From Dactylosporangium sp. (lineage in GTDB: Bacteria > Actinomycetota > Actinomycetes > Mycobacteriales > Micromonosporaceae): a stretch of DNA of 33,115 nt. A model generated the notes under the pieces. It worked only from the letters and a program-made list of their open reading frames with translations, searched no databases and was not told the origin of the DNA. This document shows, in pieces, positions 1 through 33,115 of the stretch (its first letter is position 1; every line of letters starts with the position of its first letter). The translations under genes were made by a program, and so were the position numbers. The stretch is from NCBI GenBank assembly GCA_025965915.1, contig JAOPWA010000522.1, forward strand, positions 1 to 33,115. The letters run 5' to 3'.

Positions 1-1244
1 AGGTCTCGCGGCACGATCGTCGGGATGACCTTCTCCAGCACGACCTCGCGGGTGATCAGAACGCGGCCGATGTCGGGGTTGCTCGGCACCTCGTACATGA
101 CCGAGAGGAGGACCTCTTCCATGATCGCGCGCAGGCCTCGGGCGCCAGTGCCCCGCAGGACCGCCTGGTCGGCGATCGCTTCCAGGGCCTCCGGCGCGAA
201 CTCGAGCTCGACGCCGTCAAGCTCGAAAAGACGCTGGTACTGCCGGACGAGCGCGTTACGCGGCTCGGTCAGGATTCGCACCAGCGCCGCGCAGTCGAGA
301 CTGCGCACGCTCGTGATCACGGGGAGCCGGCCGATGAACTCCGGGATCATGCCGAACTTGAGCAGGTCCTCGGGCATGACCTCGGCGAAGATGTCGTCGA
401 GATTGCGCTCGGAAACCGACCGGAGGTGTGCGCCGAAGCCGAGCCCCTTCTTACCGACCCGCGACTCGACGATTCGGTCCAGACCGGCAAACGCCCCACC
501 GACGATGAACAGAACGTTGGTGGTGTCGATCTGGATGAACTCCTGGTGCGGGTGCTTGCGACCGCCCTGTGGCGGTACGTTGGCGACCGTTCCCTCGATG
601 ATCTTCAAGAGCGCTTGCTGCACGCCCTCGCCGGAAACGTCACGGGTGATCGAGGGGTTTTCGGACTTCCGGGCGATCTTGTCGACCTCGTCGATGTAGA
701 CGATGCCGGTCTCGGCGCGACGGACGTCGTAGTCGGCCGCCTGGATCAGCTTGAGGAGGATGTTTTCGACGTCCTCCCCCACGTAGCCCGCCTCGGTGAG
801 CGCCGTGGCGTCAGCGATGGCGAACGGCACGTTCAACATCCGGGCGAGGGTCTGTGCCAGATGGGTCTTGCCGCATCCGGTGGGGCCGATGAGGAGGATG
901 TTGGATTTTGCGAGCTCAACGTTGTCGGCGCCGGACGGACCAGCAGAGTCCGCCTGGATCCGCTTGTAGTGGTTGTAGACCGCAACCGCCAGGCCCTTCT
1001 TGGCCTGCTCCTGACCCACCACGTACTGGTCCAGGAAGGCGCAGATCTCCATCGGCTTGGGCAGTTCGTCCCACTTGACGTCGCCGGACTCGGCGAGCTC
1101 CTCTTCGATGATCTCATTGCACAGGTCGATGCACTCGTCGCAGATGTAAACACCCGGACCTGCGATGAGCTTCTTCACCTGCTTCTGCGACTTCCCACAG
1201 AAGGAGCACTTGAGTAGGTCGCCACCGTCGCCGATCCGTGCCAC
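1..1244 (-). CDS. clpX: ATP-dependent Clp protease ATP-binding subunit ClpX (C-terminus cut by window edge)
   Basis: ClpX is the AAA+ unfoldase that feeds substrates to the ClpP1P2 peptidase in the cytoplasm. About 414 codons are present; the family is about 425-430 aa, so only the last residues are missing. The N-terminal zinc-binding domain has Cys13, Cys16, Cys35 and Cys38. Walker A is GPTGCGKT at residues 120-127, and Walker B has Asp185-Glu186 in IVYIDEVDK. The substrate-recognition/IGF-type loop (KKGLGFGA) and the sensor-2 region ([12 protein letters not shown]) are also visible. The start is taken as GTG at 1242-1244 because it gives [16 protein letters not shown], the usual actinobacterial N-terminus, with GGGAG eight bases upstream. 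It follows clpP2 in the same direction, but a strong hairpin lies between them, so it probably also has its own promoter in 1245-1607. Confidence 0.97.
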
Positions 1245-1607
1245 CTACGTATCTCCCTGCCCTCGGCCGGACCATCGTCCGGTCTGCCCCCACGCCGAAA
1301 CGCCCGACGCTTCTCGGCTCTCGGTGCCAGCCGCTGCCTCGACGTTACCCGGTTACGGGCACTTATCCGACCCCTGCACGTACGGTGTCTTCACTCTTGC
1401 CGTTCGGCACCGGATGCGTTAGCAGCCAATCCTGGCCGAACGACCATCGGCGGCGCGTCTACCCGTCGACAACGCCACTACAGCGGAGTCTGCGCAACCC
1501 ACGTCTTCAACGCTGATGGTACCGGCCATGGGCGCTCGGACGAGAGGGTCAAGCACCCGATTTGCTGCTCAATTCCACGCCTAACGCCGCTAGGGGGCGG
1601 AGAGGCC
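1245..1607. other. Non-coding leader/promoter region of clpX
   Basis: This is about 360 bases between the clpX start and the hairpin after clpP2. I see no convincing gene: the short open frames have no recognisable products. It presumably holds the clpX promoter and 5' UTR, but I could not pick a -35/-10 pair, and I found no GTTCGC-N5-GCG ClgR-type site here, unlike upstream of clpP1. Confidence 0.5.
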
Positions 1608-1640
1608 GAGGGGCGGATGGCTAACCGCCGTCCGCCCCTC
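1608..1640 (-). terminator. Hairpin terminator after clpP2
   Basis: The arms (1608-1621 and 1627-1640) form a 14-bp stem with one G-U type pair around a 5-base loop, starting 11 bases past the clpP2 stop. There is no T-tract, which is common for GC-rich actinobacterial terminators. It may attenuate read-through from clpP1P2 into clpX. Confidence 0.75.
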
Positions 1641-1651
1641 CCCCACAGTTG

Positions 1652-2311
1652 TCAGCGCGCCGCTGGCGCGAGCGCTGACTTCTTGCGACTAGCGAGCACC
1701 TGGTCGACCAGGCCGTAGTCCTTGGCCTCCGCAGCGGTCAGAATCTTGTCCCGGTCAATGTCCTTGCGGACCTTGTCCGACGTCTGGCCGGAATGCAGGG
1801 CGACCAGATTTTCCAGGAGGGTCCGCATCCGAAGGATCTCGCGCGCCTGGATCTCGATGTCGGATCCCTGCCCGTATCCACCCTCCGTAGCCGGCTGGTG
1901 GATGATGATCCGCGAGTTGGGCAACGCCATCCGCTTGCCGGGTGTGCCGGCCCCCAGGAGGACGGCCGCCGCCGAAGCCGCCTGCCCCAGGCAGACGGTC
2001 TGGATGTCCGGCCGCACGAACTGCATCGTGTCATAGATCGCCGTCATGGCGGTAAACGAGCCACCCGGCGAGTTGATGTACATCACGATGTCGCGGTCAG
2101 GGTCCATCGACTCGAGCGTGAGCAGCTGGGCCATCACGTCGTTGGCGGACGCGTCGTCGATCTGGACGCCGAGGAAGATGATCCGCTCCTCGAACATCTT
2201 GTTGTACGGGTTCATCTCCTTGATCCCGTACGACGTGCGCTCGACGAACGACGGCAGGATGTATCGGTTGTGAACCTCGCGCATGCCCGAGGACAGGCTC
2301 AGGTCAGTCAT
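1652..2311 (-). CDS. clpP2: ATP-dependent Clp protease proteolytic subunit ClpP2
   Basis: This is the 219-aa serine peptidase subunit of the heteromeric ClpP1P2 tetradecamer that works with ClpX/ClpC in the cytoplasm. The catalytic triad can be read as Ser113 (GQAASAAAV), His138 (RIIIHQP) and Asp188 (DIDRDK). The YINSPGGS oxyanion-loop motif is at 78-85. The start is ATG at 2309-2311, because GAGGAG overlapping the clpP1 stop codon sits just upstream and the protein begins [10 protein letters not shown]. Only 11 bases separate it from clpP1, so the two are co-transcribed. A longer open frame runs upstream in this frame to about 3076, but it overlaps clpP1 and is not the protein. The C-terminal tail is basic and Ala-rich ([12 protein letters not shown]). 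Confidence 0.97.
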
Positions 2312-2322
2312 CGTGCTTCTCC

Positions 2323-2955
2323 TCAGTCCCGGGTCCCGGCGCCGGCCGGCACCTGGCGCGCCCCGGACACAACGTGGTCGATGAAGCCGTAGTCCAGTGC
2401 CTCCTGCGAGGTGAACCAGCGGTCGCGGTCGGAGTCGGCCTCGATCTGGTCCTGCGGCTGGCCCGTGTGGAAGGACACCCGCTCCTGGAACATGCGCTTC
2501 GTGTAGAGCATCTGCTCGGCCTGGATCGCGATGTCCGACGCGGTGCCGCCGATACCGCCGGAAGGCTGGTGCATCATGATCCGGGCGTGGGGCAGCGCGA
2601 ACCGCTTGCCCTTGGCGCCGGCACACAACAGCAACTGCCCCATCGAGGCGGCCAAGCCCATGGCTACCGTCACCACGTCGTTGCCGACGAACTGCATCGT
2701 GTCGTAAATCGCCATGCCAGCGGTGACCGAACCACCGGGCGAGTTGATCCAGAGGTTGATGTCGCGGTCCGGGTCTTCCGCGGCAAGCAGCAGCAGCTGC
2801 GCGCAGATCCGGTTGGCGACCTGGTCGTTGACCTCGCTGCCGAGCAGGATGATCCGCTCCTTGAGCAGCCGGTTGTAGACCGAGTCGTCGAGGGCACCGA
2901 GGCCGGCGTCGGCGCCTCGCGCGACCTGGGTCGCTGGAATGTGAAGGTCGGTCAT
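2323..2955 (-). CDS. clpP1: ATP-dependent Clp protease proteolytic subunit ClpP1
   Basis: This 210-aa ClpP-family serine peptidase pairs with ClpP2; in actinobacteria the active enzyme is usually the mixed P1P2 complex. The triad is Ser104 (GLAASMGQ), His129 (RIMMHQP) and Asp178 (DSDRDR), with WINSPGGS at 69-76. The start is ATG at 2953-2955 ([10 protein letters not shown]), with AAGGG seven bases upstream. The frame stays open to 3048, but the extra N-terminal residues are Arg/Ser-rich, overlap the putative ClgR operator and are unlike ClpP. It is the first gene of the clpP1-clpP2 unit and lies downstream of tig, from which a 14-bp hairpin separates it. Confidence 0.97.
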
Positions 2956-3031
2956 GGCAGCCCTTCGGGAGAGTCCTTGATATGCCGACACTAACCGCTG
3001 GGACTGACGCGACGGTCCGGCTGAGCGCATT

Positions 3032-3045
3032 GTTCGCTCTGAGCG
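3032..3045. promoter_or_regulatory. Putative ClgR operator upstream of clpP1P2
   Basis: The sequence GTTCGC-TCTGA-GCG (3032-3045) matches the GTTCGC-N5-GCG pattern described for ClgR, the actinobacterial activator of clp genes. It lies about 77-90 bases upstream of the clpP1 start, a normal activator distance. An overlapping inverted repeat, GAGCG-N7-CGCTC, extends it on one side. The match is seen directly; binding by ClgR is inference, and clgR is not in this window. Confidence 0.65.
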
Positions 3046-3073
3046 CACCTGCCCGCCGGGCCCGCTGATGAAA

Positions 3074-3105
3074 CACCTCGCACCCGCCGAGGCGGGTGCG
3101 AGGTG
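3074..3105 (-). terminator. Hairpin terminator after tig
   Basis: There is a perfect 14-bp inverted repeat (3074-3087 with 3092-3105) around a 4-base loop, nine bases past the tig stop. On the minus strand it is followed by TTTCATC, so it has a short U-tract. It separates tig from the clpP1P2 transcription unit. Confidence 0.85.
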
Positions 3106-3113
3106 GTCAAATG

Positions 3114-4478
3114 TCAGCCCTCGTGGTCATGGTCGTGGTCGTGCGCGTCACCCTCGCTGGCGGGACCGCGGAGGTCATCGAGCGAAAGCGGGTTACCCGC
3201 GCTGTCGCGGATCTTGACCCGCTCCATGACCACCGCCAGCGCCTTGCCCCGCCGGACGTCGCCGAAGACGGCGGCAGCCACGCCGGCCTGGATGAGCTGG
3301 TCGTAGTACTGCTGCGGCGAGACGCCCGCCCGCTGTGCCCGGTGGACGATCTCGTGGCCGAACTCGTCGTCGGAGACCTGAAGCTGCTCGGCGTCCGCGA
3401 GGGTGTCCAGTACGAGCTGGATCCGTACGCCCTCGACCGCCGCCTCCGACAGCTCGGTGTCGACCTCCTCCTGCGTCTTGCCCTCGGCCTGGAGGTATTC
3501 GTCCATCGAAGCGCCGATGCGCTGCAGCTGGTCGTTCATCGCCTCCTTGCGCTGCTCCACCTCGTCGCGCACGACGCCCTCCGGCGCCGGCACGTCGGAG
3601 GCCTCGACCAGCGCCTTCAGCGCCTTGTCCCGGGCGTCGTAGAGCTGCTCGACCCGCTTGACCCGCAGCAGCCGGGTACGCAGGTCCTCCCGTAGCTCAT
3701 CAAGCGTGTCGAACTCACTCGCCAACTGCGCGAAGTCGTCGTCGAGCTCGGGGAGCTGCTTCTCCTTGACCGTCCGCACGGTTACCGCCACCTCGGCCTC
3801 ACGGCCGGCGTACTCGCCACCGACGAGCTGGGTGGTGAAGGTGGTCGACTCGTCCGCGGCCATGCCGGCGAGCACCTCGTCCAGGCCCGGTAGCAGCTGA
3901 CCGCTGCCCACCTCGTGCGAGACGTTGGTAGCGGTGCCGCCCGACACCTCCTCGCCGTCAACGGTGGCGGCCAGGTCGATCTGAACGTAGTCGCCCTCGG
4001 CCGCGGCCCGCTCGACGGTCTTCAGCGTGGAGAACCGATCGCGCAACCCGCCAACCTGCTCGTCGATCTCCTCGTCGCCGATCTGGATCTCGTCGACGAC
4101 CACCTCGATCTCTTCGATCGTGGGCAGCGTGATCTCCGGGCGTACGTCGACCTCGGCGGTGAACTTCAGTGGCGCGCCGTCGGTGAACTCGGTGACCTCA
4201 ACCTCCGGACGCCCGAGCGTCTTCACCTCGTGCTCGCGCACCGCGGCGAGGAACTGCGTCGGGATCGCGTCCTGCACCGCCTCGTTCAGCACGGCACCCC
4301 GGCCCACCCGCTGGTCGATCACGGCGGTCGGAACCTTGCCGCGCCGGAAGCCTGGGACGGTGACCTGCCCGCCGATCTCACGGTAGGCCTTCTTGAGGCT
4401 CGGTTCGAGCTCGACGAACGGCACCTCGATGGCCAGCCGCACGCGGGTCGGGCCGAGAGTCTCGACGGTGCTCTTCAC
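3114..4478 (-). CDS. tig: Trigger factor (ribosome-bound chaperone and peptidyl-prolyl isomerase)
   Basis: Trigger factor docks at the ribosome exit tunnel and shields nascent chains. The protein is 454 aa, normal for the family. The N-terminal ribosome-binding domain carries the signature GFRRGKVP at residues 43-50. The central FKBP-type PPIase domain (about 150-240) contains GDYVQIDL and GSGQLLPGLDEVLAGM, and the C-terminal helical chaperone domain follows. The tail after about 440 is acidic and alternates Asp and His (DAHDHDHDHEG), as often found in actinobacterial trigger factors and possibly able to bind metal. The start is ATG at 4476-4478, preceded by a GAGGAG-like site. The conserved order tig-clpP1-clpP2-clpX links folding with degradation. 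Confidence 0.97.
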   Translation of the reverse strand: MKSTVETLGPTRVRLAIEVPFVELEPSLKKAYREIGGQVTVPGFRRGKVPTAVIDQRVGRGAVLNEAVQDAIPTQFLAAVREHEVKTLGRPEVEVTEFTDGAPLKFTAEVDVRPEITLPTIEEIEVVVDEIQIGDEEIDEQVGGLRDRFSTLKTVERAAAEGDYVQIDLAATVDGEEVSGGTATNVSHEVGSGQLLPGLDEVLAGMAADESTTFTTQLVGGEYAGREAEVAVTVRTVKEKQLPELDDDFAQLASEFDTLDELREDLRTRLLRVKRVEQLYDARDKALKALVEASDVPAPEGVVRDEVEQRKEAMNDQLQRIGASMDEYLQAEGKTQEEVDTELSEAAVEGVRIQLVLDTLADAEQLQVSDDEFGHEIVHRAQRAGVSPQQYYDQLIQAGVAAAVFGDVRRGKALAVVMERVKIRDSAGNPLSLDDLRGPASEGDAHDHDHDHEG

Positions 4479-4597
4479 AGGTACTCCTCGTATGTGACGG
4501 ATGGGGCCGCATCGGCCGCAAAAAGTCTAGGCGAGCCGGCCCGATGTGTGACCGGACGGGCTTGCCCCCGCCAGCGGCTGGCCGCCAGCGGTATCGG

Positions 4598-4671
4598 TCG
4601 GGGTGGCGGGATTTGAACCCACGGCCCCTCGCTCCCAAAGCGAGTGCGCTACCAAGCTGCGCCACACCCCG
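4598..4671 (-). tRNA. tRNA-Pro (UGG)
   Basis: The acceptor arm CGGGGTG pairs with CACCCCG and the discriminator is A. The anticodon stem CTCGC/GCGAG encloses loop TTTGGGA, giving anticodon TGG. The T-arm GTGGGTTCAAATCCCGC is intact. CCA is not encoded in full. Confidence 0.95.
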
Positions 4672-4683
4672 GTGGCGACGTGA

Positions 4684-4689
4684 AGTGTA
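4684..4689 (-). promoter_or_regulatory. Possible -10 element of tRNA-Pro
   Basis: On the minus strand TACACT (TANNNT type) lies about 13 bases upstream of the tRNA 5' end, a usual spacing. No strong -35 box was found at 17-18 bases, so this is tentative. Confidence 0.35.
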
Positions 4690-4826
4690 TGCGTTCGCGT
4701 CACCTCCCGTCGCGTCGCCCTATACCGGGGCACCGACCGTCGCTCGATCATTGGCGCCGACCCCCGCGCACGGGGCCATGGGTATTGGGTACCCTTAATG
4801 CCGCGCCGCGTCCCACGCGCGGCGAC

Positions 4827-4900
4827 GCGGGCGTAGCTCAATGGCAGAGCTTCAGTCTTCCAAACTGACGGTGCGAGTTCGATTCTCGTCGCCCGCTCCA
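4827..4900 (+). tRNA. tRNA-Gly (UCC), CCA encoded
   Basis: The acceptor GCGGGCG pairs with CGCCCGC, the discriminator is T and CCA is encoded at 4898-4900. The anticodon stem TCAGT/ACTGA encloses CTTCCAA, giving anticodon TCC. It is divergent from tRNA-Pro. Confidence 0.95.
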
Positions 4901-4903
4901 CCC

Positions 4904-4950
4904 ACGAAGGCCCAGGTCAGAGGCGCAAATCCTCGAGCCTGGGCCTTCGT
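4904..4950 (+). terminator. Terminator after tRNA-Gly
   Basis: There is a perfect 13-bp inverted repeat (4904-4916 with 4938-4950) directly after the tRNA CCA end. A 21-base loop lies between the arms, and CGTTTCC follows on the plus strand. Confidence 0.75.
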
Positions 4951-5011
4951 CGTTTCCGAGATCCTTGACGGATGGCCTAGACGTCAGGGGCCGCTAGAGC
5001 CATACCTGCGG

Positions 5012-5353
5012 CTACTTCACCGTCCAGCGGTCCTGGTGGAGTGCGTCGTGTAGTGGGCGACGATGCCGCCACCCCTGACGTTCCAGGTCGGGGGTGGACT
5101 CAAGGTGGGTGACCGGGCCCAGGCACAGCCAAGCAACCGGGCGAATGACGGCGGGGACGCCGAGAAGGTCACGAAGGAACGGCTCTCGGTAGACGCTGTC
5201 CAGTTCCCCGAACGTGCCCGGACCAGCCGCGGCCAGCTCACGGCACAACTCCTGATAGCCGGCCAAAGGAGGAGCGCCGTCACCAGTTGGCCTCCAGCAC
5301 ACATGCCCACACAATCCCCGGCCGAGCGCAACAGCCCGAAACACCCGCGTCAC
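5012..5353 (-). pseudogene. BluB/nitroreductase-like C-terminal remnant
   Basis: The 113-codon open frame ends in a stretch that reads like the C-terminus of BluB (5,6-dimethylbenzimidazole synthase, FMN-dependent nitroreductase fold). It has YREPFLRDLLGVPA, then RPVAWLCLGPVTHLE, then LERQGWRHRRPLHDALHQDRW. BluB is normally about 210 aa or more. The flavin-binding N-terminal half is absent: the first 50 or so residues here (VFRAVALGRGLCGHV) do not resemble it, and stops block the frames further upstream to 5591. I infer a decayed gene remnant rather than a functional enzyme. A short unrelated ORF with chance similarity is possible but less likely given the length of the match. The family match is from memory. 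Confidence 0.55.
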
Positions 5354-5591
5354 TGCGCGCGGTCACCCGCACACCGACCCGGGCGGTGCGATGCACCACC
5401 GGACCGCATCCGGATCCCGACGCCGAGGCATAGACCAAAGCCCATCACGCCGGTACGACAACAACCCGGCCAACGTTAGCGGTCACAGCACCAACTGTCC
5501 GCACATGGTCACGAACGGCACCAGCGGTCACGAGGACCCCACTCGCGAGCAGGCGTTCCGGGCATCTCGGGTCAGTGAGCGCCGGCCTTCC
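5354..5591. other. Non-coding stretch between BluB-like remnant and kinase
   Basis: Both strands were read. Frames are short, and several minus-strand stops interrupt any extension of the BluB-like remnant. I see no RNA gene or strong terminator. Confidence 0.4.
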
Positions 5592-7406
5592 CTAGGACGT
5601 ACCGCTCATCCACCTGTACACCTGCATCACCCACGGCGTCTGCTGCAGGTAGGCGACCCCGGCCGCGACCAGGAACACACCGGTGATCGCGTGGGCGGCC
5701 CGGGCGCTGCGACGTACCCGGCCCAACCGGTTCACCAGGACGATCCGGCCGAGCAGTCGGGCGACCGCGAACACGCCGGCCGCGACCACGAGTACAAGGC
5801 CGAACGCAAGCAGCGGGCCCGCCAGCCGGCCGCGCGCGCTCGCCGCCCAGACGCCCCAACAGATGAACGCGAAGAGCGCCCCGATTCCGGACAGTTCCCA
5901 GCCGCGTTTGAGCATCCCGCGCTCTTCCCGCGGTCGCTCCGGCCATGGCGCGCGCTCCTGATCGGGCGCGAGCATCGATTCGGTGGGGTCGACGCGCTTG
6001 GGCGGTGGGACACTGGCGCGGCCGCGCACCTGCGCAGACCCGGCCGAGGATGCTGACCCGGCGCCGGGGCCCGCGGAGGATGCTGACCCGGCGCCGGAGC
6101 CGGCAGGAGAAGCCGGGGCAGCCGAGACCGGCCGTACCGCCGAGACCCGCTGCTGCTCGCCGGTAGGAGTCTCCAACGCGTCTGACGCGCCCGGGAACAG
6201 CCGGGTGGGTCCGGAACCGACCGTAGATCTGCTGGCGGAACCGTTGACCGCGGGTACGGCTACCCGGGTCCGGAGGTCGTCGGGCTTACCGAGGGCGGCG
6301 CGCAGCTCGACCAGTTCGCGCTCCAACTTCTCGATCCGCTGGAAGGCGTCGGTTTCGGTTCCCGCGATCGGCGGCCGGGGCTTGGCCCGGCCGATGATCC
6401 GCGCCGCCGCCTCCGGCTCGCCCCATTCGACCCCGACGTCCGGAGTGTCGCTGCGGCGCACCAGCTCGGCGAGGCGCTCCACCCAGGCGGGCAGCTCGAG
6501 GGTGGACGGCCGGTCGGCGGGCCGGTCGGCGAGGATCTGGTGCAGGTGGTCGCGCAGGGCCGGCAGCTGCTCGAGCACGTGGTGGCGACGCAGTACGGAC
6601 CACGCGGGCGGCGACTCCTCGCGGGCCGGGGACTGACGGCCCGGCTCCCGCGGGTAATCGCCGGTCACGAGGAAGTAGGCGACGGCCCCGAAGCCGTGCA
6701 CGTCGTAGGCGGGTCCGACCTGCGAGGCGCCCCCGAAGGCTTCCGGCCCGCCGGACTCCGGCGTGTACGCGATCTGGGTGATCTCCTCGGGCCGCCAGTA
6801 CCGGGCGCCGGTGAAGTCGATCAGCTTCACCTCTCCGGTGGCCAGCACCATCACATTGGACGGCTTGACGTCCATGTGCAGCACCGGCGTGCCGCCCGTC
6901 TCCTGTGGGTGGTGCAGCGCGCGCAGCACGCCGGTGAGCGTGGCCAGTGCGGTGACGGCGTTGAGCCGGCGGGCACCGGCTGCCAGCCCGGCCCGGTCGC
7001 ACACGTACTCGCGGAGATTGATCCCGTGCAGGTAGTCGTATACCTGGTACGGCACCGCGTCACCGTCGTCTGCCGGCTGACCGGGACGATGCGGCGGCGG
7101 CCCGTAGAAGCCGTCCGCCCGCCGGCAGATCGACTGAACGCCCCGGTTGTTCAGATCCATCAGAGCGGCGTCGCCCTTGTCCCACGACCGCAACTCGTCC
7201 ACGATCGGCCGGCGCGGGTCGACCCGGAAGACCTTGACCGTCAGGGGGGCCGACGACACTCCCCCACACAGCCGCACCGCACGGTAGACGTCAGCCTGCC
7301 CTCCGGAGCCGAGGTGCGCGACGAGGCGGTAACGCTGGTGGGTTTCCGGTAGCGGACCGGCCGGGCCGCAGACAAGATCCAGCAACCGCGTACCGTTCGC
7401 AGTCAT
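5592..7406 (-). CDS. Membrane-anchored Ser/Thr protein kinase with atypical DFT motif
   Basis: This 604-aa protein has an N-terminal cytoplasmic kinase domain (about 25-330): glycine loop LGSGGQADVY (32-41), Lys58 (LTVKVF), catalytic HMDVKPSN with Asp179, and metal-binding Asp197. The last sits in IDFTG, so the usual DFG glycine is Thr. A short activation segment (YTPESGGPEAF) and YDVHGFGAVAYFLVTGDYP follow. Next come a short coiled-coil-like helix (RIEKLERELVELRAAL), a Pro/Ser/Ala/Gly-rich linker and three likely membrane helices (about 507-523, 529-550, 572-589). No extracellular sensor domain is visible, so it is not a PknB/PASTA type. The start is ATG at 7404-7406 with GGGGGAGG upstream; the frame is open further, but there is no better site. 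It is divergent from the eis-like gene. Substrates are unknown. Confidence 0.88.
   Translation of the reverse strand: MTANGTRLLDLVCGPAGPLPETHQRYRLVAHLGSGGQADVYRAVRLCGGVSSAPLTVKVFRVDPRRPIVDELRSWDKGDAALMDLNNRGVQSICRRADGFYGPPPHRPGQPADDGDAVPYQVYDYLHGINLREYVCDRAGLAAGARRLNAVTALATLTGVLRALHHPQETGGTPVLHMDVKPSNVMVLATGEVKLIDFTGARYWRPEEITQIAYTPESGGPEAFGGASQVGPAYDVHGFGAVAYFLVTGDYPREPGRQSPAREESPPAWSVLRRHHVLEQLPALRDHLHQILADRPADRPSTLELPAWVERLAELVRRSDTPDVGVEWGEPEAAARIIGRAKPRPPIAGTETDAFQRIEKLERELVELRAALGKPDDLRTRVAVPAVNGSASRSTVGSGPTRLFPGASDALETPTGEQQRVSAVRPVSAAPASPAGSGAGSASSAGPGAGSASSAGSAQVRGRASVPPPKRVDPTESMLAPDQERAPWPERPREERGMLKRGWELSGIGALFAFICWGVWAASARGRLAGPLLAFGLVLVVAAGVFAVARLLGRIVLVNRLGRVRRSARAAHAITGVFLVAAGVAYLQQTPWVMQVYRWMSGTS
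6046..6097 (-). repeat. Tandem repeat in the kinase linker
   Basis: A 22-base unit occurs twice with a period of 30 bases (6046-6067 and 6076-6097). It encodes repeated GAGSASSAG in the disordered linker between the kinase domain and the membrane helices. The 30-base period preserves frame. Confidence 0.85.
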
Positions 7407-7489
7407 CCAACCTCCCCCTAAGGCGAGTCTCAGCGTAGCCGCCTGACAAATTCCGCGCGGCCGCCCGTCAGGCAGGGTAGACAGGGGCA

Positions 7490-8731
7490 ATGACCGCCGA
7501 CCCGTACCGCCTACGAACCCTTGAGTCAATCGATGATTTCCCACGCGTATTCGACGTCCTCGCGGCCGCATTCGGCGAAGACTTCCCCGACGAGGAGATC
7601 GAAAAGGACCGGCTGGTCTTCGAACCGACCCGGGCCCACGTCATCGATCACGACGACGACGGGATCGTCGCTCACGCGGGTGCGTACACCCGGGAGGTGA
7701 CGGTGCCCGGCGCGGCGATTCCGGCGGCACACGTCACGCTGGTCGGCGTCCGCCCGACGCACCGCCGGCGGGGCCTGCTGACCCGCCTCATGATGCGCCA
7801 ACTGCGCGAGGTACGCGAGCGCGGCGAGCCGGTCGCGATGCTGTGGGCCAGTGAGGGCCGCATCTACCAACGCTTCGGGTACGGGCTGGCCGCCCTGCGC
7901 CACATCATCCTGGCCGCCGACAAGCGTGAGGTCCGGCTGACCCGCTCGGCCGCTCCCGAGGCGGGCCGCCTGCGTGACACCTCGCCGGGCCAGGCCCGAA
8001 AGGAACTGGAGCAGCTGTACGAGCGGGTGCGCGCGGAGCGGCCCGGCTGGTCCAGCCGGAGCGAGAACTGGTGGAACTGGCGGCTGCTCGACGCGCCGAC
8101 CCGCCGGCAGGGCTACACCGAGCGGCGCGCGCTGCTGTTCGAGGGGTCCGAAGGCCTCGACGGGTACGCGCTGTGGCGGCGCAAGGGTGACTGGGACGAG
8201 ACCGGCCCGAAGGGCGAGGTCAACGTGGTCGAGGTGGTCGCGGGGACGCCGGAGGCGTACGTGGCGCTGTGGGATTTCCTGTTCTCGGTCGACCTGGCCC
8301 GTACGGTGCGCTATACGTTCGCCGCTACCGACGAGCCGCTGCGATACCTGGTCAACGAGCCCCGTGCGCTCGGAGACAAGGTCGCGGACTCGCTGTGGGT
8401 CCGGGTGGTGGACGTGCCGGCCGCGCTGTCGGCCCGCCGGTACGCCGCACCCGTCGACGTCGTACTCGAGGTCTCCGACGGTTTGATTCCCGAGAACGCC
8501 GGCCGATGGCGGCTGACGGGCGACGCGAGCGGCGCGTTCTGCACCGCGACGACCGACCCGGCGGATCTGGCCTGCGACATCGCCGACCTGGGGGCGGTGT
8601 ACCTGGGTGGTACCGCGCTCGGCGCGTTGGCGGCCGCGGGCCGCGTACGCGAACTGCGTCCCGGGGTGGTCGCCACCGCCTCGGCGGCGTTCGGTTGGCA
8701 TCGGCAGCCCTCCACGCTCGACATCTTCTAG
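7490..8731 (+). CDS. eis: Eis-family GNAT N-acetyltransferase
   Basis: This 413-aa protein looks like Eis (enhanced intracellular survival), a hexameric acetyl-CoA-dependent acetyltransferase able to modify amines, including aminoglycosides, at several positions. The GNAT acetyl-CoA motif is VRPTHRRRGLLTRLM at about 87-101, preceded by the strand HVTLVGV. ASEGRIYQRFGYG at about 120-132 is an Eis hallmark that includes the tyrosine used as general acid. The C-terminal third matches the sterol-carrier-like domain, and the chain ends in Phe (TLDIF), as in mycobacterial Eis, where the terminal carboxylate takes part in catalysis. The start is ATG at 7490 with AGGGG just upstream. It is divergent from the kinase, with an 83-base shared promoter region. 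Native substrate unknown. Confidence 0.9.
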   Translation: MTADPYRLRTLESIDDFPRVFDVLAAAFGEDFPDEEIEKDRLVFEPTRAHVIDHDDDGIVAHAGAYTREVTVPGAAIPAAHVTLVGVRPTHRRRGLLTRLMMRQLREVRERGEPVAMLWASEGRIYQRFGYGLAALRHIILAADKREVRLTRSAAPEAGRLRDTSPGQARKELEQLYERVRAERPGWSSRSENWWNWRLLDAPTRRQGYTERRALLFEGSEGLDGYALWRRKGDWDETGPKGEVNVVEVVAGTPEAYVALWDFLFSVDLARTVRYTFAATDEPLRYLVNEPRALGDKVADSLWVRVVDVPAALSARRYAAPVDVVLEVSDGLIPENAGRWRLTGDASGAFCTATTDPADLACDIADLGAVYLGGTALGALAAAGRVRELRPGVVATASAAFGWHRQPSTLDIF

Positions 8732-8740
8732 AATCACGAC

Positions 8741-9253
8741 GTGGGTGTGGAGCGGCGACGCCGCCGGATGCGGCGATCCTCCCGGCCTGCCGAAGCGGTC
8801 GGCGGGCCGGGAGCGGACGTGGATGTGACGTCCGACGCCGACCCGGTGACAGCTGACGAAGCGTTGCGCTCCCCGACCCCGCACGACCTGGCGGAGCTGG
8901 GCGGCACGTTCGCCATGACAGCCGGGGTGCTGGATCCTGAGGATGAGCAGGAAGAGGCCCGTGCGCCCGGCGACGGCAACGGCCGCGACAGGCCCGGCGC
9001 CGGCGGACCGGAGTGGACCGGTGACGAACCGGCCGGTCACGGACGCCTGGCCGACGACCCGCAGACCGAGCGGGGCCTACGTGGCCTGGTCGGCGGCGGT
9101 TCATCACAGGTGAGCCTCGGGGCAGCGCTGCGGGCCCGTGACGCTACGCGGCCGAGCGAAGCCGACCTGGCGGCGGCCGAGGCGGAGCTGGTGATCGTTC
9201 GTCGCGGGTGGTTACCGCGGGAGGACCTGCCGCCCCGCGGCCCTCGCCGGTAA
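8741..9253 (+). CDS. Hypothetical protein, probably co-transcribed with eis-like gene
   Basis: This 170-aa protein has a GTG start nine bases after the stop of the eis-like gene, so the two are likely one transcript. It begins with a very basic stretch (ERRRRRMRRSSRP) and has an acidic, Gly/Pro-rich, probably disordered middle. The C-terminus is better ordered: SLGAALRARDATRPSEADLAAAEAEL then VIVRRGWLPREDLP. I see no signal peptide, membrane helix or catalytic motif. The ordered C-terminal part looks like a conserved family found only in actinobacteria, but I cannot assign a function. It converges on rpiB, with only 25 bases between their stops. Confidence 0.65.
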   Translation: MGVERRRRRMRRSSRPAEAVGGPGADVDVTSDADPVTADEALRSPTPHDLAELGGTFAMTAGVLDPEDEQEEARAPGDGNGRDRPGAGGPEWTGDEPAGHGRLADDPQTERGLRGLVGGGSSQVSLGAALRARDATRPSEADLAAAEAELVIVRRGWLPREDLPPRGPRR

Positions 9254-9270
9254 AGGCCCTCGCCGGTAAA
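9239..9270. repeat. 16-base tandem duplication over a stop codon
   Basis: The 16-mer beginning GGCCCTCGCCGG and ending TAAA occurs twice head to tail (9239-9254, 9255-9270). The first copy contains the stop codon of the upstream hypothetical gene. It lies in the tight convergent junction with rpiB. Confidence 0.85.
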
Positions 9271-9278
9271 ACGGAGAC

Positions 9279-9746
9279 TCAGGGCAGCGGGGGCAGCTCG
9301 TGGGTCTTCTCGTACTCGGCGATCTGGGCGATGCGCCGCAGGTGCCGCTCGCCCCGGGAGAACGGAGTGGTCAGGAACGTGTCCACGATCTGCGTCGCCT
9401 CGTTCAGCGTGTGCATCCGGGCGCCGATCGCCGCCACGTTGGCATCGTTGTGCTCGCGCGCCAGTCGTGCGGTCTCGACGCTCCAGCTCAGCGCCGCGCG
9501 TACCCCGGGAACCTTGTTCGCTGCGATCTGCTCGCCGTTACCGGAACCGCCGATGACCAACCCGAGGCTGCCGGGGTCGGCGACGACGCGGGCGCCGGTG
9601 TGCAGGCAGTAGGCGGGGTAGTCATCGTCGGCATCGAACGAGGACGGCCCCACGTCGACCACCTCATACCCCTGCGTGCCGAGGTGGCTGGCGAGATGCA
9701 CCTTCAGTTCGTAGCCGGCGTGGTCGGAGCCCAGGTAAACGCGCAT
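9279..9746 (-). CDS. rpiB: Ribose-5-phosphate isomerase B
   Basis: This 155-aa RpiB/LacAB-family enzyme interconverts ribose-5-phosphate and ribulose-5-phosphate in the non-oxidative pentose phosphate pathway. Visible motifs are the N-terminal GSDHAGYELK (6-15), the phosphate/active-site loop GGSGNGEQIAANKVPGVRAA and the substrate-binding REHNDANVAAIGAR. The cysteine used as base in the E. coli enzyme is replaced in this loop; the sequence GSGNGEQ fits the actinobacterial subgroup, in which a glutamate is the proposed base. The start is ATG at 9744-9746. It lies 13 bases after the gene for a small membrane protein and is the last gene of the minus-strand run 12383-9279. Confidence 0.95.
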   Translation of the reverse strand: MRVYLGSDHAGYELKVHLASHLGTQGYEVVDVGPSSFDADDDYPAYCLHTGARVVADPGSLGLVIGGSGNGEQIAANKVPGVRAALSWSVETARLAREHNDANVAAIGARMHTLNEATQIVDTFLTTPFSRGERHLRRIAQIAEYEKTHELPPLP

Positions 9747-9759
9747 GCGACAGAGTCTG

Positions 9760-10038
9760 TCACCAGAGGATCAGGCCCGTGCACGACCCGAGCATCAGGA
9801 GGGTGCCGGCGACGAGGCAACCCAGGATCGTGGCTGACGGCGGGAACGTGCTGACCGCCCGCACCGCCATCGGCGCGCGGCTGATCGCCTCGGCGGCCTC
9901 GGATGCCTCACCCGCGGCCTGGGCGCGCCGGGCGGCGTGCCATCCGCGTAGCACCCGACGCCGGTCGAACAACAACGCCGCGGCCGCGTACAGCGCCACG
10001 CCGAACGCGAACACCACGAGCGCTATGAAGAAGCGCAT
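9760..10038 (-). CDS. Small two-helix membrane protein
   Basis: This 92-aa protein has an N-terminal hydrophobic helix (FFIALVVFAFGVALYAAAALLF) and a C-terminal one (ATILGCLVAGTLLMLGSCTGLIL). Between them is a basic, alanine-rich cytosolic or periplasmic loop of about 35 residues (RRVLRGWHAARRAQAAGEASEAAEAISR). No family was recognised. It lies 13 bases upstream of rpiB and about 50 bases downstream of the DUF1015 gene, all in one direction, so it is probably in the same operon. Codon use is typical of the window. Function unknown. Confidence 0.7.
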   Translation of the reverse strand: MRFFIALVVFAFGVALYAAAALLFDRRRVLRGWHAARRAQAAGEASEAAEAISRAPMAVRAVSTFPPSATILGCLVAGTLLMLGSCTGLILW

Positions 10039-10088
10039 GCCTTAAACCCCCAGGGTCACTCGATCAAGCGGCCTGGGTATATCACGGC

Positions 10089-11312
10089 TCACGCCTGCGC
10101 CGCGAGATCGGCCACCACCAATCCGGCCCGGGCCTTCGGCGTGAACCAGGTGCTCTTGCGGGGCATCTTCAGCCTGGCGAGATTGACCGCCACGAAATCA
10201 TCGACGGTCACCGGGGCGATCAGGACGGCCAGTTCGGCGCGGCCCGCGTCCACCTCTCCCCGCAGCCAGGAGGCCGAATAGTCACCACCGACGTAGGTGA
10301 TCCGCTTATCGCCCGGTTCGAGCCCGAGAGCGTCGCCGAGAAGGTGCCGCTCGACGAGCGCGTGATCGAGGTTGTCCACCACGCTGGCCGAACCGTCTGT
10401 GGGCAAGGTCACCGTCCAGGCACCGGCCTTCGTGTACAGATTGACCGTGCCGCTGCGCGCCGGCACCTCGGGCGTACCCGTCGACGGGGTGACCGTCGCA
10501 CCCGTCGCGGTGAGCCGCGCGACGAACTCAGCCGCCGAGAGCCCCAGCTCGCTCACCAGACGGTTGTAGGGCTGGATGGCGACCGACTCAGGCGTGGTGA
10601 CCACCGCGAGGAAGCCGGGCAGGCCGGCGGTCTGGGCGGCCAGGCTGCGGTGGTTGCCGTCAGCGACCACCAGCTCACCGCCGCCCGCCAGAGCGAGCAG
10701 CCGGTCCCGGGTCTCGCCCGGCCCGACCGGCCAGATCTCGTGGACGCGCCCGGCCGGGTCGGTGTCGCTGGCCGCCGGGGCACCCGCGGCGGCGACCGCC
10801 GAGGCGATTGCCGCGTGCAGTTCGTCGCCGCGCGCGGTCTGGAGCAGGAGTACGGGCGAGAGCAGGTGGCCGACGGCCTGCGCGAGGGCGACCCGCTCGC
10901 GGACCTTCTCGATGAACACGTCCTCGTTGCGGATCACCAGGCCGGGCTCGTCGGCGCTGGTGGAGATCTGCCCCGTCTCGACCATCGTCCAGAGGCCGTA
11001 GGCGCGCGAGCCGTCGGTGGCGGTGATGCTGTACAGGACGGCTACGTCGTCGTTTTCGGCATAGTGGCCCTGTTGCTTGGCCGCGGCCAGTCGTGCGACG
11101 GCATCGGGCAGGCAGTCACCGAACGCGCGTCCCACGCTCTCGGGTGCCCGGTGGGGCATCTCGACGGCGAGTGCACTGGACGGATTGGCAGCGATGATCG
11201 AGGTGATCTCGGCGTCATCGGCGAACTCGTCATAGTTTTGCGCCGCGGTGGTCTGCCCGGCGCGCCCGCCGGTAGTCAGCCAGGCCCGGGCGATCGGGTG
11301 CGCGATCGTCAT
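10089..11312 (-). CDS. DUF1015 family protein
   Basis: This 407-aa protein is of the widespread DUF1015 family. The hallmark ADGNHR motif is seen in ELVVADGNHRSLAAQ at about 215-229 (ADGHHR in many members). Others are an N-terminal NYDEF segment, which matches the family's conserved region, and the C-terminal MPRKSTWFTPKARAGLVV, corresponding to the family's usual MP.KST.F.PK ending. The fold is thought to be related to the ParB/sulfiredoxin-like group, some members of which are small-molecule kinases such as free-serine kinases. That is a hint about possible chemistry, not an assignment. The start is ATG at 11310-11312. It sits 23 bases after an unknown 107-aa gene in a minus-strand run ending with rpiB. 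Confidence 0.85.
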   Translation of the reverse strand: MTIAHPIARAWLTTGGRAGQTTAAQNYDEFADDAEITSIIAANPSSALAVEMPHRAPESVGRAFGDCLPDAVARLAAAKQQGHYAENDDVAVLYSITATDGSRAYGLWTMVETGQISTSADEPGLVIRNEDVFIEKVRERVALAQAVGHLLSPVLLLQTARGDELHAAIASAVAAAGAPAASDTDPAGRVHEIWPVGPGETRDRLLALAGGGELVVADGNHRSLAAQTAGLPGFLAVVTTPESVAIQPYNRLVSELGLSAAEFVARLTATGATVTPSTGTPEVPARSGTVNLYTKAGAWTVTLPTDGSASVVDNLDHALVERHLLGDALGLEPGDKRITYVGGDYSASWLRGEVDAGRAELAVLIAPVTVDDFVAVNLARLKMPRKSTWFTPKARAGLVVADLAAQA

Positions 11313-11335
11313 GGGTGCGACGTTATCGGGTCGCT

Positions 11336-11659
11336 TCAGGCCGCGTGCTCGGGGCGCAGGCGGCCCAGCCGCCGTGGCAGGCCGGGCGTGATGAAACGGG
11401 GCGGGTCCTCAGGTGCCGCGTGCCGGGGGTCGTACCCGACCGGCACGGCGTTGTCGCGCGTCGACGGGCGCCGACCGGCCGGGACAGGCGCCTCGGCCGA
11501 GACGATCACCGGTGGGGCGAGCAGCGCCGCCACCTCGTCGGGCAGTTCGTCGCGCCAGTCGCCCTCGCGGACCGACCAGCACGCGACCGGTCTGCTGCCC
11601 TCCACCTCCTCGTCGGCGACGGCGACCTCACTGGACGTCGGATCCGCACTGGTCGACAC
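11336..11659 (-). CDS. Hypothetical 107-aa protein
   Basis: The start is GTG at 11657-11659, chosen because GAGGAGG lies just upstream and gives a compact protein (VSTSADPTSSEVAVADEEVEG). The frame is open much further, but there it overlaps the Rv2466c-like gene. The middle has an ordered-looking piece (RPVACWSVREGDWRDELPDEVAALLAPPVIVS), and the C-terminus is Pro/Arg-rich and likely flexible. No signal peptide or membrane helix is visible. It lies 97 bases downstream of the Rv2466c-like gene and 23 bases before the DUF1015 gene. No function can be assigned. Confidence 0.6.
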   Translation of the reverse strand: MSTSADPTSSEVAVADEEVEGSRPVACWSVREGDWRDELPDEVAALLAPPVIVSAEAPVPAGRRPSTRDNAVPVGYDPRHAAPEDPPRFITPGLPRRLGRLRPEHAA

Positions 11660-11676
11660 CGGTCCTCCTCGTGCAG

Positions 11677-11688
11677 GGAAAGCTTTCC
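11677..11688. promoter_or_regulatory. Perfect 12-bp palindrome before the 107-aa gene
   Basis: GGAAAGCTTTCC is a perfect palindrome 17 bases upstream of the GTG start, partly next to the ribosome-binding site. It could be an operator or simply chance. The 97-base gap before this gene is AT-richer than its surroundings and may hold an internal promoter. Confidence 0.3.
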
Positions 11689-11756
11689 GTCGAGAAGTAA
11701 CGATGAGCGATGTAGGGGCGTGACGCAGGCCACCGAAAGAATTGCGACAGCGACGT

Positions 11757-12383
11757 TTATTCAAATGACGGCGGCACGTCGCGCGTGCGCTTGATTTCGA
11801 AGAAGCCGGGAGTACCGGCGACGAGCAGGGTGCCGTCCCACAGCCGGCCGGCCGCCTCACCCTTGGGCGCCGGGGTGATGACGGGACCGAAGAAGGCGAT
11901 CTGCTGACCGTCGGAGCCGGGGACGTGGATGACCGGCGTGCCGACGTCCATCCCCACCGGCCGCATGCCCGCCTCGTGGCTGGCCCGGAGAGCCTCGTCG
12001 TACTGGGTGGACTCGGCCGCCGCGGCAAGCTCGACGGGCAGGCCGGCGTCCGCGAGGGCCGCCTCGTACAGCGCCCGGCCGCGCTCCTCCTGGCCGAGGT
12101 GGATGCGGGTGCCCAGCGCGGTGTACAGCGGGCGGAGGACCTCGTTGCCGTACTTCTGCTCGGCGGCGATCGCCACCCGTACCGGCCCATAGGCGGTCTC
12201 GAGGAAGTCCCGGTACTCCGCTGGCAGGTCCTCCCTGTTCTCGTTGAGGACGGCCAGGCTCATCACGTGGAAGCGGATGTCGACCGGGCGTACCTTCTCC
12301 ACCTCGAGCAGCCAACGGGAGGTGATCCAGGCCCAGGGACAGGCGGGATCGAACCACATGTCGGCGGTGACACGCTCGGTCAC
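11757..12383 (-). CDS. DsbA-fold, Rv2466c-like mycothiol-linked oxidoreductase with CPWA active site
   Basis: This 208-aa thioredoxin/DsbA-fold protein closely follows the pattern of M. tuberculosis Rv2466c, a mycothiol-dependent reductase that activates nitro-prodrugs. Similar pieces are [46 protein letters not shown], and the C-terminal [15 protein letters not shown]. Rv2466c has a CPWC active site; here it reads CPWA (Cys15, Pro16, Trp17, Ala18), so there is only one active-site thiol. This fits a monothiol mechanism with mycothiol. The cis-Pro region is GTPVIHVPG. The start is GTG at 12381-12383 with GAGGAG upstream. It is cytoplasmic (no signal peptide), divergent from pepN, and first in a minus-strand run leading to rpiB. 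Confidence 0.88.
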
Positions 12384-12597
12384 GACGGCTCCTCACGATC
12401 TTCAGGTATGACGCGGGTACGACAAGAGTCGACACCTATTACCGATCCTTACGCTGGTCTGTGAACACCACGACACTGCCGTAACGTGACCTGCGCCACT
12501 TCGTGGCCCCTGAGCGGCTGTGAAAGGATCGCTTCGTAGCCGTGACCCGAGCCGCTGGGACGGCAAGCCCCCTCGAGCACAGATGGAGAAGACAATC

Positions 12598-15162
12598 GTG
12601 GCCGGAGTTCGCAACCTCAGGCAGGTGGAGGCCGCCGAACGGGCCCGCCTGCTCGACGTCTCGGCGTACGACATCAGCCTGGACCTCACTGATGGCACCG
12701 GTTACCCCGGAGAGGGCACCTTCCATTCGGTGACCGAGGTACGTTTCAGCTGCCGGGAGCCTGGCGCGAGCACGTTCATCGAGATCGCTGCGGACTCGCT
12801 GCGCGGAGCCACCCTCAACGGCGCGCCGCTGGACGTCTCCGGCTGGGCCGCCGACAAGGGACTGGTCGTGCCCGACCTCGCCGCCGAGAACGTACTGGTC
12901 GTCGACGCCGACTGCGCGTACTCGTCGACCGGCCAGGGCCTGCACCGCTCCGTCGACCCGGTCGACAAGGAGGTCTACCTCTACAGCCAGTTCGAGACCG
13001 CCGACGCGCAGCGCGTGTTCGCCTGCTTCGACCAGCCGGACCTCAAGTCGGAGTTCACCTGGCACGTCACCGCCCCCGAGCACTGGCGGCTGGTGTCCAA
13101 CATGCCGATCGAGCGCGAGGAGCCGGCCGCCGGGATGGCGCGCGCCAAGACGGTGCACTTCGATCGCTCGCCACGGATGAGCACGTACGTCACGGCGATC
13201 TGCGGCGGCCCGTACCACGAGGTGCGCGACAGCCACGACGGCATCGACCTGGGCGTGTTCTGCCGCGCTTCGATGGCGCGCCACCTCGACGCCGACGACA
13301 TCTTCCTGATCACCAAGCAGGGCTTCGACTTCTTCCACCGCCAGTTCGGCGTCCGCTACCCGCTGCCCAAGTACGACCAGGTGTACAGCCCCGACTTCAA
13401 TGCCGGCGCGATGGAGAACTTCGGCTGCGTCGTCCACGCCGAGCAGCACTACATCTACCGCAACCAGGTCACCGACTTCGAGTACGAGCAGCGGGCCAAC
13501 ACGATCCTGCACGAGATGGCCCACATGTGGTTCGGTGACCTGGTCACCATGCGTTGGTGGGACGACCTGTGGCTCAACGAGTCGTTCGCCGAGTGGGCCA
13601 GCCACTGGGCCAACACGGCGGCCACCCGCTTCAGCGACGCCTGGACGACCTTCCTGTCGGTCCGCAAGAACTGGGGCTACCGGCAGGACCAGCTCTCGTC
13701 GACCCACCCGGTGTACTGCGAGATGCCCGATGTGGACGCGGTCGAGGTCAACTTCGACGGCATCACGTACGCCAAGGGCGCGAGCGTCATCAAGCAGCTC
13801 GTCGCGTACGTGGGGATCGAGCCGTTCGTGGCGGGGCTTCGGGCCTACTTCACCAAGCACGCCTGGGGCAACGCCACCTTCGACGACCTGCTGTCCGCGC
13901 TGGAGGCGGCCTCCGGCAGGGAACTGCGCAAGTTCGCCGCCCAGTGGCTGGAGACCGCACAGGTCAACACGCTGCGCCCGGAGATCACCCTCGCCGAGGA
14001 CGGTACGTACGCGTCGGTGGCCGTGCTCCAGCAGGCGACGGAGAAGCACCCGACGCTACGGCCCCACCGCATCGGCATCGGGCTCTACGACCTCACGGAC
14101 GAGGGCGCGCTGGTGCGCCGCGAGCACATCGAGGTCGACGTGGACGGGGCCCGCTCGGAGATCCCGGCCCTGGCCGGCCTGCCCGCCGCCGACGTCCTGC
14201 TACTCAACGACGAGGACCTGACGTACGCGAAGCTGCGGCTGGACGAGCGGTCCATGGCGACCGTGGTCGACCACATCGCGGAATTCGACAACTCGCTGGC
14301 CCGGGCGCTGTGCTGGGCCGCCGCGTGGGACATGGTGCGCGACGGCGAGTTGGCCGCCCGGGACTACATCCGGATGGTCACCCGGGGCCTGGCCAGTGAA
14401 AAGGACATCAACCTGGTCACGGCCACGCTCGGCCAGGCCCGGTCGGTGCTGGCGTTCTACGCCGACCAGGCATGGGCCCCGGAAGGGTGGCAGCGGCTGG
14501 CCCGCTGTGCCGAGCGGGCGGCGGCGCAGGCGGAGCCGGGGAGCGGCTTCCAGTTGGCTTGGGCCCGGGCGTACGCGGCCTCCGCCCGCCAGGTTGGCGA
14601 CCTCGCTGTGCTCGCTGACTGGCTGCGCGGCGAGAACGTGCCAGCGGGCCTGGCGATCCAGTCGGATCTGCGGTGGAGCCTGCTGCATTCGCTCGTGGCC
14701 AACAACGCCGCCGGACCGGACGAGATCGAGGCCGAGCTGGAGGGCGACCGGACCGCCAGCGGTGAGCGGCAGGCCGCGCTCGCCCGGGCGCTGGTGGCCA
14801 CCCCGGAGTCGAAGGCGGAGACCTGGCGCCGGCTGGTCGAGGACCACCAGCTGCCCAACTGGCTGCAGCGATCGCTGCTGCAGGGCTTCCAGCACCCGGC
14901 GCAGGTCGAGCTGACCGCACCCTACGCCGCGGAGTACTTCCGGATCGTGGACGACATCTGGGCGGCGCTGGACAGCGAGCCGGCGCAGGACTTCGTGGCC
15001 CTGGCCTACCCGGCCTACCAGGTCAGCGAGGAGACCGTGGCGCTCACCGACGCCTGGCTGGCCCGCGAGGGCAGCCCCGCTCCGCTGCGGCGGCTGATCG
15101 CCGAGGGGCGCGACGGCGTCCTACGCGCCCTGAAGGCGCGGGCCAAGGACGCCACCGCCTGA
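12598..15162 (+). CDS. pepN: Aminopeptidase N (M1 zinc metallopeptidase)
   Basis: This 854-aa M1 aminopeptidase removes N-terminal residues from peptides in the cytoplasm, acting after Clp and proteasome digestion. GAMEN at 270-274 binds the substrate N-terminus. The zinc site is HEMAH at 305-309 plus Glu328 (HExxH-X18-E). The C-terminal ERAP1-like helical domain fills about 520-850. The start is GTG at 12598 with GGAGA eight bases upstream, giving VAGVRNLRQVEAAERARLL, which fits the family; the frame is open to 12520, but those residues are not conserved. Length matches Streptomyces PepN (about 857 aa). It is divergent from the Rv2466c-like gene over a 214-base gap, and followed by a 22-bp hairpin. 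Confidence 0.96.
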   Translation: MAGVRNLRQVEAAERARLLDVSAYDISLDLTDGTGYPGEGTFHSVTEVRFSCREPGASTFIEIAADSLRGATLNGAPLDVSGWAADKGLVVPDLAAENVLVVDADCAYSSTGQGLHRSVDPVDKEVYLYSQFETADAQRVFACFDQPDLKSEFTWHVTAPEHWRLVSNMPIEREEPAAGMARAKTVHFDRSPRMSTYVTAICGGPYHEVRDSHDGIDLGVFCRASMARHLDADDIFLITKQGFDFFHRQFGVRYPLPKYDQVYSPDFNAGAMENFGCVVHAEQHYIYRNQVTDFEYEQRANTILHEMAHMWFGDLVTMRWWDDLWLNESFAEWASHWANTAATRFSDAWTTFLSVRKNWGYRQDQLSSTHPVYCEMPDVDAVEVNFDGITYAKGASVIKQLVAYVGIEPFVAGLRAYFTKHAWGNATFDDLLSALEAASGRELRKFAAQWLETAQVNTLRPEITLAEDGTYASVAVLQQATEKHPTLRPHRIGIGLYDLTDEGALVRREHIEVDVDGARSEIPALAGLPAADVLLLNDEDLTYAKLRLDERSMATVVDHIAEFDNSLARALCWAAAWDMVRDGELAARDYIRMVTRGLASEKDINLVTATLGQARSVLAFYADQAWAPEGWQRLARCAERAAAQAEPGSGFQLAWARAYAASARQVGDLAVLADWLRGENVPAGLAIQSDLRWSLLHSLVANNAAGPDEIEAELEGDRTASGERQAALARALVATPESKAETWRRLVEDHQLPNWLQRSLLQGFQHPAQVELTAPYAAEYFRIVDDIWAALDSEPAQDFVALAYPAYQVSEETVALTDAWLAREGSPAPLRRLIAEGRDGVLRALKARAKDATA

Positions 15163-15164
15163 TA

Positions 15165-15213
15165 CCCACCGATCCCGGGCACCTATGTCGGATAGGTGCC
15201 CGGGATCGGTGGG
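15165..15213. terminator. Very strong bidirectional terminator, pepN / DUF5130
   Basis: There is a perfect 22-bp inverted repeat (15165-15186 with 15192-15213) around a 5-base loop. It starts two bases after the pepN stop and sits between convergent genes, so it can serve both strands. Confidence 0.9.
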
Positions 15214-15242
15214 CGTCAGGTCTTCGTCTTGCGGGCCGCGCG

Positions 15243-15656
15243 TCAGGTCGTCGCCTTGCCGGCCTGGTCGGTCAGTTGAGCCAGCCCGGCGACCAGGCCG
15301 CCGGCCAGGTCGCCGCCGCCGAACGCCGCCGCCATCGACAGCGCGGCCAGCTTGGCGGCGCGGTCGGGGATCCGCTTGCGGGCCTCCGAGCCGGTGATGA
15401 CCTCGAGCATCCGCTGGTTGGGCGACACGGCAACGAGGACCGAACGGTCCGGGTCGGCCAACTGACCGTGCAGCTTCTCGGCGTGGCCGCGAACCGGCTC
15501 GTCGAGGTCGCCCACGTAGATGCTGAAGGTCAGCCCGGTCCCCCGGTCGGCAAGCCGCAACGCCTCGTCCAGGCGCAACAGTTGGCGGGTGTTGAACGGG
15601 CCGTCGAGCACCTCGGGGCGCCCGGTCAGCCGGCCGTCCTGGTCACCAGCGGTCAC
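15243..15656 (-). CDS. DUF5130 family protein (TPM-like)
   Basis: This 137-aa protein contains DGPFNTRQLLRLDEALRLADR, then FSIYVGDLDEPVRGHAEKLHGQL, then SVLVAVSPNQRMLEVITGSEARKRIPDRAAKLAALSM. These match the actinobacterial DUF5130 family, which resembles TPM domains. The C-terminus is Gly/Ala-rich (AAFGGGDLAGGLVAGLAQL). The start is taken as GTG at 15654-15656, with GGAGG upstream; the frame stays open to 15773, but that part overlaps ctaJ. It overlaps the end of ctaJ by 14 bases, so the two are translationally linked. Function unknown; the link to CtaJ hints at a membrane or respiratory role. Confidence 0.85.
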   Translation of the reverse strand: MTAGDQDGRLTGRPEVLDGPFNTRQLLRLDEALRLADRGTGLTFSIYVGDLDEPVRGHAEKLHGQLADPDRSVLVAVSPNQRMLEVITGSEARKRIPDRAAKLAALSMAAAFGGGDLAGGLVAGLAQLTDQAGKATT

Positions 15657-15957
15657 TTGCGCCTCCAGTCGCGCGCTCGGCCGGCTTGCGGGCGGTCCAC
15701 TCCGCCGCGGCGCTCGAGCCACCGGCCGGCAGGGCCGCCGACGCACCGGCACCGTGCAGTGCCTTGTGCTCATCGGTACCGTCGTCGGTCAGCCGCTCCG
15801 GCGCGGACAGGAACCAAACCGGGCGGAACTCGTAGGGCCGGCCTGGCCGATAGCGCTTGCCTCGCCGCACGTCACCGGCGAACACCAGGCCAGTGACGAC
15901 CGCGATGACAAGAGCCGGAATGCCGACGTAGATGAGCACCGTCTCAATTATTGACAA
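15643..15957 (-). CDS. ctaJ: aa3-type cytochrome oxidase subunit CtaJ
   Basis: This 104-aa single-pass membrane protein begins SIIETVLIYVGIPALVIAVVTGLVFAG, followed by a basic cytosolic segment with KRYRPGRPYEFRPVWFLSAPERL, the conserved signature of the small oxidase-associated subunit CtaJ. CtaJ is an accessory subunit of the actinobacterial cytochrome bcc-aa3 supercomplex. The tail is Ala/Ser-rich. I choose TTG at 15955-15957 because it puts the membrane helix at the N-terminus and GGGGGCG lies upstream. ATG at 15997-15999 would add 14 basic residues and cannot be excluded. It overlaps the DUF5130 gene by 14 bases and lies 130 bases downstream of the HNH gene. Confidence 0.75.
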   Translation of the reverse strand: MSIIETVLIYVGIPALVIAVVTGLVFAGDVRRGKRYRPGRPYEFRPVWFLSAPERLTDDGTDEHKALHGAGASAALPAGGSSAAAEWTARKPAERATGGASDRW

Positions 15958-16021
15958 GCCCAACGCCCCCCGGCGTCGAAGGGACACACATGCGGTCACG
16001 TTAGCGGCCGGTGCATCGTAG

Positions 16022-16053
16022 CCGCGTTGCGGGGTCCCAGGAACCCCTCGCGG
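16022..16053 (-). terminator. Possible hairpin after HNH gene
   Basis: Outer arms CCGCG/CGCGG and inner arms GGGGT/ACCCC form an imperfect hairpin in the 130-base gap between the HNH gene and ctaJ. It could reduce read-through, or be part of the ctaJ leader. Confidence 0.4.
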
Positions 16054-16087
16054 CCGAGCGCACCCGGCTGACCTGGACCCGGGGGGA

Positions 16088-16612
16088 CTAGGCGACCTCG
16101 GGCAGCTCGAGCCAGTCCGACCAGCGCGGGTCGGGAGTACGGTGGCCGAGCACCCGCCATGCCGTTCCTTTGGGCGCGGCCGGCATTGCGTGTAGCCGCC
16201 AGCCCAGCTCCGCCGGCGTACGGTCGCCTTTGCTGTGATTGCACCTGGCGCAGGCCGCGACGACGTTGTCCCACGCGTGGGGTCCGCCGCGGCTGCGCGG
16301 CATCACGTGGTCGATCGTCTCGGCGGGCCCGCGGCAGTAGGCGCACCGGCCTCCGTCCCGGGCGAAGATCGCCCGCCGGGACATGCCGATGTGGGTGCGG
16401 TAGGGAACGCGGACGTACCGGGTGAGCCGCACCACCGAGGGCACGGGCAGCTCGGCACGGACGCTGTGGAGCGTCCCGTCGCCGTCGGTGACACACACCG
16501 CCTTGGCGGATAAGACCAGAATCGTGGCTCGTCTGACGGACACGACACACAGTGGCTCGTACGTGGCATTGAGTACCAGGGTGTTGCCCACCATGAGTCG
16601 TATGTCAGGCAT
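16088..16612 (-). CDS. HNH endonuclease family protein
   Basis: This 174-aa protein has the actinobacterial HNH arrangement. The N-terminal half has TLVLNATYEPLCVVSVRRA and VVRLTRYVRVPYR. The nuclease core has CAYC, then TIDHVMPRSRGG (first His), WDNVVAACARCN (Asn) and NHSKGDRTP (last His), with a second CxxC (CARC) that would bind structural zinc. The C-terminus GTAWRVLGHRTPDPRW is also typical. The start is ATG at 16610-16612 with AGGAGGG upstream. The family is widely conserved and chromosomal, not clearly part of a restriction system; its natural role is unknown. It is divergent from the MscS gene and upstream of ctaJ. Confidence 0.9.
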   Translation of the reverse strand: MPDIRLMVGNTLVLNATYEPLCVVSVRRATILVLSAKAVCVTDGDGTLHSVRAELPVPSVVRLTRYVRVPYRTHIGMSRRAIFARDGGRCAYCRGPAETIDHVMPRSRGGPHAWDNVVAACARCNHSKGDRTPAELGWRLHAMPAAPKGTAWRVLGHRTPDPRWSDWLELPEVA

Positions 16613-16887
16613 CGCTCCCGCCCTCCTAGGGTGATGCGGTCTCCCGTCGCCGCCTGCCTGTCCTGGCGCCAATCGTCCCTGATAGATCGTCGAATTGCAC
16701 GCGCTAATCGGGGTGGGACCTCGGGTGAAGCTGGCTCCGCTCGGAGCACCACCCATGCTGCGCGGCGAGGCACCGAGTGAGAGTTGCCCGGTAACGGGTG
16801 AATTACCGCCATCTGGCAGATCCTTCCTACCCCTCACGCGGGGGGCAGCGAGACGACGGCGAGGGCGATGAGGTACGAAACTATTCC

Positions 16888-18042
16888 GTGACACCCCTTC
16901 ACCAGATCGCCACCGCGGTCCGCGCCGACGTCGTGCTGGCCGCGCCGTCTCCCCAGCCGACGCCGAGTTGCCCGAACGCCCGTGAGCTGTGCCACTGGGT
17001 GTACCAGCAGACCGGGCAGACCTGGCTCGCCGAAGGCAGCTACCTGGTCCTGGTGCAGCCGCGGCGGATCCTGATGATCGTGGCGCTGGCGGTCCTCGCG
17101 CGAGCGCTGTTGCACCGCACGATCAGCCGGCTGGTGCGCAGCACGACCAACGACTCCTCCCCCACTATGCTGCGGCCACTGCGCGAGAAGGTGCCCGGCA
17201 CCCTGCTGCGCGACGCGACCGGCGCGTTGCCCGAGCGGCGCCGGCAGCGGGCCGAGGCGCTCGGCTCGGTGCTGCGCAGCGTCGCGTCTGCCGTGATCTT
17301 CACGGTGACACTGATGCTGGTGCTCAGCGAGCTCGGCCTCGATCTCGCCCCACTGCTGGCCAGCGCCGGCATCGTTGGCCTGGCCGTCGGCTTCGGCGCG
17401 CAGAACCTGGTCAAGGACTTCATAACCGGCGTGTTCATGCTGCTGGAGGACCAGTACGGGGTGGGCGACGTGGTCGACGTCGGCCAGGCCAGTGGCACCG
17501 TCGAGGCGGTGGGCCTGCGCATCACCACGATCCGCGACGCGAACGGCGTGGTCTGGTACATCCGCAACGGCGAGATCGCACGGGTGGGCAACAAGAGCCA
17601 GGGCTGGGCGCAGGTGATGGTCGACATACCGGTCGGCTTCGCGGGCGTGAAGGAGGCGACCGAGATCCTGCGTACGGCCGCGGAACGGTTGAGTGAAGAC
17701 CCGCAGTGGAGCGACGACCTGATGGAGGCGCCGGAGGTGCTCGGCGTGGAGCAGATCACCGCCGACGGCGTGGTTCTGCGCACCACGGTCAAGACCACGT
17801 CCGAGTCGCAGTGGCGAGTGGGGCGCGAACTGCGGCGTTGCCTCACCGAGGCGCTGGACAAAGCCGGTATCGCCGAACGGCTCGGCGCCGGGCGGGTCCT
17901 CCTGCATCCGGCGGCCGCGAGCGGCCCGGGGACAGCTACGGCGGCCGCCAGCGGCCCGGGGACAGCTACAGCGACCGGAGCGGCCCAACCTCCGGAGGCA
18001 GGCGGGCGGCTGACCGACAGCGGGTTCGGCAACACCCACTAG
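16888..18042 (+). CDS. MscS-family mechanosensitive ion channel
   Basis: This 384-aa membrane protein is of the small-conductance mechanosensitive channel family, which releases solutes on hypo-osmotic shock. Near the N-terminus is CPNARELCHWVYQQTGQTWLAEGS, outside the first helix. Membrane helices follow at about 50-70 and 135-160. The pore-lining TM3 and beta-domain entry are GIVGLAVGFGAQNLVKDFITGVFMLLEDQYGVGDVVDVG. The C-terminal vestibule continues to about 340, and the tail is a repeated Ala/Ser/Gly/Thr segment. The start is uncertain: GTG at 16888 (VTPLHQIATAVRAD) is preferred because residues further upstream are polar and unconserved; GTG at 16798 is also in frame. It is divergent from the HNH gene over about 275 bases. 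Confidence 0.88.
   Translation: MTPLHQIATAVRADVVLAAPSPQPTPSCPNARELCHWVYQQTGQTWLAEGSYLVLVQPRRILMIVALAVLARALLHRTISRLVRSTTNDSSPTMLRPLREKVPGTLLRDATGALPERRRQRAEALGSVLRSVASAVIFTVTLMLVLSELGLDLAPLLASAGIVGLAVGFGAQNLVKDFITGVFMLLEDQYGVGDVVDVGQASGTVEAVGLRITTIRDANGVVWYIRNGEIARVGNKSQGWAQVMVDIPVGFAGVKEATEILRTAAERLSEDPQWSDDLMEAPEVLGVEQITADGVVLRTTVKTTSESQWRVGRELRRCLTEALDKAGIAERLGAGRVLLHPAAASGPGTATAAASGPGTATATGAAQPPEAGGRLTDSGFGNTH
17911..17970 (+). repeat. 30-bp tandem duplication in mscS 3' end
   Basis: Two adjacent 30-base units (17911-17940 and 17941-17970) differ at two positions and encode AAASGPGTAT twice in the cytosolic C-terminal tail. The unit length is a multiple of three, so frame is preserved. 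Confidence 0.9.
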
Positions 18043-18287
18043 TCGCGGTTGCCAGATACGGCAAGCGGTGAAGCTTTTGGCACTTTTTGCGAACCGATGG
18101 CGGGAACCTTCGGATGAGGGCTCGCGCGTCAGCCGGCCGGTGGGCTATCGTCCGATCGTTCAGGCCCGACGACAACATCCACCCCTTTCGCCGGAGTTCG
18201 CTCTGATAGAGGGTCCCGACAACGACGTCGGCCGCCGCCCCCGCACCGACTGGACGCAGATCGGATCGGATCTTGGAGAACCCACCG
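18043..18287. other. Intergenic region between mscS and MFS gene
   Basis: A short hairpin (TTGCC-AGATAC-GGCAA, about 18052-18067) lies just past the mscS stop and is followed within about 12 bases by CTTTTGGCACTTTTT, a weak terminator candidate. GGAAC at 18103-18107 and CGTC at 18127-18130 resemble an ECF-sigma promoter, but the 19-base spacer is longer than usual. No gene was seen. Confidence 0.35.
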
Positions 18288-19784
18288 GTGTCCGACCCGG
18301 ACCACTTCGCCGGTCGTCCGGCTACCTTCCGCGAGGTTCTGGCGAACGGCGAATTCCGGGCGATCTTCTACTCCAGCGCGTTGTCGATGCTCGGGGACTC
18401 GATGGCGCGGGTGGCCGTCACGGCGCTGGTCTTCCAGCGCACCCAATCAGTGATCGCCGCAGCCGCCACATTCGCGATCAGCTATCTGCCGTGGCTGGGC
18501 CTGGGCACGGTGCTCGCCGCGCTGGCCGAGCGGTACCCGTACCGGCGGACCATGGTCGTCTGCGACCTGGCTCGGATGGTCACGATCGGCCTGGTCGCAG
18601 TGCCCGGTATGCCGCTGGGTGTCGTGCTGGGCCTGCTGTTCGTGACGGCACTGTTCGATCCACCGTTTCGGGCCGCCCGGTCGGCGCTCACCCCGCGGGT
18701 GGTGAACGGCGAACGGTACGTGCTGGCTCTGTCCCTGTTCGAGACGACCGCCCAGTTGGCTCTGATCACGGGCTACTTCACCGGTGGCGCCGTCGCCGGG
18801 TACAGCTCACGGATGGCTCTGCTGTTCGACGCGGCGACGTTTGGCATCTCGGCGTGCATCGTCGGGCTGGGGGTGCATCACCGCGAACCGGCACTGCGAC
18901 CGGAGCGACGCAGCAACCTCCTACGGGAGACGGCAGAGGGCTTCACGGTGGTGTTCGGCCGCCGGGTGCTGCGGTCGATCGCGGCCGTCGTCTTCGCCTC
19001 GCTGCTGTTCGCGATCATCCCGGAAGGCCTGGCGGCCGCGTGGGCCGGGCACCTCACGATGAACCGGGACGACCGTGGCTGGATGCAGGGTCTGATCATG
19101 TGCAGTGCGCCGGTCGGTTTCATCGCCGGCAGCCTCATGATCAACCGTCTCATCGGACTGCCGACCCGGGAGCGGCTCATCCGCCCGTTCGCGGTCATCG
19201 CTCCGCTGGCGCTGGTGGTCGCACTGGCCGACCCTCCGGTCTACGGGGTGGCACTGATGACGGCGGCCAGCAGCTTCGCTGTCGCCGCACTGTTACCCGC
19301 GGCCAATGGGTTGTTCGTGCAGGTATTGCCCGACGAGTTCCGGGCCCGGGCGTTCGGGGTGATGCAGACCGGGGTGCAGTTGTGCCAGGGCGCCGCCGTG
19401 TTCGCCGCGGGCGCACTGGCCAATCGCTTCGGCCTGCCCCTCGTGGTCGGCCTCTGGGGCACCGCTGGGGTCGGCCTGATGCTGCTGTCCAGCCTCACCT
19501 GGCCCGGACATGACATCGTCGCCGAGGCGGTCAACCAGGCGCGGGCGACCAACAGGAACACCGGCCAGCACGAGGCGGTCAACCAGGCGCGGCCGACCAA
19601 CAGGAACACCGGCCAGCACGAGGCGGTCAACCAGGCGCGGCCGACCAACAAGGACGCCGGCCAGCCCGAGCCGGCCAGGTCCGTGGCTGCCCCACCCGAC
19701 GGCGGGGCCGCCGGGCCGCCCGATGACGAGGCCGTCCGTGGCGCCGGTGACGACTGGTCACCGATGCCGACCGCGTCCCACTGA
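18288..19784 (+). CDS. MFS transporter (MFS_3/EntS-like) with repeated C-terminal tail
   Basis: This 498-aa major facilitator protein has about 12 membrane helices within residues 20-410. Family-like features are FRAIFYSSALSMLGDSMARVAVTALVFQRT at the first helix and LAERYPYRRTMVVCDLARM, the loop 2-3 motif. PPFRAARSALTPRVV and VLPDEFRARAFGVMQTG are typical of the EntS-like group, which exports siderophores or drugs; the substrate here is unknown. The start is GTG at 18288, with GGAGA eight bases upstream. After the last helix comes a soluble tail of about 85 residues containing three 16-residue repeats (EAVNQARPTNRNTGQH type), then an acidic end. No regulator or siderophore gene is adjacent. 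It is followed by glbO after 53 bases. Confidence 0.88.
   Translation: MSDPDHFAGRPATFREVLANGEFRAIFYSSALSMLGDSMARVAVTALVFQRTQSVIAAAATFAISYLPWLGLGTVLAALAERYPYRRTMVVCDLARMVTIGLVAVPGMPLGVVLGLLFVTALFDPPFRAARSALTPRVVNGERYVLALSLFETTAQLALITGYFTGGAVAGYSSRMALLFDAATFGISACIVGLGVHHREPALRPERRSNLLRETAEGFTVVFGRRVLRSIAAVVFASLLFAIIPEGLAAAWAGHLTMNRDDRGWMQGLIMCSAPVGFIAGSLMINRLIGLPTRERLIRPFAVIAPLALVVALADPPVYGVALMTAASSFAVAALLPAANGLFVQVLPDEFRARAFGVMQTGVQLCQGAAVFAAGALANRFGLPLVVGLWGTAGVGLMLLSSLTWPGHDIVAEAVNQARATNRNTGQHEAVNQARPTNRNTGQHEAVNQARPTNKDAGQPEPARSVAAPPDGGAAGPPDDEAVRGAGDDWSPMPTASH
19524..19667 (+). repeat. Three 48-bp tandem repeats in the MFS gene tail
   Basis: Units start at 19524, 19572 and 19620. The first two differ at very few bases, and the third is diverged at its 3' end. 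Each encodes 16 residues beginning EAVNQAR. Frame is preserved whatever the copy number. Confidence 0.95.
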
Positions 19785-19837
19785 CGGCCGAATACGGGCG
19801 GCGCGGCGGTCAACCCCGGATCACCTGGCAGAATCAA

Positions 19838-20242
19838 ATGGTGACGACGCCACTCCAGACCCCCTCGTTCTACGACCAGGTCGGCGGGGAACCGACGTTC
19901 CGCAAGCTGGTGGACGAGTTCTACGCCGGAGTCGCTACCGATCCCGTGCTGCGGCCGCTCTACCCGGAAGAGGACCTCGGGCCAGCCGCCGATCGGTTCT
20001 GCCTGTTCCTGATGCAGTACTGGGGCGGCCCGAACACGTACTCGGCCACCCGTGGGCACCCACGGCTGCGTATGCGCCACGCCCCGTTCCGGGTGGGGCC
20101 GGCCGAGCGGGACGCCTGGCTGCACCACATGCGCCGGGCGGTGGACTCCCTGAGCCTGCCGCCCGAGCAGGCGACCGAACTCTGGCATTACTTCGCCCGC
20201 TCCGCCTACTTCATGGTCAACACGCTCGACGACGAAGCCTGA
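19838..20242 (+). CDS. glbO: Group II truncated haemoglobin (GlbO-type)
   Basis: This 134-aa 2-over-2 globin binds haem and O2 and is linked to oxygen and redox metabolism. It follows M. tuberculosis GlbO closely: QYWGGPNTYSATRGHPRLRMRHAPFRV. By alignment the proximal His is His81, and the group II distal-pocket residues are Tyr29 (B10), Tyr42 (CD1, in LYPEEDL) and Trp94 (G8, in ERDAWL). All are present, so the haem pocket looks intact. The start is ATG at 19838; GTG at 19841 is an alternative. It lies 53 bases after the MFS gene and ends before a strong hairpin. Nothing in the neighbourhood fixes its partner reductase. Confidence 0.95.
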   Translation: MVTTPLQTPSFYDQVGGEPTFRKLVDEFYAGVATDPVLRPLYPEEDLGPAADRFCLFLMQYWGGPNTYSATRGHPRLRMRHAPFRVGPAERDAWLHHMRRAVDSLSLPPEQATELWHYFARSAYFMVNTLDDEA

Positions 20243-20319
20243 AGGCGACGAACCTCAAGGCGACGACTCCTGAATCCGGATGTTCCCCCGCCTACCTAGT
20301 CGGCTTCATCGCCCTGACA

Positions 20320-20360
20320 ACGATTCAGGCCCGGTCTGAAAGACCGGGCCTGAATCGTTT
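20320..20360. terminator. Bidirectional terminator between glbO and tRNA-His
   Basis: There is a perfect 17-bp stem (20320-20336 with 20342-20358) around a 5-base loop. TTT follows on the plus strand and GTTGTC on the minus strand. It sits between glbO (plus) and tRNA-His (minus). Confidence 0.9.
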
Positions 20361-20367
20361 GAGCGAG

Positions 20368-20444
20368 TGGGGTGACCGAAGGGACTTGAACCCTCGACAT
20401 CCGGGACCACAACCCGGCGCTCTACCAGCTGAGCTACGGCCACC
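20368..20444 (-). tRNA. tRNA-His (GUG), CCA encoded
   Basis: The acceptor GTGGCCG pairs with CGGTCAC with an extra G at position -1 opposite C73, the tRNA-His identity pair. The anticodon stem CCGGG/CCCGG encloses TTGTGGT, giving anticodon GTG. CCA is encoded (complement of 20368-20370). Confidence 0.95.
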
Positions 20445-20531
20445 ACGCCGACGCGGAGCTATCCCCGCGGCGCCGACCCATGATAGCCATACCGGCCCCA
20501 CCCGCGTCGAGTGGGATACCGGTCCGGCGTG

Positions 20532-21143
20532 TCAGGCTTCCTTGTCGGCGCTCAACAGCGAGGCGGCAACCGCCTTGGCCGTCTCGACGTCCGGCCCGGG
20601 TGGCGGCACGAATACGGTGCGCCGGTAGTACTCCAGTTCCCGCACACTCTCTCGGATGTCGGCCAGGGCACGGTGCGCGAGGCCCTTCGCCGGCTGGCCG
20701 AAGTAGACCCGCGGATACCAACGGCGGGTCAACTCCTTGATCGAGGAGACGTCGATCATCCGGTAATGCAGGTGCGCGTCCAACCGGGGCATGTCACGCG
20801 CCAGGAATCCCCGGTCAGTGGCGATCGAGTTGCCACAGAGCGGCGCCGTCCGCGGCTCGGGGACGTGGCGCCGCACGTACTCCAGGATGATGTCCTCGGC
20901 CTCGGCCATGGTCACGGTGGATTCACGGACGGCGGTGGTGAGACCGGAACGCTCGTGCATCTTCTGGACCACTTCGACCATGCCGTCCAGGAGGGCGTCG
21001 TCGGCGTGGATCACCACGTCGACGCCGTCATCGAGCAGTTTCAGGTCCGGATCGGTCACGACCACTGCCACCTCGATGAGGGCGTCGTGGGCCAGATCCA
21101 GCCCGGTCATCTCACAGTCGATCCAGACCAAAAGATCACTCAC
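20532..21143 (-). CDS. orn: Oligoribonuclease
   Basis: Orn is a 3'-5' exoribonuclease that finishes RNA decay by hydrolysing di- and short oligoribonucleotides, including pGpG from c-di-GMP turnover. The protein is 203 aa, slightly longer than the E. coli enzyme. DEDDh active-site residues are visible: Asp9 and Glu11 in [10 protein letters not shown], the third Asp in the middle motif ([15 protein letters not shown]), and His and Asp in [14 protein letters not shown]. The motif [16 protein letters not shown] is also typical. The C-terminal tail ([17 protein letters not shown]) is an actinobacterial extension. The start is ATG at 21141-21143. It is transcribed toward tRNA-His and is divergent from the GT87 gene. 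Confidence 0.96.
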
Positions 21144-21302
21144 GCAGCTAGCGTAGTCCGTACCCCGACATTTGCGCGGCGACCCGCACCGGGATCGACG
21201 CTTCGAGTCGCCGGTCGTTGCCGCGGCAGCGCGGGCGGGCGATCAGGACACTGCGGCCGATAGAGTAACCGGGGTCCGGTTGGGACCGACCTGGGAGCGG
21301 CC

Positions 21303-22565
21303 ATGACCACCACACGCGCCGACGGCGCGCGAGTCGGTCCCCGCCACCTCGTCATCCTCTTGGCCGCGTGGGCCGCCGCCATCGCCACCCACGCCTGGTA
21401 CGGCGACCGGCACCGGTTCTTCGATTTCGACATCTACTACCGCGCGGTGCGCTGGTGGGCCCAAGGGCACGACGTCTACTCCTACAGCCAGACCGATCCG
21501 GTGCAGGGTTCCCTCGGCTTCACCTATCCGCCGTGCGCCGCGCTGCTGCTGCGTCCGCTCGCCGAGATGCCGCTCGGCGCCGCGCAGGCGGTGTTCGCGA
21601 CGGTGTCCGTCGCCGCCCTGATCGCGGCCGTCTGGTGCCTGGTCGCCCCGGTGGCGGCCCGGTACGGGTACCCGCCCTGGTTCGGGGTCGCGCTCGCCCT
21701 GCCGGTGGTGAGCTGGTTGGAGCCGGTGCGGGAGACGTTCACGTTCGGGCAGATCAACTTCATCCTGATCGGACTCGTCGTGGTCGACCTGCTGGTGGCC
21801 GTCCCCCGGCGGTCCCGGCTGGCCGGAGTCGGCATCGGCCTCGCCGCCGCGATCAAGCTGACGCCGGCCATCTTCGTGGTCTACCTGCTGCTGACCCGGC
21901 GGTGGCGGGCCGCCGCGACGGCCGCGGCGGCCGCGCTCGTGGCGAATCTCGTGGGCGCCGCGCTGCTGTGGCACGACACGTGGCGGTTCTGGACCGACCT
22001 GTTGTGGCAGACGGAGCGGATAGGCCACACGAACCGGATCGAGAACCAGTCCCTCATGGGCGCACTGGCCCGACTGGGCGACGGCGACCCCAACAAACCG
22101 GCCTGGGCGCTACTGGCCGTACTGATCATGGGGTACGGGCTGTGGCGGGCCCGCAGGGCGGCACTCGCCGGCGACGAGGTGAGTGGCCTGACGCTGACCG
22201 CCCTGGTCGGCTGCCTGGTCAGCCCGGTGACCTGGTCGCACCATCTGCTCTGGTTCGCACCCGCACTGGTCGTGCTCGTCGACGTGGCGTCAGACCGGCG
22301 GCGGACCGCCCGACGACGGTGGTCGCTGGCCACGCTGGCCCTTGTGCTCTACGTCACGGCAACGTTCAGCGTGATCAGTTGGTACGACTGGCACGTCGTG
22401 GAGCACTCGGCGGACAAGGGCCTGACGGGCTTTCTCATCGACAACTGGTACGTGCTTCTCATGGTTGCGCTGCTGGTCACGCTGCCTTTCAGGCCATCGC
22501 CTGCCGCCGAAGGGCCGACCGCGACACCCGCCGAAGGGCGGGAAGCCATGGCCAACTGTCCATAG
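21303..22565 (+). CDS. GT87 (DUF2029) polyprenol-phosphate-mannose-type mannosyltransferase
   Basis: This 420-aa polytopic membrane protein is of glycosyltransferase family 87, which includes mycobacterial alpha-1,2-mannosyltransferases acting on PIM/LAM with polyprenyl-phosphate-mannose. The first external loop has the acidic motif FFDFDIYYRAVRWW with the likely catalytic Asp, followed by the family's FTYPPCAALLLRPLAEMP. Other typical parts are FTFGQINFILIGLVVVDLL, AIKLTPAIFVVYLLLTRRW, NQSLMGALAR and SPVTWSHHLLWFAPALVVL. About 10 membrane helices are likely. The start is ATG at 21303 with GGGAG upstream. The acceptor cannot be told from sequence. It converges on lysX. Confidence 0.88.
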   Translation: MTTTRADGARVGPRHLVILLAAWAAAIATHAWYGDRHRFFDFDIYYRAVRWWAQGHDVYSYSQTDPVQGSLGFTYPPCAALLLRPLAEMPLGAAQAVFATVSVAALIAAVWCLVAPVAARYGYPPWFGVALALPVVSWLEPVRETFTFGQINFILIGLVVVDLLVAVPRRSRLAGVGIGLAAAIKLTPAIFVVYLLLTRRWRAAATAAAAALVANLVGAALLWHDTWRFWTDLLWQTERIGHTNRIENQSLMGALARLGDGDPNKPAWALLAVLIMGYGLWRARRAALAGDEVSGLTLTALVGCLVSPVTWSHHLLWFAPALVVLVDVASDRRRTARRRWSLATLALVLYVTATFSVISWYDWHVVEHSADKGLTGFLIDNWYVLLMVALLVTLPFRPSPAAEGPTATPAEGREAMANCP

Positions 22566-22745
22566 TGGGATCAACCGGCTAGCACAATTTGGCGCGAATA
22601 GAAAGACCTTGTTGCCAATGCTTTGCTCGCATTACCGTGTGGCTTGTCCGAAATGATCCCCACGGACATGAAGTACGGCACGGACGTACCGTCGCCGCGG
22701 ACGGTCTGGTGCTCCCCCCGCACCGGGTCGCCGACAACCTATAAA

Positions 22746-22793
22746 GTCACCATCCCCCCGGTGACGAATAGAGTCACCATCCCCCCCGGTGAC
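22746..22793. repeat. Duplicated GTCACC-N8/9-GGTGAC palindrome
   Basis: Two copies lie 27 bases apart (22746-22765 and 22773-22793). Each is an inverted repeat, GTCACC ... GGTGAC, around AT plus a C-run, differing only by one extra C in the second copy. Flanking bases (AG before, GAA after) are also shared. They lie in the convergent gap between the GT87 gene and lysX. They could form tandem weak hairpins in transcripts of either strand; on the minus strand TTTATAGG follows. Confidence 0.8.
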
Positions 22794-22797
22794 GAAA

Positions 22798-22823
22798 GTG
22801 GCCTCCGTCGCGGCGGGGGCCAC
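22798..22823 (-). terminator. Hairpin terminator after lysX
   Basis: A 10-bp stem with one G-U pair (22798-22807 with 22814-22823) encloses a 6-base loop, 33 bases past the lysX stop. TTTCGTC follows on the minus strand. The duplicated palindromes lie just beyond. Confidence 0.65.
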
Positions 22824-22856
22824 GGTTGTTTCTCCGCCTTCTCCCCACCTGGAGGG

Positions 22857-25800
22857 TCAGGCGGTCGGCTTGACCAGCGGGAACGGCAGCGTCTCGCGGA
22901 TGGTCCGGCCGGTCAGCAGCATGACGAGCCGGTCGATGCCCATACCCAGCCCGCCGGTCGGCGGCATCGCGTACTCGAGGGTGTGCAGGAAGTCCTCGTC
23001 GAGCTCCATCGCCTCCGGATCACCACCCGCGGCCAGCAACGACTGGGCGGTCAGCCGGCGCCGCTGCTCCACGGGGTCGATCAGCTCGCTGTACGCGGTG
23101 CCAAGCTCCATCCCGAACGCCACCAGGTCCCAGCGCTCGGCCAGCCGCGGGTCGTCACGGTGCGCCCGCGTCAGCGGCGACACCTCGGTGGGGAAATCCG
23201 TATAGAACGTGGGCGCCTCGGTCTGCCCCTCCACCAGCCGCTCGTACAGTTCCAACACCACCTGGCCGGTCCCCCACGACGGCTGCACCGGCACGTGCGC
23301 CGCTCCGGCCAGCTCCCGCAGCCGATCCAGCGACGTGTCCGGGCTGATCTTCTCCCCCAGCGCGAGGGAGATCGCCTCGTGTACCGGCACGACCGGCCAC
23401 TCGCCACTCAGGTCGACGTCGACGTCGCCTCGCCGGGCCACCGGCTTGCCGTAGGCGGCGACCGCCGCACCGATCACCAGGTCGCGGGCCAGCTCACGCA
23501 TCGAGACGTAATCGCCGTACGCCTCGTACGCCTCCAGCATCGTGAACTCCGGGTTGTGGGTGGCGTCGACGCCCTCGTTGCGGAAGTCGCGCCCCAGCTC
23601 GAAGACCTTCTCCACGCCACCGACGGCCAGCCGCTTGAGGTAGAGCTCGGGCGCGATGCGCAGGTAGAGGCGCATGTCGTAGGCGTTGCTCTGGGTGATG
23701 AACGGTCGGGCGTTGGCCCCCCCGTGGATGGGCTGCAGGATCGGCGTCTCGACCTCCAGGTAGCCACGGTCGACCAGCTTCGTGCGCATGGAGTGCAGCA
23801 CGGCAGCGCGTACCCGCAGCATGTCCCGTGCGGACGGGTTGACGATCAGATCCAGGTGCCGCTGGCGCACCAGCGCCTCCGGGTCGGCCAGGCCGCGATG
23901 CTTGTGCGGTAGCGGGTGCAGGGACTTGGCCGTCAACGTCCACGAGTCGGCCCGTACCGTCACCTCGCCCCGCCGCGAAGTGATCACCTCGCCGGTGATC
24001 CCGACGTGATCGCCGAGGTCGACGGCTCCCTTCCAGTCGCCGATCGTGTCGCCGTCGAGCATGATCTGCACATCGCCGGACCAGTCCCGCAGCGTGGCGA
24101 ACACCAGCCGGCCGTGGTCGCGCTCCAGGAGGACCCGACCGGCGACCGCGACCCCATCGCCGGTCGCGGTGTCGGGAGCGAGTTGCGCATACGCCGCCCG
24201 CACCTCGCCACACCCGTGGGTACGCCTGAAGCCCGGCGGGTACGGGTCGACGCCGGCAGTCCGCAGCGCATCCAGTTTCGCCAGCCGTACCCGGGTCTGC
24301 TCGGGCAGCGGCGGGGCCGAGGGCGCCGATGGCGGTTGGTCGGTGACGGCGGCCGGTTCGGGCTCGACGGACACACCCGTCGGCAGGGCCTCGACCGCGC
24401 GGCGGGCAGCGCCTCGGCGCAACAGTGTGCGCAGTCTGGGGACCACGACGAACCCCTCGGCGATACCGGAGGCGAGCCCGACCTTGGCCAGGTCACGGAT
24501 GTCTTCGAAGCAGACGTAGCGCGGCACCCACTCCGGCCGGTACTTGACGTTGGAGCGGTACAGCGACTCCAACTGGAACCACCGCGAGAAGAACAGCAGC
24601 AGCCCGCGCCAGGCGCGCAGGACCGGGCCGGCGCCGATCCGCGCGCCCTCTTCGAACACCGCACGGAACATGGCGAAGTTCAGCGAGATCCGGTCCACGC
24701 CGAGCCGGGGCGCGGCCGCGATCAGTTCGGCGACCATGAACTCGATCAGTCCGTTGTCGCTGGAGCGGTCGCGGCGCATCAGGTCCAGCGACAGGCCGTC
24801 GCGTCCCCACGGCACGAACGACAGCAGCGCCGTTTCCCGGCCCTCGTCGTCGAGAGCTTCGACCAGGACGCAGCGGCTGTCGGACGGGTCGCCCAGCCGG
24901 CCGAGCGCCATCGAGAAGCCACGCTCGGTCTCGGTGTCGCGCCACCGCTCGGCGAGGTCGATGATGCCGACCATCTCGTCGGGCGCGATATCGGCGTGCC
25001 GGCGGATGCGCACGGTGTACCCCGCACGCTGCACCCGGTTGACCGCCTGCCGCACCGGACGCATGTCCCGGCCGTCCAGGGAGAAGTCGCGCACGTGGAT
25101 GATCGCCTCGTCACCCAGCTCGATCACCCGCAGACCGACCCGCGCGTACGCGGTGGCGCCCTCCTCGCCGGCTCCCATCACTGCCGGGGTCCAGGCGTAC
25201 GCCCGGCACATGTCCAGCCACGCGGTGATCGCCGGCCCCCACGCCTCCGGGTCGCCGATCGGGTCACCGCTGGCGAGACATACCCCGCCGACGACCCGGT
25301 AGGTCACGGCGGCCTTGCCGGTGGGCGAGAACACGACCGACTTGTCCCGGCGGGTCGCGAAGTAACCCAGCGAGTCCCGCTCGCCCGAGCTCGCCAGCAA
25401 CGCGCGTACCCGTCGCTCGTCCTCGGGGGCCAGGGCCGCGGCGGCGCGTTGGGAGCGGAACAGCACGTACAGCGAGGCGAACAGGCTGATCGCGCCGAAC
25501 AGGCCGAGCACCAGGTTGACCCAGCCGGGGGCCCTCCCGGCGCGCGCGACGTCGAAGACGAACGCGCCACCGGTCACCTTCTCAGCGGCGTAGGTGAACT
25601 CGTCCGCGCCGTTGCGCAGCGAGCCCGGGAACGTCTCGACCAGCCCCCACCCGGCCAGCGAGAAGACGAGCACGAGCGCCACCAGAGTGGCCACGGCCTT
25701 CGGGAGGCTGGCCCGCTGCACCCGCGCGTAGAACTGCCGGTGTGAGACGGCCAGGACCGCGAGCACGGCGGCGGTGAGCAGCAGGTTGCTGGCGGCGATC

Positions 25801-26201
25801 CACGGCTCGAAGGGCTTGAGGTCGCTCTCCCAGTACTCCGAGGGCGAGGTGCGGATCAGGTCGTACACCCCGAACAGGGCCAGGTCGGCGGCGACCTGCA
25901 GGCCGAAGCCGACCACCAGCATCCAGAAGGCCACCCGCTTGCGGTGGGCCACGGCGACGGCCAGCACGCCGACGACGGCGGCGTAGCCGAGGTTGGCCGG
26001 CGCGGGTACGAGCAGTTCGTCCACGGCGACGCGGACCCACTGGGCCCGGTGCTGGAACGCCGCGCTGACCGCCGCGACCGCGCAGAGCACGGCGAGCACG
26101 GCGAGCACACCGGCGAACAGCGGCGGAACCCGCTCCCGCCAGTCGCGCCGGCCCTCGCGCGACCGCCCGGCCATTTCTCGCACTACCGCTACAGACACCA
26201 T
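22857..26201 (-). CDS. lysX: Bifunctional lysylphosphatidylglycerol synthetase / lysyl-tRNA synthetase LysX
   Basis: This 1114-aa fusion makes Lys-tRNA and passes lysine to phosphatidylglycerol, lowering membrane charge and giving resistance to cationic peptides. The N-terminus has about six membrane helices (res 25-250). The MprF-type DUF2156 aminoacyltransferase domain (about 270-580) includes SGDPIGDPEAWGPA and SLDLMRRDRSSDNGLIEFM. After a Pro-rich linker (about 620-640) comes an OB-fold anticodon-binding domain (VAGRVLLERDHGRLVFATLRD). The class II LysRS core has motif 2 (FELGRDFRNEGVDATHNPEF) and motif 3 (GLGMGIDRLVMLLTG). Architecture and size match M. tuberculosis LysX. The start is ATG at 26199-26201, with GGGAGAC directly upstream. 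It is monocistronic by appearance, and a housekeeping lysS would be expected elsewhere. Confidence 0.96.
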   Translation of the reverse strand: MVSVAVVREMAGRSREGRRDWRERVPPLFAGVLAVLAVLCAVAAVSAAFQHRAQWVRVAVDELLVPAPANLGYAAVVGVLAVAVAHRKRVAFWMLVVGFGLQVAADLALFGVYDLIRTSPSEYWESDLKPFEPWIAASNLLLTAAVLAVLAVSHRQFYARVQRASLPKAVATLVALVLVFSLAGWGLVETFPGSLRNGADEFTYAAEKVTGGAFVFDVARAGRAPGWVNLVLGLFGAISLFASLYVLFRSQRAAAALAPEDERRVRALLASSGERDSLGYFATRRDKSVVFSPTGKAAVTYRVVGGVCLASGDPIGDPEAWGPAITAWLDMCRAYAWTPAVMGAGEEGATAYARVGLRVIELGDEAIIHVRDFSLDGRDMRPVRQAVNRVQRAGYTVRIRRHADIAPDEMVGIIDLAERWRDTETERGFSMALGRLGDPSDSRCVLVEALDDEGRETALLSFVPWGRDGLSLDLMRRDRSSDNGLIEFMVAELIAAAPRLGVDRISLNFAMFRAVFEEGARIGAGPVLRAWRGLLLFFSRWFQLESLYRSNVKYRPEWVPRYVCFEDIRDLAKVGLASGIAEGFVVVPRLRTLLRRGAARRAVEALPTGVSVEPEPAAVTDQPPSAPSAPPLPEQTRVRLAKLDALRTAGVDPYPPGFRRTHGCGEVRAAYAQLAPDTATGDGVAVAGRVLLERDHGRLVFATLRDWSGDVQIMLDGDTIGDWKGAVDLGDHVGITGEVITSRRGEVTVRADSWTLTAKSLHPLPHKHRGLADPEALVRQRHLDLIVNPSARDMLRVRAAVLHSMRTKLVDRGYLEVETPILQPIHGGANARPFITQSNAYDMRLYLRIAPELYLKRLAVGGVEKVFELGRDFRNEGVDATHNPEFTMLEAYEAYGDYVSMRELARDLVIGAAVAAYGKPVARRGDVDVDLSGEWPVVPVHEAISLALGEKISPDTSLDRLRELAGAAHVPVQPSWGTGQVVLELYERLVEGQTEAPTFYTDFPTEVSPLTRAHRDDPRLAERWDLVAFGMELGTAYSELIDPVEQRRRLTAQSLLAAGGDPEAMELDEDFLHTLEYAMPPTGGLGMGIDRLVMLLTGRTIRETLPFPLVKPTA

Positions 26202-26307
26202 GTCTCCCGTTAACCGCCGTCGAGCCCAAAGATAGGCGCCGGACGGGGCGAGGCGCTCCCCCGTACCCGGGAGAGTTCAGCGGAGCACTCGGCGGCCGAT
26301 GCGCCGA

Positions 26308-28296
26308 TCAGTTGACGGGTACGTCGGCGATGACGGTGGCGGCGTCGATGTCGGAGGTACGCAGCGTGAACCGCAGTTGCCAGGTCCCGGCCGTGGACAG
26401 TTGAGCCTGTGCCACGGCGTGATTGTCGGAGATCGGCAGCACCGGCACGTCGACCGGCTCGATGCCCTGCGCGGGCAGTGCGGCGGTGGCCTTCCACTCC
26501 TTGATCGACAGCGTGGCCCCGGCGGGCGTGAAGGCGTACAGGTGGATCGTGTTCGCCCCGGTGCGCTTGCCCTCGATCTGCACCTGCAGGGAGTACAGCT
26601 TCGTGGTCAACGTCGCGCTGTACGCCCCGCTCTGCTGACTGGCGGCCTGCTCCAGGGCGGCCCGGGCCGGCGTGGTCTGCACCAGCGCCGAGGTCAGGGC
26701 GAGGACGACGACGGTGCCGACCAGTTCCAGCAGCACCGACCGGCGCAGGCGCCGTCGCGACGACTCGACACCGTCGACACGGCCGGCGCGGTCGACACCG
26801 TCCGCACCGCCGGTGCCCGCCGTTCCGTCGTCGTCCGCACCGTCCGCCCCGTCGTCGTCGGGACCGGCATCCCCCTCCTGCGGCGGCGGGACGGCCCGGA
26901 TGACCGCCTTCCGCCTCGCCGCGGCCGCCGCGTCCACCGCGGCCATCGCAGACGCCACGGACGCCGCGTTCACCGCGGACTCGGCACCCGCCTTGGACTC
27001 GACCAGCCGCACGCCGGCGACCTCGGCCTCGGCGATTTCGGGCTCCGGGTCGGCATCGGCCTCGGATGCGCCTCCGGTGCGGGTGTCGGCGCCGAGCAGC
27101 GGCCCGAGGGTCAACCGGCGGGAGTACCAGGCGACGGCGAGCACCAGGGCCAGGATGCCGATCTTGAGTAGCAGGAGCCGGCCGTACGTGGTGTTGTACA
27201 GCCCGCGTAGCGAGCCGAGCGAGACCAGCGACTGCGCCGTGCCGGCAATCACCAGCACGGTGACAGCGGTCATCGCCCACCGCGACCACACCGGCAGGAT
27301 CGCGGCGAGCTCACGGGCGTTGGCCCGTCGCAACAGAAACCCGAAGAGCGTGATCAGCCCGCCGACCCAGACGGCCATCGCGCCGAGGTGGGCCGCGTCG
27401 GCGATGGTGGTGACCACCGGCACCGACGTGGCGGCCGGGTGGCCCGATACGGGCCAGGTGGCCATCCCGACCACGGCGAGGATCGCGACGAGAGCCCTAT
27501 CGGTCCAGCTGGTGCGCACATCCGTACCCGCGGGTCGGTTGACGAACAACGGCAGCAGCACCAACAACGCGGCTATGACGCCGATGCGCACGAGGTGCGC
27601 GGCGCCGTACTGGCTGTTGAACACCTCGCGCAGGTCGGCGGCGCTCGCCCCGAACACGCTCGTCCCCGCGTGGTAGGGCGCCTGCAGGTACTGCTCGGCC
27701 AGCGACGACAGGACGACCAGGCCGACACCGATCTTGATCATGAGTAGCGGACCGCGCCGCGACAGCCGCCGGGGCCACAGCAACGTCAGGAACAGCGCCG
27801 GGCCGGTCACCAGGACCAGTCCGGCGTATCCGAGGTAGCGCGCGCCGCCCAGCAGCGAGGTCACCAGCGGGTCGGTGGCTGTCCCGTTCGTGGTCGCGTT
27901 CGGCGCGCTCGCCGATGGCGCACCGATCGAGAAGGGGATGCCGCCCGCGATCGGGTGGCTGTCCGCCGAGATGACGCGGAAGCTGATCAGGTACGTGCCG
28001 CGCTCGGTCGTCGCCTTCATCGGGATGCGCAACTGCGAGCCCTGCGTGGTCGGGGCGGCGCCGTCGACCTTGCGACCATCCGGGCCGATGATGTGGATCT
28101 TCTGCGGCACGATGCGCACCGGCTCGCTGAACGTCAGCACCACTTCGCCCGGGGAACTCGCCAGTATCGCCCCGGACTGCGGTTCGCTCTGCAACAGCGC
28201 CGCGTGCGCGCTCGCGGGGCCGGCCGGCGTGATGAGGACAGCCAGCAGCCCGAAGATCAGTCCCGCCAGCGCGGCGAGGGCACGGCACCGTGTCAT
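26308..28296 (-). CDS. CopC-CopD fusion copper protein with a long Ala/Asp-rich cytosolic insert
   Basis: This 662-aa protein starts with a signal peptide (1-30) ending PASA. Cleavage leaves His31 as first residue of the CopC domain (HAALLQSEPQSG); with Asp112 and His114 (SADSHPIAGG) this makes the usual copper site of CopC. A CopD membrane domain of about eight helices follows (about 150-395), with HLGAMAVWVGGL typical of the family. An unusual insert (about 400-518), acidic and rich in Ala, Asp and Gly, precedes another helix (LLELVGTVVVLALTSALV) and a C-terminal beta-rich extracellular domain (SLQVQIEGKRTGANTIHLYAF, YtkA-like). The start is ATG at 28294-28296; 28407 is in frame but would bury the signal peptide. 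It is divergent from the MauE-DsbA-Bcp genes. Confidence 0.88.
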   Translation of the reverse strand: MTRCRALAALAGLIFGLLAVLITPAGPASAHAALLQSEPQSGAILASSPGEVVLTFSEPVRIVPQKIHIIGPDGRKVDGAAPTTQGSQLRIPMKATTERGTYLISFRVISADSHPIAGGIPFSIGAPSASAPNATTNGTATDPLVTSLLGGARYLGYAGLVLVTGPALFLTLLWPRRLSRRGPLLMIKIGVGLVVLSSLAEQYLQAPYHAGTSVFGASAADLREVFNSQYGAAHLVRIGVIAALLVLLPLFVNRPAGTDVRTSWTDRALVAILAVVGMATWPVSGHPAATSVPVVTTIADAAHLGAMAVWVGGLITLFGFLLRRANARELAAILPVWSRWAMTAVTVLVIAGTAQSLVSLGSLRGLYNTTYGRLLLLKIGILALVLAVAWYSRRLTLGPLLGADTRTGGASEADADPEPEIAEAEVAGVRLVESKAGAESAVNAASVASAMAAVDAAAAARRKAVIRAVPPPQEGDAGPDDDGADGADDDGTAGTGGADGVDRAGRVDGVESSRRRLRRSVLLELVGTVVVLALTSALVQTTPARAALEQAASQQSGAYSATLTTKLYSLQVQIEGKRTGANTIHLYAFTPAGATLSIKEWKATAALPAQGIEPVDVPVLPISDNHAVAQAQLSTAGTWQLRFTLRTSDIDAATVIADVPVN

Positions 28297-28454
28297 GGAC
28301 CCAAGCTTGCCCGTCCGCTGGTGGCTGTCACTACGGGCTTGGTCAACGCTCACGTGGCAGATAGTCGGGCGGGCTGGCCGGAAAGTTCCCACGAACACCG
28401 AGGTCAACGCGAACCCCGGGGCACCGACCCCGCGTACCCGCGCCGGACCGGACA

Positions 28455-28468
28455 GTGATATAGATCAC
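28455..28468. promoter_or_regulatory. CRP/FNR-like palindrome in the copD-mauE divergent region
   Basis: GTGATATAGATCAC (28455-28468) has perfect 5-bp half-sites and fits the GTGA-N6-TCAC core recognised by CRP-type regulators, including mycobacterial Crp. It also resembles the GAT-N4-ATC core of FNR sites. It lies 39 bases before the GTG of the MauE-like gene. Its centre TATAGAT also resembles a -10 element, so a bound protein could act as repressor. The symmetry is seen; the regulator is inference. Confidence 0.5.
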
Positions 28469-28507
28469 CGAGGGAACCAAATTTCGTACGGGAGGCGACA
28501 AACCCCG

Positions 28508-28999
28508 GTGAGCATCACGCACCGCTGGGCTTCCGCGCGCCCCTGGCTGGGCACCCTCGCCCGGGTGGCACTGGCCGTCGTGTGGCTGATCGCGGGCGGT
28601 TCCAAGCTCGGCGACCTCGCCGGATCCGGGCGCGCCGTGGCCGCCTTCCGGCTGATGCCGGTGGAGGCGGCCCGCATCGTGGGCGCGGCTTTGCCGTTCG
28701 TGGAGCTCGCTCTGGGCGTACTGCTGCTGTTGGGCCTGGCCACCCGGTTGGCCGCCGCTGTCACCGCGGCACTGTTCGCCGTCTACATCGTGGGTATCGC
28801 GGCCGCATGGGCACGGGGGCTGTCCATCGACTGCGGCTGCTTCGGCGGCGGCGGGCAGCTCGCGCCGGGCCAGCACCCCAACTACGCCCCGGACATCCTG
28901 CGTGACGTGGGGCTGTTACTGATCGCCGGCTTCCTGGTGATCTGGCCGCGCACCCGTCTCGCCATCGACGAATGGCTCCTGGGGGGAGAAACGGCATGA
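28508..28999 (+). CDS. MauE/DoxX-like membrane protein (disulfide redox partner)
   Basis: This 163-aa protein has four likely membrane helices and belongs to the MauE/DoxX-like group. The hallmark DCGCFGGGG follows the third helix (IVGIAAAWARGLSIDCGCF); its two Cys in a CGC arrangement could exchange disulfides with a periplasmic thioredoxin-like protein. Other family features are LAVVWLIAGGSKLGDLAGSGRAVAAFRL and LPFVELALGVLLLLGLATRLAA. The start is GTG at 28508 (VSITHRWASARPW) with GGGAGG 12 bases upstream, slightly long. The frame is open far upstream, but there it runs antisense to the CopC-CopD gene. Its stop overlaps the ATG of the DsbA gene (ATGA), so the pair is translationally coupled. 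Confidence 0.85.
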   Translation: MSITHRWASARPWLGTLARVALAVVWLIAGGSKLGDLAGSGRAVAAFRLMPVEAARIVGAALPFVELALGVLLLLGLATRLAAAVTAALFAVYIVGIAAAWARGLSIDCGCFGGGGQLAPGQHPNYAPDILRDVGLLLIAGFLVIWPRTRLAIDEWLLGGETA

Positions 29000-29700
29000 G
29001 TTCACGGGCCAACAAGAAGCAGGCCGCGCGGGTGGTGCGCGATCAGATCGCCCGGGAGCGGGCCCGGGCCCGGCGGATGTGGGTGTCGATCGCCGCCGCG
29101 GCGGTGCTCGTGATCGCGGGGCTCGCCGGCTGGGCGGTGTACTCGAACCAGCGCTCGTCGAGCTATGCGACGCCTGCGCACGCCACCGCCAACGCCGACG
29201 GCCTGGTCGTCGGCACCGGGGCGAAGACCGTCGACGTGTACCTGGACTTCATCTGCCCGGTCTGTAGGCAGTTCGAGGAGTCCGCCGGCGCAGGCCTCAA
29301 CCAGATGGTCGCCGCCAACAAGATCAAGATCGTGTACCACCCCTTGGCGTTCCTGGACCGCGCCTCCAGCACCCAGTACTCGACGCGGTCCGCCGCGGCA
29401 GCCGGGTGCGCCTCGGACGCCGGGAAGCTGGCCGAGTACGTGCAGACGCTGTACGCCAACCAGCCGCCCGAGGGCAGCGCGGGCCTGAGCGACGATCAGC
29501 TGATCCAACTGGGTCACACGGCCGGCATCTCCGGCTCGGGCTTCGACACCTGTGTGCGCGACGGCAAGTACAAAACCTGGGTCCAACACGTCACCGACGC
29601 GGCCGTATCACGCGGCGTAACCGGAACACCGACGGTGTACGTCGACGGCAAGCAGGTCCAGGCGAGCCTGCCTGCCATCACCCAGGCCGTCGGCGGCTGA
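28996..29700 (+). CDS. Membrane-anchored DsbA-family thiol-disulfide oxidoreductase
   Basis: This 234-aa protein has a basic cytosolic N-terminus, one membrane helix (about 30-48) and an extracytoplasmic thioredoxin-like domain. The active site is CPVC at 87-90 (DFICPVCRQFEE), and the cis-Pro loop is GVTGTPTVYVDG. Two further Cys (AAGCASDAGK and FDTCVRDGK) sit in the helical insertion and may pair structurally. It probably oxidises or isomerises secreted proteins and may be reoxidised by the MauE-like membrane protein encoded upstream with a 4-base overlap, much as VKOR partners DsbA elsewhere; this pairing is inference. The start is ATG at 28996 with GGGGAGA upstream. Bcp follows 16 bases downstream. 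Confidence 0.9.
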   Translation: MSSRANKKQAARVVRDQIARERARARRMWVSIAAAAVLVIAGLAGWAVYSNQRSSSYATPAHATANADGLVVGTGAKTVDVYLDFICPVCRQFEESAGAGLNQMVAANKIKIVYHPLAFLDRASSTQYSTRSAAAAGCASDAGKLAEYVQTLYANQPPEGSAGLSDDQLIQLGHTAGISGSGFDTCVRDGKYKTWVQHVTDAAVSRGVTGTPTVYVDGKQVQASLPAITQAVGG

Positions 29701-29716
29701 CCGGTAGGTTGGAAAA

Positions 29717-30190
29717 ATGACCGAGACACGGCTCTCCCCGGGCGACCAGGCCCCGGACTTCACGCTGCCCACCGCCGACGGCGGCCGGCTGTCGCTTGCC
29801 GACCTGCGCGGCCGCAAGACCGTGCTGTACGCGTACCCGGCGGCCATGACACCGGGCTGCACGACGCAGGCCTGCGACTTCCGCGACTCGCTCGCCTCGC
29901 TGCAGGGGGCCGGATACCAGGTCGTGGGGATCTCGCCCGACAAGCCGGAGAAGCTGGCCCAGTTCGTCGAGCGGGACGCGCTGACGTTCCCGCTCGTGTC
30001 GGACCAGGACAAGTCGGTGCTGACGGCGTACGGCGCGTACGGCGAGAAGCAGAACTACGGCAAGACCGTCGTCGGCGTGATCCGGTCCACCTTCGTCATC
30101 GATGAGGAAGGCCGCGTGGAGCGGGCGCTCTACAACGTGAAGGCCACCGGTCACGTGGCCAAGCTGCGCCGCGACCTCGGCCTGGACTGA
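29717..30190 (+). CDS. bcp: Peroxiredoxin, Bcp/PrxQ type (thiol peroxidase)
   Basis: This 157-aa thioredoxin-dependent peroxidase reduces H2O2 and organic hydroperoxides. Peroxidatic Cys48 is in PAAMTPGCTTQACDFRD, with the resolving Cys53 five residues on, as in the PrxQ alpha-helix 2 type. The catalytic Thr/Pro context is kept, although the common K(A/D)DTPGC reads AAMTPGC here. Other family motifs are GDQAPDFTLP, VVGISPDKPEKLAQF and STFVIDEEGRV. No signal peptide is present, so it is cytoplasmic, unlike the DsbA domain upstream. The start is ATG at 29717, 16 bases after the dsbA-like stop, with GGTTGG upstream; it is probably the third gene of the operon. Confidence 0.95.
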   Translation: MTETRLSPGDQAPDFTLPTADGGRLSLADLRGRKTVLYAYPAAMTPGCTTQACDFRDSLASLQGAGYQVVGISPDKPEKLAQFVERDALTFPLVSDQDKSVLTAYGAYGEKQNYGKTVVGVIRSTFVIDEEGRVERALYNVKATGHVAKLRRDLGLD

Positions 30191-30247
30191 GGCTGATCGC
30201 CCGGCCTGGACTGACGCCAGCTACCCGGCCGGGACCGACGCTCACTA

Positions 30248-30283
30248 CCGGCGCGAGAACCCCGGTGACGCCACTCGCGCCGG
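30248..30283 (+). terminator. Hairpin after bcp
   Basis: There is a perfect 10-bp inverted repeat (30248-30257 with 30274-30283) around a 16-base loop, between bcp and tRNA-Leu. There is no T-tract. Confidence 0.55.
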
Positions 30284-30294
30284 CACCCTAGACT
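30265..30294 (+). promoter_or_regulatory. Possible tRNA-Leu promoter
   Basis: GTGACG (30265-30270) and TAGACT (30289-30294) form a -35/-10 pair with an 18-base spacer, ending 12 bases before the tRNA 5' end. It partly overlaps the bcp hairpin. Confidence 0.5.
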
Positions 30295-30306
30295 CAGGGG
30301 CGCCGC

Positions 30307-30387
30307 GCGGGAGTGGCGGAATGGCAGACGCGCCAGACTTAGGATCTGGTGTCTTCGGACGTAGGGGTTCAAGTCCCCTCTCCCGCA
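30307..30387 (+). tRNA. tRNA-Leu (UAG)
   Basis: The acceptor GCGGGAG pairs with CTCCCGC and the discriminator is A. The anticodon stem CCAGA/TCTGG encloses CTTAGGA, giving anticodon TAG. A class II variable arm (TGTCTTCGGACG) is present. CCA is not encoded. Confidence 0.95.
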
Positions 30388-30694
30388 CTTCGAAGTGGAA
30401 ACCCATCCCACCAGGCTGACCCACAGACGGACTCTCAGCTTCCACCCGAACCTGTGCCCGGATCCGGGCACGTGGGCAATGACCGCCCCTCCGGGTTCGA
30501 GCCGTCCGCCACCGACGCCGAGACGCTGCGCGCCGTCGTAGCGGCGACTGCGCAACCCGCGCCACCGCGGACCGGTCCGCGCATTGCGAAACACAGCACC
30601 TCCCCTCCGGCCACCGCCCACGACCACGCCACGGCCCGCATCGACCTCCGCAGCCACTGCCTCAACGCCGAGCGTGCCTCCGTCCTGGGCAGGC
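30388..30694 (+). other. Weakly coding-like stretch after tRNA-Leu
   Basis: There is no recognised gene. The plus-strand frame running through 30349-30714 has high GC at third codon positions from about 30460 and a plausible piece (DAETLRAVVAATAQPA). It has no good start and stops at 30712-30714. It overlaps the short ORF at 30695 in another frame, so this may be a frameshifted remnant. Confidence 0.3.
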
Positions 30695-30886
30695 ATGCAC
30701 GCGCTGCTGACTGAGGGCAAGGAACGGGTACCCGCCGAGGCGCTCACCCTGAGCGCACCAGCGCCGTCCGGGGAAATTTCGATCACGCCGGGCCCGCGCA
30801 CCAGGAACCTGGAGGAGTTCTTCGCGCAGGTCGACCCGGAAACGCTGGATCGATTCGAGGAGCGCTTCAACAAGCTCGCGGTGTAG
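30695..30886 (+). CDS. Possible small protein or remnant (63 aa)
   Basis: This 63-codon frame begins MHALLTEGKERVPAEAL and ends in an amphipathic, charged helix (RTRNLEEFFAQVDPETLDRFEERFNKLAV). Third-position GC is high, like the real genes of the window. The start is weak (only GGGCAGG upstream), and the same frame is open upstream with low-complexity Pro/Thr/Ala sequence. I do not recognise the family. It could be a genuine small protein or the end of a broken gene whose front lies in the frame before it. No operon partner is evident. Confidence 0.35.
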   Translation: MHALLTEGKERVPAEALTLSAPAPSGEISITPGPRTRNLEEFFAQVDPETLDRFEERFNKLAV

Positions 30887-31179
30887 GTAGACGACATCGT
30901 CACTGAACACCCACCGGATGGAACCTCCCGTTGTCGTGGCGATACCCTGCGCGTTGTTGGCTTCGGTGGGTGGGGGTGCGGTGCTCGAGTCGCGCGTGGT
31001 GGTCGACGCAATCACGTCACCGGCCTACATCGCCGCCCCTCACTGGCGAGGCGCCGTGCGTCATCACCCTGTCGGCGCCACCCTGTCGGCGCCGCACCAG
31101 GTGACGCCGGTCACGACAGCAACGGTGCCGCCCCCGATCAAGGACGGGCCGTGACGGGACGCACCCGAGGCATGCGGCG
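30887..31179. other. Intergenic region before the phosphatase gene
   Basis: A 78-codon plus-strand frame (30918-31154) has mixed codon use and no recognisable product, so I do not call it. A 14-base unit is repeated exactly twice at 31066-31093. The promoter of the downstream gene was not identified. Confidence 0.4.
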
Positions 31180-33115
31180 GTGACGGCAAGGGTCGGGTCG
31201 TCGGCGCGGGATGCCGACGCGAGGCTGGCAGCGGCGCTACCCGGACTGACGCTATCCGAGCTGCCCGGGGTGCCGATCGTCCTGGCCGTGGTCGATCAGA
31301 CCGGCGAGGCTCTGGAGCTGGTCTGGTCGACCGCCGTGCCGCCGGAACTGGCCGAGGCATGGGCGCACATCCCGCTCGCGGCGGACGTGCCGCTGACCGA
31401 GGCGGTGCGCCGCGGCGAGCCGGTGCGCAGCGACTCGCTTCCGCACCCGCTGGGCCGCTACCGCGCGATCCTCCGGAGGCTGAACAAGGCGGTGGCGGGC
31501 ACTCTTGCAGTACCGGTGTGGGCGCGGACCGGCAACGGCCCCGCGGTGGTTGGGGCGGTCGGAGTCGGATTCCGTGGCCCGGTGCCGCCGTACGCGCTGC
31601 AGACGGTGACCGTGTTCGCCGCGCAGTGTGCACAGGCGATCGAGGACGCCGGCGTGGCGCACGGGACGGTTCAGACCTTCGACGAAGGGACCGGCCTGCT
31701 GACGCGCAAGGCGCTCGGTACGGCGGCCGAGGAGGTCGACGCGATCGCCGTGGCCCGGACCCTGGCCGAGGAGCAGGCCCGCCGCACCATGCTGTTACAG
31801 CGGCTGACCGCCGCCCTGGCCGCCGCGGCCGACACCGAGCAGGTGGCCGAAGCGGTCCTGACGATGGTTCTCGACACGTTGAGCGCGGACGCCGGCGTCA
31901 TCACGCAGCGCGACCCGGCCGGGCGGTCGCGGGCGCTGGCCTCGGTCGGGTCGTCGCCGTCGCGTGCGTCCTGGGAGGAGGTCGCGCACGGCGCGACGCC
32001 GCTGTCGGCGGAGGTTCTGGCCACGGGCTGCCCGGTGGTAATCACTAGCCGGGCGGACCGGGACACCCGCTACCCGACGCTCGCTGGCCTGCCGATGCCC
32101 CACCAGGCGTGGGTCGCGGTGCCGCTGCTCATCCACGGTGAGCGGGTGGGCCTCGCGGAGTTCGGCTGGACCGAGCCCAGGAAGTTCGCCGCGGACGAGG
32201 TCGACCTGCTGGTCGCGGTGGCCGACTACACCGCCAACGCGATCGAGCGGACCCGGCTGCTCGACCGGGAGCGGCGCACCCGCGCCCACCTGACCCTGCT
32301 GGCCGAGGCCAGCGCGCCGCTCACCGCAGGGGTCACCGAGGCTGACCGGCTGGCCGGGTTGGCCGACGCCCTCGTCGACGCGTTCTGCGACTGGTGCGTC
32401 ATCCTCATGATCGACGAGCAGGGTGGGCTGCGCCGAGCGGTCATCCGTGCGCCCGGCGCGCAGCGACAGCTGGTTGATTGGCTCACCGGCGCCGGTGTGA
32501 CGCTGCGGGGCGAGCAAGACCCACGCGCGGTCGCCTGGCAGGAACGCCGCGTGGCCCAAGCCGCCATCGACGACCTCGGCGCATACCTCGGCGATTTGCC
32601 GGCCGATCTGCCCACCGAAACCACCACTCTCGGCCCCGGCACGCTCCTCGCCGCGCCTCTGGTCGCCCGCGACGAGGTCATCGGCGTGCTCACCGTCTGG
32701 CGGAAGGCCGACCGCGATGCGTTCGACACCGACGACGAACAGCTGCTGACCGACCTCGGCTACCGCGCCGGCACCGCGATCGACAACCTCCGGCTGCTGG
32801 CCGAGCGCACCTACGTCGCCTCCCGGCTGCAGGACAGCCTGCTGCCGGCGCAGCTGCCCACCATCGACGGCGTGGAGCTGGCGGCCGGGTACCTGGTCGC
32901 CGAAGCCGCCGCCGACGTCGGCGGCGACCTCTACGACGTCTTCCCGGTCGGCCCCGATGGCAGCTACGCCCTCATCGTCGGCGATGTCACCGGCCGTGGG
33001 GTGGACGCCGCCGGCCTAACCGGCATCACCCGCGCCGCCCTGCGGGCGCTCGCCGGGCAACTGCCCGTGCCCGCCGCGCTGGCCCGGCTCAACACCCTGC
33101 TAGCTGAACAGACCG
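31180..33115 (+). CDS. Multi-GAF SpoIIE/PP2C-type phosphatase (3' end cut by window edge)
   Basis: 645 codons are present. An N-terminal GAF-like region (about 20-165) contains VPIVLAVVDQTGEALELVW and AGTLAVPVWARTGN. A short helical linker (about 185-205) leads to a second GAF domain (about 205-350; LLQRLTAALAAAADTEQVAEAVL, AVPLLIHGERVGLAEFGW) and a third (about 365-535; LLAAPLVARDEVIGVLTVWRK). A SpoIIE-type PP2C domain then starts at about 545: SRLQDSLLPAQLP, VGGDLYDVF with metal-binding Asp583, and GDVTGRGVDAAGL with Asp602. Such proteins dephosphorylate anti-sigma-factor antagonists in response to GAF ligands; the ligand is unknown here. The start is GTG at 31180 with GAGG nine bases upstream. 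The rest of the phosphatase domain lies outside the window. Confidence 0.88.
   Translation, partial: MTARVGSSARDADARLAAALPGLTLSELPGVPIVLAVVDQTGEALELVWSTAVPPELAEAWAHIPLAADVPLTEAVRRGEPVRSDSLPHPLGRYRAILRRLNKAVAGTLAVPVWARTGNGPAVVGAVGVGFRGPVPPYALQTVTVFAAQCAQAIEDAGVAHGTVQTFDEGTGLLTRKALGTAAEEVDAIAVARTLAEEQARRTMLLQRLTAALAAAADTEQVAEAVLTMVLDTLSADAGVITQRDPAGRSRALASVGSSPSRASWEEVAHGATPLSAEVLATGCPVVITSRADRDTRYPTLAGLPMPHQAWVAVPLLIHGERVGLAEFGWTEPRKFAADEVDLLVAVADYTANAIERTRLLDRERRTRAHLTLLAEASAPLTAGVTEADRLAGLADALVDAFCDWCVILMIDEQGGLRRAVIRAPGAQRQLVDWLTGAGVTLRGEQDPRAVAWQERRVAQAAIDDLGAYLGDLPADLPTETTTLGPGTLLAAPLVARDEVIGVLTVWRKADRDAFDTDDEQLLTDLGYRAGTAIDNLRLLAERTYVASRLQDSLLPAQLPTIDGVELAAGYLVAEAAADVGGDLYDVFPVGPDGSYALIVGDVTGRGVDAAGLTGITRAALRALAGQLPVPAALARLNTLLAEQT

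Follow-up and report, generated by a model that had tools for sequence, protein, structure and literature searches.

Known ClgR-controlled clp genes

In related actinobacteria, clpP1P2 has previously been shown to be controlled by ClgR. ClgR recognises GTTCGC-5N-GCG at clpP1 (PMC9775585), and its control of clpP1P2 and clpC through CGC-N5-GCG is said to be strongly conserved among actinomycetes (PMC3613350). A perfect box is found 96 bp upstream of clpP1 in Mycobacterium tuberculosis (PMC2905415), where mutation of the box lowers clpP1P2 promoter activity 3.4-fold (PMC3613350), and in bifidobacteria ClgR boxes are present at clpP1, hrcA and clpC, with variation between strains (PMC9004370).

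The clpP1 locus of Dactylosporangium sp. shares with that of Streptomyces lividans (Bellier and Mazodier 2004, as described in PMC9775585) a GTTCGC-N5-GCG box before clpP1 and a clgR gene in the genome, but it differs in that lon is reportedly affected by ClgR in S. lividans, whereas the 86 %-complete Dactylosporangium draft genome yielded no lon candidate above the family cut-off. The likeness to M. tuberculosis, a species absent from the loci compared here, is judged from published descriptions and lies in a clpP1 box whose upstream distance is given as 96 or about 100 bp, a one-mismatch clpC1 box and positive regulation (PMC2905415, PMC3613350). The strain-variable boxes of bifidobacteria (PMC9004370) are in line with the one-mismatch clpP1 box of one of our compared loci, L035.

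The Dactylosporangium clpP1 region

The window analysed here, a stretch of 33,115 nucleotides (contig JAOPWA010000522.1 of assembly GCA_025965915.1), opens within clpX, and its minus strand bears clpX, clpP2, clpP1 and tig. The clpX gene (1–1244) has a GTG start, runs off the window end and scores 661.9 and 643.8 bits with NCBIfam ClpX models; clpP2 (1652–2311) and clpP1 (2323–2955) match NCBIfam NF009205 (316.3 bits, cut-off 228) and NF001368 (286.9 bits, cut-off 249) respectively, and the upstream neighbour tig (3114–4478), encoding trigger factor, matches TIGR00115 (373.7 bits, cut-off 180.2). The C-terminal tail of the trigger factor is rich in Asp, His and Glu (GDAHDHDHDHEG, window positions 3117–3152) and is possibly metal-binding, which is a guess. 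A perfect 15-nt hairpin at 3074–3105 (minus strand) lies between tig and the candidate ClgR promoter and could be the tig terminator. An Rfam search of positions 1200–3200 for an RNA element gave nothing at gathering score.

A pattern search of the window confirmed the exact match to GTTCGC-N5-GCG claimed in the original prediction, GTTCGCTCTGAGCG, at 3032–3045 of the plus strand; in the sense of clpP1, on the minus strand, this candidate ClgR operator reads CGCTCAGAGCGAAC. The ATG of clpP1 is at 2955 on the minus strand, 76 bases separate gene and box, and the box thus spans 77–90 bases upstream of clpP1, close to the predicted distance of about 80 bases; its sequence also fits, as had been stated, the pattern published for ClgR at clpP1 (PMC9775585). 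The core of the operator is the dyad CGCTC-T-GAGCG (3035–3045, centre 3040), which is distinct from the overlapping inverted repeat GAGCG-N7-CGCTC that had been noted as well. The latter is indeed present at 3023–3039, but it is conserved in just two of 30 family loci, the window and its nearest relative L100, and was rejected as a second operator. Downstream of the box we recognise a putative −35-like element, GGACC, at 3014–3018, 22 bp from the box centre, and a −10 region, GTTAGTGT, at 2988–2995 (both on the minus strand), with GTT at centre+45 and TAGTGT at centre+47. A sigma-70 consensus scan returned no promoter.

By itself the 14-letter pattern is weak and not significant. It is matched three times in the window, against an expectation of 1.47 and with as many or more matches in 19 of 100 shuffles; the 6.13-Mb draft genome has 312 matches, compared with 81 for a reversed control pattern. 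The tighter pattern KCGCYN3RGCGAAC has 64 matches in the genome (11 for its reversed control), two of which have TANNNT at 45–49 bp, and at clpP1 only are GGA...GTT also in place. The other of the two, L139, with its −10 at 47 bp, sits in a 571-codon open frame and was rejected as a ClgR target; since box, −10 and GGA...GTT occur jointly at clpP1 only, a wider ClgR regulon drawn from the tight box is unsupported. The significance of the box comes from its position and conservation and not from the bare pattern, which proves little, and homologous places were therefore compared.

Conservation of the box and its distance from the promoter

The family sample consisted of the Dactylosporangium genome and 29 relatives, the 30 best loci (clpP1 was matched in 59 of 61 genomes), and the wide sample was drawn from the best 80 of a longer list of actinobacterial clpP1 loci. 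Six loci with no clpP2 next door (L017, L043, L048, L064, L067 and L069) were dropped, and L059, with too little upstream DNA, was left out of the box and spacing counts; L001 and L101 look like one species and both enter the box counts, although L001 does not enter the spacing counts. A tight box, CGCYN3RGCGAA, sought within 250 bases of clpP1, is present at 28 of the 30 loci of the family sample, where shuffles give a mean of 0.1 and at most 2, and at 49 of the 73 loci from other actinobacteria, where they give a mean of 0.3 and likewise at most 2. The site, whose fate in close relatives the original prediction had held to be decisive, is thus conserved in the genus, in the family and across actinobacteria. 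Twenty-three of the 26 clpP1 loci without a tight box have one with a single mismatch, which falls in the promoter-distal half-site in 22, and 17 of these 23 have a −10 at 46–48 bp; a one-mismatch box alone is nevertheless weak evidence, because one is also found before clpX in five of 29 family loci. The best box in the clpP1 sense has two or three mismatches in L007, L014 and L018, and L002, in which the box is on the reverse strand only, was excluded from the spacing count.

The distance from the box centre to the T of a TANNNT −10 is 46–48 bp in 70 of 75 clpP1 sites and exactly 47 in 56, against a mean of 3.6 and a maximum of 11 sites at 46–48 bp in circular shifts of the same DNA. Three sites have a spacing of 36 bp, shorter by 11 bp (L073, L124 and L127, a Corynebacterium and two genomes of one family genus), and in the remaining two it lies elsewhere. 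The box and the start codon, by comparison, are anywhere between about 55 and more than 200 bases apart. Across the aligned stretch from centre+15 to the −10, only GG(A) at centre+22 (G 74 %, G 77 % and A 55 % in 73 aligned clpP1 promoters) and C at centre+34 (73 %) stand out. With so few conserved letters before the −10, simple common descent does not explain the fixed spacing, and its constancy despite a variable leader length suggests activation by ClgR from a single, constant face of the DNA helix. A search of the ClgR literature gave nothing on this spacing in the parts of it that were covered; the original reports (Bellier and Mazodier 2004, Engels 2004/2005) lay outside that coverage, and the spacing may be in print there. 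A chance match in GC-rich DNA would agree with the shuffle and whole-genome counts of the bare pattern, but the conservation and fixed spacing across actinobacteria, held in spite of the variable leaders, leave that explanation a negligible probability.

The clpC1 promoters of relatives

The 5′ end of the Dactylosporangium clpC1 gene was not found in the draft assembly, and clpC1 was examined in relatives: of 39 matches 30 loci were taken and 28 counted, L236 (the short frame of the Dactylosporangium genome itself) and L237 (an additional copy within one genome) being left out. TWCGCTN4GCGTA precedes clpC1 in 27 of the 28, two congeners included; clpC1 of L235 and of L237 has no such box. In 24 of the 28 there is also GGAA[C/T/G]-N17-19-GTT with its GTT at centre+44 to +46. 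ClgR is reportedly joined with the sigma-H network at clpC and clpP1P2 in Corynebacterium glutamicum, as Engels is said to have described in 2004. The box and putative ECF-type GGAAC...GTT at the relatives' clpC1 would be a likeness to C. glutamicum (PMC3489674), where GGAAC-N18-19-GTT has been reported at promoters that depend on sigma-E and that overlap with sigma-H-dependent ones (PMC10012870). Compared with the ECF-type GGAAC-N18-19-GTT, the clpP1 gene of the window is preceded by just GGACC-N18-GTT, together with its TANNNT −10. Since the GTT lies at centre+45 at clpP1, matching its position at clpC1, one stress sigma factor may serve both genes, and the housekeeping factor may use the clpP1 −10 (GTTAGKGTC) as well.

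The Dactylosporangium genome also contains four short frames (211–273 codons) with two Clp_N matches each that are too short for the ATPase part (C183:7228-7653, C153:3685-4128, C137:15820-16341 and C406:650-1021; L160, L165, L171). We take these to be like the stand-alone ClpC2-type proteins of mycobacteria. A ClgR-like box, TGCGCTGTCAGCGGATA, is found 224 bases upstream of the C153 frame.

The ClgR homologue

The clgR gene that the original prediction proposed to look for is present: the genome encodes, at L081:2088-2519, a 143-aa helix–turn–helix (HTH) protein adjoining cinA, the frame before it being presumably pgsA-like, as recognised by eye. In a phmmer search of solved structures its best matches are the ClgR structures 5woq (E-value, 7.2e-24) and 3f51 (E-value, 3.5e-18), and its top NCBIfam model is ClgR, at 113.1 bits under a cut-off of 170; by these sequence matches it is a ClgR homologue. 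Its first 84 residues are matched in 29 of 30 family genomes, and the one genome without a match is 69 % complete. Another Xre-type regulator, for instance a ClgR paralogue such as PopR, could use the box in its place, given that ClgR has four further, weak matches elsewhere in the genome and that Streptomyces PopR, a ClgR paralogue, is thought to drive the clpP3clpP4 operon (PMC9765437). These further matches are only 32–36 % identical, with E-values of 4e-6 or weaker (the next best after ClgR itself has 32 % identity and an E-value of 4e-6), and the box fits the published ClgR motif and not the published PopR motif (PMC9775585), so that we consider use of the box by such a protein very improbable and retain ClgR as its probable ligand.

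The ClgR of Dactylosporangium ends in VCAA, and two terminal alanines are found in 21 of 29 family ClgR proteins, this one among them. In Streptomyces, according to a review, such an end makes ClgR a ClpP substrate (PMC9775585), and because it is a signal for destruction by ClpP1P2 there, the amount of peptidase probably exerts feedback on the protein that activates its genes. A near box, GTTCGCCCTGAGCC, lies 39 bases before the Dactylosporangium clgR gene, and both congeners lack it; among 29 clgR leaders a tight box is found only in L187 and L195, from one other genus, at −187, and a near box in L198 and L203, from another. Autoregulation of clgR is thus not general in the family and is unsupported for the Dactylosporangium genus. 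Many of the 29 clgR leaders (L179–L207) also show, by eye and uncounted, an upstream element resembling GGGTACGGTTGC.

clpX and the hairpin behind clpP2

The gap between clpP2 and clpX is 407 bases long in the window. No CGC-N5-GCG occurs in the 400 bases examined before clpX, and a tight box precedes clpX in none of 29 family loci and none of 68 other actinobacterial loci, which bears out the prediction that clpX has no ClgR site upstream. This is as expected, since the ClgR targets named in the literature consulted are clpP1P2, clpC and lon and not clpX, although within the parts of it searched no outright statement that clpX is independent of ClgR was found. A promoter-like element, GGGTCGG-N17-GGTAACGTC, is present at 1341–1373 on the minus strand with no ClgR box; GGGTCGG-N17-18-GGTA[A/C]CGTC, a pattern derived from the same family leaders in which it was counted, lies 93–189 bases upstream of clpX in 25 of 29 family loci and is found at clpP1 in none of 30. 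In L021, an Ornithinimicrobium MAG, TGCGCTGTCAGCGGACA, a ClgR-like box without the final GAA, is located 123 bases before the clpX start.

The hairpin described between clpP2 and clpX is also there, just after clpP2 at 1608–1640 (minus strand), with 14-nt arms that are 93 % complementary; having no U tract, it is a possible terminator or attenuator. In 25 of 28 family genomes the 72 bases that follow the clpP2 stop fold more stably than shuffled sequence, at z below −2; the median is −4.1, the window has −2.26, and L104, L117 and L120 are the exceptions. It might be argued that read-through joins clpX to clpP1P2 in a single unit under ClgR, so that clpX too would be ClgR-controlled: 98 of 110 loci, not all of which extend as far as clpX, have the genes in the order clpP1, clpP2, clpX on the same strand; the terminator scan, which requires a T run, does not list the 1608–1640 hairpin; and clpX and clpC1 go up together when M. 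tuberculosis is reaerated (PMC2905415), which counts against a clean split. The folding signal after clpP2, the conserved element that clpX has of its own and the 407-base gap make a single unit unlikely; with that element and the hairpin, read-through into clpX is possible but unneeded, and clpX probably has its own promoter. The contrast between clpP1 and clpX in the box, together with this element and the hairpin, supports the original suggestion that the peptidase is under ClgR control and the unfoldase is regulated differently.

A model for the Dactylosporangium clp genes

We consider it very probable that the box is a ClgR operator that activates clpP1P2, with clpC1 probably included and clpX outside. 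A ClgR dimer would bind CGCTC-T-GAGCG about 56–60 bp upstream of the transcription start and help RNA polymerase, from a fixed face of the DNA, at the weak promoter GGA...GTTAGTGT; it would probably also activate clpC1, where relatives have a like-spaced box and an ECF-sigma-type promoter. The clpX gene, with its own promoter behind the hairpin, would stand outside ClgR control, and the level of ClpP1P2 would probably act back on ClgR through the Ala-Ala end. The clpP1 site thus appears to be a well-supported further case of known ClgR control, to which the fixed distance between box and promoter is an addition, and it would extend a known stress switch to Dactylosporangium, a genus for which the literature searched, as far as it was covered, held no earlier description.

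On balance we lean towards a broader proposal, in which, throughout the actinobacteria, the box and the clpP1 promoter form a rigid module, the box centre lying 22 bp before the GGA element and 45 bp before the GTT, with variation rare apart from the loss of one helical turn and with the same ruler used at the family's clpC1, whose promoter would be of the ECF type. ClgR would then be a face-of-helix activator working with one stress sigma factor, perhaps together with the housekeeping factor, at both promoters, so that the peptidase and ClpC1 would be set together and ClpX apart. With such a ruler, the way in which ClgR contacts RNA polymerase could be put to a simple test, and ClgR targets could be picked out more sharply than with the loose 14-letter pattern, the 64 tight boxes of the Dactylosporangium genome being reduced to one.
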